Under the pieces are notes generated by a model, which saw only the letters and a program-made list of their open reading frames with translations, searched no databases and was not told where the DNA came from. Below are positions 1 to 64,000 of a DNA stretch of 64,000 bases, piece by piece. The first letter of the stretch is position 1. Each line of letters starts with the position of its first letter. The position numbers were made by a program, and so were the translations under genes. This DNA comes from Geothrix sp. (GTDB lineage: Bacteria; Acidobacteriota; Holophagae; Holophagales; Holophagaceae), in assembly GCF_020622065.1 (NCBI RefSeq), contig NZ_JAHRYQ010000002.1, forward strand, positions 298,232 through 362,231. Reading direction: 5' to 3'.

Positions 1-398
1 GCCAGGAGGTCACGCGGCGCGTCACGCCCGTGAGCGCGGATGCGCGTGTGCGCGAGGTGCTGGTGGACCAGCAGCGCCGCATCGGCGCGACCGGCCACTG
101 GGTGGTGGACGGTCGCGACATCGGCACGGTCGTCTTCCCCCAGGCCTGCTGCAAGGTGTTCCTCACCGCCAGCCCCGAGGCCCGAGCCCGCCGGCGCTTC
201 CTGGAACTCCAGGCCAAGGGCCAGGTGGCGGTGTTCGAGGAGGTGCTTGCCGATCAGCGCCGCCGCGACGAGGCCGACAGCACCCGCGCCGTCGCGCCCC
301 TGCGCCCTGCCGAAGACGCCGTGGAGCTGGATTCCAGCGATCTCACCCTCGATCAGGTCGTGGACTGGATCGTGGCACGGCACCAGGCCCACCCATGA
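1..398 (+). CDS. cmk: Cytidylate kinase, C-terminal part (gene starts before the window)
   Basis: C-terminal part (about 131 residues) of cytidylate kinase, which phosphorylates CMP and dCMP with ATP in the cytoplasm. The frame is open from base 3, so the 5' end and the P-loop lie outside the window. Seen: VREVLVDQQRR, then DGRDIGTVVFPQA and FLTASPEARARRRFLEL. These are conserved CMP-binding and lid segments of bacterial Cmk, and the Arg-rich ARARRR is the lid. The stop codon overlaps the next start (ATGA), so the downstream membrane protein is probably translationally coupled. I see no better alternative family. Confidence 0.93.
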   Translation, partial: QEVTRRVTPVSADARVREVLVDQQRRIGATGHWVVDGRDIGTVVFPQACCKVFLTASPEARARRRFLELQAKGQVAVFEEVLADQRRRDEADSTRAVAPLRPAEDAVELDSSDLTLDQVVDWIVARHQAHP

Positions 399-934
399 CC
401 CTCCTGCCCGGCCCCCTCCAGGAGGCCTGGGAGACCGACTGGCAACCCGCCGGCACCGGGGCCATGGCGGGCGTGACCGCGGGCCTGGGCCTGCTCAGCC
501 TCGCAGCGCTGCTATCCGAACCCGGCTGGATCCCCCTGCTCGACGGCGTGAACCTGGTCTTCCACGAGGCCGGGCATCCCCTCTTCGGGATCCTCGGCTG
601 GGAGCCTCTGACCATCCTGGGAGGCACCCTCCTGCAGCTGCTCGTGCCTCTGCTGGTGATGGGATCCTTCTGGCTCCGGCGCGAGGCCCCCGGAACGGCG
701 GCGGCGGGCATCTGGGGGTTCGAGAACCTGCTGAACATCGCCCGCTATGTGGCCGATGCGCGGGCTCAGGTCCTTCCCCTGGTGGGGGGCGGCGAGCACG
801 ATTGGGCCGACCTCCTTGGTCGCTGGGGCCTGCTGGCCCAGGACGCCGCGCTCGCCCAGGGCCTCCGCATCGTCGGCTGGCTGGGCATGGCGGCCTGCTG
901 GGTGTGGCTGGCCTGGCGCTGGCGCCGGGCCTGA
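395..934 (+). CDS. Small membrane protein with HEAGH motif (putative membrane metallopeptidase)
   Basis: A 179-residue, largely hydrophobic protein with about four membrane segments. Residues 57-61 read HEAGH, an HExxH zinc-binding signature placed at the end of a hydrophobic segment, as in M50-like intramembrane proteases. It is followed by a glycine-rich segment ending LGGTLLQLLVP, and later by a GGGEHDW motif. The third zinc ligand cannot be assigned by eye, so protease activity is an inference. It overlaps cmk by 4 bases (ATGA) and runs convergent to cydB with only 6 bases between the stops. Its substrate is unknown. Confidence 0.75.
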   Translation: MTLLPGPLQEAWETDWQPAGTGAMAGVTAGLGLLSLAALLSEPGWIPLLDGVNLVFHEAGHPLFGILGWEPLTILGGTLLQLLVPLLVMGSFWLRREAPGTAAAGIWGFENLLNIARYVADARAQVLPLVGGGEHDWADLLGRWGLLAQDAALAQGLRIVGWLGMAACWVWLAWRWRRA

Positions 935-940
935 ATCCGG

Positions 941-1987
941 CTAGTAGCCCTCCCCCTCCACCGCCGCCTTCACCTTCCCGCGGTGGAAGCGGAACAGGAA
1001 GGCGATGTAGCCGATGGCGATGGGGAAGCCGATGAGCCACCACACCAGGCCCGTGCGGAGGCCGTGAAGGCCCACGCTGGCATTCTGGGCCGTCAGGTCG
1101 AACTGGGGCCCCAGGGTGGATCTCAGCATCACCGGGTAGACGCAGGCGGCGCTGGCGGCCAGCAGGCCCAGGATGAAGGCGCCGGAGCCCACGAAAGCCA
1201 TCAGGAATCGCTCCCGCTTGGCGCCCACGAAGACCAGGCCGAGGCCCGCCAGGAAGATCAGCGTGGCCACCCAGGCGAGCGGCGCCTTGGGCAGGTTGTG
1301 GAAGATGCCGGGATTCACCACGGAGGTCGCATAGCTCGAGACCACCCACAGCACCAGCACCAGGCCCCAGAGGCTCAGGGCGAGCCCCTTGCAGCGCTCA
1401 TGCACCGCGCCTTCCGTCTTCCAGGCCAGGAAGAGGGCGCCGTGGGCGGTCACGGTCACCAGGGCGAAGACCCCGATGAGCACGGTGTACCAGTCGAGGA
1501 TGCCAGGCTGGGGCCCGAGGCGGAAATTCGTCCACAGGGCCATCTCGAAGTAGCCACTGCCATCCACGGGGACGCCACGAAGCACATTGCCCAGGGCCGC
1601 GCCCAGGAGCACCGGGAGCAGCACGCTGGCGAAGGTGAAGGAGGCATCCCAGAAGCGGCGCCAGAGGCCATCCTGCAGGTGCGAGCGGAACTCGATGGAG
1701 ATGCCGCGGGCCATCAGGCACCAGACCACCAGCCACATGGCCAGGTAGAAGCCGGAGAAGCCCGAGGCCAGCACTTTGGGGAAGGCCAGGAAGAGCGATC
1801 CCCCGCCAGCCAGCAGCCAGACCTCGTTGCCATCCCAGAGGGGGCCGATGGCACCCAGCACCTCGCGGCGCTCCTCGTTGGTCTTGGCCACGACGAGGTG
1901 CAGGATGCCCGCGCCGAAGTCGAAGCCATCCATGACCACATAGATCGCGACCATCACGGAGACGAGCCAGAACCAGAGCATTTCCAT
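941..1987 (-). CDS. cydB: Cytochrome bd ubiquinol/menaquinol oxidase subunit II
   Basis: Subunit II (348 residues) of the cytochrome bd quinol oxidase, an inner-membrane terminal oxidase that reduces O2 to water with quinol. Seen: MDGFDFGAG near residues 19-27, GPLWDGNEVWLLAGGG around 48-63, and about eight to nine hydrophobic segments spread over the full length, as in CydB/CioB. It lies 9 bases downstream of cydA and is the last gene of the minus-strand run. No cydX-like small ORF is obvious after it. The cydDC assembly genes are not in the window. Confidence 0.95.
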   Translation of the reverse strand: MEMLWFWLVSVMVAIYVVMDGFDFGAGILHLVVAKTNEERREVLGAIGPLWDGNEVWLLAGGGSLFLAFPKVLASGFSGFYLAMWLVVWCLMARGISIEFRSHLQDGLWRRFWDASFTFASVLLPVLLGAALGNVLRGVPVDGSGYFEMALWTNFRLGPQPGILDWYTVLIGVFALVTVTAHGALFLAWKTEGAVHERCKGLALSLWGLVLVLWVVSSYATSVVNPGIFHNLPKAPLAWVATLIFLAGLGLVFVGAKRERFLMAFVGSGAFILGLLAASAACVYPVMLRSTLGPQFDLTAQNASVGLHGLRTGLVWWLIGFPIAIGYIAFLFRFHRGKVKAAVEGEGY

Positions 1988-1996
1988 GGCAGACTC

Positions 1997-3325
1997 CTAG
2001 GCTTTGTGCGACACGGGGCCGTGGGAGATTTCCCGGCCGATCAGGAAGAGCCAGAGCACACTCAGCACCACGAAGATCCCGGCAAAGCCCAGGGTGGTGA
2101 AAGCCGTATGGCCCGCGTTCACCGTGGGAGAGGCGCCATGGACGGTGCGCAGGACGCCGTAGATGAGCCAGGGCTGGCGGCCGAATTCGGCCACGGCCCA
2201 GCCCGCGGTGGTGGCGATGTAGGGGAAGGGGAAGGCCAGCATCAGGACCCACAACATGGGCCGGGCCGTGTCCAGACGCCCCTTCCAGAGCAGCAGGGCC
2301 GCGAGCCCCATGAGGGCGATCATGATCGTGCCCAGGCCCGCCATGATGTGGAAGCTGTAGTAGAGCAGCTCGATGTTCTGCGGCCACTGGTCCTCGGGGA
2401 ATTCCAGCAGGCCCTTGACATCGCTCGAGAAGCTCCCGTAGGCGATGAAGCTCAGCATGGCGGGCACCTGGATCGGGTTCTCGATCCTCCGCCGGGCGAC
2501 ATCCGGCTGGCCCACCAGGGTCAGGTTCGCACGGGGTCCGCTTTCGAAGCGCCCCTCCATGGCCGCGAGGGAAATCGGCTGGTACTTGGCCACGAGCTTG
2601 CCTTGGATGTCCCCGGTGGGGAAGGCCACCAGGACGCTGAAGATCAGGCCCATGATGGTGCCCACACGCAGGTTCAGCTTCGCCTGCTCCGGATGAATGC
2701 CCTTGAGGGTCCAGTATGCCCCGATGGCAGCCACGACGAAGGAGCCCGTCACCACGGCGGCGATCATGTTGTGCGCGTACTGGCCCAGGGCCCACGGATT
2801 CAACAGGAAGGCCCAGAAGCTGGTGAGCTGCAGCGTGCCGTCCGCGGCCACGATGTAGCCCACGGGGTGCTGCATGAAGGCGTTGGTGGCGATGATGAAG
2901 TAGCCCGACAGCCAGCTGCCGATCCACAGCGCCAGCGCCGCGCCGAAGTGGCCCTTGGGCGACAGCTTCTTCTCGCCCCAGATCAGCATCCCGAGGAAGC
3001 TGCTCTCGAGGAAGAAGGCGAACATGCCCTCCATGCCCAGGGTCTGGCCGATGATGCCGCCGGACAGGCGCGAGAACTTCGCCCAGTTGGTGCCGAACTG
3101 GAATTCCAGCGGAATCCCGGTCACCACGCCCACGGCGAAGTTGATGCCGAAGATGCGGATCCAGAAGCGCGCCGCGTCGTTATAGCGGGCCTCCCCCGTC
3201 CTCAGGCCCATGGCCTTCAACACGACGATGACCAGCGCCAGTCCCATCGTCAGCTGAGGGAACAGGTAGTGATAGGTCGCCGTGAACCCGAACTGAAGCC
3301 TGTGCCAGAAAAGCGGATCGCCCAT
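1997..3325 (-). CDS. cydA: Cytochrome bd ubiquinol/menaquinol oxidase subunit I
   Basis: Subunit I (442 residues), carrying hemes b558, b595 and d. Key residues can be placed: H19 (in TYHYLFPQ), E99 and E107 (GMEGMFAFFLE), H185 (QYAHNM), M329 (SFHIMAG) and the GRQPW motif at 382-386. The Q-loop begins at GDIQGKLVAKYQP near 239 and is short. The protein is therefore a short-Q-loop (CIO-like) form, about 80 residues shorter than the E. coli enzyme. The 95-base gap from the OsmC gene is the widest in the upper part of this run and could hold a secondary promoter, although no strong -35/-10 pair is visible. It is co-directional with cydB. Confidence 0.96.
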   Translation of the reverse strand: MGDPLFWHRLQFGFTATYHYLFPQLTMGLALVIVVLKAMGLRTGEARYNDAARFWIRIFGINFAVGVVTGIPLEFQFGTNWAKFSRLSGGIIGQTLGMEGMFAFFLESSFLGMLIWGEKKLSPKGHFGAALALWIGSWLSGYFIIATNAFMQHPVGYIVAADGTLQLTSFWAFLLNPWALGQYAHNMIAAVVTGSFVVAAIGAYWTLKGIHPEQAKLNLRVGTIMGLIFSVLVAFPTGDIQGKLVAKYQPISLAAMEGRFESGPRANLTLVGQPDVARRRIENPIQVPAMLSFIAYGSFSSDVKGLLEFPEDQWPQNIELLYYSFHIMAGLGTIMIALMGLAALLLWKGRLDTARPMLWVLMLAFPFPYIATTAGWAVAEFGRQPWLIYGVLRTVHGASPTVNAGHTAFTTLGFAGIFVVLSVLWLFLIGREISHGPVSHKA

Positions 3326-3420
3326 GGTCCCTCCCGTCGTACCGGCCTGCGGTGCATCGAGTGCTGAAACCCGGCCAGTATCCCACGATCGAAGGGGACC
3401 TTGAGCGTAACAATCCGGTT

Positions 3421-3852
3421 CTATGTCAGATCGCGGGGATCCTCAACCACGATTTCCGAGGTGATCGGCACGGCCGGCCGGAGCATGGCGGACACGCCGC
3501 AATAGGTATCTTCGGACAGCTTCACGGCCCGTTCGAGCTTGTCCAGGGGAAGATCCCTGCCCCTGAAGAGGTAGCGCACATGGATGCCCGTGAAGATCCG
3601 TGGATGTTCGTCGCGCGATTCCGCACTCACCTGGATCTCGAGCCCGTCGATCGAGACGCGCATTTTTTCCAGAATGCTCACCACATCGATCCCGGTGCAG
3701 CCCCCCAGGCCTGAGAGCAGGAGGGCCTTGGGGCGGGGCCCCAGGTCCCGGCCCCCGGCTTCGGGGCTGGCGTCGATTCGATAGTGATGGCCATCCTGCT
3801 CCACCGCGAAGGCGAGGCCGGATTCCCAGGTCACAGAAGTTGTCATAGTCAA
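3421..3852 (-). CDS. OsmC/Ohr-family thiol peroxidase-like protein
   Basis: A 143-residue OsmC-superfamily protein. Members reduce organic hydroperoxides, or react with persulfides, through two cysteines. Both sites are visible: GGCTGIDVVSIL around residue 51 and DTYCGVSAML around residue 117. The start is probably the TTG at 3852, because a GAGGAG ribosome site lies 8 bases before it. The in-frame ATG at 3846 would sit 14 bases away. It follows the rhodanese gene by 19 bases, which ties it to the sulfur/thiol genes of the run. Whether the substrate is a hydroperoxide or a sulfane sulfur cannot be told from sequence. Confidence 0.88.
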   Translation of the reverse strand: MTMTTSVTWESGLAFAVEQDGHHYRIDASPEAGGRDLGPRPKALLLSGLGGCTGIDVVSILEKMRVSIDGLEIQVSAESRDEHPRIFTGIHVRYLFRGRDLPLDKLERAVKLSEDTYCGVSAMLRPAVPITSEIVVEDPRDLT

Positions 3853-3860
3853 CTTGATGC

Positions 3861-3866
3861 CTCCTC
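3861..3866 (-). promoter_or_regulatory. Ribosome binding site favouring a TTG start for the OsmC gene
   Basis: On the minus strand this reads GAGGAG, and 8 bases separate it from the TTG at 3852. The next in-frame ATG (3846) is 14 bases away, too far for a normal Shine-Dalgarno spacing. Confidence 0.55.
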
Positions 3867-3871
3867 AGATC

Positions 3872-4231
3872 TCAGCCGAGCAGCGTATGGATGCGGCGCC
3901 AGGAACCCAGGTTGGCGACTTCCGCAAACCCGGCGCGTTTCAGGACGGATACCCCGAATCCGCTGCGGCTGCCAGTCTCGCAGCAGACCAGGACGGGCCT
4001 GGTCCGATCCAGTTCCGCGGCCCGCGCCTCCAGCTGATCCAGGGGGATGTTGATCGCGCGGGGATGGGCCTGGCCCTTGAACTCGGCCGTGGTGCGGACA
4101 TCCACCACCTGGGCACCGCGGTCCAGCAGGGCCTTCACCTCCGCGGCGGGCATGGATCGGCGGGCCCACAGAAAATAGCCCACCGCCGCCAAGGGGATCA
4201 GGTAGATCCAATGCTCCAGGATCAGGGACAT
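3872..4231 (-). CDS. Membrane-anchored rhodanese-domain protein
   Basis: A 119-residue protein with one N-terminal membrane segment (about residues 8-23) followed by a single rhodanese fold. The active-site loop reads CCETGSRS, with Cys at the start of the expected six-residue loop, so it should carry a persulfide. The motif VVDVRTTAEF precedes it. Rhodaneses move sulfane sulfur between thiols, and this one would act at the inner face of the membrane or in the periplasm depending on orientation. Neighbours are DUF6132- and DUF2892-like membrane proteins upstream and OsmC downstream, a grouping that resembles a split YgaP-type (rhodanese plus DUF2892) system. Confidence 0.9.
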   Translation of the reverse strand: MSLILEHWIYLIPLAAVGYFLWARRSMPAAEVKALLDRGAQVVDVRTTAEFKGQAHPRAINIPLDQLEARAAELDRTRPVLVCCETGSRSGFGVSVLKRAGFAEVANLGSWRRIHTLLG

Positions 4232-4280
4232 GGCCGCTCCAGGTGATGGTTCAGATGAGGGTTGCGGGAATGGGCTTGGC

Positions 4281-4463
4281 CTACTTCGCCAGGGCCCAGA
4301 TCAGGCCCAGGACGGCGCCATAGCTGATGCCCCGCAGCGGTGTGGCCGTCAGGGGACAGGCGCCCGTGCTGCAGCCCACCAGGCGGTGCCAGCCGTAGCC
4401 AAGGGCGCCGCCCACCAGAAGCCCCAGGAGGAGGCGAAGGGCTGTCGCCTTCACCGGGAACAT
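4281..4463 (-). CDS. Small DUF6132-like membrane protein
   Basis: A 60-residue protein with two hydrophobic segments. Between them is the motif GCSTGACPLTATP, a Cys-x4-Cys-Pro arrangement typical of DUF6132-type proteins often found next to rhodanese/YgaP-like genes. The function of that family is not established; a role in sulfur or thiosulfate handling is guilt by association. The start overlaps the end of the DUF2892-like gene by 13 bases, so translation is probably coupled. Confidence 0.75.
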   Translation of the reverse strand: MFPVKATALRLLLGLLVGGALGYGWHRLVGCSTGACPLTATPLRGISYGAVLGLIWALAK

Positions 4464-4663
4464 CCCACGCCCGGGCCTTCAGGCACGCCCAACTTGCGCA
4501 GGATCGAGGACATCAGGCACCAGTTGGTGAGGCCGCTCTGGAGCAGGTTGGCGCCCACGAAGACGGTGAACCAGATCCAGTTGGGGTTGTGGAAGCGGGC
4601 GAGGGCCAGGCTCAGCAGGATGAAGGTTCCAGCCACGGCATGGACGATGCGGTCGACGGTCAT
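4451..4663 (-). CDS. DUF2892/YgaP-like small membrane protein
   Basis: A 70-residue protein with two membrane segments and the pattern MTVDRIVHAVAGTFIL followed by GANLLQSGLTNWCLMSSILRKLGV. This is the DUF2892 domain, which forms the membrane part of the YgaP rhodanese. Here the membrane part and the rhodanese are separate genes. The start codon overlaps the last codons of the RND pump gene by 4 bases (ATGA), and the stop overlaps the DUF6132-like gene, so the three are tightly coupled. The conserved Cys in NWC may take part in sulfur relay, which is inference. Confidence 0.85.
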   Translation of the reverse strand: MTVDRIVHAVAGTFILLSLALARFHNPNWIWFTVFVGANLLQSGLTNWCLMSSILRKLGVPEGPGVGCSR

Positions 4664-7600
4664 GGGAGCTCCTGGGGGGCATTCAGCACGCCCTGGCGTT
4701 GGAGGTTGGCCGCGTGGCCCCGGCGGGCCACGAGGTAGTAGAGGACGGGTACGGCGATGCGGGAGAGCAGCGTCGCGGCGACTTCACCGGCCATGAGGCT
4801 GATGGCGAGGCCCTGGAAGATGGGATCCGCCAGCATGACGGCACTGCCCACGAGGACCGCGGAGGCGGTCAGCAGCATGGGCCGGAAGCGCACCACACCT
4901 GCCTCTTCCACCGCGGATTCCAGCGACATGCCCTCCCTCAATTTCAATTCGATGAAATCCACCAGGATGATGCTGTTGCGGACGATGATGCCGGCCCCGG
5001 CGATGAAGCCGATCATGCTGGTGGCCGTGAAGAAGGCGCCCATCAGCCCATGGGCGGGGATGATGCCGATGAGGGAGAGCGGAATCGGCACCAGGATCAC
5101 CCAGGGGATCTGGAAGCTCTCGAACCAGCCCACCACCAGCACGAAGATCAGCACCAGCACAGCAGCGAACGCCAGACCGAGGTCCCGGAAGACTTCCAGG
5201 GTGATGTGCCACTCCCCATCCCACTTCAGCGACAGCGATTCCGTGTTCTCGGGGTGGGCCAGGCCCAGCCTCGGGACAGGACCGCCGCCGGTGCCCTTCA
5301 TGGCGTCGATCTTCTTGTTCAGCGCGGCCAGGGCATAGACGGGGCTTTCGATGGTTCCCGCCAGGTCCGAGAAGACATAGGTCACGGGCATCAGGTTCTT
5401 GTGGTGCAGGGTGGCCTCCTCCGTCCCATCCTTCACCGTCACGAGTTCCCGCACGGACACCGGACCCCGGGCGCCGGGCACCGTGAGCTGCAGCAGCTGG
5501 TCCAGGTGCCGGCGCTTCTCCGGGGCCAGCTGAAGCACCACGGGCACCTGGCTCGAACCCCGCAGCACATGGAAGGCGCCGGCCTGATAGCCATACCCCG
5601 CCATGGCGAGGGTCTGCACCACCTGGGCCGGGGCGACGCCATGCAGCGCGGCCTTTTCCCGGTCGAGGACGAGGCTCACCTTGGGGCCCGTGGGATTCAT
5701 CGTGGAATCCACATCCACGATGCCGTCGACACTCTTGAAGGCGGCAAGCACTTCCCCCGAGAGTCGCGTGCGCTCGGCCTCGGTGGGGCCGTAGATCTCA
5801 GCCACGATGGTGTCCATGACCGGCGGGCCGGGCGGGATCTCCACCAGTTTCATGCGGGCGCCGGCCGGCCCGGAGATCTTCTCCAACTCGGGGCGCAGGC
5901 GCACCACGATGGCGTGGCTCTGCTCTTTGCGATCCTGCTTGGGCACGAGGTTCACTTGCAGATCCACCATCTCCGCGGCCTGCCGCAGGAAGCTGTGGCG
6001 GACCATGCCCACGAAGGTGAAGGGCGCCGCCTCGCCCGCATAGACCTGGACATCCTTGACGGTGGGATCCTTGAGCAGCCGCCGGGCGACATCCTGACCC
6101 ACAGCGAGGGCGTCCTCCTTCGGCGTTCCGGCCGGCAGGTCCAGCTGGACCATGAACTCCGACTTGTTGTCGAAGGGCAGCATCTTCACCTTCACCACCC
6201 CCGTGCCCACGAGGGACATGGCGCCCAGCAGCAGGAGGGCGACGCCACCGAAGAAGGCCCACCGCACCCTGGGGCGCGTCAGGAGGGCGTGCATCACCGT
6301 CCGGTAGAGCCGGGTGAAGCGCGTCTCGGGCACCTCGTCGGGCCCGGCGTGGTCGGGTTCCGGCGAGGCCGTTTCGGGGCCGCCCGGATGCAGGCCCGAG
6401 GGGTCCGTCTCCGGCAAGTGCGCCTCCTGGCGGAACACGATCAGGCTGGCCCAGGGGCTGATGACGAAGGCGATGACCAGGCTGAACAGCATGGCCAGGC
6501 TGGCGCCCACGGGGATGGGCCGCATGTAGGGGCCCATGAGGCCCCGCACAAAGGCCATGGGCAGGATGGCGGCGATGACCGCGAAGGTGGCCAGGATGGT
6601 GGGATTGCCCACCTCATCCACGGCCTCCACCACCATGCGGGCAAAACTCTTCTTCTGGCCCGGCAGGTGCATGTGGCGGTGGATGTTCTCCACCACCACG
6701 ATGGCGTCGTCCACCAGGATGCCGATGGAGAAGATCAGCGCGAACAGGGTGACCCGGTTCAGCGTGTAGCCGAACAGGTAGGTGATGAGCAGGGTCAGGG
6801 CCAGCGTGACGGGCACGGCCACGCCCACCACCACGGCACTGCGCCACCCCATGGCCAGCAGGATGAGGGCGATGACGCTGAGGGTGGCGATGAGGAGGTG
6901 TTCGATCAGCTCGTTGGATTTGTCCCCGGCGGTCTCGCCGTAGTTGCGGGTCACCGTGACCGAGACATCCTTGGGGATGAGGTTTCCCCGGAGGGCCTCC
7001 ACCTTGGTCAACACGCGCTCGGCCAGGGCCGTGGCGTTGGTGCCTGCGCGCTTGGAGAGGGCCACGCTCACGGCGGGCTCGAAGCCCTGGACGCCGCCGC
7101 CGGCGAAGAGGGTCACGGGAGGTTCGGGTTCCGGGGCGTCCACGATGCGGGCCACTTCGCCCAGGTAGATGGGCTTCTGGTTGCGGACGCCCACCACCAG
7201 CCGGTTCAGCTCGGCAGCCTGGAGAACGAAGCCCGTGGCCTCGACTTCGGTGCGGCGGCCGCGATCCACCAGGGCCCCGGCGGATAGCTGGGCCTCGGCG
7301 GACTGGAGGGCCGGCTGCAGGTCGCCCAGGGAGAACCCGAGCGACCGCAGACGGTCCGGATCCGGCTCCACGCGCACCATGCGACGGGCACCGCCCAGCA
7401 CCTTCACCTGGGCCGTGTCGGGCACGGCGGACAGCTCCTGCCCCAGCACTTCCGCCAGCTTCCGGAGGCCGCCGGGCGTCTGGTCCGGCCCATGGAGGGT
7501 CAGCACCAGGAAGGGCACATCGTCGATGGTCTGCAGCTTCACGATGGGCTTCAGCGCCCCGGGGGGCAGGAGCTGCGGGTTTGCCGCCAGCTCCTGGTGC

Positions 7601-7950
7601 ACCTTCACCAGGCTCGGCTCCTGGGGTTCGTTCACCTTGAAACGCACCGTGAGCACCGCCAGGCCGGGCCGGCTCACACTATAGAGGTACTCCACGCCGG
7701 GGATGCCCCAGAGGCGGCGCTCCAGGGGCGTCGAAACCTGGCTTTCGACCTCCTTGGGGCTCGCCCCGGGATACGGAACATAGAGATCCACCATGGGCAC
7801 GACGATCTGGGGTTCCTCTTCCCGGGGCGTGAGCCAGACGGCGAGAAGGCCCAGCAGCAGCGAAGCCAGGACGAGCAGCGGCGTCAGCTTGCTGCGCAGG
7901 AAGCCCTTGGCGAGCCTGCCGGCGAGGCCCAGGTTCATTTCAGCGGACAT
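4660..7950 (-). CDS. RND-family efflux pump, inner-membrane permease subunit
   Basis: A proton-driven RND transporter of about 1096 residues, the inner-membrane engine of a tripartite efflux complex. Seen: N-terminal membrane segment, the early porter-domain block PYPGASPKEVESQVSTPLE, a TM4 segment with the paired proton-relay aspartates (GILVDDAIVVVENIHRHM), a central membrane restart near residue 570, and a C-terminal block of hydrophobic segments. It resembles AcrB/CzcA-like pumps that occur with DUF2892 and rhodanese genes. The start is set at 7950 (MSAEMNLG), which overlaps the adaptor gene by 11 bases; the ATG at 7938 is an alternative. Substrate unknown; a thiol or sulfur compound or a metal is possible from context. 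Confidence 0.93.
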   Translation of the reverse strand: MSAEMNLGLAGRLAKGFLRSKLTPLLVLASLLLGLLAVWLTPREEEPQIVVPMVDLYVPYPGASPKEVESQVSTPLERRLWGIPGVEYLYSVSRPGLAVLTVRFKVNEPQEPSLVKVHQELAANPQLLPPGALKPIVKLQTIDDVPFLVLTLHGPDQTPGGLRKLAEVLGQELSAVPDTAQVKVLGGARRMVRVEPDPDRLRSLGFSLGDLQPALQSAEAQLSAGALVDRGRRTEVEATGFVLQAAELNRLVVGVRNQKPIYLGEVARIVDAPEPEPPVTLFAGGGVQGFEPAVSVALSKRAGTNATALAERVLTKVEALRGNLIPKDVSVTVTRNYGETAGDKSNELIEHLLIATLSVIALILLAMGWRSAVVVGVAVPVTLALTLLITYLFGYTLNRVTLFALIFSIGILVDDAIVVVENIHRHMHLPGQKKSFARMVVEAVDEVGNPTILATFAVIAAILPMAFVRGLMGPYMRPIPVGASLAMLFSLVIAFVISPWASLIVFRQEAHLPETDPSGLHPGGPETASPEPDHAGPDEVPETRFTRLYRTVMHALLTRPRVRWAFFGGVALLLLGAMSLVGTGVVKVKMLPFDNKSEFMVQLDLPAGTPKEDALAVGQDVARRLLKDPTVKDVQVYAGEAAPFTFVGMVRHSFLRQAAEMVDLQVNLVPKQDRKEQSHAIVVRLRPELEKISGPAGARMKLVEIPPGPPVMDTIVAEIYGPTEAERTRLSGEVLAAFKSVDGIVDVDSTMNPTGPKVSLVLDREKAALHGVAPAQVVQTLAMAGYGYQAGAFHVLRGSSQVPVVLQLAPEKRRHLDQLLQLTVPGARGPVSVRELVTVKDGTEEATLHHKNLMPVTYVFSDLAGTIESPVYALAALNKKIDAMKGTGGGPVPRLGLAHPENTESLSLKWDGEWHITLEVFRDLGLAFAAVLVLIFVLVVGWFESFQIPWVILVPIPLSLIGIIPAHGLMGAFFTATSMIGFIAGAGIIVRNSIILVDFIELKLREGMSLESAVEEAGVVRFRPMLLTASAVLVGSAVMLADPIFQGLAISLMAGEVAATLLSRIAVPVLYYLVARRGHAANLQRQGVLNAPQELP

Positions 7951-8980
7951 GCGGCACCCCGGCGATCTCGACGGGCTGGCCATCCTGCAGGGTGCCGGGG
8001 CGGTCGATGACCGCCTCGCCGGCCTTCAGACCCGCGCGCACGGGCAGGGTGTCACCTGCGCCCTCGCCCAGGCTGAGCCAGCGCAGCTCCGCATGCCCCT
8101 CCCTGGCGACGAAGACGCCCGTGAGCTCTCCGCGCAACACCAGGGCGCTACGCGGCACGCTCAGTCCCTCGGTCTTGACGCCCGGAATGAGCAGGCGCGC
8201 GAAGGACCCCTGGCGCAGCCCCTTGGGGGAGAGCACCCGGGCACGCAAGGTGCCCTTGTGGCTGAAGGCGTCGCCGCCCGGTGCCAGGGCCGTGATCTGA
8301 GCCTCTCCGGTCGTCCCCTCTGACTCGAAGCGGAGCTTCATCCCGGGCTTCAGGGCCTTGGCCTCGGCCTCGGACAGGGTGGCTTCCAGCTCCTGCTCTC
8401 CTTCGCCGACGAGTTCCACCAACGGGGTGCCCGGAGCCACGAAGTCGCCTTCGTTGACTTTGCGGGCCTGCACCACGCCGGCGAAGGGCGCGCGGATCTG
8501 CGTGTAGGCGAGGTTGGCCTTGACCGCGGCCACGCTGGCCCGAGCCTGGGCCAGCTGAGCCTGGGCCTGCTCCACTTCGGAGGGCGTGCTGGCCTTCTGG
8601 GCGAAGAGGGCCTGGATGCGCCGGTGATGGGCCTCCACGGTGCCGAAGCCGGTCTCGGCGGCCCGGAGCTGGGCCTGGAGGTCGTCATCGCTCAGGACCA
8701 CCAGCAGCGTGCCGGCCGCCACGCGCTGACCCTCCTGGACGGGGGTTCGCTTCACCTGGGCAGCCATGCGCGTCGACAGCGTGGCCGTCCGCGTGGATTG
8801 CAGCGTGGCCGCCACCCAGCTGCCCCCTTCCGCCTGGGAGGAGGCCGCCAGGGACACCGCCGCCTTCGGCAGCACCTTCGCCTCGGGCCGGGCTTCTTTG
8901 TGCCCGCAGGCCAGGGTGGCCACCAGGGCACCGGCCGCAGTCAGGGCGGACCAGGTCGCTGAGGTCGTCATCGCTTTCAT
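7940..8980 (-). CDS. RND efflux periplasmic adaptor (HlyD/AcrA family) lipoprotein
   Basis: A 346-residue membrane-fusion protein linking the RND pump to the TolC-type channel. The N-terminus MKAMTTSATWSALTAAGALVATLACGHK has a lipobox (LACG), so it should be lipid anchored. Then come a barrel/lipoyl half (PVQEGQRVAAGTLLVVL), an alpha-hairpin around residues 95-155 (EVEQAQAQLAQARASVAAVK), the second lipoyl half (IRAPFAGVVQARKVNEGDFV) and beta-barrel domains. The start codon overlaps the TolC gene stop by 4 bases (ATGA). It belongs to the ArsR-led run. Confidence 0.93.
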   Translation of the reverse strand: MKAMTTSATWSALTAAGALVATLACGHKEARPEAKVLPKAAVSLAASSQAEGGSWVAATLQSTRTATLSTRMAAQVKRTPVQEGQRVAAGTLLVVLSDDDLQAQLRAAETGFGTVEAHHRRIQALFAQKASTPSEVEQAQAQLAQARASVAAVKANLAYTQIRAPFAGVVQARKVNEGDFVAPGTPLVELVGEGEQELEATLSEAEAKALKPGMKLRFESEGTTGEAQITALAPGGDAFSHKGTLRARVLSPKGLRQGSFARLLIPGVKTEGLSVPRSALVLRGELTGVFVAREGHAELRWLSLGEGAGDTLPVRAGLKAGEAVIDRPGTLQDGQPVEIAGVPHVR

Positions 8981-10296
8981 GGGGTCACTCCTTCGATGGG
9001 GGCGCCGGTGGCCAGGTCGAGGGCCGCGCGGCTGACGCGCAGGTCGTAGAGGCTCTGGAGGAGAAGGGTGCGGGCCCCCTGCACGGCGGCCTCTGCATCC
9101 AGCACATCCGTGAGAGGGGTGAGCCCCTCCCGGTGCCGGGCCTCCCGCAGCCGACGGGATTCTGTGGCCGCGGCCAGGGATTCCCGCGCGGAGGCGTGCC
9201 GGGCCTCGGCGGCCACCACGGCCTCGCGGGCCGCCCGGACTTCGTGCTGCGCCTGCTGCCGCTTGAACGCCCACATCTCTTCCGCGGATCGGGCCTGGGC
9301 GCGGGCGGCCCGCGCCTTCGACTGGTCCGGGGCCGAGAACACCTTCCAGCTCACGCCAAGGGCGGCCCAGGTCCAATTGCCGCCCTGGCTCCAGGATTGC
9401 CTCAGAGTTCCAGCGCCCAGCTCCAGGCCCACTTCGGGCAGCAGGCTGCCCTTGGCGGCCCGCGCCGCCTGGGCCGCGGCCTTCGCCTGGAATTCGGCGG
9501 CCTGGAGATCCCCCCGGAAGCCGCTCGTCGGCGCAGCCGGCTGAACCGCCGAAGCTTCGGACAGCGGCGTGGCAAGCGGCCCTTCCACGGGACCGGTGCC
9601 CGTCAGCAAGCCCAGCCCGGAGCGCGCCGTGCGCAGCTGGCGGGTGGTCTCGGCCCCCTGGGCCTCCACCTGCGCGCCGAAGGCCTTGAGCCGTTGCAGT
9701 TCCGCTTCGAGCATCAGGCCCTGGGCGACACGGGCCCCCACGAAGGCCTGCAGCTCCTGCACCCAGGTGCGGGTATCCGCCACCCAGACCAGGGCCTGCT
9801 CGGCCACCTGGGCCCCGAAGTAGGCCTCCACCACTGCCAGGGCTGCTTCCTGCTCCCGCCGGACCTGGCTGGCGGCCTCCCCCTGGGCCGAGAAATCGCC
9901 CGCCGCCCGCGCCGCGCCCAAGCGACCGCCCGTGTACAGGGGCTGGCGGAGGACCGCAGAGCCGCCGAAACCCGCGATGGGATCGGGCCGGTTCAGGCTG
10001 GCCGGATTGAAATCCATGGCCGTGATGCGGCTCTGGTTCAGCTTCATGCCGAAGGCCATCATGGGCTCGTCCGTGCGCACGCCCTGGGCATTCAGGGTCA
10101 GGGTGGGCAGACGCAGGTCCCGCTGGCCTGAGGCCTCCTCCCGGCGGCTTTCGGCCAGCGCCCGGCCCGATTTCAGGCCGGCCTGATCCTTCCAGGCCCT
10201 TCGGATGGCCTCGGAAACGGTGAGCCCGTCCTGGGCCATGAGGCCGCCGCCAACGGTCAGAAGCAGGGCCAGCGTTCGCATTTTACAAATAATCAT
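8977..10296 (-). CDS. TolC-family outer membrane efflux protein
   Basis: A 439-residue outer-membrane factor, the exit duct of the RND system. A signal peptide ends near GGGLMAQ. The body has the two-repeat TolC pattern of long helices with an RQPLYTGGRLGAARAAG block and a C-terminal repeat ending REGLTPLTDVLDAEAAVQ. A GGAG ribosome site lies 9 bases before the ATG at 10296, which supports that start over the internal ATG at 10281. It is 34 bases from arsR, separated by a possible terminator. Confidence 0.92.
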   Translation of the reverse strand: MIICKMRTLALLLTVGGGLMAQDGLTVSEAIRRAWKDQAGLKSGRALAESRREEASGQRDLRLPTLTLNAQGVRTDEPMMAFGMKLNQSRITAMDFNPASLNRPDPIAGFGGSAVLRQPLYTGGRLGAARAAGDFSAQGEAASQVRREQEAALAVVEAYFGAQVAEQALVWVADTRTWVQELQAFVGARVAQGLMLEAELQRLKAFGAQVEAQGAETTRQLRTARSGLGLLTGTGPVEGPLATPLSEASAVQPAAPTSGFRGDLQAAEFQAKAAAQAARAAKGSLLPEVGLELGAGTLRQSWSQGGNWTWAALGVSWKVFSAPDQSKARAARAQARSAEEMWAFKRQQAQHEVRAAREAVVAAEARHASARESLAAATESRRLREARHREGLTPLTDVLDAEAAVQGARTLLLQSLYDLRVSRAALDLATGAPIEGVTP

Positions 10297-10314
10297 AAAG
10301 GCATACTCCGAGCC

Positions 10315-10345
10315 AAAAAAAGGGCCTCCATCATTTTAAGGCCTT
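10315..10345 (-). terminator. Possible intra-operon terminator/attenuator between arsR and tolC
   Basis: On the minus strand a stem AAGGCCT/AGGCC(C)TT, with one bulged C and a loop of about 10 bases, is followed directly by a run of seven T. It includes the arsR stop codon. It could reduce read-through from the arsR promoter into the efflux genes. The stem is short, so this is a moderate call. Confidence 0.45.
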
Positions 10346-10660
10346 GTAGGTCACGCGGGCCCGATCGGTCACATGGCCGCACACGAGATCGCACAGCTCG
10401 CCCACCAGGGGCATCACCGGGGCGAAATAGACCGCGTTGCCCTCGGGATCGCGGCTCACCAGCCCCACGCGCACCAGGCAGGCCAGGTGCTTGGAGGCAT
10501 TGGCCTGGGAGAGCCCCGAGGCCTCCGCGACGGCCCCCTGGCTCAGGGCGCCCTTGGCATCGAGCAAAGCCCGCAGGATCTTCAGCCGGGAGGCATCGCC
10601 CAGGGCGCTGAAGAGTCCGCTCACTTCTTCGATCATGGGGTTGCTGAGCTGGTGGTTCAC
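10331..10660 (-). CDS. ArsR/SmtB-family transcriptional repressor
   Basis: A 109-residue winged-helix regulator, first gene of the efflux/sulfur/bd-oxidase run. Seen: LFSALGDASRLKILRALL, recognition helix LSQANASKHLACLVRVGLV and the wing DPEGNAVYFAP. Three cysteines are present: one in the recognition region (HLACL) and a CxxxC pair in the last helix (ELCDLVCGH). They could sense a metal or reactive sulfur. The GTG at 10660 is chosen over the ATG at 10678 because an AAGGAG site lies 8 bases before it. Its promoter carries an inverted repeat (10687-10700), so self-repression is likely. Confidence 0.9.
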   Translation of the reverse strand: MNHQLSNPMIEEVSGLFSALGDASRLKILRALLDAKGALSQGAVAEASGLSQANASKHLACLVRVGLVSRDPEGNAVYFAPVMPLVGELCDLVCGHVTDRARVTYKALK

Positions 10661-10668
10661 GGAATCAA

Positions 10669-10674
10669 CTCCTT
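10669..10674 (-). promoter_or_regulatory. Ribosome binding site that sets the ArsR start at GTG 10660
   Basis: Minus-strand AAGGAG, 8 bases before GTG 10660. It lies inside the reading frame if the upstream ATG (10678) were used, so the GTG start fits better. Confidence 0.65.
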
Positions 10675-10679
10675 GCATA

Positions 10680-10708
10680 TATGATCATTCAATTTTGAAT
10701 CCCGTCAA
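10680..10708 (-). promoter_or_regulatory. Promoter and probable ArsR operator
   Basis: Minus-strand -35 TTGACG (10708-10703) is followed by an AT-rich -10 region (ATCATA/CATATA, about 10685-10678). The spacer holds a perfect inverted repeat ATTCAA-2 bases-TTGAAT (10687-10700). A repressor bound there would cover the polymerase site. Assignment to the adjacent ArsR is inference from position. Confidence 0.6.
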
Positions 10709-10793
10709 CCCCGAAATCCGTCACCACAGGAAAACTGTATATCCATTGGAGCATCCTGCAAGCTAAGCATTCCACCTGACTGTCGTTTTTCGG

Positions 10794-11375
10794 GTGATCG
10801 TGACCAGCGTCATGCCCGCCCGAGTTGCTAGGCTGGAGCCGGAGACTCCCGTGGACGACCTGGACCTGCGCGCCGCCAAGATCCGCCTGCTCTGCACCGA
10901 CATTGACGGGGTCCTCACCACCGGCCTCCTGCACTACGGTGCGGAACCTGGCCACACCAAGGCCTTTCATGTCCGCGACGGCGCCGCCATCAAGATGCTC
11001 CAGCAGGCGGGCATCCCCGTGGCCTTCATCTCGGGGCTGGATGCCGGGGCCACCGTGAACCGCGCCAAGGATCTGGGCGTGGTGGATTGTTTCGCGGGCC
11101 ACCTGGAGAAGAAGCCCATCCTCGACCGGCTCTGCGCCAAGTACGGCCTGGCCTACGATCAGGTGGCCCACCTGGGCGACGACCTCCCGGACCTGCCCCT
11201 GCTGCGGCGCGTGGGCTTGGCCTGCTGCCCGTCGGATGCCGTGGCCGAGGTGAAGGCCGCCTGCCACTGGGTGGCTCCCGTGCCCGGCGGCCACGGCCTG
11301 CTGAGGGTTGTGGCCGAGCGGATCCTCAAGGCCCAGGGCCACTGGACCGACATCGTCACCAAGTACGAGGCCTGA
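10794..11375 (+). CDS. kdsC: KdsC-like HAD phosphatase (3-deoxy-manno-octulosonate-8-phosphate phosphatase)
   Basis: A 193-residue HAD hydrolase of the KdsC type, which removes phosphate from Kdo-8-P in lipopolysaccharide core synthesis. Seen: CTDIDGVLT with nucleophile D36 and D38, FHVRDGAAIKMLQ, FISG, lysine in HLEKKPIL and the acidic motif GDDLPDLPLL near 128-136. There is no cap domain, as expected for the tetrameric C0 subclass. The start is GTG 10794 or ATG 10812; neither has a clear ribosome site. It is followed 1 base later by an outer-membrane protein gene. Other kds genes are not in the window, so the exact sugar phosphate is inferred from the family. Confidence 0.87.
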   Translation: MIVTSVMPARVARLEPETPVDDLDLRAAKIRLLCTDIDGVLTTGLLHYGAEPGHTKAFHVRDGAAIKMLQQAGIPVAFISGLDAGATVNRAKDLGVVDCFAGHLEKKPILDRLCAKYGLAYDQVAHLGDDLPDLPLLRRVGLACCPSDAVAEVKAACHWVAPVPGGHGLLRVVAERILKAQGHWTDIVTKYEA

Positions 11376-11376
11376 C

Positions 11377-11910
11377 ATGAAACCGCTCGCCGCCGCCCTG
11401 CTCGCCACGACCCTGGCCCTTCCCGCCCAGGAAGCGGCCACCCTCGGCGTTCGCGTCCACGCCCTGGTGCCCATGGGGGACCTGCGCGACCTCACCAACA
11501 GCCAGGCGGGGCTCGGCGTCGCCGCCTACATCGACATCCCCATCAACCAGGGCTTCGTCCTGCGCCCCCTGCTGGGTGCCCAGTTCATCCCCAAGGGCGA
11601 CACCCTGGGCCTGACCGGCACGAAGACTTCGGTCACTTCGGTCGACCTGATGGCCGAGTTCCTGTGGTTCCCCGGCGAGGACCCGGAGCGCGGCCCCTAC
11701 CTGATCGGCGCCCTGGGCGGCCAGCAGTGGCGCCTGAGCGCCACCGGCACCAGCCCCTCCACGGCCTCGCACACCCGCCTCGGCGCCAGCGGCGGCCTGG
11801 GCTTCCAGGCCTCTTCCCACTTCGGCCTCGAGGTGAGGGGCTTCTGGAGCCCCATCGAGAGGGACCTCACGGCCACCGGACTCACCGTCGGCGCGACCTG
11901 GCGGTTCTGA
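11377..11910 (+). CDS. Outer-membrane beta-barrel protein
   Basis: A 177-residue exported protein with a short signal peptide (MKPLAAALLATTLALPAQEA) and alternating beta-strand pattern with a terminal aromatic (GATWRF), typical of small outer-membrane barrels. Gly-rich turns such as LGASGGLGFQASSHFGLEVRG support this. The ATG lies 1 base after the kdsC stop, so the pair is likely co-transcribed. I do not recognise a named family, and function is unknown. Confidence 0.75.
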   Translation: MKPLAAALLATTLALPAQEAATLGVRVHALVPMGDLRDLTNSQAGLGVAAYIDIPINQGFVLRPLLGAQFIPKGDTLGLTGTKTSVTSVDLMAEFLWFPGEDPERGPYLIGALGGQQWRLSATGTSPSTASHTRLGASGGLGFQASSHFGLEVRGFWSPIERDLTATGLTVGATWRF

Positions 11911-12061
11911 GCCCGACCCTGGCCAAGCCCCCCGGCACCCTTGAGGCCCAGGTCTGCGCCCCGCCGCAGGCCCAACTTCCCCTTGATCCCGGAGGGTCCA
12001 TGGGTCTTGAATGATGACAATCTACTCATCTTTCATGACCCGCTTCCCCCAGGAGGGTGCC

Positions 12062-12778
12062 ATGCGGCTCCGGAGATCGGATCTTCCCAGCGGCCGGCGG
12101 GACTTCGGCGGAGGCCTGCACCACCCCCCGAGCCGGGCCCCGGAATGGCGCGTCCCGAGACTCCTGGCCTGCGTCGCCGGTCTGGGGTGCGCTGTGCTGA
12201 TGGGGGCGCCGCCCGCCCCGACGAACACTCCACCCTGCCCCCCCGTGATCGCCGCCCTGGCGCCGAAGGGCGCGGTGCGGGTGACGGGGATGTACCAGGG
12301 CCAGGGCATCGTGGCCCTGGGCGGCGGCAGCGCCGACCTGCCCTTCTCCTACCCCTGCCTCACAGAGAAGTTCCCGGCGAAGTGGAGCGTCGAGCTCCAG
12401 CACTACGAGGGCGAGGGCGTCCAACTGCTCCAGATGCAGGTGGCCGGCTACGAGCAGCAGGTCCTCCAGAACGAGAAGGACGAGATCGCGCGGAAGCGCC
12501 GCAAGGCGCCAGCGGCCCAGGGGAATCCCTTCCGCCTGGAACAGGTGGCGGGCGGCACGGTCATCCTCTCCACCCAGACCCGCCGGTGCCCCTGGGGCGG
12601 CGTGGCCGACAACCGCGTCGAGCCGCCCCCCATCCCCATGGTGCGCCTCGTGGGGGTGGCCCACACGCCGAGCACGCGCATCACCCTGAAGATCGAAGGC
12701 GACATGAGTGCGGAGGCCGCCCTCGCCGCCGCGAAGGAGACCTTCGAAAACCTGGCCAAGTACCCGTTCAAGCCCTGA
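12062..12778 (+). CDS. Exported protein of unknown function
   Basis: A 238-residue protein. The start is ATG 12062, which has an AGGAGG site 5 bases before it; earlier in-frame ATGs lack one. A hydrophobic stretch at about residues 34-49 (LLACVAGLGCAVLMGA) looks like a late signal or anchor. The C-terminal part reads as a mixed alpha/beta domain with LKIEGDMSAEAALAAAKETFENLAKYPFKP. I recognise no family. It is 21 bases upstream of the OmpA-like gene on the same strand, so the two probably form an envelope operon. Confidence 0.72.
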   Translation: MRLRRSDLPSGRRDFGGGLHHPPSRAPEWRVPRLLACVAGLGCAVLMGAPPAPTNTPPCPPVIAALAPKGAVRVTGMYQGQGIVALGGGSADLPFSYPCLTEKFPAKWSVELQHYEGEGVQLLQMQVAGYEQQVLQNEKDEIARKRRKAPAAQGNPFRLEQVAGGTVILSTQTRRCPWGGVADNRVEPPPIPMVRLVGVAHTPSTRITLKIEGDMSAEAALAAAKETFENLAKYPFKP

Positions 12779-12799
12779 CCTTTCCCGAAAGGATCTTCC

Positions 12800-13645
12800 G
12801 TGAGCCGAGCCCATGCCTTCGCCGCTGCCACCGTCATGGCCTTCGCCACCCTCCTCGCCGCGCCGCCGGTCCTGGCCCAGGCCGACAAGGCCGGATGCAA
12901 GGACCATCCCCTCTTCCCCACCCGCATGCCGGGCTATGTCCTCCAGGACTGCAAGACGGAAGAATTCGGCCGCTACGAGTTCTGGACTCCCAACGCCCGG
13001 GAGAAGGTGCCCGTGGAAGGGAAGTTCATGTTCCTGACCTACGCCGTCACGGACCGGAAGCTCGAACCCTCTGCCGTGGCCGTGGTGAGGAACTACGAGA
13101 ACGCCATCCTGAAAGCCGGCGGCAAGGTGCTCCACCAGCGGCCGGACTGGTGGGTGAACGGCAAGATCACCAAGGACGGCAAGGAAGCCTGGGTTCAGGC
13201 TGAGCGCGGGAACGGCAAGATCTGGCTGCGCATCGTCGAGAAGCAGGCCATGGCCCAGTACATCGTGGCCGATGCGGCGGCCATGGGCAGCGACCTCGCC
13301 GCCACCGGTCATGTGGCGATCTACGGCATCTACTTCGATACCGGCAAGGCCGAGGTGAAGCCCGAGTCCAAGCCGGCCCTGGCGGAGATCGCCAGACTGC
13401 TCGGCCAATCTCCGGCCCTGAAGCTGAAGGTGGTCGGCCACACCGACATGACCGGCGGCCTGGAGGCCAACATGAAACTCTCCCAGGCCCGCGCCGAGGC
13501 CGTGGTGCAGGCCCTTGTCGGCCAGCACGGCCTCGCCGCCTCCCGCCTGAAGGGTTACGGCGTGGGTCCTCTGGCCCCGGTGGCCAGCAACGACACCGAG
13601 GAGGGCAAGGGCAAGAACCGGCGGGTGGAGCTGGTCAAGGACTAG
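12800..13645 (+). CDS. OmpA-family peptidoglycan-associated envelope protein
   Basis: A 281-residue exported protein with a GTG start preceded by AAAGGA. A signal peptide ends near PPVLAQA. The middle part (about 30-165) is unassigned. The C-terminal OmpA domain (about 170-281) shows IYFDTGKAEVKPESKPAL, the peptidoglycan-binding block KVVGHTDMTGGLEANMKLSQARAEAV and the closing KNRRVELV. It would anchor to the cell wall in the periplasm. It sits 21 bases after another exported protein. Confidence 0.9.
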   Translation: MSRAHAFAAATVMAFATLLAAPPVLAQADKAGCKDHPLFPTRMPGYVLQDCKTEEFGRYEFWTPNAREKVPVEGKFMFLTYAVTDRKLEPSAVAVVRNYENAILKAGGKVLHQRPDWWVNGKITKDGKEAWVQAERGNGKIWLRIVEKQAMAQYIVADAAAMGSDLAATGHVAIYGIYFDTGKAEVKPESKPALAEIARLLGQSPALKLKVVGHTDMTGGLEANMKLSQARAEAVVQALVGQHGLAASRLKGYGVGPLAPVASNDTEEGKGKNRRVELVKD

Positions 13646-13659
13646 CGCCCGGCGAAAGA

Positions 13660-13689
13660 CGGAGGGTGACCGGCCCCGGGCACCCTCCG
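13660..13689. terminator. Hairpin between convergent genes (likely bidirectional terminator)
   Basis: Perfect 9-bp arms CGGAGGGTG (13660-13668) and CACCCTCCG (13681-13689) with a 12-base GC-rich loop, lying between the stops of the OmpA-like gene and the M3 peptidase gene. T-rich tails are weak on both sides. Confidence 0.5.
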
Positions 13690-13707
13690 CTGCGTTTGGA
13701 TTCGCGC

Positions 13708-15801
13708 CTACTTCAGCCCGCGCTTCTCGAGCAGGGGTCCCACCTGGGGATCCCGGCCGCGGAAGCGCTGGTAGAGCAGCGCAGGATCCTCGGTGCCGCC
13801 CTTCGAGAGCACTTCGGCACGGAACTTCGCCGCGGTGGCGGGATCGAAGAGGTTGCCCTTCTCCTTGAAGGCCTGGAAGGCGTCGCTGTCCAGCACGGCG
13901 CTCCAGATGTAGCTGTAGTAGCCTGCGGCGTAGCCCCCCATGATGTGGTTGAAGTAGGGGCTGCGGTAGCGGGGCGGGATCTCGGCGATGAGCCCCCACT
14001 TGGTGAGCGAGGCCTTCTCGAAGGCGGCGGTGTCCTGGGGCTTGGTGGTGGTGAGGGTGTGCCAGTCCATGTCCAGCAGCGAAGCGGCCATGTATTCCAC
14101 CGTGGCGAAGCCCTGCCCGAAGGTGGCGGCCTTCTTCATCTTCGCCATCAGCGCCTCGGGGATGACCTCACCCGTCTTGTAGTGCTTCGCATAGAGCTTC
14201 AGCATCTCGGGTTCCATGGACCAGTTCTCCATGACCTGGCTGGGCAGCTCCACGAAGTCACGGGGTGTGCCGGCCGTGCCGCGGTAACGGCCCTTGTAGA
14301 AGAGCCCATGCAGGCCATGGCCGAACTCGTGGAAGAGGGTGCGCACCTCGTCCGAGGTCAGCAGCGCGGGACGATCCCCCGCCGGCGCGGTGAAGTTGCA
14401 CACATTCACCACCACCGGATCCACCTGCTTCCCGTCCTGCACCCAGGCCTGCCGGTAGCTGCTCATCCAGGCGCCGCCGCGCTTGCCCGGCCGGGGATGG
14501 TAGTCCACGAAGATCAGGCCGAGGTGCCGGCCGTCCTGCTCCTTCACCTCGAAGCAGCGCACATCCTTCTGATAGACGGGCACCTCCTTCCTCTCGGTGA
14601 ACGAGATGCCGTAGAGCTTCCCGGCGAGGGTGAAGGCGCCTTGGCGCACCGCGTCGATGGCGAAGTAGGGCTTCACCGATTCCTCGTCGAAGTCGTACTT
14701 GGCCTGCTTCACCTTCTCCGCGTAGTAGCGCCAGTCCCAGGGCTCAAGCTTCTGGCCGGGCAGATCCTTCGCCATCATGGCCTGCAGCTCAGCGCGCTCC
14801 TTCTTGGCGACCTCCAGCGCGGGCTTCCAGATCTGGTCCAGCAGGCCGTAGACCCCCTTGGGATGCTTGGCCATGTTCTCTTCGAGCACGAAGTCGGCCC
14901 AGGTCTTGTAGCCCAGCAGCTGGGCCTTCTCCACGCGCAGGGCCGCCACCTTCGCCACGATGGCGTTGGTGTCGGTGTCCCCGCCCTGGTTGCAGCGCTC
15001 CAGATAGCCTGTGAGGAGGCGCTTACGCAGCTCGCGGTTCTGCGAGTACTCGAGGAAGGGCCAGATGCTCGGACCATCCAGGGTGAACAGCCACTGGCCG
15101 TCCTTGCCGGCCTTCTTCGCCGCGGCGGCCGCCGCCAGGCGCGTGCCCTCGGGCAGGCCCGCGAGGTCGGCGGGCTTCTCCACCAGCATCTGGAAGGCCT
15201 TGGTGGCCTTCAGCAGGCGGTCGCCGAACTCCACGCCGAGCTTGGACTGCTCGGCGTTGATGGCGCGCATGCGGATCTGCTGGTCGGCGGTCAGCGCGGC
15301 ACCCGCCCGGACGAAGCCCTTGTAGGTGCGCTCCAGCAGCCGGGCCTGGTCCGGCGCGAGCTTCAGGTTTGCGCGACCCTCCCACACGGCCTTCACCCGC
15401 CCGAAGAGCTTGGCGTTGAGCTGGATGTCGTCGCGGTGGGCGGCCATCAGCGGCATCAGCTCGCGGTTCACCGCCTGGAGCTTCGGGTTCGTCTCGGCGC
15501 CCGTGAGGTTGAAGAACACGGAACCCACGCGATCCATGAACTGGCCCGACCGCTCCAGCGCCACGATGGTGTTCTCGAAAGTCGGGGCGTCCTTCGCCTC
15601 CGCGATGGCCTTCACTTCGGCCTTCTGCCGGGCCATGCCCTCCTGGAAGGCCGGGAGGAAGTGCGCCTCTGTGATCGATGCGAAGGGCGGCACGCCGAAG
15701 GGCGTCTTCCAGTCCGCGAAGAACGGATTGCCCGCCACGGCAGGATCGGCCGCCAGCGCGGGAAGGGTCATGAGAGCGGCCAAAGCGGAAGCGGTGCGCA
15801 T
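13708..15801 (-). CDS. Exported M3-family metallopeptidase (Dcp/oligopeptidase A type)
   Basis: A 697-residue zinc peptidase. The active site HEFGH is at 491-495, with the third ligand glutamate in TPRDFVELPSQ near 518. The C-terminal block YFNHIMGGYAAGYYSYIWSAV is typical of M3. A signal peptide (MRTASALAALMTLPALAA) suggests the periplasm, where it would trim short peptides, as dipeptidyl carboxypeptidases do. ATG 15801 is preferred over 15828 because AGGAG lies 5 bases before it and a signal peptide follows. It is convergent with the OmpA-like gene and divergent from the DUF900-type gene. Confidence 0.93.
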   Translation of the reverse strand: MRTASALAALMTLPALAADPAVAGNPFFADWKTPFGVPPFASITEAHFLPAFQEGMARQKAEVKAIAEAKDAPTFENTIVALERSGQFMDRVGSVFFNLTGAETNPKLQAVNRELMPLMAAHRDDIQLNAKLFGRVKAVWEGRANLKLAPDQARLLERTYKGFVRAGAALTADQQIRMRAINAEQSKLGVEFGDRLLKATKAFQMLVEKPADLAGLPEGTRLAAAAAAKKAGKDGQWLFTLDGPSIWPFLEYSQNRELRKRLLTGYLERCNQGGDTDTNAIVAKVAALRVEKAQLLGYKTWADFVLEENMAKHPKGVYGLLDQIWKPALEVAKKERAELQAMMAKDLPGQKLEPWDWRYYAEKVKQAKYDFDEESVKPYFAIDAVRQGAFTLAGKLYGISFTERKEVPVYQKDVRCFEVKEQDGRHLGLIFVDYHPRPGKRGGAWMSSYRQAWVQDGKQVDPVVVNVCNFTAPAGDRPALLTSDEVRTLFHEFGHGLHGLFYKGRYRGTAGTPRDFVELPSQVMENWSMEPEMLKLYAKHYKTGEVIPEALMAKMKKAATFGQGFATVEYMAASLLDMDWHTLTTTKPQDTAAFEKASLTKWGLIAEIPPRYRSPYFNHIMGGYAAGYYSYIWSAVLDSDAFQAFKEKGNLFDPATAAKFRAEVLSKGGTEDPALLYQRFRGRDPQVGPLLEKRGLK

Positions 15802-15919
15802 AGAGGCTCCTGGAGGGTCATTCTTCACTCTAGCATCATCTTACGAGGGGAACCGAATCGGGGTCTCCGGGGCTGGGCTATCCTCATGTCCATCCCCCGC
15901 CCTTCGAACCGAGGATGCC

Positions 15920-17278
15920 ATGCGATCCCCCCTCTTCCGTCCGCTGCCCTCCGGGCTTGCGCCCTGCCTGGCGATCGCGCTCCTCCTGCTGAAGTGCGCG
16001 CACCAGCCTCCGGTGGTGCCACCGGCTCCGGCCCCCAGGCCCGCCCCGGTGCTCCCGCCTCCTCCGCCACCGCCACCGCCGCCTGCAGCCTCGGCGCGCC
16101 CGTCCATGCCACCACCGCCCCCGCCGGTGGAACGCGAGGACCCCCGCATGGCCGAGCGGTCCGACATGCCACGGAAGGAGGCCTCCTCGCGACGCTCCCT
16201 GCCGCCCCCACCTGCACCCGCGCCTATGCCTGCACCTGCGCCTATGCCTGCACCTGGGGCCGGCAATCCCAATGTGGCCCGGGACCAGGCTTTCGCCCGG
16301 GTGTCGGTGATGTACGGCACCGACCGGAAGCTGGATCCCCGCACCGGAGGCTACGGCGGCGCCCGGGGTGCCGGGATCTCCTATGGCGAAGTGGCCGTGA
16401 GCATCCCGAGGGGGCACAAGACCGGCGACATCGAATCACCTTCCATCTGGCGGCTGGAGTTCCGCGAGGATCCCCGGAAGCACATGGTCATCCTCGACCG
16501 GACCTTCCATACCCGCCAGGGCTTCCTCAACCGTGTGAAGGCGCGGATCCAGGCCCAGGGCTCCTCCGGATCGAGCTTCGTGTTCGTCCACGGCTACAAT
16601 GTCTCCTTCGACGACGCCGCCCGGCGCACGGCGCAGATCACCTTTGATCTCGACTACCGCGGCGTGCCCGTGTTCTACAGCTGGCCCTCGCAGGGGTCGC
16701 TCCAGGGCTACACCACGGATGAGAACAATGTCCAGTGGAGCGAGGCGAACCTGAAGAAGTTCCTCGTGGATTTCGCCCAGAAGAGCGGCGCCCGGGACAT
16801 CTACCTCATCGCCCACTCCATGGGAAACCGCGCGCTGACCGGCGCCCTCCGCCAGATCTTCGCCGAGCAGCCGAAGCTCAAGGGCCGCTTCAAAGAGATC
16901 ATCCTCACCGCGCCCGACATCGACGCGGAGATCTTCAAGCGCGACATCGCCCCGGCCCTCGCGGCCGGCTGTGAGCGGATCACGCTGTATGTCTCCAGCG
17001 GTGACAACGCGCTCCTGGCCTCCAAGAAGGTGCATGGCTACCCCCGGGCCGGCGATACCGCCGAGGGCATCGTGGTGGTGCCGGGCATCGAGACCGTGGA
17101 TGCGTCGGGGCTGGACACCAGCTTCCTGGAGCATTCCTACTTCGCCACCGCCCCGCCCGTGCTCGGTGATATCCGCCGCGTGATGCAGGAGGGGCTGCGC
17201 GCCGCCCGCCGGGGCCTGGAAACCCGGTTGGCGGGGGGCGGCAGCTACTGGAGGCTGAAGGGGGCGCCGCACCCCTGA
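15920..17278 (+). CDS. Lipoprotein alpha/beta hydrolase of DUF900 type with proline-rich linker
   Basis: A 452-residue protein. The N-terminus has a hydrophobic signal ending LLLLKCAHQ (possible lipobox). Residues about 30-115 are a proline/alanine-rich linker with a run of ten prolines and a repeated PAPMPAP unit. The C-terminal half is a DUF900-like alpha/beta hydrolase: FVFVHGYNVSFDDAARR, then nucleophile Ser300 in AHSMGN, a likely Asp362 (SGDNALLA) and His405 (LEHSYF). It probably acts as an esterase or lipase-like enzyme in the envelope; the substrate is unknown. GAGG lies 5 bases before the start. Confidence 0.82.
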   Translation: MRSPLFRPLPSGLAPCLAIALLLLKCAHQPPVVPPAPAPRPAPVLPPPPPPPPPPAASARPSMPPPPPPVEREDPRMAERSDMPRKEASSRRSLPPPPAPAPMPAPAPMPAPGAGNPNVARDQAFARVSVMYGTDRKLDPRTGGYGGARGAGISYGEVAVSIPRGHKTGDIESPSIWRLEFREDPRKHMVILDRTFHTRQGFLNRVKARIQAQGSSGSSFVFVHGYNVSFDDAARRTAQITFDLDYRGVPVFYSWPSQGSLQGYTTDENNVQWSEANLKKFLVDFAQKSGARDIYLIAHSMGNRALTGALRQIFAEQPKLKGRFKEIILTAPDIDAEIFKRDIAPALAAGCERITLYVSSGDNALLASKKVHGYPRAGDTAEGIVVVPGIETVDASGLDTSFLEHSYFATAPPVLGDIRRVMQEGLRAARRGLETRLAGGGSYWRLKGAPHP

Positions 17279-17389
17279 GGTCCATGCGAGGCCAGCGCGC
17301 ACACACCGACCAGAAGCGCCAGGAAGAGGCGGAGACTCATGGGCCTGCTGGATCTCCAGTCCGGGATGGCTCGGTGGCTGCTCGGTCGG

Positions 17390-18055
17390 CTAGGCCTTGT
17401 GGGCGTGCGCCTTCGCCAGGAACGCGGCGTCGGCCTTGGCCCCATGGCATTTCCGGCAGAAGTCGGCACTCGGCCTGACGAGGCCCGCGGCCTTGGCCGC
17501 CGCGGGATTCTTCATGACCGGCATGGCCTTGTAGTCAGCGCCGTTGCCATGGCAGGCCTCGCAATCCAGGCCCTTCTTGGCATGGGCCGAGACCGACCAG
17601 GAGTCGTGCTGGACGCGGTGGCACATCCGGCACTTGTCGGCGCCGACAGCCGCGTGGCCGTTGCTTGCCAGGGTCGGCATGGGACCAGGTGCGGCGGGCG
17701 CTGCGGCAGTGGGCGTGGCCGCGGCGGGTTTGGCTGCGGAGGCTGGGGCCGCGGGAGCCGGAGCGGCCTTGGGGGCCAGCTCCGGTGCCGGCGCTGCGGC
17801 TGGCACCACTGGGCTGGGAGCCACGACCGCGGGTGCGGCGGCCGTCGCAGGCTTTGAAGCCACTCCCGCGGGAGCCGCTGGCTTGGAGGTGGAGGCCTGC
17901 GCCCCCCCCGCAGGCGGCGCCTGGGTTCCCGAGGTGGCCGGGGCCGGTCCCGAGGGGGCGGGGGGTGCGGCGCTCGGAGCCTCTGCCGGTTTCTCCGGTC
18001 CGCAGCCGAGGAACGAGAGGACAAGCAGGAAGGTCAAACCGACCGATCGGCACAT
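17390..18055 (-). CDS. Triheme c-type cytochrome lipoprotein with Ala/Pro-rich linker
   Basis: A 221-residue protein with lipobox LSFLGCGPEK. Residues about 25-125 are an Ala/Pro-rich low-complexity tether. The C-terminal part holds three CxxCH heme sites: CRMCH, CEACH and CRKCH, with extra histidines that could serve as distal ligands (SAHAKKG, AHAHKA). It would be an electron carrier tethered to a membrane on the periplasmic or outer face. It is co-directional with, and upstream of, nothing obviously redox related. It is convergent with the DUF900-type gene. Confidence 0.88.
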   Translation of the reverse strand: MCRSVGLTFLLVLSFLGCGPEKPAEAPSAAPPAPSGPAPATSGTQAPPAGGAQASTSKPAAPAGVASKPATAAAPAVVAPSPVVPAAAPAPELAPKAAPAPAAPASAAKPAAATPTAAAPAAPGPMPTLASNGHAAVGADKCRMCHRVQHDSWSVSAHAKKGLDCEACHGNGADYKAMPVMKNPAAAKAAGLVRPSADFCRKCHGAKADAAFLAKAHAHKA

Positions 18056-18082
18056 GGGGACTCCGGGATTCGTACCTGGATG

Positions 18083-20155
18083 CTACTTCCCGGCCTTGTC
18101 AAAAGCCAGGTTCCGCACCATGTCCTCGGTCTTCCAGGGGGCGGCGCCGCCACCCAGGTACTTCTGGAACCACTCGAGGTGGGCGTTGTAGTAGACGGGC
18201 ATGGATTTCAGGTTGTCGGGCCAGTGGCCGTCATTCTTGAAGACGATCAGGCGGCTGGGCACGCCCATCTCCTGCAGGCCCGTGAAGAACTGCAGACTCT
18301 GCGTGTAGGGCACGCGGTAGTCCCGCTCGCCGGTGATGACGAGGCAGGGGGTCTTGAAGGCCTGCACATGGCTGCTGGGGTTCATGCGGTCGTAGGCCGC
18401 CGACTTCTCCCAGGGTGTGCCCGTGAGGTCGTGCTCGGGGAACCACAGCTCCTCCGTGGCGCCGTGCATGGAGCGCAGGTCGTAGACGCCCATCATGGCG
18501 GCCAGGGCCTTGAAGCGGGTGGTGTGACCCTCCAGCCACATCATGGCGTAGCCGCCCCAGCTCCAGCCCATGGCGCCCATGCGGTCTTTGTCCACATAGG
18601 GCAGCGCGGCCAGGTGGTCGGCCACCTTGTCGATGTCGGTCATCACCTTGCCGTCCCAGTCGCCGCTGATGGCGTCCGTGAAGGCCTGGCCGTAGCCCGT
18701 GGAGCCGTGGGGGTTGGGGAAGGCCACGATGTAGCCGGCGCCGGGATAGACCTGCCAGTCGCCGCGCAGGGTGTCGGACCACATCATCTGCGGGCCGCCG
18801 TGCACATTGAGGATGAGCGGATACTTCTTGGCCGGGTCGAAGCCGTGGGGCTTCACGATGAAGACATGGATGTCCTTGCCGTCGGCACCCTTCACCCACT
18901 GCTCCTCGGCAGGACGGAAGTCCACCTCCTTGGCCAGGGCCTGGTTGAAGGCACTGAGGCGCCTCAGCTCCTTGGATTCGAAACCGTAGCGCCAGATCTC
19001 CGCTGGCTCGCCCACGCGGGTCTTGGTGAGGTAGACCGCCTTCTGGTCGGCGCTCACTACGAACTCCTTGATGCTCTGACCCTCGAGCATGCGGGTGGTC
19101 TTCCCGGAGGCGACCTCCACACGGAAGAGCGGCCAGCGGCCCTTCTCCTGCACGGTGAACCAGAGGGCCTTCCCGTCCGCCGACCACTGGAAGCCGTCCA
19201 CCCAGTTGTCGATGGCTTCCGTCAGCACCTTGCGGGCCTTCGTCTGGCGGTCATAGACGGCCAGGCGGAAGAGGTCGGATTCATGGCCCGGCTTCGTCTG
19301 GAACTTGTAGGCGATGTAGCGGCCGTCCGGCGAGTACTTCGGATCCTGGTCCGCCGCCGGGTTGTCGCCGGTGATGCGCTTGGGAGTGCGGTCGCCCTCC
19401 AGCGAGATCAGGAAGAGATCCTGATTGGTGCTGCGGGCGGCCACGGGGTCGGTGTTGGTGGTGACGCAGAGTTCCTTGCCGTCGGGGCTCAGGTCCCAGG
19501 CCTGCCAGAAGGCCGGATAGTCCTGCTTCCCGGAGGTGATGGCTTCGACCTTGCCCTCAAGTGTGGCCGAGAAGAGGTGGCTGTACTGGAAATCGCGCCA
19601 CTCGGTCCAGTGGCGGTAGAGCAGCGAATCCGCCAGGTGGGCCTGCACGGGACCGCTCTCCAGCTTCTCGCTCAGCTCCTTGTGCTTGGCGCCATCGGCC
19701 ATGGCTTCGGGGAACACCGAGGCCTCGAACACCACCCGATTCGTGCCGGGCGCGAGCTTCGGCGATCCGACGCCGGGCTCGAAGCTGGTGACCTTCCGAG
19801 CCTCTCCGCCGCCGGCATCCAGCGCCCAGAGCTGGCTGCCGCCCTCACGGCTGGAGAGGAAGTAGAGCGTCTTGCCGTCCTTTGACCACTGGGGCGCCGT
19901 GTCCGATTTGCCCGAGTAGGTGAGCTGCTTTGCCTGGCCCGAGGCTGTCTCCAGCACCCAGAGCTGCGTGTTCCGCTTGGCGGCCTTCAGGTCCTGGCTG
20001 GACACCTCGAAGGCCAGGCGGGACCCATCCGGGCTCAAGACCAGGTGCTGGATCCCCTTCAGGCGGTAGAGATCCTCGATGTGGAAGGCCCGCTTGTCCG
20101 CCGCCACCGCGGGCAGGGCGACGAGGAGGGCGGGAATCAGGAACCGATGCAGCAT
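18083..20155 (-). CDS. Exported S9-family serine peptidase (prolyl oligopeptidase/acylaminoacyl peptidase type)
   Basis: A 690-residue exported peptidase. A signal peptide (MLHRFLIPALLVALPAVAA) is followed by an N-terminal beta-propeller with WD-like repeats (LSPDGSRLAFEV, WSKDGKTLYFLS, YSPDGRYIAYKF). The C-terminal alpha/beta hydrolase has nucleophile Ser532 in GWSWGGY, Asp612 in GERDYRVPY and His644 in NDGHWP. It should cleave oligopeptides in the periplasm. A GTG at 20161 two codons upstream is closer to the GGAGG site, so the exact start is uncertain. It sits 27 bases upstream of the triheme lipoprotein on the same strand. Confidence 0.93.
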   Translation of the reverse strand: MLHRFLIPALLVALPAVAADKRAFHIEDLYRLKGIQHLVLSPDGSRLAFEVSSQDLKAAKRNTQLWVLETASGQAKQLTYSGKSDTAPQWSKDGKTLYFLSSREGGSQLWALDAGGGEARKVTSFEPGVGSPKLAPGTNRVVFEASVFPEAMADGAKHKELSEKLESGPVQAHLADSLLYRHWTEWRDFQYSHLFSATLEGKVEAITSGKQDYPAFWQAWDLSPDGKELCVTTNTDPVAARSTNQDLFLISLEGDRTPKRITGDNPAADQDPKYSPDGRYIAYKFQTKPGHESDLFRLAVYDRQTKARKVLTEAIDNWVDGFQWSADGKALWFTVQEKGRWPLFRVEVASGKTTRMLEGQSIKEFVVSADQKAVYLTKTRVGEPAEIWRYGFESKELRRLSAFNQALAKEVDFRPAEEQWVKGADGKDIHVFIVKPHGFDPAKKYPLILNVHGGPQMMWSDTLRGDWQVYPGAGYIVAFPNPHGSTGYGQAFTDAISGDWDGKVMTDIDKVADHLAALPYVDKDRMGAMGWSWGGYAMMWLEGHTTRFKALAAMMGVYDLRSMHGATEELWFPEHDLTGTPWEKSAAYDRMNPSSHVQAFKTPCLVITGERDYRVPYTQSLQFFTGLQEMGVPSRLIVFKNDGHWPDNLKSMPVYYNAHLEWFQKYLGGGAAPWKTEDMVRNLAFDKAGK

Positions 20156-20250
20156 TGACACGGGGCCTCCGGGACGAGAACCCACAGAATCGCATGGAGC
20201 CGGGGCACCGGCCACCATCGGCCCCCACGCCCACCTTGCTATCCTGACGC

Positions 20251-21705
20251 ATGGTGAAGCCCGAGCCCCCCGACCAACCCCGCGGCCGCGGCATCTTCTG
20301 CAACCGGACCCTGAACCTCCGGTCGGTTCGGGCCATCGGCTACGACATGGACTACACCCTGGTGGACTACCGGGTGGCGGCCTTCGAGCAGATGGTCTAC
20401 GCCCAAGCCCGGGAACGGCTCGCCTCCGAAGGCTGGCCTGTGGAAGGTCTGGATTTCGACCCCAGGATGGTGGCCCGCGGCCTGGTGATCGACACTGAAC
20501 GAGGCAACCTGGTGAAGGCCAACCGCTTCGGCTTCGTGAAGCGGGCCATGCACGGCACGCGGATGCTCGAACACGCCGAGCAGCGGGATGCCTACGCCCA
20601 GACCCTGGTGGACCTGAACGATCCCCGCTGGGTCTTCCTCAACACGCTGTTCTCGCTATCCGAAGGCTGCCTCTTCGCCCAGGCGGTGGACCTGCTGGAC
20701 CGGGGCGCCCTGCCCCGCCCCTTCGAATACGCCAGCCTCTACCGCCATGTGCGGGCGCGGGTGGATGCCCAGCACCTCGAAGGCCACTTGAAGGCCGAGA
20801 TCGCCGCGGCGCCTGAGCGCTATGTGGTGCAGGACCCCGAGGCCGCCCTGGCCCTGCTGGACCAAAAGGCCGCGGGCAAGAAGCTGCTGCTCATCACCAA
20901 CTCGGAGTGGAGCTTCACCTCGAAGATGATGGCCCACGCCTACGACCGGCACCTGCCGGAAGGCATGACCTGGCGCCAGCTCTTCGACCTGGTGATCGTG
21001 GCCGCCCGGAAGCCCGCCTTCTTCACCGAGCGCGGTCCCTTCTTCGAAGTGGTGGACGAGGCAGGCCTGCTGCGGCCGCTGATGGGGCCCCTGCGGCCGG
21101 GCGGCCTCTACCTGGGCGGCTGCGCCTCCCAGGTGGAGCGGGATCTCGGCATCTCCGGCGACGAGATCCTCTATGTGGGCGACCACATGTTCGGCGATGT
21201 CCATGTGAGCAAGCGGCTCCTCAGCTGGCGCACGGCCCTGGTGCTGCGGGAGCTGGATGCGGAGATGGCCGCTCTGGAATCGTTCCGAGAGACGGAACTT
21301 CGCCTCATGGCCATGATGCGGGAGAAGGAAGGGCTGGAGGACCGCCTGTCCCAGACGCGCCTCGCCCTCCAGCGCCTCCACGCGGGATACGGTCCCGCCC
21401 CCACGGCCGATGCGGCCACCCTGGAGGCGCGCGTCCACGACCTCCGCGGCCAGCTGGTGGCCCTCGACGCCGAGATCGCCCCTCTGGCCAGGGCCGGCAC
21501 CGAACTGGTCAATGCGAGGTGGGGCCTGCTCACCCGCGCCGGCAACGACAAGAGCCACCTCACCCGTCAGATCGAGCGTTACGCCGACATCTACACCAGC
21601 CGCGTGTCGAACTTCCTCCACGCCACGCCCTTCGCCTACTTCCGCTCCCCCCGGGGCAGCCTGCCGCACGATCCGGCCGGTCCCGGGATGGAGGCCCAGC
21701 CATGA
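20251..21705 (+). CDS. HAD-IG family 5'-nucleotidase (cytosolic purine nucleotidase-like)
   Basis: A 484-residue HAD hydrolase resembling cytosolic 5'-nucleotidase II. Seen: GYDMDYTLVDY with the DxD nucleophile pair near residues 32-34, LLLITNSEWSF (motif II), lysine in AARKPAFF and GDHMFGDVH (motif IV). The C-terminal part after residue 340 is a predicted coiled coil (FRETELRLMAMMREKEGLEDRL). It would dephosphorylate purine monophosphates in the cytoplasm. Its stop overlaps the thioesterase start (ATGA). Confidence 0.88.
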   Translation: MVKPEPPDQPRGRGIFCNRTLNLRSVRAIGYDMDYTLVDYRVAAFEQMVYAQARERLASEGWPVEGLDFDPRMVARGLVIDTERGNLVKANRFGFVKRAMHGTRMLEHAEQRDAYAQTLVDLNDPRWVFLNTLFSLSEGCLFAQAVDLLDRGALPRPFEYASLYRHVRARVDAQHLEGHLKAEIAAAPERYVVQDPEAALALLDQKAAGKKLLLITNSEWSFTSKMMAHAYDRHLPEGMTWRQLFDLVIVAARKPAFFTERGPFFEVVDEAGLLRPLMGPLRPGGLYLGGCASQVERDLGISGDEILYVGDHMFGDVHVSKRLLSWRTALVLRELDAEMAALESFRETELRLMAMMREKEGLEDRLSQTRLALQRLHAGYGPAPTADAATLEARVHDLRGQLVALDAEIAPLARAGTELVNARWGLLTRAGNDKSHLTRQIERYADIYTSRVSNFLHATPFAYFRSPRGSLPHDPAGPGMEAQP

Positions 21706-22190
21706 CTCTGGCGCCGGCCTTGCCGCCGGGCGTTTTCGCCCGCACCTTCGCCGTGCCCGAATCGGCCATCGATGGGAACGGCCATGTCAACAATCTGGAA
21801 TACCTGCGCTGGATGCAGGACATCGCCACGGCCCACTCAGACGCGCAGGGCTGGACGCTGGCCCGGTATGCGGAGACCCAGACGAGCTGGGTGATCCGTT
21901 CTCACACCATCGACTACCTCCGGCCCGCCTTCGTCGGGGAGACGATCACCGTGCTGACCTGGATCGGCGGCTTCGACGCCCAGGAATCCCCTCGTCACTA
22001 CCTCTTCTGGCGGGACGGGGACCGGAAAGTCCTGGCCAAGGCCAGGACCCTCTGGGTCTTCGTCGATGCCGGGACGGGACGGGCCCAGACCATTCCAGAG
22101 GCGTTCCGGAGCGCCTTCACGGTGGTGCCCGATGAGAAGCAGGTGCTCTGGGCGCTGAAAGCAGCGGGCCCGGTGACCTCCGGATCCTGA
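21702..22190 (+). CDS. Hotdog-fold acyl-CoA thioesterase
   Basis: A 162-residue 4-hydroxybenzoyl-CoA-thioesterase-type hotdog protein. Seen: AIDGNGHVNNLEYLRWMQDIATAHS, the conserved Asp/Gly-His-Val-Asn-Asn-block of this family, and later RSHTIDYLRPAFVGETI. It would hydrolyse an acyl-CoA or acyl-ACP thioester. It is translationally coupled (ATGA) to the nucleotidase gene, although no metabolic link between them is known to me. Confidence 0.88.
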   Translation: MTLAPALPPGVFARTFAVPESAIDGNGHVNNLEYLRWMQDIATAHSDAQGWTLARYAETQTSWVIRSHTIDYLRPAFVGETITVLTWIGGFDAQESPRHYLFWRDGDRKVLAKARTLWVFVDAGTGRAQTIPEAFRSAFTVVPDEKQVLWALKAAGPVTSGS

Positions 22191-22199
22191 TCGAACCCG

Positions 22200-23612
22200 T
22201 CATTTCACCGCATAGATCGTCACGCCGTAGTGCTCGGGATCCCAGGGCGCATCGCTGTTCCAGTGGCCGTAGGCGTGGCTGTCGTCGGTGCGGAAGCGCA
22301 CCGTGCAGGTGCCTTTGGGCAGGCTGATCACTTCGTCGGCCAGGCGGTTCTTCGTGGCGCCGCCCGCGTGATGGGTGCGGCTGCGCTCCATGAACCAGAC
22401 GCGCTTGCCGGCGGCATCCTCGATCCAGGCCTCATCGGCCATGTCCTCCCCGTCGCCTTCCGCGATGGCGTAGATCCTCACGGAACGGCCGGAGGAGAGG
22501 GTGAACGAGGCGCTGCGGTCCTGGCCGTCGCCCACGCGCACCAGCTCGGCCACCACGGGCCAGGTCAGCGGCTCCGTCAGCGCCACCGCCGCCAGGTCCC
22601 CATCCGACGGCACCGACAGCGTCAGGCCATACATGCCGGGGTCACAGGGAGGTGCGGCGTTCCAATCTGCGGGGGAGTGCGAATCATCCGTCACGAAGGA
22701 GGCCTCGTAGTCACCGGCCGGCAGCTGGAGGGTCTCCACTTGACGACGGTTCTTGCCAGCTCCCCCGGCGAACTGGGCCTTGTCCATGCTCATCTCCCAC
22801 ACCCGCGTGCGCGTGCGGGCATCCGTGATCCAGCCGTAGTCGTGCATGCGCCGGCCGCTGCCTTCGCCTTCGGCATAGACATGCAGCGCGACTGCCTTCT
22901 TCAGGTGGAAGGCCTGGGTCCTGTAGCTGCCATCCGAGACCGCAGGCAGCGCCAGCACGATGTTCTTCCACCGCAGCGGCGCCTCGAAAAGCACCACCGT
23001 CCCGGCCTCGCCGCCCGGCAGGTAGAGCTCCAGTCCGTAATGGCCCACCTGTTCCCGCCAGTGCCGGAGCATGCTCGCATTGTCCGCCCCGAAAGCCGCC
23101 AGGAAGCCATGGGACCGATCGGCCCCTTCCCGGTGGAGGGCCCGACGGTCGATGTTCCGGCTCCACTGCGCGAAGAGCAGGCTCTGCCCGAATCCGTGAT
23201 TGGCGAAGTAGGCCTCGTAGCTGCCCTTCGGCAGGTCGAGGTACTGGTCGGCCACGCGGTATTCCCAGTCCCGCTTCGTGTTGGATCCATCCATCTGCCA
23301 CACCACCTCGCGGGTGACGGCGTTCAGGATCCACCCATAGGCGAAGAGCGGCTGATCCATGGGCGCGCGGCCGAAGCGCCGGAGCCCCCCGCCCTTGGCA
23401 TAGACATGGACCTTCATGGCCTGGGGCAGGGTGAAGCCCTGGCTGCGCACCTCAAGGGCTTCGAAGCCCTTGAGGGAGACGATGCGGGGTTCCGCCTTCG
23501 CCTCTGCGCTATGCAGGACCAGGGGGGCGAAGGCCGTGAGCAGCAGGAAGGCGGTGATGGTCTGGACCACGCGACCCAGGGCGGCGGCTTCGGACATCAG
23601 AAAGGACAGCAT
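22200..23612 (-). CDS. Exported protein with three copies of an unassigned beta domain
   Basis: A 470-residue protein with a signal peptide-like N-terminus (TITAFLLLTAFAPLVLHSAEA). Three copies of one domain follow, at about residues 55-215, 225-345 and 350-470. Copies 2 and 3 share W-I-x-DA near their start, VW..M, GGA.KNR, LP.G, FVTDDSH/FRTDDSH, then DW/HWN..PP/APW.DP..YG. Copy 1 is diverged and lacks the TDDSH motif. I do not recognise a named family. A secreted beta-sandwich with a structural or binding role is the plain reading. A 23645-23669 hairpin lies in its leader. Confidence 0.75.
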   Translation of the reverse strand: MLSFLMSEAAALGRVVQTITAFLLLTAFAPLVLHSAEAKAEPRIVSLKGFEALEVRSQGFTLPQAMKVHVYAKGGGLRRFGRAPMDQPLFAYGWILNAVTREVVWQMDGSNTKRDWEYRVADQYLDLPKGSYEAYFANHGFGQSLLFAQWSRNIDRRALHREGADRSHGFLAAFGADNASMLRHWREQVGHYGLELYLPGGEAGTVVLFEAPLRWKNIVLALPAVSDGSYRTQAFHLKKAVALHVYAEGEGSGRRMHDYGWITDARTRTRVWEMSMDKAQFAGGAGKNRRQVETLQLPAGDYEASFVTDDSHSPADWNAAPPCDPGMYGLTLSVPSDGDLAAVALTEPLTWPVVAELVRVGDGQDRSASFTLSSGRSVRIYAIAEGDGEDMADEAWIEDAAGKRVWFMERSRTHHAGGATKNRLADEVISLPKGTCTVRFRTDDSHAYGHWNSDAPWDPEHYGVTIYAVK

Positions 23613-23644
23613 GGGCGCTCCTGTCGGGACCCTTTCAAGGTAGG

Positions 23645-23669
23645 CCCGACCATGCTCCCCCTGGTCGGG
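23645..23669 (-). other. Hairpin in the leader of the triple-domain protein gene
   Basis: Perfect 8-bp arms CCCGACCA (23645-23652) and TGGTCGGG (23662-23669) with a 9-base loop, 33 bases upstream of the start at 23612. The role is unknown. Confidence 0.4.
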
Positions 23670-23739
23670 GGATCGGCGAACGGCGGATCCGGACCGGCGG
23701 CTGGCCGCCCCTGTCCGGCCGGGGGTGCCAAGACAGAAA

Positions 23740-23766
23740 GCGGGGGCGGTCCTGGGCCGCCCCCGC
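23740..23766 (-). terminator. Terminator after the PKD/heme protein gene
   Basis: Perfect 10-bp GC stem GCGGGGGCGG (23740-23749) and CCGCCCCCGC (23757-23766) with a 7-base loop, 37 bases after the stop at 23803. On the minus strand it is followed by TTTCT, a weak T tract. Confidence 0.65.
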
Positions 23767-23802
23767 GTCCTTCATCCCTGGCCCGGAGGCCTGGGGACCC
23801 GT

Positions 23803-26367
23803 TCAGTTGTTGAGCGCACCCGCGGTGATCCAGGCGGAAATGAGGGACTGATTGGCCGCAGATACATTCCGGTGGCCGCTCGCCAACTGGATGACCAGGG
23901 CGCTGGAGGCTGGGTCGCCCGGTACGACCCGGAGCCCCGGAAGTGTGGTGGCGGGCACATTCACCAGGTTGGCGTAGGCGCTTCCCGCGGTGAGGTTCAT
24001 GCCGGCCGCCCCTGCCGCGTCATGACAGCCCACGCAGAGGGGCGTGAAGATCTGGGTCTGGATCTGGGTGAGCGTGGGGGCGGCGACCGCCGAGACGGTG
24101 ATGGTGCGAACGGGTGGGTTCGGATCCACCAACCCGTGGGAATCCGTGGCCGTCAGGCGCACCGTGTAGGTCCCCGGGGCCGCAAAGGTGTGGGAACCCG
24201 GAGCCAGCAAGGTCGATGTCGTCCCATCCCCGAAAGTCCAGAGCACAGTGACCGCATCGCCATCCGGGTCGGAAGCCGTGCCCGTGAAGGTCACCGACTG
24301 GCCCGCGTTGATGGTGACATTGGTCGCAGGAGCGATGATCGTCGCGGTGGGCGGCTGATTCACCGGGGCGGCCGTGACGGTGATGGTGCGGGTCGGCGGG
24401 TTCGGGTCCGGCAATCCATGGGAATCCGTGGCCGTCAGGCGCGCCGTGTAGGTTCCGGCTGTGGCGTAGGCATGGGCGCCGGGAGCCAGCAAGGTGGAGG
24501 TCCCCCCGTCTCCGAATTCCCAGAGGACAGTGACCGGGTCTCCATTGGGATCCGAGGCGGTGCCTGCGAAGGTGACTGACTGCCCGGCGACGATGCTGAC
24601 GCTGCCGGAAGGCGAGGTGATCGTGGCGGAGGGCGGCAGGTTCACGGCAGCGGGCTGGACCGTGATGGTTCGGGTGGGCGGATTGGGATCCGCCAGCCCG
24701 TAGGCATCAGTGGCGGTCAGGCGGACCGTGTAGGTCCCGGCCATGGCATAGGTGTGGCTACCCGGCGAGAGGAGGGTAGAGCTGCTGCCATCGCCGAAGT
24801 CCCATAGGATCGAGACGGCATCGCCATCGGGATCCGTGGCCGTCCCCGCGAAGGTGACCGACTGACCGGCCTGGATGGTCGCATCCGCAGCTGGCGAAGT
24901 GATGACGGCCGTGGGTGGATGGTTCGCCGGGGGGGCGGCCGTGGGAAGGATCTGGCCCCGGATCTCGCCGGTGGGATACGAGCGGGTCGGAACAGTCAGG
25001 TAGAGGTTCCCGGCGGCGAGAGCGGCGCTGAATCCCGCCCAGTCGCCCGCATAGGGCCCCAGGAGGTTCTGGAGACGGATCCGACCCCCAAGGGCGAAGC
25101 CACCCATGCCCCCGCTTCCGCTCTCTCTCCCGCTCGTAAGCTCGTCCTCATCGTCATCAAAGTCGTCGCCGCGGGGGAGGATGGCCACCAGGGGCCCTGT
25201 GGTGCCCTTGGCGCCCTGATGGATCTCGATCCTGCGCACGCGGGCGATGCCCGTGATCGTCACCCGATAGCCGAGGGCCGGGCCAGTGGACACCTGGTCA
25301 TCGGAAAGGGTGGTTCCGCTCACGAAGCTGAAGGACGCCTTCCCGGAGGCCTGGGTCGTGACAGGGGGAACCTCTTCCGTCCCACTGAGCGTGGCCGTGA
25401 ACTGGGCCGGTGCAGCGGGGAGGATGGCGGGCCGCGCGACCAGGACGAGGCCCCGGCTGGTGCTGGTCCAGTACACGCTGCCGTTGGCGGCCACCGCGAC
25501 TCCCGTGGGCTCGGGATCACCCCTATGGATGACCGTCCTGGAAAGGGTCGCGAGGTCGAGGGCGCTCACGGTATTGGTGCCACCCGCGGCGGCGTCCTTG
25601 CCCGGCGTGGGCACCTCCGTGAAATACAGAACATCCTCGGCTGGACCGAGGGCAAGGCCTTGCGGCGACTTCAGCCCGGTGACGAGCACGCTGCCCTTGC
25701 CATCCGGGGACCGGTGATAGATGAGCCCTGCGGCGCGGCTGGTCCAGTAGAGATCCCCGGAAGACGCCGCGACCAGGACCGTCTTGTCCGGCCCCGAAGG
25801 ATCGGGGATGGCCGTGGGCGAGGCGCCCCGCACCAGCACGGCAGCCACGCCGTTTCCGCCCTGGGCGGCCGTTCCAGCGAGGTACACCCGGTTTGCGGCA
25901 TCCACGGCGATGGTCGTGGTCGGCAGCATGCCACCCGCATGGAGGACGGTCGGCGACCCCGCGGCCCTGCTCTGGGTCATGAGCGCACCCTTCTGCGCAT
26001 CCACCCAGTAGAGCCGCCCCGCCCGGTTCGCCGCGAATCCGGATTGAACGGCGGCCCCGCCGGCGATCAGGCCCACGCTTCCAGTGCCCAGGTCGATCCG
26101 GGCGAGCGAGGCATCCAGGGGGGCCGCGGGCTGCTGGGAGATCACCAGTGATCGGTTGTCCGCCAGGGCGATGCCCGTGGGCTTCGACAGGCCCGAAGCC
26201 ACCACGGAGAACGAGAATGGCGCAGCGCTTGCGCCCGGGGCCGGCTGGCTGGAGGAGGCTGTCTGCGCCTGGGAGGCGCTTTTCCCGCAGTGGAGGACGG
26301 GCAGCACCAGCGCCGCTCCCGCAAGGGTGGCGAGATTCATGGAGTGGCGGAGGAAGGAATGGGTCAT
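23803..26367 (-). CDS. Propeller/CHRD/triple-PKD lipoprotein with C-terminal c-type heme site
   Basis: An 854-residue exported protein. The N-terminus MTHSFLRHSMNLATLAGAAL ends in a lipobox-like LPVLHCGKS. Residues about 50-310 form propeller-like repeats (LYWVDAQKG, LYWTSRAAG, VYWTSTSRG). Residues 316-472 match a CHRD domain (FTATLSGTEEVPPV ... PTGEIRGQIL). Three PKD domains follow at about 489-760 (ILWDFGDG, VLWEFGDG, VLWTFGDG), 94 residues apart. Near residue 779 is CVGCH in a decaheme-like end domain, so one heme is likely. GGAG lies 6 bases before ATG 26367. The architecture suggests a surface redox or binding protein. Confidence 0.85.
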   Translation of the reverse strand: MTHSFLRHSMNLATLAGAALVLPVLHCGKSASQAQTASSSQPAPGASAAPFSFSVVASGLSKPTGIALADNRSLVISQQPAAPLDASLARIDLGTGSVGLIAGGAAVQSGFAANRAGRLYWVDAQKGALMTQSRAAGSPTVLHAGGMLPTTTIAVDAANRVYLAGTAAQGGNGVAAVLVRGASPTAIPDPSGPDKTVLVAASSGDLYWTSRAAGLIYHRSPDGKGSVLVTGLKSPQGLALGPAEDVLYFTEVPTPGKDAAAGGTNTVSALDLATLSRTVIHRGDPEPTGVAVAANGSVYWTSTSRGLVLVARPAILPAAPAQFTATLSGTEEVPPVTTQASGKASFSFVSGTTLSDDQVSTGPALGYRVTITGIARVRRIEIHQGAKGTTGPLVAILPRGDDFDDDEDELTSGRESGSGGMGGFALGGRIRLQNLLGPYAGDWAGFSAALAAGNLYLTVPTRSYPTGEIRGQILPTAAPPANHPPTAVITSPAADATIQAGQSVTFAGTATDPDGDAVSILWDFGDGSSSTLLSPGSHTYAMAGTYTVRLTATDAYGLADPNPPTRTITVQPAAVNLPPSATITSPSGSVSIVAGQSVTFAGTASDPNGDPVTVLWEFGDGGTSTLLAPGAHAYATAGTYTARLTATDSHGLPDPNPPTRTITVTAAPVNQPPTATIIAPATNVTINAGQSVTFTGTASDPDGDAVTVLWTFGDGTTSTLLAPGSHTFAAPGTYTVRLTATDSHGLVDPNPPVRTITVSAVAAPTLTQIQTQIFTPLCVGCHDAAGAAGMNLTAGSAYANLVNVPATTLPGLRVVPGDPASSALVIQLASGHRNVSAANQSLISAWITAGALNN
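24098..24943 (-). repeat. Three PKD-coding units, 282-bp period
   Basis: A matching GTGATGGTGCG-type block starts at 24098, 24380 and 24662, exactly 282 bases (94 codons) apart. Each unit encodes one PKD domain; the units have drifted but are clearly one duplicated module. Confidence 0.8.
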
Positions 26368-26864
26368 GGATCTCTCCTGTGAAGACGGGCCCTCCCCATC
26401 CGCCCCGTGCGGGGCGAGGGATCGGCAGAATGGAAAAGCGCGCGGGTCTTCACCACCCCTGCGGGGCCGCATGAGGCGCCAGCCACTCACCTGGATGGAA
26501 TGGCCCTCCTGGAACGGCCGGTGTCGATCACCGGATTGGACGCCAGAACGGGCTTCCGGGCATTCATTCCGGAAGTGAGTCGTAAACATGGAGCGCAGAC
26601 TTGCACCCGTCAAGACTCCCCACCACGAACTCCGGAGATGCTGCATTGGCGCCGGTTTAGAGGCTCTTAAGGTAGATTCGGAAAGGCCGCTTCCACCCAT
26701 CGGGCACCTCGATCTACACCTTCTGGATGACCTCGATCCTCCTCAAAGCCCATAGCGGCGGCCGCCCCGGCGATGCCGCCCTGCGCGGCGAGCAGAACAG
26801 ACCGCCTCGGATCGCGGCCCCGTAGATCGTACGAAGGATGGATCGTTCGCTTGGAATCCTTCAG
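26368..26864. other. 497-base gene-free stretch: structured leader and possible promoter
   Basis: The only gap above 300 bases. It lies between the mfd stop and the start of the PKD/heme lipoprotein gene, both on the minus strand. I see no convincing protein in it. It holds a candidate minus-strand promoter with TTGACG (26613-26608), a 17-base spacer and CATGTT, and then a leader of about 215 bases with strong inverted repeats (see 26379-26453). The part from 26660 to 26864 shows nothing I can name; no clear mfd terminator is visible. Confidence 0.5.
26379..26453 (-). ncRNA. Structured 5' leader of the PKD/heme lipoprotein gene
   Basis: Perfect 8-base arms GTGAAGAC (26379-26386) and GTCTTCAC (26446-26453) can close a 75-base structure. 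Inside is a perfect 6-bp hairpin CGCCCC-GTGC-GGGGCG (26401-26416). The outer stem ends 11 bases upstream of the ATG, next to the ribosome site. It does not match the c-di-GMP (GEMM), cobalamin or SAM consensus that I know. A regulatory RNA is a hypothesis. Confidence 0.35.
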
Positions 26865-29800
26865 TCAGGCCGTGCCAAGCGCCGCCCACTCGGCCAGGAC
26901 CCGCTGGGCCTGGAGGATGGGCCCCTCGGCCGTGCCCTGCAGCGGCAGGCGCACGGCGCCATCGGGGCTGAGCTGGCCGCCCTTCTGCCGGCCCACCCAG
27001 GCCATGAGGCGCGTGGGATCCAGGGGCGTCAGGGGACTGAGCCGCAGCTTGAGGGCGCCCTTCTCCACGGCGACCTCGGAGACGGCCACGGCCTGGGCCC
27101 GGACCTTCACCTTGAGCAGCTCGAAGAACCGCTGGGTCTCCGGGTCATCCTCCGGCACGCGGCCGAAGCGGTCTTCCAGGTCCAGGCGGTAGAGCTCCAG
27201 GTCCTTCTCCTCGCGCAGCCGCGAGATGCGCTTGTACGCCACCAGGCGCTCACTGGCCTGGTCGATCCAGCGGCGGCTGAGCTGGGCGCCGGGCGCCAGG
27301 CCGTCCACCTTCACCTCGAAGGTGCCGCTGGGCTGGCCCTGCAGCTCCTGGAGCGTTTCCTCCAGCAATTTCACATACAGCTCGAAGCCGATGTCGTGAA
27401 TGTGGCCTGACTGTTCACCGCCCAGCAGGTTGCCCGCGCCGCGCAGCTCCAAATCCATGGCCGCCACGCGGAAGCCCGAGCCCAGTTCCGAGAAGTCCTC
27501 CAGGGCCTGGAGCCGCTTGCGGGCATCGTCGCTGATTTCGTGCTTGGGCGGAATCAGCAGGTACGCGTAGGCCGGCACATCGCTTCGCCCCACGCGGCCC
27601 CGCAGCTGGTAGAGCTGGCTGAGGCCGAAGGCGTCGGCCCGGTGCACGATGAGCGTGTTCGCGTTCGGTACATCGAGGCCATTCTCGACAATGGTCGTCG
27701 CCACCAACACATCGACACGGCCCTCCATGAAGGAGACCATGGCCTGCTCAAGGCTTTCATCCGTCATCTGTCCGTGCCCCACGGCCACCCGGGCATCGGG
27801 CACCAGCTCGCGCACCCTCGCCGCGATGGAGACGATGGATTCCACTCGGTTGTGCACCAGGTAGACCTGGCCCCCGCGGCGCAGCTCGAACTGGATGGCG
27901 GTCTGCACCAGCTCGTCGCTCCAGGGCGCCACCACGGTCTCGATGGCCAGCCGGTCCTTCGGCGGCGTCTCGATGAGGCTGATCTCGCGAAGCCCCGTGA
28001 GGCTCATGTGCAGTGTGCGCGGGATGGGCGTGGCGCTGAGCGCGAGCTGGTCCACATTGAGGCGCAGCTTCTTCAGCTTCTCCTTGTGGCCCACGCCGAA
28101 CCGCTGCTCCTCGTCGATCACCACCAGGCCGAGGTCGGCGAACTTCAGCTTCGCGCCCAGCAGCTGGTGGGTGCCGATGACGATCTCCACCTTGCCGTCG
28201 GCTACTTCTTGGAGGATGCGCTTCTGGTCGGCGGGATCCACGAAGCGGTTGAGCATCTCGATGCGGATGGGGAATCCGGCGAAGCGCTCCTTGAAGGTCC
28301 TGAAGTGCTGGAAACAGAGCACCGTCGTGGGGCACAGCACCGCCACCTGGCGCCCTTCCAGAGCCACTTTCGCCGCGGCGCGCATGGCCACTTCGGTCTT
28401 GCCGAAGCCCACATCGCCCACCAGCAGGCGGTCCATGGGGCGCGGCGATTCCAGATCGGCCTTCACGGCCTCGATGGCTTCGATCTGATCCGGCGTGGGC
28501 GTAAAGGCGAAGCTGGCATCGAAGGCCGCCATGTCAGGGCCGTCGGGCGGATAGGCGTGACCCTTCTCCAGCTTGCGCTGGGCGTAGAGCTTCAGCAGCT
28601 CGTCGGCCATGTCGCGGATGGCCTTCTTGGCCTTGCGCTTGACCTTGGCCCAGCTGGCACCGCCCAACTTGTCCAGCGGCGGCAGGTGGCCCTCCGCCCC
28701 GGTGTAGCGCTGCATCAGATCGGCCCGTTCCAGGCTCACATTGAGCTGGCCCCCGTCGGCATAGCGCAGCTGCAGCACTTCCTGTTCCTCGCCACCCACC
28801 GTGAGGGTCGCGAATCCCAGGAACTCGCCGATGCCATGGTCGAGATGCACCACGCGGTCGCCGGGCTTGAGGTCCCGCAGATCCGACAGGAAGGCCGCGC
28901 TGCGCGATTTCTTGGGCGCGGCCTGGATGGCCTTGCGCCCGAAGATCTCCCGCTCGGTGAAGACCACCAGGGCGGGCTCCTTGAGATGGACCCCCGCGCT
29001 CAGGGCCAGCTGAATGGCCCGGCAACCCGTTTCGGTGCCGTAAGCCTGGGGCAGATCGTAATCGCGGAGGAATTCCGCGAAGCGGTCCCGCATGCCCGGC
29101 GTTGATCCCGCGAGGAAGACCCGATGTCCCGTGAGCGCCAGCTCCTGCACATGCTCGGCCAGATCCGGCAGGCGCCCCTGGAACTCCCGCACGGGCTGGG
29201 CCGCGAGGGGTACCGTGGCCTCACTCTGCCACTCGGTGAGGTGGAGGGTGGGCCGACTGGGATCCGCCGGCTGGAACCGGTCCTCGAAGTCAGGGCAGAC
29301 CACGCCACCCCGACGGAGCACCGCCAGGCCCCCCTCGATGCGGGTCCGCTCAGCCTCGCGCAGGGCCTCCTCCCAGGCCCCGTCCAGCCGCACCCGCAGA
29401 CAGGGCGGCATCCAGTGGACCAGCTGGCCCTTGGGCTGGGCCAGCAGGGGATGGAACAGCTCCTCACCAGGAAAGTGGCCGTGGGTGGCGAGCCGGGCCC
29501 GGCGGAAGGCTAGATCATCGTCGGCTTCCGGCGTGCGGTCCGCACGGGAGGCCACGGCCGCCAGCAGGGCCTGGCCATCGCCGCGGTCACCCTCGAAGCG
29601 GGGATACAGGGTGAGGGATTCCAGGGCCTCTCCGGTACGGCGCTGGGTATCGGGGTCGAAGGGGCTGAGGCGCTCCAGCTCATCGCCGAAGGTCTCCAGC
29701 CGCAGGGGCTGGGCCTGGTGATCGGGCCAGAGGTCCACCACCATGCCGCGCGAACTGAATTCGCCGGGTGCCGAAGCCATCTCCGCGCGGCGGTAGCCCA

Positions 29801-30281
29801 GGGCCACCAGGGTCTCCAGCAGCAGCTCCCGGGGCACCTCGGCGCCCTGGTGGAGATCCAGCTTCTGCTTCTGGAACCAGGTGGGATGGGGCAGCTTCTC
29901 GCAGGCTGTGAGCGGCCCCGTCACCAGCACCTGGACCTGGCGCTCGAGCAGGCCCACCAGGGTCGACAGCCGCTCCCGCAGCACCATCCCCGGCGGGCTG
30001 CTTTCGCCGCCCGCATAGGGCGCGAACCCAGGGAAGTGGGCCACACCCACACCGGGCAGCAGAGCTTGCAGGTCCTGGGCCAGGATGCGGGCTTCCCCCT
30101 CGGTGGGAGCATCCACCCAGAGGGACTGCACCCGGCCTTCGCGGGTGATCCACCGTGCCAGCACCAGCGCCAGTGCGGGCGGCGAGGTCCAGCGGAGACG
30201 AGCGCCCGGTGCCCCAAGGACCTCTGCGGGGGCCTCGGCCAAACGCAGCAGATCCTTCAGCTCGGGGGCGACGACATTCAT
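26865..30281 (-). CDS. mfd: Transcription-repair coupling factor
   Basis: A 1138-residue Mfd, the ATP-driven translocase that removes RNA polymerase stalled at DNA damage and recruits UvrA. Domains in order: UvrB-like N-terminal half; the CarD-like RNA-polymerase interaction domain (GDRVVHLDHGIGEFLG, near residue 475); helicase domain 1 with Walker A GDVGFGKTEVAMR near 620 and the DEEQ box near 721; helicase domain 2 with the GRVGRSD motif VI region; and the TRCF C-terminal domain. The length is normal. An AAGGG site precedes ATG 30281. It stands alone, 89 bases downstream of the RND operon. Confidence 0.97.
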   Translation of the reverse strand: MNVVAPELKDLLRLAEAPAEVLGAPGARLRWTSPPALALVLARWITREGRVQSLWVDAPTEGEARILAQDLQALLPGVGVAHFPGFAPYAGGESSPPGMVLRERLSTLVGLLERQVQVLVTGPLTACEKLPHPTWFQKQKLDLHQGAEVPRELLLETLVALGYRRAEMASAPGEFSSRGMVVDLWPDHQAQPLRLETFGDELERLSPFDPDTQRRTGEALESLTLYPRFEGDRGDGQALLAAVASRADRTPEADDDLAFRRARLATHGHFPGEELFHPLLAQPKGQLVHWMPPCLRVRLDGAWEEALREAERTRIEGGLAVLRRGGVVCPDFEDRFQPADPSRPTLHLTEWQSEATVPLAAQPVREFQGRLPDLAEHVQELALTGHRVFLAGSTPGMRDRFAEFLRDYDLPQAYGTETGCRAIQLALSAGVHLKEPALVVFTEREIFGRKAIQAAPKKSRSAAFLSDLRDLKPGDRVVHLDHGIGEFLGFATLTVGGEEQEVLQLRYADGGQLNVSLERADLMQRYTGAEGHLPPLDKLGGASWAKVKRKAKKAIRDMADELLKLYAQRKLEKGHAYPPDGPDMAAFDASFAFTPTPDQIEAIEAVKADLESPRPMDRLLVGDVGFGKTEVAMRAAAKVALEGRQVAVLCPTTVLCFQHFRTFKERFAGFPIRIEMLNRFVDPADQKRILQEVADGKVEIVIGTHQLLGAKLKFADLGLVVIDEEQRFGVGHKEKLKKLRLNVDQLALSATPIPRTLHMSLTGLREISLIETPPKDRLAIETVVAPWSDELVQTAIQFELRRGGQVYLVHNRVESIVSIAARVRELVPDARVAVGHGQMTDESLEQAMVSFMEGRVDVLVATTIVENGLDVPNANTLIVHRADAFGLSQLYQLRGRVGRSDVPAYAYLLIPPKHEISDDARKRLQALEDFSELGSGFRVAAMDLELRGAGNLLGGEQSGHIHDIGFELYVKLLEETLQELQGQPSGTFEVKVDGLAPGAQLSRRWIDQASERLVAYKRISRLREEKDLELYRLDLEDRFGRVPEDDPETQRFFELLKVKVRAQAVAVSEVAVEKGALKLRLSPLTPLDPTRLMAWVGRQKGGQLSPDGAVRLPLQGTAEGPILQAQRVLAEWAALGTA

Positions 30282-30370
30282 GGCACCCTTCAGATTGCCT
30301 CAAGCGGCGCCCGGAGACGAGCGCTCATATCTCCCGCACGGTCCGCCGGGAGGCCCCGGCTTCATCTAAC

Positions 30371-33300
30371 TCAGGCTTCCGGGGCCCCGGCGAGGGGACG
30401 GACCACCTCGGGCTCCGGCTCGGCTCGGCCCAGCAGGCGCCGGATCCGGCCCCACACTTTCACGAGGCTGAAGTCCTCGACGATCTCGAAGAACACCGGC
30501 ACCACGATGAGCGTGAGCAGGGTGGAGGTGATGAGGCCGCCCACCACGGCCCGGGCCATGGGAGCGCGCATCTCGGCACCGGCACCCAACGCCAGGAAGA
30601 GCGGGAGCATGCCGCCGATCATGGCAAAGCTGGTCATGAGGATGGGCCGCAGCCGCACCGTGCCTGCGCGGATGATGGCCTGGCGGCGGGAGATGCCCTC
30701 TTCCCGCTCCAAGTGCAGGGCATGGTCCACCAGCAGGATGGCGTTCTTGGTCACCAGGCCCATCAGGAGGATCATGCCGATGCTCGTCATCATGGACATG
30801 GAGTCGCCCGTCACCAGCAGCATCAGCACCATGCCCACCATGGAGAGCGGCAGGCTGGCCATGATGGCGATGGGCAGCTTGAAGCTCTCGAACTGGCTGG
30901 CGAGCACGAAGTAGATGAAGAACACCGCCAATAGCAGCGAGGTTCCCATGTAGCCCGCAGTCTCCTTCTGATCCCGGGTCTGCCCCAGGAACTCGACCCG
31001 CGTGCCTTCGGGCAGCTTGCCGCTCGCCTTCAGCTCCGCCACCTTCTTGGCCGCGCCGGCGCTGACTTCGCCGAGGGTCGAGCCCTCGAAGTTCGCATCG
31101 ACTTCCACTTCTTCCATCAGGTCATGGCGCTGGAGTTTGGCGGGGGCGATGCCCTCCTCGAAGCGCACCACCTGGTTGAGCCGTACCAGCGGGTGCTTGC
31201 CACCGCCCAGGTCCTTGGTGCTCTGAACCGTCATGTTCGCCAGTTGCGTCGTGAAGCGGCGCTGCTGATCCTCGAGGCGGACGCGCACATCGCGCTGCTC
31301 CCCCTTCTCGTCTTCATACTTCGCCACTTTTTCGCCGTCCACCAGGGGGCGCACCATCTGAGCCACCAGGGCCGGGCTCACCCCCAGATCAGAGGCGGCC
31401 TTGCGGTCGATGACGAGCTTCAGTTCAGGCTTGCCGGTATCCAGGCTGGTGGTCACATCCACGGCGCCCGGGACGCTGCGCAGGGCCTCCTTCACCAGCG
31501 GCACGGCCTGGATGACCGCGTCCCGGTCCGGCGCCTGCACGGCCACCATGATGGGGAAAGCCATGCCCCAGTCGTTCACCGGCCCCACGGCGGCATCCAC
31601 ACCGGGGATGGAGCGGAAGGCTTCGCGGATCTGGCGGCGGATGATCACCTGGTTGGGGCGGCGGCCTTCCTTCAACTTCACATAGATGCCGCCGGAATTC
31701 ACGGTGCCGTTCAGGCCCGTGCCGATGGTGGTGTAGGTGAAGGCCACGCCGGGGATGGCCTTGATGGAGGCCTCCATGGCCTGCGCCTTGTCGCGGGTGG
31801 CGGCCAGGCTGGAGCCCGGTTCGGCCTTGAAGGTCACCTGCAGATCGCCTCGATCATAGTCGGGCATGAAGTTGTTGCCGAGCAGGCCCGAAAGGACCAT
31901 GGCCAGCACGAAGCTGCCTCCGCCCATGGCCATGACCGTCTTGCGGTGGTTCAGGGACCACTCGATGGCCGTCTTGTAGAGCTGTTCCCAGCGGTCGAGC
32001 ATGCGGCTGAAGGCCTCCACGCTGCGCATGATGGGATTGCGACCCCGGTAGTGCACATGGGCATCGGAACTCTTCTCGTGCTCGGGATCGGGCCACACGG
32101 CGCTCAGCATGGGATCGAGCGTGAAGCTCACAAACAGCGAGACGGCCACGGCAAAGGCCACGACGATGCCGAAGGGGAAGAAGAACTTGCCCACGATGCC
32201 GCCCATGAAGGCCACGGGCACGAACACGGCCAGGATGGACAGCGTCGTGGCGATGACCGCCGGGCCGATCTCTGCCGTGCCCTCGCGGGCGGCGGTGATA
32301 TGGTCCTTGCCCATTTCCGCATGCCGGGTGATGTTTTCGCGGACCACGATGGCGTCGTCGATGAGGATGCCGATGGCGAGGCTGAGGCCCATGAGGGTCA
32401 TGGTGTTCAGCGTGAAATCCAGCACCCGCATGATGATGAAGGTGGAGATGACGGACACGGGCAGCGTGAGGCTGGTGATGAGGGTGGACCGCCAGCTCTT
32501 CAGGAAGTAGAAGACGATGATCACCGTGAGCAGGCCACCCAGGTAGATGGACATGTTCACATCGTCGACATTGTCGATGATGAAACGGGCGTTGTCCTTG
32601 GCCGTGACCACCTCCACGCCCTGCTTCTGCAGCTCGGGTTTCATCTCCTCAAGCGCCTTCTCCACCGCCGTCACCATGGCGACGGTGTTGCCGCCGGTCT
32701 GCCGCTGGATTTCCAAGGCCACCACATCCTTGCCGTCCAGGCGCGCGAGGCTGCGTCGTTCCTTGATGCCATCCACGATCGTCGCGACTTCCTGCAGCTC
32801 GATGGGGCGGCCTTCCTTGTTGCCCACGATCACATGGTTGAAGTCGGCCACGGTACGGGCCTTGGCATCCACCTTCACGGACACTTCGCGGTTCCCCTGG
32901 AGCAGGTTGCCGCTGGGAATGGCCATGGTGTCGCTGCCCAGGGCGCTCTTCACGGCCTGGAGGGCCAGCCCCTGGGATTCCAGCTTCTTGGGATCGATGT
33001 TGACGAGGATTTCGCGCGTGCTGCCACCCGCCGGGTCCACCTTGCCCACTCCGTTGATGTTCTCGATGCGCCGCTTGAGGAAGTCCTCCGCGATGCGGGT
33101 GAGCTCCCGGTCGCTCATGTCTGCATGCTTGGCATCCGGCTTCACCACCAGGGAGAGCACCGGCAGCTGCGCCGGGTCGAACTTGGAGATGACGGGCTCC
33201 TCGATGTTGCTGGGGAGATCCCGGCGGATCTGGCCGATCTTCGTGCGCACATCATTCAGCGCGTTATCCACATTGCGGCCCAGGTGGAACTGGATCACGA

Positions 33301-33571
33301 GCGTGCCCAGGCCCTCCTGGCTGGTGGAGCTGATCTCCTTGATCTTCTCGATGGGGTTGACGGCCTCTTCGATCTTCCGGACCACATCCTGCTTGACTGA
33401 CTCGGGGCTGGCGCCGGGGTAGATCACGGAGACGGTGACGGTGGGGATGTCGGTGTTGGGGTACTGGTCGATGCCCAGGCTCTTCACGGAGAAGAGCCCC
33501 AGCACCACCAGGGCCAGCATGATGCAGACGGTCAGGACCGGCCTGCGGATGGAGAGGTCAGACAGGAACAT
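30371..33571 (-). CDS. HAE1-type RND multidrug efflux permease
   Basis: A 1066-residue RND pump. Seen: N-terminal MFLSDLSIRRPVLTVCIMLALV, porter start YPGASPESVKQDVVRKIEEAVNPIEKI, TM4 with GILIDDAIVVRENITRH (proton-relay Asp pair), a second membrane repeat from about residue 550, and the C-terminal repeat ending FFEIVEDF. The RRPV start and the NPIEKI block fit the hydrophobe/amphiphile (HAE1) branch and not the heavy-metal branch. It is the last gene of a TetR, TolC, adaptor, pump operon, 3 bases after the adaptor. Confidence 0.95.
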   Translation of the reverse strand: MFLSDLSIRRPVLTVCIMLALVVLGLFSVKSLGIDQYPNTDIPTVTVSVIYPGASPESVKQDVVRKIEEAVNPIEKIKEISSTSQEGLGTLVIQFHLGRNVDNALNDVRTKIGQIRRDLPSNIEEPVISKFDPAQLPVLSLVVKPDAKHADMSDRELTRIAEDFLKRRIENINGVGKVDPAGGSTREILVNIDPKKLESQGLALQAVKSALGSDTMAIPSGNLLQGNREVSVKVDAKARTVADFNHVIVGNKEGRPIELQEVATIVDGIKERRSLARLDGKDVVALEIQRQTGGNTVAMVTAVEKALEEMKPELQKQGVEVVTAKDNARFIIDNVDDVNMSIYLGGLLTVIIVFYFLKSWRSTLITSLTLPVSVISTFIIMRVLDFTLNTMTLMGLSLAIGILIDDAIVVRENITRHAEMGKDHITAAREGTAEIGPAVIATTLSILAVFVPVAFMGGIVGKFFFPFGIVVAFAVAVSLFVSFTLDPMLSAVWPDPEHEKSSDAHVHYRGRNPIMRSVEAFSRMLDRWEQLYKTAIEWSLNHRKTVMAMGGGSFVLAMVLSGLLGNNFMPDYDRGDLQVTFKAEPGSSLAATRDKAQAMEASIKAIPGVAFTYTTIGTGLNGTVNSGGIYVKLKEGRRPNQVIIRRQIREAFRSIPGVDAAVGPVNDWGMAFPIMVAVQAPDRDAVIQAVPLVKEALRSVPGAVDVTTSLDTGKPELKLVIDRKAASDLGVSPALVAQMVRPLVDGEKVAKYEDEKGEQRDVRVRLEDQQRRFTTQLANMTVQSTKDLGGGKHPLVRLNQVVRFEEGIAPAKLQRHDLMEEVEVDANFEGSTLGEVSAGAAKKVAELKASGKLPEGTRVEFLGQTRDQKETAGYMGTSLLLAVFFIYFVLASQFESFKLPIAIMASLPLSMVGMVLMLLVTGDSMSMMTSIGMILLMGLVTKNAILLVDHALHLEREEGISRRQAIIRAGTVRLRPILMTSFAMIGGMLPLFLALGAGAEMRAPMARAVVGGLITSTLLTLIVVPVFFEIVEDFSLVKVWGRIRRLLGRAEPEPEVVRPLAGAPEA

Positions 33572-33574
33572 GGT

Positions 33575-34690
33575 TCACTTCCCCTCTGCGGCAGCGCCGC
33601 TGATCACGCGGAGGCGGGTGCCCTCGCCCACCAGGTCTTTGCCGCTGTCGATCACCTGCGCGCCGACCGCAAGCCCGCTGACCGGGCGGAAACCGTCCTG
33701 CTCGGGTCCCAGGATGACCTTCCTCCGGCGCGCCATCTCCTGCTCCACGATGTAGATCTCGGCGTCGTGGTCCTGAGCCTTCAGCAGCGTGGCCGGCAGG
33801 GCCGGGCTCTTGGTCTCGCCCTCGCCGAGGATCACGCCTTCGACGAAGAGGCCGCCCTTGAGCGCGCCATCTGGGTTGGGAACTTCCACCCGGACGCGCA
33901 GGGTGCGGCCGTCCTGAGACAGGCTGGGGCTCACCTGGGCGACCCGGCCTTCGACCAGGCGGTCCAGGCCGATGGCCCGGAAAGTCGCGCGCTGACCGAC
34001 CTTCACCTGGGCCATGGCCTCGGTGGGAAGGTCCGCGCGGATCTCCAGCTTGCGGTTGTCCACGATTTCGAAGGCGACCTGACCGGGGTTCAGCATCTCG
34101 CCGGGCTGCACCGCGCGCCGGGCCACCTGCCCCGCGAAGGGCGCCACGAGGCGGGCCTTCTTCAGGCGCAACCGCGCCATCCCCAGGTTGCTTTCAGCGG
34201 CCTGGGCCGCGGCCCGGGTGGCGTTGTAGGCGGTCTCGGCCTGCTGGGCAGCTTGGCGCGTGATGCTGCGCTTCTCCAGGAGCGCCACGGAACGGTCATT
34301 GTCGCGCTGGGCCTGGAGGGCCTGGGCCCGGGCCTGGGCCGCCTGGGCCTCGGCCGCCTGGACGCCCAGCTGGTAGTCGTCTTCGTCCTGAGCCCCCAGC
34401 AGCGCGCCGGCGGCGACGGTGTCGCCTTCCTGCACGGCCACCCGGGTCACCCGGCCGGTGACTTCGGCTTTCAGCTCGGCCCGGTTCACCGCCAGCAGGG
34501 TGCCCGTGAAGGCCACGGCGGGCCGGAAGCTCCGCTCCTGGACGGGGATCAGGGTCACGGGTACTGTGCCCTCGGACTTCACCGTGGCCTGGTGGTCCAG
34601 CTCATTGTTGCGTTTGCCGCGGTGGAAGCTGGCCGCCCCGGCGATCACGACGGCGGGCACGGCGATGTAGAGGATGGTTTTGCGGTTCAT
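33575..34690 (-). CDS. RND efflux periplasmic adaptor subunit
   Basis: A 371-residue HlyD/AcrA-type membrane-fusion protein. It has an N-terminal membrane anchor (KTILYIAVPAVVIAGAASF), lipoyl half VTRVAVQEGDTVAAGALL, a Gln/Ala-rich helical hairpin (AAEAQAAQARAQALQAQRDN), second lipoyl half LVAPFAGQVARRAVQPGEML, and a beta-barrel with PNPDGALKGGLFVEG. It would join the RND pump at 30371 to the TolC at 34811. The 120-base gap before it contains two hairpins. Confidence 0.94.
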   Translation of the reverse strand: MNRKTILYIAVPAVVIAGAASFHRGKRNNELDHQATVKSEGTVPVTLIPVQERSFRPAVAFTGTLLAVNRAELKAEVTGRVTRVAVQEGDTVAAGALLGAQDEDDYQLGVQAAEAQAAQARAQALQAQRDNDRSVALLEKRSITRQAAQQAETAYNATRAAAQAAESNLGMARLRLKKARLVAPFAGQVARRAVQPGEMLNPGQVAFEIVDNRKLEIRADLPTEAMAQVKVGQRATFRAIGLDRLVEGRVAQVSPSLSQDGRTLRVRVEVPNPDGALKGGLFVEGVILGEGETKSPALPATLLKAQDHDAEIYIVEQEMARRRKVILGPEQDGFRPVSGLAVGAQVIDSGKDLVGEGTRLRVISGAAAEGK

Positions 34691-34722
34691 GGTCGGCTCC
34701 TGGAATTCGTCGGATTCGAGCT

Positions 34723-34747
34723 CGCCGTCAGGCTTCGCCTGGCGGCG
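34723..34747 (-). other. Strong intercistronic hairpin between tolC and the adaptor gene
   Basis: Arms CGCCGTCAGGC (34723-34733) and GCCTGGCGGCG (34737-34747) pair over 11 bp with one non-Watson-Crick pair and a 3-base loop. A second region (34761-34802) with direct GCGAGC copies and a GGAC/GTCC closing pair follows. There is no T run, so an mRNA-processing or stability element (REP-like) is more likely than a terminator. Confidence 0.45.
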
Positions 34748-34810
34748 ACGAGGGGGGTTCCGGGGAGGACATCGCGAGCGAAGCGAGCAGGCGGTCCCCT
34801 CCGGACAGCA

Positions 34811-36103
34811 TCAGAGAGGAGGCAGGCCGAGGGATCGGCGCTGATCGAAGCGGGCGGACCAGAGGCCCAGTTCTGCGCGGCGGCGCTGGCTTTCGGCCTG
34901 GCGCTCGGCGCGCTCCGCCTGCAGGAGGTCGAGGGAGGTAATGAGCCCCTGCTCGAAGGATTCGCGGCTCATGCGCAGGGCCTCGGCGGTGGCGTCATGG
35001 GCTCGGCGGGCGGCCTCGTTCAGGGCGATGGCCTTCTCCAGCTCGCGGTCCGCCGTGCTCTGCTCGATGGCGACGGTCCGCTCACGGTCGATGCGGGACT
35101 GCTTCACCTGCTCGAGCTGGGCTGTGTTCTGGGCCCGCTTGCCCGAGCTGCGCAGCCCGTCGAAGATCGGAAACTTCATCGTGATGCTCACCTTCCAGGT
35201 GTCGTACGGCTCCTTGAAGAGGTTGTCGCTCTTCCCGGCCTGGTAGCCGTAACTGGCGCTGAGGTCGAACTTGGGGCGCAGGTCCGAGGTGATGATCTTC
35301 TCGTTCGCCCGGTACATGGCCTCCTGCTGCTTCAGCTGGGCCAGTTCGCTCCGCTCGGCGCCCGCCGGTTTGGGGGCGGCCTCCGGCAGGCCCAGGGGCG
35401 CCAGGGTGAGGGGCGCCTTGGGATCCAGGCCCAGCTGCCCGTTCAGCACCTCCATGGCCCGCTTCACATTGGCCTCCGCCTGAAGGGCCTCGGGAATGAC
35501 CGCCAGCAATTCGCTCTCGGCCCGCAGGCGGTCCAACTCGGTGGCGGTCTGGGCCTCCAGCCGGGCCTTCACATCCGCCACGAACTGCTCCGCCGTCTTC
35601 CGGCGGGTCTCGATGACCTCCTGCTCGGCCTGGGCCGCCTGCACCCCGAGGTAGGCCTTGGCGACACCGTGCAGGACATCCAGCTCCGAGGTCGTGTAGG
35701 CCAGGGTGGCTTCCTGTTCGCCCATCTTGGCGATGTCGACGGCCGTGCCCAGCTTGCCCCAATAGAACAGGGGCTGGGTCAGGTTCGCCTGGCTGGTGTA
35801 GATGCTGCGGGCGCCCACGAGGGAGGTCGGCGACAGGCCGAAGGTCGCGGCGCTGTCGGCGAAACCGCTGTTGAGGATGGAGACATCCCGTGCGCGGGTG
35901 AAGTCGCCCACGAGGGTGAGCTGCGGCAGGGCATCGGCCCGGGTGCTGGTGATGAGGCCGCGCCGCTCGTCCACGCGGGCCTTGGCGGCCCGGAGCAGCG
36001 GGTTCTCATTCCTGGCCCGGGCCAGGGCACCGGCCAGGTCCAGCACGCGGGACGGGGATTCGGGCGCCGGCGCCTGGAGGGCGGGAGGGGCGATCAGGAG
36101 CAT
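34811..36103 (-). CDS. TolC-family outer membrane efflux protein
   Basis: A 430-residue outer-membrane factor with two TolC repeats of long helices (ALARARNENPLLRAAKARVDERRG near the start, ERAERQAESQRRRAELGLWSARFDQRRSLG near the end). The recognisable N-terminal signal is short or weak (MLLIAPPALQAPAPE), which is odd for the family; a start inside the upstream frame cannot be excluded. It begins 1 base after the TetR stop, so it is coupled to the regulator. Confidence 0.9.
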   Translation of the reverse strand: MLLIAPPALQAPAPESPSRVLDLAGALARARNENPLLRAAKARVDERRGLITSTRADALPQLTLVGDFTRARDVSILNSGFADSAATFGLSPTSLVGARSIYTSQANLTQPLFYWGKLGTAVDIAKMGEQEATLAYTTSELDVLHGVAKAYLGVQAAQAEQEVIETRRKTAEQFVADVKARLEAQTATELDRLRAESELLAVIPEALQAEANVKRAMEVLNGQLGLDPKAPLTLAPLGLPEAAPKPAGAERSELAQLKQQEAMYRANEKIITSDLRPKFDLSASYGYQAGKSDNLFKEPYDTWKVSITMKFPIFDGLRSSGKRAQNTAQLEQVKQSRIDRERTVAIEQSTADRELEKAIALNEAARRAHDATAEALRMSRESFEQGLITSLDLLQAERAERQAESQRRRAELGLWSARFDQRRSLGLPPL

Positions 36104-36104
36104 G

Positions 36105-36788
36105 TCAGTTCCTCGGCTCGGGAAAGGCCTCGGGGACGCCGAGTCCCCGCAGGCTGAATTCGGTGAAGTGCTGAATGAGGGCCGGCAGATCCTCCGGGTA
36201 GCGGGGGTTCTGGCGGATGAGACGGGAGATCCCCAGGGAATTCCGGAAATAGAGCAGCTGGCCCTGGATGCTCAGGCCCATGTTCAGGAGCTGGTCCCGG
36301 GAGAGATCCGGGCGCAGCACCTCGAGGCAGTGCATGAGGTGCTCCACATGGGGCCGGATCTGCTCCATGAGGAGGGCCGAGGACACCGGGCGGGGTGCCT
36401 GCATCTCGCGGGCCATGAGTGCCATGGCCGCCTCGTCCAGGGGGTCGGGCCCACGGTCGCAGGCCATCAGGTCCTCCATGAAGGCCTGGATGTGCTTCTT
36501 CAGGCCCTGGAGGGCCGCCTCGCGGGCCCCCGGCCCCTCGAAGCGGGGCGCCGCGGCCAGCTCGGCCACATGGCAGGCCTTCCGGTTGAAGATGTACTGG
36601 AGGGCCGCCAGGTAGAGCCCCTCCTTGCCGCTGAAGTGGTAGGTCACCAGGGCCGAGTTGGCTTGGGCCCGCTTGGCGATCTCGCGGATGCCGGCCCCAT
36701 CGAACCCCTTCTCCGCAAAGGTCAGGATCGCCGCCTCGATCAGGCGCTGACGCGTGTCTAAAGAGGCGTCGGTGGGCTGTGCGTTCAT
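36105..36788 (-). CDS. TetR/AcrR-family regulator of the CecR type
   Basis: A 227-residue repressor. The N-terminal HTH reads TRQRLIEAAILTFAEKGFDGAGIREIAKRAQANSALVTYHFSGKEGLY. The C-terminal part (AMALMAREMQAPRPVSSALLMEQIRPHVEHLM) matches the CecR/DUF1956-like ligand domain. ATG 36788 is chosen because the longer frame (36821) would run into the operator palindrome at 36806. It is the first gene of the leftward efflux operon and divergent from another TetR gene. It likely represses its own operon through the palindromes upstream. Confidence 0.92.
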   Translation of the reverse strand: MNAQPTDASLDTRQRLIEAAILTFAEKGFDGAGIREIAKRAQANSALVTYHFSGKEGLYLAALQYIFNRKACHVAELAAAPRFEGPGAREAALQGLKKHIQAFMEDLMACDRGPDPLDEAAMALMAREMQAPRPVSSALLMEQIRPHVEHLMHCLEVLRPDLSRDQLLNMGLSIQGQLLYFRNSLGISRLIRQNPRYPEDLPALIQHFTEFSLRGLGVPEAFPEPRN

Positions 36789-36805
36789 GGGCTCTCGCTT
36801 CCAAA

Positions 36806-36850
36806 TCAATCGATTGAACAACGGAGTTCAAGAATTAATCAATCGTTTGA
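36806..36850. promoter_or_regulatory. Tandem palindromic operator in the divergent TetR intergenic region
   Basis: TCAATCGATTGA (36806-36817) is a perfect 12-base palindrome. A near copy, TCAATCGTTTGA (36839-36850), differs at one base. Their centres are 33 bases apart, about three helix turns, so two dimers could bind the same face. Position 18 bases before the leftward TetR start suggests that this is its operator. Confidence 0.7.
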
Positions 36851-36896
36851 GCCAGTCAAGACCCAAATGGCCCTCGATGTGATTTGAAAAGGTGAC

Positions 36897-36924
36897 TTGA
36901 CGGTCATAATTAAAATTCTAAATT
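36897..36924 (+). promoter_or_regulatory. Candidate promoter for the rightward efflux operon
   Basis: TTGACG (36897-36902), a 16-base spacer, then TAAATT (36919-36924), in a strikingly AT-rich patch just upstream of the rightward TetR gene. Transcription would begin about 36931. Confidence 0.5.
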
Positions 36925-36936
36925 CGGAATATGGAT

Positions 36937-36949
36937 TCGGAGTCTCCGA
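36937..36949. promoter_or_regulatory. Palindrome overlapping the ribosome site of the rightward TetR gene
   Basis: TCGGAG-T-CTCCGA is a perfect 13-base palindrome that covers the GGAG ribosome site (36939-36942) and touches the ATG at 36949. An ATTCGGA copy also lies at 36922-36928. It could be the operator of the rightward TetR; assignment is inference. Confidence 0.45.
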
Positions 36950-37563
36950 TGACCATGGACCGGAAAAGCCTTGAAAAGCAGCAAAGAAAAGATTTGCTGT
37001 TGGAAGCAGCGGGCACGGTGTTCGGCCGGAAGCCCTTCGACGAGGCCACCATGCAGGAGGTCGCCGCCGAGGCGCAGATCGGGATGCAGGGCCTCTACGA
37101 GCACTTCCCCTCCAAGCAGGAGCTCTACGAACAGGTCATGCTCCGCCGGGCAGAGCAGTTCTTCGTCCAGGCGGAGGCCCTCCTCCGCGCTGACCGCCCG
37201 CCCCTGGAGCAGCTGCGGGCCATGTTCCTGGCCTATGCCGACCAGTTCAAGGGCCGGGCCATCTGGCTGCCCATGTTCATCCACGACCGGGTCTATTTCG
37301 ACTGGGGCTTCGAGTCCCGGTTCCTTCCCCGCCTGAAGGAGATCTACGAGACGGAACGGAGCCGCCTGAAGGCCATCCTCCGCCAGGCGGTGGAGGCCGG
37401 CCAGCTCCGGGACCTGGGCGAGGAATTCCTCACCCAGCTCTGCTTCGGGGTGCTCGAGGCCTCCCTCTATCACAGCCACCGGAGCGGCATCGACGAGTCA
37501 CCTGGGGCTTGCGTGGACCGTGCCATCGCCTGCTTCCTCCAGGGGGCGGGAGTCTCCGCATGA
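36949..37563 (+). CDS. TetR/AcrR-family regulator of the EmrAB-like operon
   Basis: A 204-residue regulator. The HTH reads RKDLLLEAAGTVFGRKPFDEATMQEVAAEAQIGMQGLYEHFPSKQELYEQV. The C-terminal ligand domain is unassigned. ATG 36949 is chosen because GGAG lies 6 bases before it; an ATG at 36931 has no site. It is first in the rightward operon, and its stop overlaps the TolC start (ATGA). It is divergent from the CecR-type regulator, about 160 bases apart. Confidence 0.9.
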   Translation: MTMDRKSLEKQQRKDLLLEAAGTVFGRKPFDEATMQEVAAEAQIGMQGLYEHFPSKQELYEQVMLRRAEQFFVQAEALLRADRPPLEQLRAMFLAYADQFKGRAIWLPMFIHDRVYFDWGFESRFLPRLKEIYETERSRLKAILRQAVEAGQLRDLGEEFLTQLCFGVLEASLYHSHRSGIDESPGACVDRAIACFLQGAGVSA

Positions 37564-38903
37564 GAACCGCCACCGCCTTCCTGCTCGGCGCCTTCCTGGT
37601 CTACCCCATCCGCGGCGGCGAACCCCTCAGCCTGGCCAGGGCCCTGAGGCTGGCCGGGTCGGCCTCCCAGGCGGCGGAGGCCTCCCGGCTGGGCCTGGCG
37701 GGAGCCCGGGAGGAGACCGCTCAGGTGAAGGGGCTCTACTGGCCGGAGATCCAGCTCCAGGGCGGCTACCGGGTCACCGAGCACCGGTCGGAGCTGCTCA
37801 GTCAGCCCATGAGGATCGGACCCCTCGCCGTCCCCCCCCAGGTCTTCCCCATCGAGGACCGGCAGTCCTGGCGCTACAAGGCCTCCATCCAATACCTGCT
37901 GTGGGATTTCGGTCGGCGGGAAGGCGCGATGTCGGCCTCCCGCGCCCGGGAGGAGGCTGTGACCCACGCCGGCCAGGCCGACCTGCAGAAGACCCAGGGC
38001 GAGGTGGCCGCGCGGTATTTCACCCTCCTGAACTTGAAAGCCCAGAAACGGGTCCTGGCCCAACGCGGCAAGACCCTGGAAAGCCACATGAGCCAGGCCA
38101 GGGCCCTCTTCGAGCAGGGAGTGGTGGCCCGCAACGACCTCCTCCGCACGGAGGTGGCCCTCCGCGCCGTGGGTGACGCGGACCATGCCCTGGACCAGGC
38201 CTACGCCTCCGCCATGGAGGCGCTCAACATCGCCATGGGCCTTCCCGCCGAAACCCCGCAGGATCTGCCTGAGACCTCCGAGGGCCCACCCGCCCTGCCC
38301 TGGGACGAGCCGGCCTGCCGGGCCTTGGCCACCCACCGGAACGAAACCGTGCGCAGCGCCCGGGCCAAGGTCCAGGCCCTGGCGGATCAGGCAGGGTTCC
38401 GTCGCAAGGACCGCCTCCCGACGGTGGCCGCGGAGGCCAGCCATACCTATGCCCAGAACCCCTATATGGTGCATGAGCACGACACGAGCCTCTTCGTCGG
38501 GCTCTCCTGGAAGGTCTTCGATGGGGGGATCCGCACCGCCCGGATCCGCCAGGCGGAAGCCGAAACCACCCGCGCCCGCCGGGATCTCCAGGAAGCGGAG
38601 CGCCAGGCGGGCCAGGCCGCGGCTGCAGCCCTGCGGGCCTTCCGGCAGTCCCTGCGCGAGATGGAGACGGCCGGGGCGAATGTGGCTTCGGCCGAGGAGA
38701 ACCTCCGCATCGTGGGCGACCAGTACCGCGAAGGGCTGGTGCGGAACACCGAGGTGCTGGAGGCCGAGTCCGTGCTTGCCGAAAGCCGCAGTGCCCTGGC
38801 GGACCGCAGATACCGGGCCTATGCCCAGCAGGCCGCCCTGCTGGTGGCCCTGGGCGAGGACCTGCCGACCTTCTTTGAAACGCACACCTCCCGGGAGAAG
38901 TGA
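37560..38903 (+). CDS. TolC-family outer membrane efflux protein
   Basis: A 447-residue outer-membrane factor with a signal peptide (MRTATAFLLGAFLVYPIRGG). Seen: LARALRLAGSASQAAEASRLGLAGAREE, QYLLWDFGRREGAMSASRAR, and the second repeat SWKVFDGGIRTARIRQAEAETTRARRDL with EGLVRNTEVLEAESVLAESR near the end. It would pair with the EmrA-like adaptor immediately downstream. The ATG overlaps the TetR stop, so the two genes are coupled. Confidence 0.92.
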   Translation: MRTATAFLLGAFLVYPIRGGEPLSLARALRLAGSASQAAEASRLGLAGAREETAQVKGLYWPEIQLQGGYRVTEHRSELLSQPMRIGPLAVPPQVFPIEDRQSWRYKASIQYLLWDFGRREGAMSASRAREEAVTHAGQADLQKTQGEVAARYFTLLNLKAQKRVLAQRGKTLESHMSQARALFEQGVVARNDLLRTEVALRAVGDADHALDQAYASAMEALNIAMGLPAETPQDLPETSEGPPALPWDEPACRALATHRNETVRSARAKVQALADQAGFRRKDRLPTVAAEASHTYAQNPYMVHEHDTSLFVGLSWKVFDGGIRTARIRQAEAETTRARRDLQEAERQAGQAAAAALRAFRQSLREMETAGANVASAEENLRIVGDQYREGLVRNTEVLEAESVLAESRSALADRRYRAYAQQAALLVALGEDLPTFFETHTSREK

Positions 38904-38904
38904 G

Positions 38905-39906
38905 ATGGATGCCCCTGCGAAGAAGAAATGGATCTCCCTGGCAGCCATCCTCCTCCTCGCCGCCGGCGGCACCCTCTGGGCCCTCGTCCGATGGCGCCAC
39001 GGGCAGGTCTTCGTGAGCACCGACAATGCCTATGTGAAGGGATATGTGACGACCATGGCCAGCCGCATCCCAGGGCCCCTCCTCACGGTGGCGGTGCAGG
39101 AGAACGAGGCCGTCCGGGCCGGTCAGCTCCTGGCCACCCTGGATCCCCGGGACTACGACGCGGCCGTCGCGCGGGGCGAAGCCTCGGAGGCCGAGGCCCG
39201 CAGCGCCCTCGCGCTGAACCAGGCCCAGATCGCCCAGGCCCAGGCCCAGCTGCAGTCCGCCGAAAGCCAGCAGGCCCTGGCGGGCCTCGAGAAGAAACGC
39301 ATGGCCGCGCTCTTCGAGCGGCAGTCCCTCCCCCGGCAGAAGTACGACCAGGCCCTCACCGCCGAGGAGGTGGCCCGCGCACAGGCGGCCGCCGCCCGGA
39401 AGCAGGTGGCCGCCGCCCAGGGCCTGCTGGGCGTGAGCCGGAGCAAGGTCCAGGTGGCCCAGGCGGCCCTGGCCCAGGCGCGGCTGCAGCGCTCCTACTG
39501 CGCCCTCCTCGCCCCCTGCGATGGCGTGGTGAGCCGGAAGCTGGCGGAGCCCGGCATGGTGGTGGCGGCCGGGCAGCCCCTGCTGGCCGTGGTGCCCCTG
39601 GGCCATCCGGATCTCTGGGTCGAAGCCAATTTCAAGGAGACCCAGCTGCACCGCGTCCGCCCCGGTCAGAGGGTCCGGATGAGGACCGATCTGGATGGCC
39701 GGACCTTCATGGGAACCGTGGAAAGCCTCTCCGCCGGCACCGGAGCGGCGTTCAGCCTCCTGCCGGCGGAGAACGCCACGGGGAACTGGGTGAAGGTCGT
39801 CCAACGGCTGCCCGTGAAGATCCGGCTCGACGCGGATGCGGACCCGGACCGCAAGCTCCGGCTGGGGTTGAGCGTGGAAGCCGAGATCGACACCCGGAGC
39901 CGCTGA
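38905..39906 (+). CDS. EmrA-type HlyD-family adaptor of an MFS efflux system
   Basis: A 333-residue adaptor. One N-terminal membrane segment (LAAILLLAAGGTLWALV) is followed by STDNAYVKGYVTTMASRIPGPL, a strong EmrA/HlyD marker. Then come a long Gln/Ala-rich hairpin (about 85-185), the lipoyl half LLAPCDGVVSRKLAEPGMVVAAGQPLLAVVPL and the EmrA block WVEANFKETQLHRVRPGQ. It begins 1 base after the TolC stop and is followed 7 bases later by the MFS pump. Confidence 0.94.
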   Translation: MDAPAKKKWISLAAILLLAAGGTLWALVRWRHGQVFVSTDNAYVKGYVTTMASRIPGPLLTVAVQENEAVRAGQLLATLDPRDYDAAVARGEASEAEARSALALNQAQIAQAQAQLQSAESQQALAGLEKKRMAALFERQSLPRQKYDQALTAEEVARAQAAAARKQVAAAQGLLGVSRSKVQVAQAALAQARLQRSYCALLAPCDGVVSRKLAEPGMVVAAGQPLLAVVPLGHPDLWVEANFKETQLHRVRPGQRVRMRTDLDGRTFMGTVESLSAGTGAAFSLLPAENATGNWVKVVQRLPVKIRLDADADPDRKLRLGLSVEAEIDTRSR

Positions 39907-39913
39907 GGTGGCC

Positions 39914-41464
39914 ATGAGCGCTCCGCGCGGCCCTTCCCACAAGTGGATCGTGGCCCTGACGACCATGCTCGGGACCTTCATGGAGGTCCTGGACACCTCC
40001 GTCGCGAATGTGGCACTGCCCCACATGAAGGGCACCTACGCCGCGGGCACGGATGAGATCACCTGGGTCATCACGAGCTACCTCGTCGCCAACGCCATCA
40101 TCCTGCCGATCACGGGCTGGCTGGGTAGCTTCTTCGGCCGGAAGCGCCTCTACCTCTTCTGCCTGGCGCTCTTCACCCTGGCCAGCTTCGGGGCCGGGGC
40201 GGCCCCCACCCTGGGCTGGCTGATCCTCATGCGCGTCGTGCAGGGTCTGGCGGGCGGCGCGATGGTGCCCATGTCCCAGGCCATCACCCTCGAAGCCTTT
40301 CCCCAGGAGGAGCACGGCATGGCCTCCGCCCTCTTCGGCATCGGCGTCATCTTCGGGCCCATCCTCGGTCCCCTGGTGGGGGGCTGGATCACGGACAACT
40401 GGAGCTGGCCCTGGATCTTCTGGATCAACATCCCGGTGGGCGTGCTGGCCTACTACCTGGCCTTCAGCTTCGTGGAAGACCCTGCCTACCTGCACAAACC
40501 CGAGGGCGCGGTGGACTACTGGAGCCTCATCTTCATCGCCGTGGGCCTGGGCTGCCTGGAGCTCTTCCTGAGCCGCGGCGAGCGCCTGGACTGGTTCGCG
40601 TCGAACATGGTGAAGGTCTTCGCCGGGCTCGCCGCCCTGGGGATCACGCTGTTCATCTGGCGTTCCCTCACCGCGGAGAACCCTCTGGTGGACCTCTCCA
40701 TGTTCCGCCTGCCGGAATTCGCCGGCGGCATGGCCCTCATCTTCATCGTGAGTTTCGGCCTCTATGCCGCGTTCATCCTGCTGCCGCTCTTCGTCCAGAA
40801 CCTGCTGGGCTTCACGCCCACCTGGGCGGGGCTCATCCTGAGTCCCGGCGGCGTGGCTTCGGTGGTGGCCATGATCGCAGTGGGGCTGGCCATGGGCAAA
40901 GTGGATGTGCGGCTCATCGTGGCCGCCGGAGCGGCCTCCCTGGCCTATTCAGCCTGGCTGCTGATGCATGTGAACCTCCAGACGGGCATGGCCTACCTCG
41001 TCATGGCCTGGATCTTCCACGGGCTGGGCATAGGCTTCGTGTTCGTCCCCATCGCCACCGCCTCCGTCCAGCGCATCCCGCCGGCCCTGGTCGGCACCGC
41101 CTCGGGCATGTTCAACCTCATGCGGAACGAAGGCGGCAGCGTGGGCATCGCGGTGGCCAGCACGATCCTGGCGCAGCGGGCGCAGTTCCATCATGCCCGC
41201 CTCGCGGAGCACATCACCCCCTTCAACGGGACGCTCCAAACCAGCTATGCCGGTCTCGCCCAGGGGCTGTTCCCCCGGGCGGGTCTGGACCCCGGTTCCG
41301 TGAACCGGCTGAGCCAAGCCCTCATCGGCGCCGAAGTGACCCGCCAATCCTTTCTCATGAGCTTCGTCGATGTGTTCGGATTTCTGGTGGTCGTCTTCCT
41401 TCTCGCCCTGCCCTTCGCCCTGACCCTGCGCAACCCCAAAGGGGGAGGCCTCTCCTTCCATTGA
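39914..41464 (+). CDS. DHA2-family MFS drug:proton antiporter (EmrB type)
   Basis: A 516-residue, about 14-segment transporter. DHA2 markers: LDTSVANVALPHMKG, the TM2-3 loop GWLGSFFGRKRLYLF, and motif C region FGPILGPLVGGWITDNWSWPWIFWINIPVG. It would export drugs or lipophilic compounds across both membranes together with the EmrA-like adaptor and TolC. ATG 39914 is preferred (GAGG 5 bases before it) over the GTG at 39908. The N- and C-termini are complete. Confidence 0.95.
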   Translation: MSAPRGPSHKWIVALTTMLGTFMEVLDTSVANVALPHMKGTYAAGTDEITWVITSYLVANAIILPITGWLGSFFGRKRLYLFCLALFTLASFGAGAAPTLGWLILMRVVQGLAGGAMVPMSQAITLEAFPQEEHGMASALFGIGVIFGPILGPLVGGWITDNWSWPWIFWINIPVGVLAYYLAFSFVEDPAYLHKPEGAVDYWSLIFIAVGLGCLELFLSRGERLDWFASNMVKVFAGLAALGITLFIWRSLTAENPLVDLSMFRLPEFAGGMALIFIVSFGLYAAFILLPLFVQNLLGFTPTWAGLILSPGGVASVVAMIAVGLAMGKVDVRLIVAAGAASLAYSAWLLMHVNLQTGMAYLVMAWIFHGLGIGFVFVPIATASVQRIPPALVGTASGMFNLMRNEGGSVGIAVASTILAQRAQFHHARLAEHITPFNGTLQTSYAGLAQGLFPRAGLDPGSVNRLSQALIGAEVTRQSFLMSFVDVFGFLVVVFLLALPFALTLRNPKGGGLSFH

Positions 41465-41521
41465 GGTTCAGCCTGCGGAGCGCCCATTCCGGGGCCCGCC
41501 TCTTCACCGAAAGGAACTGCC

Positions 41522-41938
41522 ATGACGATCCGGAGCCGAACCGCCACGCTGGACGATGTCTCGGGAGAGCTCGCCCTCACCCTGGCCAAGCTCGAGATGG
41601 AAGCGGCCCACGGGACCGCCAACGCCGAGGAGCAGGTCGATTTCGTCCGGGATCTCTCCAGGGCCGCCCTGGAGAAGGAGGTCCGGCCCTGGCGTTCCCG
41701 CGCCATCCGGGCCCTGGTCTTCGGTCTGGCCTGTCTGGCGGGGGCCCTCGCCCTTCCGGCCGTTCAGCCCGCCGCCGGGAGGGGGATCCCGGCCCTCTTC
41801 GGCCTCGCGGCCCTCTGCCTCGTCGCGGCAGGCGTTTTCTTTGGGGTCTTTCTCCAGCGCCGTCGGCGCGAGCAGAGCTGGCTCCGCGAAAAAGAGACGG
41901 CCATCGCGGCGGGACGGGCCATCCTCGAAGAGCGCTGA
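41522..41938 (+). CDS. Small two-segment membrane protein of unknown function
   Basis: A 138-residue protein. The N-terminal 55 residues are soluble and charged, then two hydrophobic segments (about 62-80 and 90-110), then a basic, charged tail (QRRRREQSWLREKE). AAAGGA precedes the ATG. I recognise no family. It follows the EmrB-like gene by 57 bases and may be read through from that operon. Confidence 0.68.
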   Translation: MTIRSRTATLDDVSGELALTLAKLEMEAAHGTANAEEQVDFVRDLSRAALEKEVRPWRSRAIRALVFGLACLAGALALPAVQPAAGRGIPALFGLAALCLVAAGVFFGVFLQRRRREQSWLREKETAIAAGRAILEER

Positions 41939-42044
41939 AGGCCCTCAGGGGGCCGCTCTCGGCCCGGCGGGGGTTGTGACATGTGCAGCGAATTCCGCCC
42001 CGGGGCCGGCGAATCATGTTACGAAGAAAGGTGAGGGTCCGTTC

Positions 42045-42389
42045 ATGCTCTTCCTGGTCTTCTATTTCCTTCTGTTTGTGGTCCTGCTGTTCCAGGGCAC
42101 CCATGTGGCCGGCGAGGTGAAGAACCCCCTCGGCACCCTGCCCGAAGAGGTGGGCCAGAATCCCGTGGCGGCCTCCCGCTGGGGCCTGGTGCTCATCTCG
42201 ACCGGGCTCTTCGGATCCGTCCTGGGCCTCCTGGGCTTCCGGTCCCAGAACCTGGCCACCGCCCGCCCCGCTTTCTTCGCCCTGGGTCTCGCCCTCCTGG
42301 CCCTCTATGCGCTCTGGGTGATCTTCCTGGGCCGGAAAGCCGAGTTCATCGGCCAGCCCGCGGATGACCATGGGCATGGGCACCACTGA
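42045..42389 (+). CDS. Small membrane protein with histidine-rich tail
   Basis: A 114-residue protein with three hydrophobic segments (about 2-22, 45-65, 75-95) and a His-rich end (DDHGHGHH). GAGGG lies 7 bases before ATG 42045. The His tail could bind a metal, which is inference. No family is recognised. A strong terminator follows at 42434. Confidence 0.65.
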   Translation: MLFLVFYFLLFVVLLFQGTHVAGEVKNPLGTLPEEVGQNPVAASRWGLVLISTGLFGSVLGLLGFRSQNLATARPAFFALGLALLALYALWVIFLGRKAEFIGQPADDHGHGHH

Positions 42390-42433
42390 AATCCGTCGAT
42401 CCACCGATTTCCCAACAATCTAGGTTCTACGGA

Positions 42434-42461
42434 AAAAGCGGCCCCGACTGGGGCCGCTTTT
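42434..42461. terminator. Strong bidirectional rho-independent terminator
   Basis: Perfect arms AAAAGCGGCCCC (42434-42445) and GGGGCCGCTTTT (42450-42461) with a GACT loop. A T run follows on the plus strand and the A run serves the minus strand. It lies between convergent genes ending at 42389 and 42487. Confidence 0.9.
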
Positions 42462-42486
42462 CTTAGGCTGACTTTCTAGGTGAACC

Positions 42487-43254
42487 TCAATCCACGCCAA
42501 AGTCGTACAGCTCCGAATCCCTGAACCAGATGCCGTACTCCCCAGGCTCCAGGTCCTTCTGGGGCGTAATCTGCCAGAACCCGTTGCCCTGCTCTTTGGC
42601 GGCGAAGAGCACCGTCCAGTCCTTGTCGGGGTTGGTGACGGATTTGTTGGTGAACATGCCCCGGCTCCCCAGTTTCACCGAGCGGGTCAGATCCTTCTTG
42701 TTCGACTCCGCCTTGACTAGGAAGTAGCGCCCCACGGGGCTCTGTTGCGACCGCACGAGGAACGCCGGCTTGTGGTCCTTGGTGCGGACCTCGGCCTTCA
42801 GCCCTGGGTAATCCATGAACATGAGCACCGTGACATAGGCCCAGGTCTGACTCGGGCTGCCTGCGATGGACCTGAGGTCGTACTCGCCATCCTTGGTCAT
42901 CAGCCGCGCCATGGGACCGCCCGAGGTGGTCACCACGGCTCCACCGTAAGGGCCCATCACGCTGGTGGTGTTCATCTCGCCTGCGGTGGCCGTCGCGCGC
43001 TTGAGCATGGCCGCCAGCACGGGCTTGCTCACGCCCTGCGACTTGAGCTTGGTGAGGTCATCGGTCTCCAGCTTGAAATCCACATACTTCGCCTGATTGA
43101 TCTTGGCGATGACCACATCGTCACCCAGATCGAGCTTGCAGAGCTTGATGACCTCCTGATTGGTGAGGGGGGCGTCCTTGGAGGGGGCCTGGGCCGAGGC
43201 TGGGCTGGCGGCGATAAGCAGGACTGGGGTCATCAAGCATGCCTGGAGATTCAT
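42487..43254 (-). CDS. Exported protein of unknown function
   Basis: A 255-residue protein with a signal peptide (MNLQACLMTPVLLIAASPASAQA). Residues about 28-90 contain LTNQEVIKLCKLDLGDDVVIAKI followed by LTKLKSQGVSKPVLAAML. This small helical module is one I have met in many acidobacterial exported proteins, without a known job. The rest looks like beta-rich sequence ending EPGEYGIWFRDSELYDFGVD. AAGGA lies 8 bases before the ATG. It is downstream of the big lipoprotein on the same strand, 79 bases apart. Confidence 0.78.
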   Translation of the reverse strand: MNLQACLMTPVLLIAASPASAQAPSKDAPLTNQEVIKLCKLDLGDDVVIAKINQAKYVDFKLETDDLTKLKSQGVSKPVLAAMLKRATATAGEMNTTSVMGPYGGAVVTTSGGPMARLMTKDGEYDLRSIAGSPSQTWAYVTVLMFMDYPGLKAEVRTKDHKPAFLVRSQQSPVGRYFLVKAESNKKDLTRSVKLGSRGMFTNKSVTNPDKDWTVLFAAKEQGNGFWQITPQKDLEPGEYGIWFRDSELYDFGVD

Positions 43255-43333
43255 GAGTAGGTTCCTTTAGAAGAGTCTTGGGTTCATGCCTTGTACAACG
43301 GCGCTTTATCTATTGATTTTTAATAAATCATCG

Positions 43334-46300
43334 TTAACGAATAGCATATGAAAGAAGACTAATATCAGTCTGACTTGATGGATCTGATGAAGATACTGTT
43401 CGACTCTTTACCCGGCCGACTCCGATTGCAAAATAATCAGTTATATACATCGTTAGCGTCGAAGCTCCAGTAACAGTTGTACGCACTGAATCAACTCGAA
43501 TGGTATCGAAGGTTCCAGCAGGTACTGTGACTGTTTCGGGACCAATTATTTTACAATCGATTGTTTCTGTTTGAGAAAAGGAACTTCCTTGGCCTGTGCT
43601 CGTGAACACCAAATGGGGACCAAAAGAAGAATCGGGCAAAAGAATGGGTTGAGGCGGAGTGTAAACATAAGACCCACCGCTTGAGTAGCTAAGGCTCATG
43701 GTGCTCATGTCCACACCACTGAGCTGAATATTAAAATTCGTATAGTTTCCAGTCATAAAGGATGAATTAATATATTTAATAGTCGCACTCTGACTCGATG
43801 CCGATAATACCGTGTAAGTATCCGTGTATCTGCTGCCTGAGATTGAAACCCCTTCATATTGCCAATAATTGCCTGAACTCATCGGATAGTAGCGACTCCC
43901 ATAGACTCCCGAAGACGGGGGAGCCGCCACGACCGTAAGTGTCGCCACATTGCTGATCGCAGTGCCTGCGCTGTTGGTGGCCTTGGCGCGGAACTTCGCC
44001 AAATGGTCGGAAGGCTGGGCTGAAAGGGAATAACTGGCCTGGGTGGCCCCCGGAATCGGTGCCCAGGTCAGGCCATCCGCGCTGCGCTCCCACAGGTAAC
44101 TGGGCGCGGGGGTCCCGCTGGCAGCCACCGTCAAGGTGGCGCTGGCTCCCACCGTCACGGTCTGGCTTTGGGGTTGAGCTGTGAAGATTGGGGCCGAACT
44201 GGCGTCCCCCGCGTTGTATAGGTCGGCGCGATCCGTAATGATTCCCCCCCCCGTCAGGCCTCCGGCCACAAGGACACTGCCATCGGCAAGAAGCGTAGTG
44301 GTATGGTAATAGCTCGATTTTGCCATGAAACCAGTCACAGAGAATAAACCTGTGGAGGGATCATAAAGTTCGGGAGGCCAGATGTGAAGATCGCCCGGGT
44401 CCAATCCTACAAGTAGCACTGAGCCTCTTTGAAGGCGCACAGCTGAATGCCCAATAGAGAGTGTTCCCATTACTCCAGTCGCAGTAAACCGACCCGTATT
44501 AGCGTCATATAGTTCAGCAGCACCAGAGGATGAGTTCCCCGTCAGCAACACCCTACCATCTGTTAAAAGAGTTGTTACATGATCGCTAGTCACAGCTGTG
44601 GGTGCACCAGTGGCAGTGAATACACCCGTTACCGGATTGTACAACTCGGCACTATTTGAGCCACCACCAACGACCATGACTTTACCATCGTTAAGTACCG
44701 CTACAGCCGGGCCCATGAATCTCGACACCACCATGGACCCTGTCGCTATGAATTTATTTAAGATTGGATCGTATATTTCAGCGGTTGACGAAGCTTCTCC
44801 TCCACCGATAAGCACCCGCCCATCTGCGAGGAGCACAGCAAAACAGCCCGACAAAGATCTGTCCTGAACCATGGGGCCAACAGTTGTGAACTTCTGGGTC
44901 GAAGGGTCATAGATTTCGGCCATTTTATACATGGAAAAAAGGTAATTCCCGCCGCCAACGACAAGTACCTTGCCATTACGCAGGAGCACAGCGGCATGTT
45001 GAGCCCTTTTGACGGCCATGGATCCGAGGGTGGCGGTAAAGGTTTTCGTCGAGGGGTTATAGATCTCCGCACTCCCGGTATCCCCCATTGGGGTTTGCCC
45101 ACCGGTGATCAGGACCGTGCCATCTCCAAGAGGCGTGGCCGTGTGATACATCCTTCCGATGGTCATAAAGCCCGTGGGTACGAAGGCTCCACCCCCAGAC
45201 GAAGGGCCACTTGATACCCCAGTGAAATTCTTCCCGGTGACATTGGCACCGCTCACCAGGACGGTCGTACTTGCGGGATTGAAGTTGTAGCCGGTCTTGG
45301 CAGGCGTCAGGACATAGCTTCCGTTGGCCAGACCCGAGATCGTGAAATTACCGCTGGCGTCAGTGCTGGCCGAGCTCGTACTGGTCCCAGTGCAAGTGAC
45401 CGTAACAGATGAAAGGGCGGCATTGGAGGCATCGGTCACCTTGCCCGAAATGGAATAACTGCTCGGAGCGGTTGCCGTCACGGTGAGCGTCACCACATTG
45501 CTCACCGCCGTTCCTGCGCTATTGCTCGCCTTGACCCTGAATTTCGCCAAGTGGTCCGTCGTCTGAGCCGTGAAGGTGTAGTTCGCCTGCGTGGCCCCAT
45601 TGATGGAGGTCCAGCTCAAGCCATCCGCGCTGCGCTCCCACTGGTAGGTCGGCGTGGGCGTTCCGGTAGCAGCTGCCGAGAACGCGGCCGCGCTTCCTGC
45701 CACCACCGATTGGCTGGCAGGCTGGGTGGTGAATGTCGGCGCTACGGGGTTGCCGCTGCCACCACTCACGGAGAGGGTGGCAGTCGTGCTCGTGGCCGTT
45801 CCTGCGCTGTTGCTCGCCTTGACCCTGAATTTCGCCAAGTGGTCCGTCGTCTGGGCCGTGAAGGTGTAGTTCGCCTGCGTGGCCCCATTGATGGAGGTCC
45901 AGCTCAGGCCATCCGCGCTGCGCTCCCACTGGTAGGTCGGCGTGGGCGTTCCGGTAGCAGCTGCCGAGAACGCGGCCGCGCTTCCTGCCACCACCGATTG
46001 GCTGGCAGGCTGGGTGGTGAATGTCGGCGCTACGGGGTTGCCGCTGCCACCACTCACGGAGAGGGTGGCAGTCGTGCTCGTGGCCGTTCCTGCGCTGTTG
46101 CTCGCCTTGACCCTGAATTTCGCCAAGTGGTCCGTCGTCTGGGCCGTGAAGGTGTAGTTCGCCTGCGTGGCCCCATTGATGGAGGTCCAGCTCAGGCCAT
46201 CCGCGCTGCGCTCCCACTGGTAGGTGGGCGAGGGTGACCCGGAGGCACTCGCATAGAAGGCCGCGTTGGCCCCCGACTGGACGGTGAGGTCAGCAGGCTG

Positions 46301-46459
46301 CCCCATGAACACGGGCGCGGTGACCGAGGGTGAAGAGGGCCCGGGATTGGCCGTTCCCCCCCCGCCGCCACCCCCACTGCATCCCAAACCAAGGGACAGT
46401 GCCATGGCGATACCCACAGATGCCAGGGGTTTCCAGAAGAATCGGCGGTGGTTGCCCAT
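43334..46459 (-). CDS. Large Ig-like/Kelch-repeat surface lipoprotein
   Basis: A 1041-residue exported lipoprotein. Start ATG 46459 has GAGG 5 bases before it. The lipobox LGLGCS is followed by seven glycines. Three Ig-like domains (TYQWERSADGLSW) come next, then a CarboxypepD-type regulatory domain (SSVTVTCTG...GNFTISGLANGSYVLTPAKTGYNF), then Kelch-like repeats (GTVLITGGQ, GKVLVVGGG, GRVLIGGG, GKVMVVGGG, GRVLLTGN), one more Ig-like domain, and an unassigned C-terminal domain of about 180 residues. Ig repeats 1-2 are nearly identical at the DNA level. The C-terminal and Kelch parts are clearly more AT-rich than the rest. Probable adhesin or binding protein. Confidence 0.88.
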   Translation of the reverse strand: MGNHRRFFWKPLASVGIAMALSLGLGCSGGGGGGGTANPGPSSPSVTAPVFMGQPADLTVQSGANAAFYASASGSPSPTYQWERSADGLSWTSINGATQANYTFTAQTTDHLAKFRVKASNSAGTATSTTATLSVSGGSGNPVAPTFTTQPASQSVVAGSAAAFSAAATGTPTPTYQWERSADGLSWTSINGATQANYTFTAQTTDHLAKFRVKASNSAGTATSTTATLSVSGGSGNPVAPTFTTQPASQSVVAGSAAAFSAAATGTPTPTYQWERSADGLSWTSINGATQANYTFTAQTTDHLAKFRVKASNSAGTAVSNVVTLTVTATAPSSYSISGKVTDASNAALSSVTVTCTGTSTSSASTDASGNFTISGLANGSYVLTPAKTGYNFNPASTTVLVSGANVTGKNFTGVSSGPSSGGGAFVPTGFMTIGRMYHTATPLGDGTVLITGGQTPMGDTGSAEIYNPSTKTFTATLGSMAVKRAQHAAVLLRNGKVLVVGGGNYLFSMYKMAEIYDPSTQKFTTVGPMVQDRSLSGCFAVLLADGRVLIGGGEASSTAEIYDPILNKFIATGSMVVSRFMGPAVAVLNDGKVMVVGGGSNSAELYNPVTGVFTATGAPTAVTSDHVTTLLTDGRVLLTGNSSSGAAELYDANTGRFTATGVMGTLSIGHSAVRLQRGSVLLVGLDPGDLHIWPPELYDPSTGLFSVTGFMAKSSYYHTTTLLADGSVLVAGGLTGGGIITDRADLYNAGDASSAPIFTAQPQSQTVTVGASATLTVAASGTPAPSYLWERSADGLTWAPIPGATQASYSLSAQPSDHLAKFRAKATNSAGTAISNVATLTVVAAPPSSGVYGSRYYPMSSGNYWQYEGVSISGSRYTDTYTVLSASSQSATIKYINSSFMTGNYTNFNIQLSGVDMSTMSLSYSSGGSYVYTPPQPILLPDSSFGPHLVFTSTGQGSSFSQTETIDCKIIGPETVTVPAGTFDTIRVDSVRTTVTGASTLTMYITDYFAIGVGRVKSRTVSSSDPSSQTDISLLSYAIR
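45541..46116 (-). repeat. Two almost identical 288-bp tandem units (Ig-domain repeats)
   Basis: Units 45541-45828 and 45829-46116 match over 288 bases (96 codons), with only two differences seen (an A/G at about 45566/45854 and one near 45618/45906). A third copy starts at 46117 but diverges at about 46225. Preserved codon phase means copy number can change without a frameshift. Confidence 0.9.
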
Positions 46460-46579
46460 CGGAACCTCGAGAAGGATTCTGCGAGGCACAATAGCATTTT
46501 TTTAATATTTCAACTACGAAATATAAATTCAATCCCAAGCCCTCATCCGGGCTGATGTCCCACGAGTTCGAATCGCCGT

Positions 46580-47053
46580 TCAGTCGGCCACTATCCAGAC
46601 GGAGCGTCCTTCCTTGAGGGCTTTCATCAGGAAGCCCATGGCTTCCATGGGTTCCAACCGCTGCTCGGACTGGGTCCGGACATCAATGGCCAGGGCGGCG
46701 CCGGGGCCGGGATCTGAGAGGCCCATGGGACCCTGTTTTGGAATGTGTCGTTGAGATGTGGCTTCCCGGTCCAGGGCGCTGTGGGCCTCCAGCCCCTCTC
46801 CTGTTTCCAGGGCCTGGACCGTGACGCTGAAATAGGAGGCCACGCCCGCCAGGGCCGGGCCCGAGGGCTTGGCCCGGTCTCTTTCCCACAGGGAGACCGT
46901 GGCCTGGTCGCTGTTCAAGGCTTCGCCCAGTTCCACCTGCGTCAGCCCCCGCTGGACGCGCAGCATCTTGATCCGCTCGCCCAGTGAGCGCGGCGTCCCG
47001 GATGCGCTCTGGGAATCGTAGGGTCCACGAACGGCCATGACCCATGGTTGCAT
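46580..47053 (-). CDS. XRE-family helix-turn-helix transcriptional regulator
   Basis: About 157 residues. The HTH domain (about 27-80) reads LGERIKMLRVQRGLTQVELGEALNSDQATVSLWERDRAKPSGPALAGVA. The C-terminal part (about 90-157) is unassigned and carries LEPMEAMGFLMKALKEGRSVWIVAD. Starts at 47053 or 47038 are both possible; neither has a clear ribosome site. It is divergent from the Ser/Thr kinase gene, about 80 bases between starts, which suggests local regulation. It is also upstream of the big lipoprotein gene on the same strand. Confidence 0.78.
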   Translation of the reverse strand: MQPWVMAVRGPYDSQSASGTPRSLGERIKMLRVQRGLTQVELGEALNSDQATVSLWERDRAKPSGPALAGVASYFSVTVQALETGEGLEAHSALDREATSQRHIPKQGPMGLSDPGPGAALAIDVRTQSEQRLEPMEAMGFLMKALKEGRSVWIVAD

Positions 47054-47141
47054 CAGCCGACGGAGGATCGGAACCACGAAAAAGGTGATGCCACATTTTT
47101 CATAGGTGTGGATTAAAGCGTTCCAGGTAGATTGATTGAAA

Positions 47142-50100
47142 ATGATCTCATCATCTTCTACGCAGTCCCCCCTGGCGAGCCCCGCCGAACCTCCAGAGTG
47201 GGCCTCCAGCCATGAGAGCCCCCGACTGGGGCGTTTCGTTATGGGCCCTGAATTGGGTCGAGGTGGCATGGGGGTGGTGCATCTCGCCTGGGACCCCCTG
47301 CTCCGCCGCCAAGTCGCCCTCAAGCGCCTGCTGAATGCGGATCCGGTGATGGCGCTACGCTTCATGCGTGAGGCCCAGATCCAGGCACGGGTGGAACATC
47401 CCCGCATCTGCAAAGTCTTTGAAGTGGGCTCCGAAGGGGAGCATCCCTTCATCGCCATGCAGTACATCCAGGGCCAAACTCTGGGTGAGGCGAAGGATGA
47501 CCTGGGCATCAATGAGAAGGCCTGCATCATGGCCAATGTGGCCGGCGCCCTTCATGCGGCCCACCAGATGGGTCTGATCCACCGGGACATCAAGCCCTCC
47601 AACATCCTGCTGGAGTTCTGTGAGGACGGCACCTGTGTTCCCTACATCCTGGATTTCGGTTTGGCGAGGGACCAGTCCGTGGCGGATCTCACCCTCTCCT
47701 GGGGACTGGTGGGTACCCCAGCCTTCATGAGCCCGGAACAAGCCGAAGGCTGTGAGGCCACGCAATCATCGGACATCTACAGCCTGGGGGCCACCTTCTA
47801 TGCCTTGTTCGGCGGGCACCCTCCCTTTGAGGCCACCACGCTGGCTGGCCTCATCCATCAGCAGGACACCCAGATCATCCGCTGCCTCCGGCGGACGATT
47901 CCGGGTTTCCCCCAGGATCTCGACACCATCCTTCTGAAGTGCATGGAGGCCGACCCGGCCAGGCGCTACGACTCGGCGTTCGACCTGGAGGAGGACCTCC
48001 GGCGCTGGCTGGCAGGCGAACCGATCCGCGCGCGGGCCATCGGCCCACTGGGCCGGGCTTGGCGCAGGATCAAGCGGCATCGGACCCTCAGCCTTGCCAT
48101 CACGGCCGGCGCCCTCGTGGCCCTGTCGCTTGCGGGGTGGAATGTTCACGCGGCGCGGCGGGCAAGGGCGCAGGTGGAGTTGGCCCAGACCTTCGGCCTC
48201 CAGGTACGGGAGGTGGAGCAGTTGCTCCGCATCGAGCGCATGCTGCCGGCCCATGACATCCGGCCTGCTGAAGTCCAGGTGAAGCGGCGGATGTCTGACA
48301 TCCGCACCACCATGGCGAAACTCGGCCTTGTGGCAGAGGGGCCTGGACATTACGCCCTGGGAAGAGGACATCTGGCGCTCCGGGAATTCTCCCTGGCACT
48401 GGACGAACTGGCCAAAGCGCGCCGTGCGGGGTTCGATTCGCCTGATGTGGCCTATGCCACCGGATCCGCCCTCATGGAGGGTTATTTCGACGAACTTCTG
48501 CACCGGAATCCTCAGCCCTCTGAGCACGAAGCCATCCGCCAGCGCTTTGCGGTCCCGGCCCACGCCGAATTCATCCGGGCCATGGGTCGGAGCCAGGAGG
48601 ATCCAGCGTTCGGCGAGGCCCAGGTCGCCATGTTGGAACTGGACTACCCCCTCTGCATCCGGAAATGCAAGGATGCCTTCAAGGCCCGCCCCTGGATGTA
48701 CGAGGCCAAGGTGCTGGAGGCCCAGGCCTGGGGCCTGCTCGCGAATCAGTCGCTCGGTCTCGGAGCTGAAACGATCCGAAGCGTCGGCGAAGGGCGGGCC
48801 GCGCTCAAAAATGGCGAATCGGCCCTGGAGGACGCCCTCCGCCTCGCGCCCAGCGACGAACGGATTTGTGGGGTGATGCTTGCTCAGATCGTCCGGGAAT
48901 CCACCTTCGATGCCGATGGTGGTGAGCCCTCGGAAGCGATCTTCAAACGGGGAGACGCTCTATGCGCCAGGGCCATGCTCATCCGACCGGACGACCTCCG
49001 GGTGCGGCAAGATTGGGCCTATGGGCGGGTGAGGCAGGGCTTCGTCCAGCTCCGGACGGGCGTGGATGTCAGGCCCCTCATGCGTGAAACCCTCAAGGCA
49101 CTCCAGGCCGACGAGCGGAAGATCAAGGACGAAGGGCTCGCTGATGTCATAGCCTATCTACATTGGATTCTTGCAGATGGGCAGTTTCGAAGGGGGGAGG
49201 ACCCCTTGCACGAACTGGAGCTCATGGCCTTCTTCCTCAAGCCCGGTACTTTCGATCATGTGCAGCCGGCTTGCCTACTGGCGGAGTTCCTGGCTAGCCG
49301 AGGCCGGTCACCTCTTCCAGTGCTGGAGGACGCAGAACGCATTCTCGAGACCGGGCCACAGGCCAAGTCCAACAATTATTACCCTCTCACGGTGTGGGGG
49401 AATCTCCTGCTCGTCCGCGCGGAATGGGAGATGGATGAGGGCCGTGACCCCCGCGCCACCCTAGACCGGGCGGTCCTGCACCTGGAGCAGAGTCAGCGCC
49501 TCAGTCCGAACAGCGTGTTTCCGCCCATGCACTTGGTGCTGGCGCATGCCTGGAAGGCCCGACGGGCCTTGGCCCTAGGTCAGGATCCCGCGCCCCATCT
49601 GGAAGCTGCGCTCACCTCGGGCCGGCGAGGCCTCGCCATCACGAGGAGCCATTATCGGCTGCACCTCGGCTTGGCCGAAGCACACCGAATCCGAGCCCTC
49701 GCGGCCTTTGCAAAGAGAAGGGATCCCTCTCCCTTCCTGCAGGAGGCCCGCGCCGCCCTGCGAGAAGGTTCCCAGTTGAACGCTACCGATTTCCGGCTTT
49801 TCCGGGAGGCGGTGGCCATCGAGGTGCTGGCCGCTGATTACGCCCTTCGGCTGAACCGATCCCCCCTGGAGGATCTCACGCAGGCCGAGCGGATGGCCCG
49901 ACGCGGCCTAGCCATCAAAGGCGATGATCCGAAACTCCGGTTGGCCCTCGCCAGGATCGACCGCATGCGCGCCGCATGGGCCAACTCGCAGGGCTTGTCT
50001 CCAGATGGGGCGATCCAGGAGGCCAGGTTGCATCTCGCCCAATCCATCGGGATCCATCCTTCCCCATTCACTGAAGCAGAGCGGATCCTGATCGAAGGTC

Positions 50101-50192
50101 TGGCTTCAGAGGCTCCGGTGAAGGCCCTCGAGATCTTCCGGGTTTACACCCGGAACCATCCCTATCTGGCTCTCGACTACCCGATCCCGTGA
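47142..50192 (+). CDS. Membrane Ser/Thr protein kinase with long C-terminal helical repeat region
   Basis: About 1016 residues. The N-terminal Hanks-type kinase is complete: Gly loop LGRGGMGVVHLAW, Lys61 (VALKRLL), catalytic Asp149 in HRDIKPSN, Asp171 in DFGLA and GTPAFMSPEQAEG. One membrane segment lies near 316-334. The C-terminal 680 residues are helical, with TPR-like stretches (YALGRGHLALREFSLALDELAKARRAG), and would lie in the periplasm. The start ATG 47142 or TTG 47136 is undecided. It is divergent from an XRE gene and ends at a strong terminator. The kinase target is unknown. Confidence 0.9.
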   Translation: MISSSSTQSPLASPAEPPEWASSHESPRLGRFVMGPELGRGGMGVVHLAWDPLLRRQVALKRLLNADPVMALRFMREAQIQARVEHPRICKVFEVGSEGEHPFIAMQYIQGQTLGEAKDDLGINEKACIMANVAGALHAAHQMGLIHRDIKPSNILLEFCEDGTCVPYILDFGLARDQSVADLTLSWGLVGTPAFMSPEQAEGCEATQSSDIYSLGATFYALFGGHPPFEATTLAGLIHQQDTQIIRCLRRTIPGFPQDLDTILLKCMEADPARRYDSAFDLEEDLRRWLAGEPIRARAIGPLGRAWRRIKRHRTLSLAITAGALVALSLAGWNVHAARRARAQVELAQTFGLQVREVEQLLRIERMLPAHDIRPAEVQVKRRMSDIRTTMAKLGLVAEGPGHYALGRGHLALREFSLALDELAKARRAGFDSPDVAYATGSALMEGYFDELLHRNPQPSEHEAIRQRFAVPAHAEFIRAMGRSQEDPAFGEAQVAMLELDYPLCIRKCKDAFKARPWMYEAKVLEAQAWGLLANQSLGLGAETIRSVGEGRAALKNGESALEDALRLAPSDERICGVMLAQIVRESTFDADGGEPSEAIFKRGDALCARAMLIRPDDLRVRQDWAYGRVRQGFVQLRTGVDVRPLMRETLKALQADERKIKDEGLADVIAYLHWILADGQFRRGEDPLHELELMAFFLKPGTFDHVQPACLLAEFLASRGRSPLPVLEDAERILETGPQAKSNNYYPLTVWGNLLLVRAEWEMDEGRDPRATLDRAVLHLEQSQRLSPNSVFPPMHLVLAHAWKARRALALGQDPAPHLEAALTSGRRGLAITRSHYRLHLGLAEAHRIRALAAFAKRRDPSPFLQEARAALREGSQLNATDFRLFREAVAIEVLAADYALRLNRSPLEDLTQAERMARRGLAIKGDDPKLRLALARIDRMRAAWANSQGLSPDGAIQEARLHLAQSIGIHPSPFTEAERILIEGLASEAPVKALEIFRVYTRNHPYLALDYPIP

Positions 50193-50195
50193 CGC

Positions 50196-50222
50196 AAAAG
50201 GCGGCCCGGTGGGCCGCCTTTT
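50196..50222. terminator. Strong bidirectional rho-independent terminator
   Basis: Arms AAAAGGCGGCCC (50196-50207) and GGGCCGCCTTTT (50211-50222) with a GGT loop lie between the convergent kinase and cold-shock genes. T runs occur on both strands. Confidence 0.9.
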
Positions 50223-50244
50223 CTTTGGAACGGTAAGAGAAGAG

Positions 50245-50448
50245 CTAGATCTTCTGAACGTTGGTGGCCTGGGGGCCCTTCTGGCCCTGGGCGACTTCGA
50301 AGCTGACGCGCTGATTCTCGTCCAGGGTACGGAAGCCGCCGCCCTGGATGGCGGTGTGGTGGACGAAGAGATCAGCACCGCCCTCGTCGGGGGTGATGAA
50401 TCCGAAGCCCTTTTCGGCGTTGAACCACTTGACGGTGCCTTGAGCCAT
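50245..50448 (-). CDS. Cold-shock domain protein (CspA family)
   Basis: A 67-residue CspA-type RNA/DNA-binding protein. RNP1 reads [22 protein letters not shown], and the protein begins [14 protein letters not shown], the family norm. It would act as an RNA chaperone in the cytoplasm. ATG 50448 has an AGGA site 6 bases before it. The long leader up to 50607 may be a cold-responsive 5' UTR; no specific motif is called. It is convergent with the kinase across a shared terminator. Confidence 0.97.
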
Positions 50449-50607
50449 GACTGTTTCCTGCAGAATGTCTGGTGGATGGTGTAGCGATGACTTTCCCCAG
50501 ACAAGGCCGTCATTGCTGATATGTGAATTCCGCCCTTGGCGGGTCACGCCAAACAGCATGACAGGATTGCTTCCGTCCACCGCTTTTTTCTGCAGGTGTC
50601 CCGATTT

Positions 50608-51405
50608 TCAGAATCGGACCACAGCACCCAGGCCAACGCCCTTGCGGTCCAGCTTCAGCTCCAGGTCGTCCTTCACCGAGCCCTTGGGCACATCGAAGCT
50701 GCCGCCCTCGTAGAAGGCCCGTAGCCCGAACCAGCTCACGGGATAAACCCGCAGGTCGGCCCCGAACAGAGTGTATTTGGCGCTCTTGTAGCCCAGATAG
50801 TGGACATAGGCCTTGGCTTCCACGGCCCCGTTGAATCCGCGGGATCCCCCCGAAAGGCCCAGTTGGGGAATGGGGGCGGTGACCCGGGTGCTGGAGGCGA
50901 CCGGGGATCCGACCATGGGCGCGCTGGAGGCATCGAGGTCCAGGGTCCAGGCCTGCACGCCGAGATCGACGCCCAGCCAGGCATCGGACTCGCGGACGAA
51001 CTTGATGGTCCAGATGCCGTCCACGCTGGCCAGCTTCACATGGGACAGCACCCGGGTACCGGCCGTATACGAGGTCCCGTTCACCGTCACAGTGCGGTTC
51101 ACCACCTGATCACCCCGGTACTCGGCAGTGCCGTTGGAGATCTGGAAGGCGAAGCGCGGCCCCTGGTAGTCCAGGAAGAATCCGGGCGTGGTCTTGTCCT
51201 TGCCCAGGCCCAGGTCCTTGTCGAGGTCCACGAAGATGGGCTGGCCATCCTGCACGCCCTGGAAGTGGCCCGTGAGGGTGGGTCCGAAGGTCTGACCTCC
51301 CACGGTCCAGGTGCGCTGAAAGCCCGAAGCGGGCAGGTTCGGTGCGCCCAGCTGGGCGAAAACGGCGGTGGTGCAGAGGGAGAGGACGATCGGCAGCGCG
51401 CGCAT
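50608..51405 (-). CDS. Outer-membrane beta-barrel protein
   Basis: A 265-residue exported protein with a signal peptide (MRALPIVLSLCTTAVFAQ) and alternating strand pattern ending GVGLGAVVRF, with a terminal Phe as in outer-membrane barrels. A repeated motif of LDKDLGLGKDKTTPGFFLDY type near residues 60-80 is unusual. GGAGG lies 4 bases before ATG 51405. No family recognised. It lies 56 bases downstream of the E1 gene. Confidence 0.78.
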   Translation of the reverse strand: MRALPIVLSLCTTAVFAQLGAPNLPASGFQRTWTVGGQTFGPTLTGHFQGVQDGQPIFVDLDKDLGLGKDKTTPGFFLDYQGPRFAFQISNGTAEYRGDQVVNRTVTVNGTSYTAGTRVLSHVKLASVDGIWTIKFVRESDAWLGVDLGVQAWTLDLDASSAPMVGSPVASSTRVTAPIPQLGLSGGSRGFNGAVEAKAYVHYLGYKSAKYTLFGADLRVYPVSWFGLRAFYEGGSFDVPKGSVKDDLELKLDRKGVGLGAVVRF

Positions 51406-51461
51406 GACTCCTCCGGGAGAGATGCTCATCCTATCGCTTGAAACCACCTGCGAGTGGAGTT

Positions 51462-53594
51462 TCAGACAGATGCGAGCTTCCGGTAGGCCTCGAGGAAATC
51501 CTTGGGCTGGGGCAGGATCTCGTCCTCCAGGGCCGGGTAGTAGGCCACCCAGGTGTCCTTGGCGGCCACGCGGCGGACGGGGGCGTCCAGGTGGAAGAAC
51601 AGCTCGTCGGCGATCCGGGCGGCGATCTCGCTGCCGTAGCCCCAGCTCAGGGTGTCCTCGTGGGCCACAATCACGCGGTGCGTCTTCTTCACCGTGCGCT
51701 CGATGGCCGCCCAGTCGTAGGGGTTCAGCGTGCGGAGGTCGAGGATCTCGACGGAGATGCCCTCCTTTTCCGCCTCCCGGGCGGCCTGCACAGCCCGGTG
51801 GACAGTGTTGCCATAGGTGATGACCGACAGGCCCGTACCCTCCCGCACTGTGCGGGCCTTGCCGAAGGGGATCATGAAATCGGGGCCGGGGTCGTTGCCC
51901 TTGTTGTGGGTCTGACGGTAGAGGTGCTTGGGCTCCAGGAAGAGCACCGGGTCATCGCAGCGGATGGCTGTCCGAAGCAGGCCCGCCGCGTCCAGGGCCG
52001 AACTGGGGCAGACCACGCGCAGGCCGGGAATGTGCGTGAAGGTGCTCTCGCCGCACTGGCTGTGGTAGGTGGCCCCGCCCATGAGATAGCCCGCGATGGG
52101 CACCCGCACCACCATGGGGCTCTTGAAGGCACCGTTGGAGCGCCAGCGGATGTTGGCCAGCTCGTCGCGGAGCTGTTGCATGGCCGGCCAGATGTAGTCG
52201 AAGAACTGGATCTCCACCACGGGTTTGAAACCCCGGGCTGACAGGCCGATGGCGCGACCGATGATGGTGGCCTCCGCCAGGGGGGAATTGAACACGCGGT
52301 GGGCGCCGAACTGCTTCTGCAGGCCGTGGGTGGCCTTGAAAACCCCACCCTTGCCCTTCACCTCGCCGAGGATCTCCGCCCGGCTCGCGTCGGCCACATC
52401 CTCGCCGAAGACCAGGATGCGCGGATCCCGGGCCATCTCATGCTTCAGCGTGGCGTTGATGAGGTCGATCATCGTCTTGGCGCCCGTGGCCTGATCGCCC
52501 GGGGCGTGTTCGGTATCGAAGTCGGCGGAGGTCGGATCGACCTCCTCGCTGTAGAGGTGCCGGTAATAGCTCCCGGGCTCGGGCCTCGGGGCGGCTTCCG
52601 CCTCCTCCCAGGCCGCGTCGATCTCGGCCTGGACTTCTTCCTTCAGCATCTGCAGCTGGGCTTCGCTGAGGTCGCCGCCCGCCACCAGCCGGGCCGCGTA
52701 GGTGACCACCGGATCCCGCTGCGCCTCGGCCTCCCGCTGGGCCTTCGACTTGTAGAGCTGCTCGTCGTCGGACAGCGAGTGGCTGTAGGGACGGATCACC
52801 TTGGCCCGCACCAGGGCCGGCCCCTTGCGGGCGCGGGCATGGTCCGCGGCGGCCTTCAGGGCCTCGTAGCTGGCGAGGGGGTCGCAGCCATCCACCTCAT
52901 CCAGGATCAGCAGGCCGTGGGCCTCGTAGCCCTGGAGCAGGGCCGCCACATTGCCGCCGGGATACTGGACTTCACTGGGCGTGCTGATGGCGTAGCCGTT
53001 GTCCTCCACCAGGAAGACCACGGGCGCCTTCAGATTCACGGCGTTGCTGATGGCCTCCCAGAACTCGCCCTGGCTGCAGGTGCCATCCCCCGTGGTGACC
53101 AGGGCCACCTCGTCGGAATGGATGCCGAGGTCCTCCGCGAGGCCCCCCTGCTCGGCGCGCACCACCGCCTCCACGGCTCCCACGGCCTGGAGGAACTGGC
53201 TGCCGGTCGGGCTGGAGGTGGTGTAGATGTTGAGGCCCTTGTGCCCCCAGTGGCTGGGCATCTGCCGGCCGCCGCTGGCGGGATCGTCCACGGCGCCCAC
53301 GGAGCCCAGGAACATCTCCTTGGCCGTATAGCCCAGTCCGTAGGCCAGGGCCCGGTCACGGTAGTAGAAGAAGAACCAGTCGTGGCCGGGGCGGAACACC
53401 ATGGCGGCCGCGGCCTGCACGGCCTCGTGGCCCACCCCGTTGATCTGGAAGTAGACCTTGTTCTGGCGCTTGCCCGTGATCTCCTTGTCGTCGATGCGAC
53501 GGGCGGCGTAGATCGTGCGGTAGAGCCCCACCCGCTGCTCGCGGGAGAGGGTCGTCGAGGGTGCGGACAGGTCGAGGTGGGCGGCCAAAGGCAT
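51462..53594 (-). CDS. Fused alpha-beta E1 of a branched-chain/2-oxoacid dehydrogenase
   Basis: A 710-residue fusion of E1 alpha and E1 beta. The alpha half has the thiamine diphosphate motif [20 protein letters not shown] through EDN near 167-197, with [11 protein letters not shown] after it. The beta half begins near 375 ([27 protein letters not shown]) and holds [19 protein letters not shown] and [18 protein letters not shown]. It would decarboxylate a 2-oxoacid (2-oxoisovalerate or similar) and pass the acyl group to an E2 lipoyl subunit. E2 and E3 genes are not in the window, so the partner is elsewhere. Single-chain E1 alpha-beta fusions are known in several phyla. Confidence 0.93.
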
Positions 53595-53806
53595 TCCTCA
53601 CAAGGGGTTCTGGACCATTTTCAAGCCTTTCAATCTAGCATGCGGGCGCCGGTCTCCGGACCACCCGTCTACCCCGGGTTTCACCGGGCAAGTACGGGCA
53701 TAATCCCAGCTCCACCACAGACCAGTGCAGATCAATAGCTGATCCCAAGGTCCATAAATCCCACATCTTGGTCTTATGTAGAATGGGCTCTTTGCGAGCC
53801 CCCACC

Positions 53807-54757
53807 ATGTCCATGACGCCCGGCGACATCCGCGCCATCCACGATCTGCCGGTTCCCGAGCTTCTGTACCGGGCCGCCACGGCCCACCGTCAGCACTGGA
53901 ACGCCGAGGAGATCCAGTTCTGCACGCTGGATTCCATCAAGACCGGCGCCTGCCCCGAGGACTGCGCCTACTGCCCTCAGAGCGCCCGCTACCAGACCGA
54001 CTTGAAGGTCGAGCCGCTGAAGGATGTCCAGAAGGTCCTGGCGGGTGCCGCCGAGGCCAAGGCGAACGGCTCCACCCGCTACTGCATGGGCGCCGCCTGG
54101 CGCGAGGTGAAGGACGACGCCAACTTCGATGCCGTGCTCGACATGGTGCGCGGAGTATCAGGCATGGGCATGGAAGTCTGCGTCACCCTCGGGATGCTCA
54201 ACGAGCCCCAGGCCAAGCGCCTGAAAGCGGCCGGCTGCCAGGTCTACAACCACAACATCGACAGCAGCCGCGACTTCTACGAGACCATCATCCACACGCG
54301 GAAGTTCGACGAGCGGCTCGAAACCATCACCGCCGTGCGCGCCGCGGGCCTGGAAGTCTGCTCCGGCGGCATCGTGGGCATGGGCGAGACGGTGGACCAG
54401 CGCATCCACTTCCTCCAGGAGCTGACGGAGCTGGAGCCTGCTCCGGAGAGCATCCCCATCAACCAGTTCGTGGCCGTGGACGGCACGCCGCTGGCCGATG
54501 TGGATCCCCTCCCGCCCCTGGAGCTGGTCCGCATGATCGCCACGGCCCGCATCCTCTTCCCCAAAAGCCGTATCCGGCTCAGCGCCGGCCGCACCCAGAT
54601 GAGCGACGAGCTGCAGGCCCTCTGCTTCTTCGCGGGGGCCAACAGCATCTTCACGGGCGAGAAGCTCCTCACCACCCCCAACCCCGGCGGCAACCACGAC
54701 CACTGGCTGCTGAACGCCCTGGGCATGCGGGTGGAGGGCGCCCCGGCCCGGGTGTGA
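53807..54757 (+). CDS. bioB: Biotin synthase
   Basis: A 316-residue radical-SAM enzyme that inserts sulfur into dethiobiotin. The radical-SAM triad CxxxCxxC is in KTGACPEDCAYCPQSARY near residues 44-60. Further conserved blocks are YCMGAAWR, YNHNIDSSRDFYETI, and RLSAGRTQMSDELQALCFFAGANSIFTGEKLLTTPNP. The chosen start is MSMTPGDIR (53807); an ATG lies 2 codons later and upstream in-frame options are weaker. Hemerythrin-like and CDGSH genes follow on the same strand. No other bio genes are nearby. Confidence 0.96.
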   Translation: MSMTPGDIRAIHDLPVPELLYRAATAHRQHWNAEEIQFCTLDSIKTGACPEDCAYCPQSARYQTDLKVEPLKDVQKVLAGAAEAKANGSTRYCMGAAWREVKDDANFDAVLDMVRGVSGMGMEVCVTLGMLNEPQAKRLKAAGCQVYNHNIDSSRDFYETIIHTRKFDERLETITAVRAAGLEVCSGGIVGMGETVDQRIHFLQELTELEPAPESIPINQFVAVDGTPLADVDPLPPLELVRMIATARILFPKSRIRLSAGRTQMSDELQALCFFAGANSIFTGEKLLTTPNPGGNHDHWLLNALGMRVEGAPARV

Positions 54758-54758
54758 C

Positions 54759-55421
54759 ATGCAGCTCATCGACGACCTCCGCCGGGAACACGACCTCATC
54801 GAGCAGGTGCTGGGCTCCCTCCGGGCTTTCGTGACCGCCCGGCTGGCGGGCCAGGGCGATCCCGCCGACGGCGCCCGCTTCATGGCCTTCTTCCGGTGCT
54901 ACGCCGGCGACTTTCACCACCACAAGGAAGAGGAGGTCCTCTTCCGCGCCCTGGCCGAGCGGGCCGAACTCCCGGCGGATCGGGGGCCCATCGCCGCGCT
55001 GACGGGCGAGCACCGGCGCATGGCCGGCCTACTGGACGGCCTGGAGGGCCTCTTGGCCGCGCCCTCGCCCTCGGCGGCGGACCTCCACCGCATGGAAGCC
55101 CTGGCGGTGGACTACAGCCGCTCCCTCTGGCGCCACATCGACGCCGAAAACTCCGTCATGTTCCCGGAAGGGGAGGAGCGCCTGCGCCGCTTCCATGTGC
55201 GGGACCTGCCCTCCCGCCCCATGACCTCGGAAGAGACGCTGGCCTGGGAGGCGGGGCGGGTCCTGGTGGCCATCCACCCGCCCCAGCACGACGCGGAAGT
55301 CCATCGGGGAGACGGCTGCATCGCCTGCCCCTCCTACGGCACCGCCTGCGATGGCCTCGAGGCCGAGTGGTGGACCGACCTGGAGTGGGAGGAGATGTGG
55401 GAGCGGCGGCAGGGCGACTGA
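54759..55421 (+). CDS. Hemerythrin-like di-iron protein
   Basis: A 220-residue protein with a hemerythrin HHE four-helix domain. Ligands visible: LRREHDLIEQV, FHHHKEEEVLF, EHRRMAGLL and RHIDAENSVMFPEGE. Residues about 140-220 are an unassigned tail with a GDGCIACPSYGTACDGL segment (three Cys). HHE proteins bind O2 or sense NO/redox, or repair Fe-S clusters (RIC/YtfE type). It starts 1 base after the bioB stop, so it is co-transcribed and perhaps tied to protecting or supplying iron. Confidence 0.87.
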   Translation: MQLIDDLRREHDLIEQVLGSLRAFVTARLAGQGDPADGARFMAFFRCYAGDFHHHKEEEVLFRALAERAELPADRGPIAALTGEHRRMAGLLDGLEGLLAAPSPSAADLHRMEALAVDYSRSLWRHIDAENSVMFPEGEERLRRFHVRDLPSRPMTSEETLAWEAGRVLVAIHPPQHDAEVHRGDGCIACPSYGTACDGLEAEWWTDLEWEEMWERRQGD

Positions 55422-55490
55422 GCCGGCTGGGTGGTCGGCGTTATGATGGTCCTCTCCATCCACGCCAGGCACCCCAGCAGGAGGACCGCC

Positions 55491-55736
55491 ATGTCGGATT
55501 CGAAGCCCCACATCGCCCAGAAGGGCCCGTACCAGGTCGAGGTCGAAGCGGGCAAGACCTACCATTGGTGCGCCTGCGGCCACAGCCAGAAGCAGCCCTT
55601 CTGCGATGGCTCCCACAAGGGTGGGCCCTTCACGCCCCTGGCCTACACCGCCGATGTGACCGGGACCAAGTGGTTCTGCGGTTGCAAGCAGAGCGGCACC
55701 AAGCCCATGTGCGACGGAACCCACAAGAAGCTCTGA
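55491..55736 (+). CDS. Double CDGSH iron-sulfur protein
   Basis: An 81-residue protein with two CDGSH domains: CACGHSQKQPFCDGSH near residues 27-42 and CGCKQSGTKPMCDGTH near 63-78. Each binds a 2Fe-2S cluster through three Cys and one His. GGAGG lies 6 bases before ATG 55491. It is the third iron-binding gene after bioB and the hemerythrin-like gene, all on the plus strand, with a 69-base gap. Confidence 0.93.
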   Translation: MSDSKPHIAQKGPYQVEVEAGKTYHWCACGHSQKQPFCDGSHKGGPFTPLAYTADVTGTKWFCGCKQSGTKPMCDGTHKKL

Positions 55737-55775
55737 CGCATTCAGAGCGGGAGAGCGCGGCCCCCGGGAGGTTCT

Positions 55776-56504
55776 TCAGGGGCCTTCCGGGGCCAACACC
55801 TGGGCCCTGAGACCGGCGCGGATGCGTCTCTCCGGGTTCGCCACCACCACCTTCACGCGAACCTTGCCCGCCGCGTCCGTGCAGGGATCCACCAGGACCA
55901 CCTCTCCCTCGGCACTCGCGGAGCCGCCGGGGTCGGGGAAGCGCACTGGCACTTTCCGGCCAAGTGCGAACTCGGCCAGAGAGTCCGGACTCGCGGCACA
56001 CTGGACCACCACCTGGCTCAAGTCCATGAGGCGGAACATCGGCTGGCCTCCGGACACCGCCTCGCCCTCCTCGCGGTAGCGGGTCACCACCACGCCATCC
56101 ATGGGGGCCACGATGGTCCGGAGCCTCACCTGCTCCGCCGCCGTCTCGTATTGAAGCCGCGCCAGCTCCAGATCGATGCGCGACTCCAGGGCCCGGGCCT
56201 CAGGGATGACCTTGTTGTCGTAGAGGCGCCTGGCCCCCTTGGCCTCGAACTCCCGACGCTCCAGCAGGGCCTTGGCCCGCTGCATCTCCAGCTCCTCCAG
56301 CTTCCCGTAGAGCAGGGCCAGGGGCTGGCCCGCCTTCACGACCTCGCCCTCCTTCACGCGCATCTCCGTGATCCGGCTCGAAACCGGCGCACTGACCTCC
56401 ACCTGGCGGTAGGGCAGCACCCGCCCCTCAAGCAGGGCCCCCGCCCCGGCCGGAACCGCCCCGAGGATCAGGACCGAAAAAAGGAGGAGACATCGGAAAG
56501 GCAT
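55776..56504 (-). CDS. Orphan HlyD/RND-type periplasmic adaptor
   Basis: A 242-residue membrane-fusion protein with a signal peptide (CLLLFSVLILGAVPAGAGA). It has a first lipoyl half (RITEMRVKEGEVVKAGQPLALL), a helical hairpin (LEELEMQRAKALLERREFEAKGA), a second half (TIVAPMDGVVVTRYREEGEAVSGGQPMF) and a short barrel ending. It is shorter than most adaptors. No pump or TolC gene is adjacent. The tetraheme cytochrome gene lies 43 bases upstream on the same strand, so a redox-linked or non-classical role is possible. Confidence 0.83.
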   Translation of the reverse strand: MPFRCLLLFSVLILGAVPAGAGALLEGRVLPYRQVEVSAPVSSRITEMRVKEGEVVKAGQPLALLYGKLEELEMQRAKALLERREFEAKGARRLYDNKVIPEARALESRIDLELARLQYETAAEQVRLRTIVAPMDGVVVTRYREEGEAVSGGQPMFRLMDLSQVVVQCAASPDSLAEFALGRKVPVRFPDPGGSASAEGEVVLVDPCTDAAGKVRVKVVVANPERRIRAGLRAQVLAPEGP

Positions 56505-56547
56505 GGGGCGCTCACTGGAACCCCTCCATCTTGTCATCCCCGGGCGG

Positions 56548-56895
56548 TCACTTGATCTTGAAGGTGAACTTCCCTTCATGGCATTCCAGGCACTTCACCA
56601 CCGGCGGCTTGTGCTGCCGGTGGCACTCCGTGCAGAGGATCGGGTCGTGTGGCGAGGCGTGGGGGTTGGGCTTGGCATCCTTCGTCAGCGCCTTCATGGC
56701 CGGGTAGTCGCCGTGGCAGACCATGCAGGCCTCGTCCGGCACCGCCGCCGTGGTGGGCTTCTCCTTCTGGTGACAGTCGGTGCAGATCACCTTCGCCTTG
56801 GCGTGGGGCGCGACCAGTGGCCGCTCCTGTCCGGTGCAGATGCCTGCAACCAGGAGGCCCGACGCCCCCAGAGCCGCGATCCGTCGAGGATTCAT
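56548..56895 (-). CDS. Tetraheme c-type cytochrome (cytochrome c3/NapC-like soluble carrier)
   Basis: A 115-residue exported protein with four CxxCH sites: CTDCH, CMVCH, CTECH and CLECH. A signal peptide (IAALGASGLLVAGIC) precedes them. Several histidines that could be axial ligands lie between (HAKAK, HASPHD, RQHKPP). It resembles small tetraheme carriers such as the flavocytochrome c heme domain. GGGAGG precedes the ATG. It is likely a periplasmic electron shuttle, paired with the adaptor downstream. Confidence 0.92.
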   Translation of the reverse strand: MNPRRIAALGASGLLVAGICTGQERPLVAPHAKAKVICTDCHQKEKPTTAAVPDEACMVCHGDYPAMKALTKDAKPNPHASPHDPILCTECHRQHKPPVVKCLECHEGKFTFKIK

Positions 56896-56921
56896 GAGGC
56901 CTCCCGTCCCGTCATGGACGA

Positions 56922-56935
56922 ATGATGACCATCAT
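56922..56935. promoter_or_regulatory. Inverted repeat in the divergent cytochrome/valS intergenic region
   Basis: ATGATG-AC-CATCAT is a perfect inverted repeat. It overlaps a minus-strand TATGAT-like -10 (56936-56931) for the tetraheme cytochrome gene. No good -35 pairs with it. It is a candidate operator for an unknown factor. Confidence 0.35.
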
Positions 56936-57095
56936 ATCGTATTTATGACAACGGCCGCCTTCCCGGTTCCCCGCCTGGAAGCCGCCTCCTTCCACGGGTA
57001 AACTGACCCATTGGGCTGGCTGGTCCTATGAAGTCCCATTCACCTTCTCCCCATCGGCAGCGCCGATTGGGAGCCGGGAAGGGCCAAGACGAAGG

Positions 57096-59714
57096 ATGGC
57101 AATGCGAGAGATGGACAAGGCTTTCGACTTCAAGACGGCGCAGACGCGCTGGTACGAGGTCTGGGAAGAATCCAAGGCCTTCGAGGCCGCCCCCACCAGT
57201 GGCAAGGCGCCCTGGTCCATCGTGATCCCGCCGCCCAACATCACGGGCAACCTGCACATGGGGCACGCCCTCGTGAACACACTCCACGATGTGCTCACAC
57301 GCTTCAAGCGGGCCCAGGGCTTCGACGCCCTCTGGGTTCCCGGCACGGACCACGCGGGCATCGCCACGCAGATGATGGTCGAGCGCCAGCTCAAGGCCGA
57401 GGGCACGGACCGCCACCAGCTGGGGCGCGATGCCTTTGAAAAGCGCATCTGGGACTGGAAGGAGAAGAACCAGGGCGCCATCGAGCACCAGCTGAAGCGC
57501 CTGGGCTGCTCCGTGGACTGGACCCGCAACCGCTTTACCCTGGACCCGTCCCTCAACAAGGCCGTGCGCAAGGTCTTCGTCGAAAGCTACAAGGCCGGCC
57601 GCATCTACCGCGGCCCCCGCATGATCCAGTGGGATCCCGCCCTCCAGACAGCCCTGAGCGACCTGGAGGTGAAATACGAGGAGCGCCGCGGCAAGCTCTG
57701 GCACCTGCGCTACCCCCTGGCGGATGGCAGCGGCGATGTGGTCGTCGCCACCACCCGGCCCGAGACCATGCTGGGCGATACGGCCGTGGCCGTGCATCCC
57801 GACGACGAGCGCTACCAGGGCATGATCGGCAAGCTCATGAACCACCCCCTCACGGGCCGCCAGATCCCCGTGGTGGCGGACAGCTTTGTGGATCCCGCCT
57901 TCGGCACGGGCTGCGTGAAGGTGACGCCGGCCCACGATCCCAACGACTTCGCCGCGGGCCAGCGCCTGAAGCTGGACTCCATCACCATCATCGGCTTCGA
58001 CGCCAAGATGACCGCTGCCGCGGGCGCCTACGCGGGCCTGGACCGCTTCGAGGCCCGCAAGCGCGTGGTGGCGGATCTGGAGGAGCAGGGTTTCCTGGTC
58101 AAGGTCGAGGATTACACCCACAAGATCAGCCTCAGCGACCGCAGTGGCGCCGTGTTGGAGCCGCTCGTCAGCGAGCAGTGGTTCATGGATGTGAAGGAGG
58201 CCGCCGCCAAGGCCCTGGAAGCCGTGAACTCCGGCGCCATCCAGTTCACGCCCGAGCACCACACGGCCGTGTGGAACCACTGGCTCACCAACATCCAGGA
58301 CTGGTGCATCAGCCGCCAGCTGGTCTGGGGCCACCGCATTCCCGCCTGGACCTGTGCCAAGTGCGGGGAGCTCCATGTGGAGTTGGAGCAGCCTTCCGCC
58401 TGCCACGCCTGCGGAGCAAACGAACTGAAGCAGGACCCGGATACCTTGGACACCTGGTTCAGTTCGGCCCTGTGGCCCTTCAGCGTCTTCGGGTGGCCCG
58501 ACGAAACCGAAGAGCTGAAGCGCTACTACCCCACCAGCGTGCTCATCACGGGCTACGACATCCTGTTCTTCTGGGTGGCACGCATGGCCATGGCGGGCCT
58601 CACCTGGATGGGCGAGGTGCCCTTCCGCAAGGTCTACTTCAACAGCCTGGTGCGCGACGCCAGCGGCCAGAAGATGAGCAAGACCAAGGGGAATGTCATC
58701 GACCCCCTGGAGGTGATGGAGGAGTACGGCACCGACGCCCTGCGCTTCTCGCTGGCCATCATGGCCGCGCCGGGCACGGACATCGCCATGAGCACCGCGC
58801 GCCTCGAGGCCAGCCGGAATTTCTGCAACAAGCTGTGGAACGCATCCCGGTTCGTGCAGATGAACCTGGACGAGTCGATCACCCTGGCCACGGAACCCGA
58901 ATTCGGCGAAGCCGAGTACTGGATGATCGGCCGCATGCGCGACAGCCTCGCGGCGGTCACCAAGGCCCTCGAGGAATTCCGCTTCCACGAGGCCTCGGAT
59001 CTGCTCTACCACCTGGTCTGGGATGATTTCTGCGCCACCTACATCGAGCTGGCCAAGGTGCAGCTCCAGAGCGGAACCAAGGGCCAGAAGGCCGCCATCC
59101 TCCACTTCCTCGACCTCCTGCTCCGGGCCCTGCACCCCTTCGTGCCCTTCCTGACCGAGGAGATCCACGAGGCGATGATGGACGGGCGCCTGCCCGCAGG
59201 AGAGCCGCGCCTGCTGGCCCAGCGTTCCTGGCCCGTGAACGAGAAGATCCTCCAGGTCCGGGGCGGCGACGCCGCGATCATCCCCCGGTTCCAGGAAGTG
59301 CTGTCGGCCATCCTGCGCCTCAAGGCCGAGCAGGGCGTTGATCCTGCCAAGCGGGTGCCGGCGCTCTGTTCCATCACCGATCTGGAGCCCTTCGCTGAAG
59401 CCCTGAAATCCATCGCCCGGCTGGAGTCAGTGGCCTTCACCCAGGGGGACATCGCCTCGCCCACGCGCGTCGTGGCCGTGGTGGCGGGCGGGGCCGTGGC
59501 TCTGGAGCTGGCGGGCCTCAAGGATCCCGCCGCCGAAAAGGCCAAGCTCGAAAAGGAGCTGGCCAAGCTCGAGAAGGAACTCGAGCCCCTGCGTGCCCGC
59601 CTGGCCGACGACAGCTTCGTCACCAAGGCGCCCGAGGCTGCCGTAGCCAAGCTGCGCGGTCAGGCCGAGGAAAAAGAGCAGCGCCTCCACCAGGTGAAGG
59701 CGCTGCTCCAATAG
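57096..59714 (+). CDS. valS: Valyl-tRNA synthetase
   Basis: An 872-residue class I aminoacyl-tRNA synthetase. The HIGH-like site is PPNITGNLHMGHAL near residues 44-57, and the KMSKS loop is GQKMSKTKGNVIDP. The zinc-type insert (CAKCGELHVELEQPSACHACG) and editing (CP1) domain lie between them. A C-terminal coiled-coil (AAEKAKLEKELAKLEKELEPL) is the ValS arm. The upstream 200 bases show no T-box antiterminator. Its stop lies only 7 bases from the convergent RCC1 gene stop. Confidence 0.97.
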   Translation: MAMREMDKAFDFKTAQTRWYEVWEESKAFEAAPTSGKAPWSIVIPPPNITGNLHMGHALVNTLHDVLTRFKRAQGFDALWVPGTDHAGIATQMMVERQLKAEGTDRHQLGRDAFEKRIWDWKEKNQGAIEHQLKRLGCSVDWTRNRFTLDPSLNKAVRKVFVESYKAGRIYRGPRMIQWDPALQTALSDLEVKYEERRGKLWHLRYPLADGSGDVVVATTRPETMLGDTAVAVHPDDERYQGMIGKLMNHPLTGRQIPVVADSFVDPAFGTGCVKVTPAHDPNDFAAGQRLKLDSITIIGFDAKMTAAAGAYAGLDRFEARKRVVADLEEQGFLVKVEDYTHKISLSDRSGAVLEPLVSEQWFMDVKEAAAKALEAVNSGAIQFTPEHHTAVWNHWLTNIQDWCISRQLVWGHRIPAWTCAKCGELHVELEQPSACHACGANELKQDPDTLDTWFSSALWPFSVFGWPDETEELKRYYPTSVLITGYDILFFWVARMAMAGLTWMGEVPFRKVYFNSLVRDASGQKMSKTKGNVIDPLEVMEEYGTDALRFSLAIMAAPGTDIAMSTARLEASRNFCNKLWNASRFVQMNLDESITLATEPEFGEAEYWMIGRMRDSLAAVTKALEEFRFHEASDLLYHLVWDDFCATYIELAKVQLQSGTKGQKAAILHFLDLLLRALHPFVPFLTEEIHEAMMDGRLPAGEPRLLAQRSWPVNEKILQVRGGDAAIIPRFQEVLSAILRLKAEQGVDPAKRVPALCSITDLEPFAEALKSIARLESVAFTQGDIASPTRVVAVVAGGAVALELAGLKDPAAEKAKLEKELAKLEKELEPLRARLADDSFVTKAPEAAVAKLRGQAEEKEQRLHQVKALLQ

Positions 59715-59721
59715 GCAGGAT

Positions 59722-61260
59722 CTATGAGAATCTGGCCGGGGCCTTCGCCTGCAGACCGCGGGGGGCCGTCGGCGCCGGGGGTGTGATGCCCGTGGGAACG
59801 GGTCCCAGGAACAGGCCCGGGACCGTCGTGGGCGCGGGGCGATCGGTGGCGGTGCCATCGCCCAGCCGGCCATTGTTGTTGTAGCCCCAGGCCTTCACCG
59901 AGAGGTCCGGCAGGACCGCATAGGTGGACATGGAACCTGCGCTCAGGGCCAGGACCTTGAGCCCGGGAAGCGCCTGGGGCGAGGTGGTGGAGGTGGTGGA
60001 AGGCGCCCCGAATCCCAGCTGCCCGTACCAGTTGTAGCCCGTGCTGGCCACATCCCCGGCCGTGTTCAACAGGTGGGTGTGGTACTGGCCGGGGATGGGC
60101 GCATCCAGCGTGCTTCCGGTATTGAGGCCCGCTGTGCCCATGGGGACGAAGCCGTAGCGGGTGGTGAAGCTGCCGTCGCCCAGCTGCCCATACACATTCT
60201 CCCCGGTGCCGTAGGGAAGGCCATCCGTCCCCAGCATCGTCGAATAGAGGGAGAAGGCCCGGGCGGCCTTCGCGCCGCGGGCGAGGATCTGCGTGAACGC
60301 CAGGTATTCGGTGGTGGGGGAATAGGGGAAACCCAGCTGTCCATATCCGTTGTCCCCGCAGCCGAAGAGGTCGCCGCTGAGCCCGACCAGCAGGGTGTGC
60401 AGTTCGCCGAGCGAGGCGCCCGCCAGGGCCTGGGCGGAGATGGGACTCTGGGTCGGAACCAGGCGATTGGCCTTGTCTCCCAGGCCGAGCTGTCCGTGGG
60501 AGTTGTAGCCCCACACCCACATCGACTGGTCCGACTTCACCGCCAGGTTGTGGTTGTATCCGCAGGTGAGGTAGACCGCGCCGCTCAGACCCGGCACCGG
60601 GGCGGGGACATTCCGCATGGTCGTGGTGCCATCGCCGAGCTGGCCCGAGACATTGGTCCCCCAGGCGAAGACGCGGCCATCGGCCAACAACGCGAGGGAA
60701 TGCCCCCAGCCCGCCGCCACCTGCACCGCCGGACCGGGCAGGGCCACGGCGGTGGGGACCATGCGGGCCTGGTAGTCGCCGAGGCCCAGCTGACCGTTCG
60801 CGCCCACGCCCCAAGCGTAGACCTTGCCCTTCGTCGTGATGGCGAGGGCGTGGTCGTGGCCCGCCGACACGGCCGGGTCCGCATAGAGCACATCCAGCAC
60901 CGCCTCCGGGCTGGTGGTGATGCCCCCCGCCGAGGCGGTGACCCGCACGCTGTAGCGCGCCTGGTCATCCGCCGCCTGGACCGGCAGGACGAAGGAGTCG
61001 GTCGTGGCTCCGGCGATGACGCTGCCGTTGCGGAGCCACTGGTAGCTGAGACCCGTCCCTTCCGCCGCCACCCGGAAGGTGACCTGATCGCCCCGGTAGC
61101 CGGCCTGGGCGGACGGCGTGGTGGTCAGGCGAGGCCCCGTGGGCAGGGGCTTCGGCGCGCTGCTGCTGGTGCTTCCCCCCCCGCCACCGCAGGCGAGGAG
61201 GAAGGCCAGGCCGCTGATGGCCAGCACAAGGCGGGGGGAGGTGGGAAGGGCGAGGGTCAT
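59722..61260 (-). CDS. RCC1-repeat surface lipoprotein with Ig-like domain
   Basis: A 512-residue exported lipoprotein. The lipobox LLACGGGGGS has a poly-Gly tether. Residues about 45-125 form an Ig-like domain (YQWLRNGSVIAGATT). Residues about 128-495 are RCC1-type beta-propeller repeats (VYAWGVGANGQLGLGD, VFAWGTNVSGQLGDGT, MWVWGYNSHGQLGLGD, and so on). RCC1-like propellers in bacterial lipoproteins are usually of unknown role; binding at the cell surface is the plain inference. The gene contains a run of eight C (plus strand, 61175-61182) in the poly-Gly region. Confidence 0.88.
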   Translation of the reverse strand: MTLALPTSPRLVLAISGLAFLLACGGGGGSTSSSAPKPLPTGPRLTTTPSAQAGYRGDQVTFRVAAEGTGLSYQWLRNGSVIAGATTDSFVLPVQAADDQARYSVRVTASAGGITTSPEAVLDVLYADPAVSAGHDHALAITTKGKVYAWGVGANGQLGLGDYQARMVPTAVALPGPAVQVAAGWGHSLALLADGRVFAWGTNVSGQLGDGTTTMRNVPAPVPGLSGAVYLTCGYNHNLAVKSDQSMWVWGYNSHGQLGLGDKANRLVPTQSPISAQALAGASLGELHTLLVGLSGDLFGCGDNGYGQLGFPYSPTTEYLAFTQILARGAKAARAFSLYSTMLGTDGLPYGTGENVYGQLGDGSFTTRYGFVPMGTAGLNTGSTLDAPIPGQYHTHLLNTAGDVASTGYNWYGQLGFGAPSTTSTTSPQALPGLKVLALSAGSMSTYAVLPDLSVKAWGYNNNGRLGDGTATDRPAPTTVPGLFLGPVPTGITPPAPTAPRGLQAKAPARFS

Positions 61261-61327
61261 GATCGGCTCCGGGAAAAGGGACTCAAGGAAAGGCGGTGTC
61301 CTTCGATGCGCGGGAATGCGCGGGTGG

Positions 61328-63349
61328 TCAGTAGCGCTGCCCAGGTCGGCTGAGAGCCGTGCGGATCGCCTCCAGTTCGGCCTTCAGGACCTGGAGTTCC
61401 CGGCGCTGCTTCTGCACTTCGTTGAGCAGCATGGGCGCCAGCTCCTGGTAGGCCACGGTTTCGATCTGGCCGTCCCGGCCTCTGACCACCAGTTCGGGCA
61501 TCACCTGGTCCACCTCCTCGGCGATGAGGCCGAAATGGGTGGGACCCTCGGGATGGGCCTTGTAGTGGAAGGTGACGGGCCGAAGGTCGAACAGACGATC
61601 GGTCACCGCGCCCATGTCCTCGATGTCCTGCTTGTAGCGCCGGGAGGAGGCGGCCGTGCCCAGCTGTCCGTTCTGGTCCACTTGCACAAGGAGGGTGGTG
61701 GGGTGGCCCGTGGTGGTGGCAAAGACTCCGGCCATGAACGCGCGGGTCTGCGTCTTGCCGATGCGGGTGGTGTTGCTCTCGGTGGCCGAGCCGGAGTGGG
61801 CGAGGTAGAGGTTGCCACTGCCGGTCTGGAGCAGGGCGCCAGCCCCCAGTCCCAAGGCCGCATTGTTGTTTCCTGAGCCCAGCGCGCTGAGGGCCAGCTG
61901 GCCGATGCCTGTGTTGCCCGAGCCGTCGTTGAAGAACTTGAGGCTCTCCGTGCCCACGGCGGTATTGCTAAAGCTGCTGCCACTCGAATTGAGGGCCTGG
62001 TTGCCCACGGCGACATTCGAGTAGCCGGTGGTGTTCCCCAGCAGGGACTCGAAACCCACGGCCACATTGCCTTCGCCGGTGGTGTTCTGCTGGAGGCTGT
62101 CCACGCCCACGGCGGTGTTGGTGCGACCGGTGGTGTTGTTCCGCAGGGCCACCGCTCCCACGGCGGTGTTCCGGTCGCCGTTGAAGGTGCTGATGGGCTG
62201 GTTGGCGTACAGCGCCTCGAACCCCATGGCGGTGTTCCAGGCATCCCAGGCCACGCCTCCGTTGCTGAAGGACTGCAACGCCAGGGTGCGGGCGCCCACG
62301 GCCGTATTCGTGCCGGCGGAAGTGTTGGACAGGAGGCTGGAGGCGCCGACGGCGGTATTCCAGGATCCGGTCGTGAGGGCGTTGAGGGCGCTGCTGCCCG
62401 TGCCCGTGTTGTAGGAAGCCCACTGCGGGTTGGCCGTCTGGGCGGGAAGGCCGAGATTGCCTGAGCCGACGCCCACGAAGGTGTTGCCGCCCGCAGTGCC
62501 CGGGGCGGAGAACTTGTGGAGCATGGGAACGCTGTTCCCCATGAAGAGGTGGCCCGTGAGCCCGATGCTCCCGGAGACATCCAGGGGAAGGACCGGCGTG
62601 GCCGTGCCGATGCCCACTTTGCCGGTGGTGAGCACCGCATTCGCCCCGTTCAAAGTGAAGGGGCTCGCCCCGGCGGGTCCCTGGGGCCCGGTCAGCCCGA
62701 TTGGGCCGATTGACCCGGCCGGACCCGTGGGACCCATCAGGCCCATGGGACCTTCCGGGCCTGCGGGTCCCTGGGGCCCCGTGGGCCCAGGCGTGCCGGC
62801 CACGGCGCCGGGAATCCACTTGGCGCCGTTGTAGACGAGTCCCTGGCCCGAGGCGGGCGGAAGCGTCGTGAGATCCAGCGGGATGCCCTGCAGCTGGAGC
62901 AGGGTGGTGGCGTTCTGCGTGCCGCCGATGTCTCCCGCGAAAGCCCCGCTCACCTCGAAAGCGGAGCGCGCCTGGAGGGCGGGCACCAGATCCGCATCCG
63001 GCGAAAGCGCGTTGCCGGCGACGACGACATGCAGCTTGAGGTTCGGCTGGGCCAGCAGCGTGGTGGCCACGGCGGGCATCGGTGGCGCCCCCAGCAGCAC
63101 CGCGTAAAGACCGGAATTGACCGACACGGTCTGGTTCCCGGAGGTCCAGAGCTCGACCCCGGCACCATCCAGGATCGAGAACACGAAGGCCCGTGTTCCG
63201 GTGACGGGCAGGCCCGCCTCCGTCAGGCGCCCCTGGTAGGCCAGTACGGGCGGGGGTGGGGCCGGCGGGATTGGCGGCGCCTGTGCCACCAAGGCCGGGC
63301 CCGCGAGGAAGGCAAGGGCCAGGAGGCGGGAATTCAGGGGGTGTCGCAT
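61328..63349 (-). CDS. Exported collagen-like/NTAVG-repeat protein with tailspike-type S74 chaperone domain
   Basis: A 673-residue exported protein. A signal peptide ([16 protein letters not shown]) is followed by a beta-rich domain (about 30-180). Gly-X-Y collagen-like repeats span 185-229. About ten NTAVG-type repeats ([35 protein letters not shown]) span about 330-530. The C-terminal S74 intramolecular chaperone starts near 568 ([13 protein letters not shown]) with [15 protein letters not shown] and ends in a coiled coil ([21 protein letters not shown]). S74 domains fold phage tailspikes as trimers and then cut themselves off; Ser and Lys of the usual pair are present. Likely a trimeric surface fibre. 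Confidence 0.88.
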
Positions 63350-63385
63350 GGGGACTCCAGAAAGAGGGGGGGTCGCGGATGTCGA

Positions 63386-63985
63386 TCAGCGATCGGTGGG
63401 CACGCCGCTGGGGTAGAACCCGTGGCGAGCACGGGTGCCGTCGTTCACATCCCTGGCCGTCAGGATCGAAATGCCCTCCCTCACCACGGCCTGGTTCTCA
63501 TAGACGCCCCCGGTCTGACGCCCGCCGGCCGCCTGCACCAGGTCGTCGCGAAGCTGGCCCGGCGTCAGCGCCTGGGCCACCGTGAGGCTGAAGGGCGCCT
63601 CGTGGCCGAGCGTCCCTGCCTGGCCCCGGAGGCTGAGACCGGTGTAGGCCGAGGGCAGCACATTCGTCCCCACCACCACGGGGAGTTGCAGCGTGCTCGC
63701 TCCGGCCGGCACGGTTCCACTGACGACCACGCCGGCGGGGAACCCGACGCCCGTGATGGCGACGGCCGACGAGAACCCGTTCAGGCGCGACAGGGTGAGG
63801 GTGATGAAACCGCTGCCGCCCGCGGGGATCTGAAGGCTCCCAGGCACCACCTGGAGGCTGAAGTCCGCGGCGGCCGGCGGCACGGGTGTGCTTCCTCCGC
63901 CCCCGCCGCCACCGCCACAGGCGAGAAGGCAGGAGACGAGGACAACCGAGGGGAGTTGCAGGGAGGCCTGGAATCGTCGGTTCAT
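63386..63985 (-). CDS. Small Ig-like surface lipoprotein with poly-Gly tether
   Basis: A 199-residue exported lipoprotein. The signal ends at LLACGGGGGGGGS (lipobox plus eight Gly). Residues about 40-130 resemble an Ig-like/BACON-type beta domain (DFSLQVVPGSLQIPAGGSGFITLTLSRLNGFSSAVAIT). The C-terminal 60 residues are unassigned. It lies upstream of the S74 fibre gene (36 bases) on the same strand and may share transcription with it. The start may lie outside what is visible; the upstream region is cut by the window end. Confidence 0.8.
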   Translation of the reverse strand: MNRRFQASLQLPSVVLVSCLLACGGGGGGGGSTPVPPAAADFSLQVVPGSLQIPAGGSGFITLTLSRLNGFSSAVAITGVGFPAGVVVSGTVPAGASTLQLPVVVGTNVLPSAYTGLSLRGQAGTLGHEAPFSLTVAQALTPGQLRDDLVQAAGGRQTGGVYENQAVVREGISILTARDVNDGTRARHGFYPSGVPTDR

Positions 63986-64000
63986 GACACACCTTGGGAA

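Follow-up and report, generated by a model that had tools for sequence, protein, structure and literature searches.

How a single surface lipoprotein gene of a Geothrix genome (G000) came to consist of parts so unlike in base composition is the question raised by this locus, which lies in a window of 64,000 nucleotides (the whole stretch of DNA that was analysed). The gene is contained in a single minus-strand open reading frame, 43334..46489, with GTG as first codon; the in-frame ATG at 46459 is the likely true start, and is preferred because the orthologue in the related genome G010 opens with an identical MGNH. The encoded domains follow the order signal peptide with lipobox (read by eye as LGLGC here and LTMAC in G010), Ig1–3, CarboxypepD_reg, Kelch repeats, Ig4 and a DUF3108-like C-terminal domain, and the lipoprotein would be located at the outer surface. 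Ig1–3 contains a tandem repeat with a 288 bp unit (45507–46234; 2.5 copies, 98% matches), and an exact stretch of 26 nt is common to Ig4 (44068–44093) and Ig1–3, an identity reached by 2 of 500 synonymous redraws and a candidate handle for recombination. Like proteins of the DUF3108-like type (PF21347; PDB 4fvs, 3fzx), the C-terminal part matches PF21347 (43.9 bits against a cut-off of 27, covering profile positions 118–185 of 199); unlike them, it forms the tip of an Ig-Kelch protein, with PDB matches only at E 0.04–0.07. Single-sequence AlphaFold models had a mean pLDDT of 31.6 and 42.6. G8 and G9 tracts are also present within the gene (46356–46363 and 44244–44252).

Table 1. Coordinates of the lipoprotein gene, its parts and the surrounding accessory block within the window
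Feature	Position	Strand	Remarks
Accessory block, 7,801 bp	42395..50195		G032 has 15 bp instead
255-aa exported-looking protein, family not recognised	42487..43254	minus	ORF and family searches
Surface lipoprotein gene	43334..46459	minus	ATG start (likely)
C-terminal DUF3108-like domain	43337..43909	minus	GC3 0.35; identity to G010 counterpart 26%
Ig4	43910..44200	minus	GC3 0.74
Kelch repeats	44201..45196	minus	GC3 0.52; none in G010 orthologue
CarboxypepD_reg domain	45197..45460	minus	GC3 0.65; identity to G010 59%
Signal peptide, lipobox (by eye), Ig1–3	45463..46459	minus	GC3 0.80–0.82
Conserved promoter block	46487..46524	minus	common to G000, G010 and C307
XRE-type regulator, 152 aa	46583..47038	minus	profile match
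Ser/Thr kinase with long C-terminal part	47136..50192	plus	profile match
Hairpin behind cold-shock-like gene, right block edge	50196..50223		G032 comparison

Consistent with the original prediction, GC windows and per-domain GC3 confirm a mosaic of AT-rich and GC-rich parts inside this one gene, and uniform composition is contradicted by the sliding GC and codon-usage calculation. GC in 300-nt windows was 0.65–0.68 at 45500–46500, 0.49–0.52 at 44300–45000, 0.66 at 43900–44300 and 0.40–0.45 at 43300–43900, with adjoining windows outside the gene at 0.54–0.72. GC3, a measure largely independent of amino acid content, was 0.80 for the signal peptide with Ig1, 0.82 for Ig2 and 0.80 for Ig3, intermediate between Ig1–3 and Kelch for CarboxypepD_reg, and lower in the Kelch and C-terminal parts (Table 1), compared with an own-genome mean of 0.87 (20 stretches, 290 genes). 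Neighbouring domains differed in GC3 by Fisher test (Ig1–3 vs CarboxypepD_reg 1e-3; CarboxypepD_reg vs Kelch 0.04; Kelch vs Ig4 1e-4; Ig4 vs C-terminal domain 3e-10), the change from Ig4 to the C-terminal domain being the steepest. The bounds first given for the Kelch part (44280–45010) had to be corrected to about those of Table 1, and while its AT-richness stood, a drop in one step did not: GC3 was 0.63 over the first 99 codons and 0.48 over the remainder, and in 50-codon windows slid from 0.64 to 0.38 before reaching 0.58 ahead of Ig4. Automatic segmentation failed to set Ig4 apart; its breaks fell at codons 483 and 956. AT-rich DNA continues past the end of the gene into the short intergenic stretch 43255–43333.

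Such GC3 values are rare in the genome itself. With genes called by a program that uses codon usage and is biased against odd genes, none of 148 own-genome stretches equal in length to the Kelch part, and none of 361 equal in length to the C-terminal part, had so low a GC3. A caller based on length alone, which lets false ORFs through, yielded 5 of 201 and 0 of 465, and with the same caller the unlike codon choice was borne out by codon scores as low in 0 of 201 and 0 of 465 sampled stretches, respectively. The GC3 range inside the gene exceeds that of every one of 47 long sampled own-genome genes, although one of 47 background ORFs had a higher single-split score. Composition thus differs between parts of the gene beyond chance, as expected of a chimeric gene. 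If parts were indeed exchanged here, a within-gene GC shift can mark such exchange even in a gene that is wholly accessory.

This gene is indeed wholly accessory. It lies in a block of four genes encoding the 255-aa protein, the lipoprotein, the XRE regulator and the Ser/Thr kinase, lying between two convergent core genes. The flanks include a gene for a 710-aa protein that we take, by reading, to be a dehydrogenase E1 and, on the right, what is presumably a cold-shock protein gene (csp). In G032, the nearest genome, identity is 98% for this 710-aa protein and 95% and 97% for the flank DNA, and the site is empty. The flank gene was located in 26 genomes, and in all 13 of those inspected for the block (G032, G024, G014, G063, G012, G019, G028, G066, G060, G008, G067, G006 and G018) the flanks were intact and the block was absent, as judged by the lack of any tblastn match to a block protein at 1e-10 in the flanking stretch. 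The idea that the GC-rich N-terminal part is simply host core therefore fails, since the whole gene sits inside the 7.8-kb block that these relatives do not have. Some block-less relatives (G012, G063 and G019) have an XRE-kinase pair elsewhere in the genome, and the 255-aa protein was found at 80–85% only in G010 among 41 genomes (G018: 40%). A tRNA search of the window returned none, none of the four block genes had a Pfam match to a mobility family, and inspection by eye showed no integrase or transposase among them.

The site has other occupants. G010 has a block at the same site, with a small gene pair separating XRE and kinase and additional genes past the 255-aa gene, and its lipoprotein orthologue has the architecture SP-Ig-Ig-CarboxypepD_reg-tail with neither Kelch nor Ig4. 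A contig binned with another family, G164:C307, probably belongs to this genus, given how similar its flanks are to those of the window (94% over the last 68 aa of E1, 68% for the 279-aa gene and 96% for csp); it keeps the kinase (58%) and XRE (86%), and its cargo behind XRE is a 1220-aa BNR/Sortilin-Ig-dockerin protein. G002 carries its XRE and kinase at a different location, along with a protein of 1950 aa or more that has Ig and Big_2 domains. In G007, which also has both genes, XRE is followed by two small ORFs that look exported and have 29–33% GC. The kinase adjoins XRE in 9 of 25 XRE loci examined (partly judged from the ORF listing), and strongly AT-rich DNA (minimum <0.40) lies behind XRE in only four of these nine pairs: over the 3.3 kb that follow XRE, the minimum GC of a 300-nt window was 0.39 in G000, 0.35 in G010, 0.35 in G002 and 0.26 in G007, 0.53 in C307, and 0.58–0.67 in G019, G012, G063 and G036. 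Dips of this sort are not unusual in the own genome, where 5 of 116 control stretches of 3.3 kb reach 0.43 GC or below.

One promoter stands before these different cargos at the shared site, where three occupied versions are fully seen, one of them on the mis-binned contig (the G010 contig C42 ends short of the promoter). The promoter block comprises a palindrome, ATATTTC-N6-GAAATAT (46505–46524), common to G000 and G010 and degenerate in C307, and a second element, AAATATTAAAAAAATGCTAwTGTG (46487–46510), which together with an ATGGGC start is common to all three. Each element occurs once in the window with 2 and 3 mismatches allowed, respectively (shuffle expectation 0.00), and among 180 loci the exact palindrome is confined to those of G000 and G010 and the exact second element to those of G000, G010 and G164; a looser form of the palindrome had 2 matches, both strands counted, in a 390-kb sample. 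The palindrome is a candidate XRE operator. Promoter prediction gave no sigma-70-like call in the vicinity of the block.

A single conserved full-length orthologue matching all parts would have spoken against a chimera, and none was found among 60 relatives and 396 phylum genomes. A search of the own genome for a second DNA copy, with 40 of 45 candidates scored, returned at E 0.001 only the gene itself, which makes recent conversion of the Ig units from elsewhere in the genome unlikely. No donor for the Kelch part or the tail at more than 50% identity was found in relatives, phylum genomes, genome contigs, plasmids or phages. Kelch matches at E 1e-55 or better occurred in five of the 396 phylum genomes, the best outside the genus at 49%, and the C-terminal part had a single match beyond itself (35% over 74 aa). 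Pattern search of genome contigs gave one relative among 23 matches, a Bacteroidales MAG at 34%, plasmids gave no donor match, and phages gave 12 records; among those listed, Myxococcus phage Mx1 gives the best match with its Kelch (32%), nine more match Ig4 alone, and two of the 12 fall outside the list. PF21347 matched in 4 of 47 genus genomes, 3 of them above the cut-off and G010 not included. The searches identified neither a donor nor a junction, and transfer of the AT-rich parts is something that we infer instead of trace, because they yielded no donor. Literature searches, judged from record listings, brought up nothing about this locus.

The tail is disproportionately diverged. Between the two G010 loci (C85 and C42) its dN is 0.079, compared with 0.044 for the 255-aa gene, and this rate ratio of 1.8 leads to an expected tail dN of about 0.2 between G000 and G010. 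Observed dN between the latter (NG86; dS saturated) is 0.10–0.12 for the 255-aa gene, 0.136 for XRE, 0.137 for the kinase domain, 0.30 for the TetR-like flank gene, 0.34 for the stalk and 0.49 for the kinase C-terminal part, and at least 1.06 for the C-terminal domain. On these sequence comparisons, replacement of the tail is favoured over steady descent, though a burst of change may also account for it; by dN, the changed tail could be that of either G000 or G010. The G010 tail, itself AT-rich (GC3 0.34), occupies the same position and is likewise DUF3108-like, albeit under the Pfam cut-off, and the AT-rich tail may thus be old or selected instead of freshly imported. Island genes are not recently transferred between G000 and G010, because their dS (0.66–1.10) stands against 0.45–0.68 for flanking genes. 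In a Kelch tree of 22 rows, which left out hits shorter than 250 aa or more than 95% identical, the window Kelch has no supported sister, and its branch is long (1.2).

That AT-richness is an ordinary trait of Kelch or surface proteins in the genus is disfavoured as very improbable. Three AT-rich Kelch ORFs in the fetched loci fit it (GC3 0.56 in L012, 0.55 in L038 and 0.57 in own-genome L133), but the other 19 of 22 lie at 0.72–0.95, and the Kelch vs Ig gap is at most 0.07 in the 11 Kelch ORFs with both measured. In a set of 33 ORFs from the fetched loci, each with an Ig or Kelch match and no shorter than 400 codons (nested ORFs merged prior to counting, some clipped at locus ends), the three largest GC3 ranges belong to the XRE-kinase-linked proteins of G000 (0.58), G002 (0.55) and G010 (0.48), the other 30 reaching at most 0.37. 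A GC-rich head with an AT-rich tail is accordingly not peculiar to this gene, being seen in three large surface proteins beside a regulator-kinase pair. A more serious contender, though still unlikely, is vertical descent of one ancestral, fast-evolving tail, its AT-richness maintained by selection or by weak codon selection, while ordinary duplication and deletion would account for the gain or loss of Kelch-Ig4. The shared type, place and AT-richness of the G000 and G010 tails speak for it, as does the fast change of the stalk and the kinase C-terminal part, whereas a tail dN several-fold beyond that predicted from the G010 pair and the isolated Kelch branch speak against it.

It is also conceivable, but improbable, that a donor outside the sample already had the mosaic and passed it on whole, XRE and kinase included, with no local recombination. 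This would fit a block that is entirely accessory, has clean edges and exceeds its flanks in dS; however, it shifts the chimera to another cell and leaves it unexplained, and the G010 block at this very site has a matching stalk and promoter. We lean, with modest confidence, towards the lipoprotein gene as one occupant of a surface-protein exchange site, made by tail exchange. Taken singly, the gene is best read as a chimera, as originally proposed; this view is partly supported and belongs within a wider variable surface-protein slot. The lack of a full-length orthologue, the G010 protein without Kelch and Ig4 and the over-diverged tail stand in its favour, and the empty donor search does not. 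Also against the exchange site stand the gradual change of composition along Kelch, the AT-richness of the G010 tail, the fast change of the stalk, the kinase C-terminal part and the TetR-like flank gene, the low number of occupied versions, the AT-rich DNA behind XRE in only four of nine pairs and the AT-rich dips elsewhere in the genome.

With the exchange site as the preferred reading, a conserved head consisting of a divergent Ser/Thr kinase, XRE and the AT-rich promoter with its palindrome lies inside the accessory block, and differing exported proteins, all with Ig domains, occupy the place behind the one promoter. Signal peptide, Ig stalk and CarboxypepD_reg are kept in common with G010, while recombination probably brought in Kelch, Ig4 and the DUF3108-like tip from a source outside the sample that is richer in AT, and the repeated Ig units may supply the homology for it; we infer both recombination as the cause and the direction of exchange. 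Anchored in the outer membrane, the lipoprotein would use its Ig stalk to present the Kelch propeller and tip at a distance from the cell, where they would bind a ligand or a surface. Its expression would be controlled by XRE at the palindrome, perhaps together with the membrane Ser/Thr kinase. Swapping the part behind the stalk would alter what the cell binds. A bolder and rather doubtful version is a dedicated expression site, in which a fixed kinase-XRE-operator head is served by recombination that swaps whole propeller/Ig proteins or tails, and in which the G8 and G9 tracts might switch expression on and off; if true, this would provide a strain-specific exposed binding tip.

Arrangements of this kind, mosaic surface genes and variable islands, are already known; the parts are new. 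Polymorphic surface proteins combine a conserved N-terminal part with exchanged C-terminal modules, and this locus resembles them in its common export and stalk region, varied downstream modules at one locus and recombination-capable repeats. It differs in that no known toxin, immunity or antigen family was matched and in that the modules are Kelch/BNR propellers, Ig and DUF3108-like domains, the variation seen here being between genomes. Genomic islands occur at intergenic hot spots, with which the block shares clean presence or absence between core genes and variable content; unlike these, it showed no tRNA, integrase or transposase (see above) and ends at the right in a hairpin. The kinase matches PASTA/Stk1-type kinases (NF033483) strongly in its kinase domain, yet reaches 240.5 bits against a cut-off of 450, its match stops at residue 302 and Pfam reports no PASTA. 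An anti-phage defence system was considered and rejected, a PADLOC search having returned no system-specific protein, only kinase-domain and HTH matches, with none for the lipoprotein or 255-aa gene.

If the exchange-site reading is right, environmental bacteria vary the proteins they expose by exchanging them behind a single fixed promoter, and this locus would offer a clean test case, with one site and head, varied cargos and many empty sites.

The two G tracts of the lipoprotein gene may serve as phase-variation tracts. In a 390-kb sample of stretches from the same Geothrix sp. genome, runs of at least eight numbered 20, only one of which reached nine, and the lipoprotein gene of the compared genome G010 is without any run of this type. 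Elsewhere in the Geothrix sp. genome, one match at the locus of a further AT-rich Kelch ORF (L133) runs across two TGA stops.

Coordinates of tracts, repeats and small genes
Feature	Location	Details
G8 tract	46356-46363	G on coding strand; directly past lipobox of lipoprotein gene
G9 tract	44244-44252	G on coding strand; close to end of Kelch part of lipoprotein gene
Tandem array	24089-24864	282 bp x 2.8, 74% matches; within ORF 23803-26700 of the window
AT-rich Kelch ORF	L133, G000:C2 (own genome), about 635.5-637.0 kb	third-codon-position GC 0.57
Small gene pair	L081:9033-9721 (G010)	between XRE regulator and kinase genes
Two small exported-looking ORFs	L102:6576-7741 (G007:C12)	behind XRE-kinase pair

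The draft genome G010 holds the same site in two versions (L081 on contig C85, L082 on contig C42), perhaps representing two strains. The C42 contig breaks off within the lipoprotein gene, with in-frame stops close to its end. The small gene pair of the C85 version looks by eye like a putative PIN toxin with its antitoxin. In genome G007, the two small ORFs have a GC content of 29-33% in an otherwise GC-rich genome, and a Pfam search with them returned nothing at 0.01. A contig binned with another family (G164:C307, locus L171) carries flanks, the end of a putative dehydrogenase E1 gene and a putative cold-shock protein gene, that are 94-96% identical to this genus, and is probably mis-binned.

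The Ser/Thr kinase gene (47136-50192) is 79% identical to its G010 counterpart in the catalytic part versus 48% in the C-terminal part, so the sensor-like part of the kinase is diverging together with the lipoprotein.
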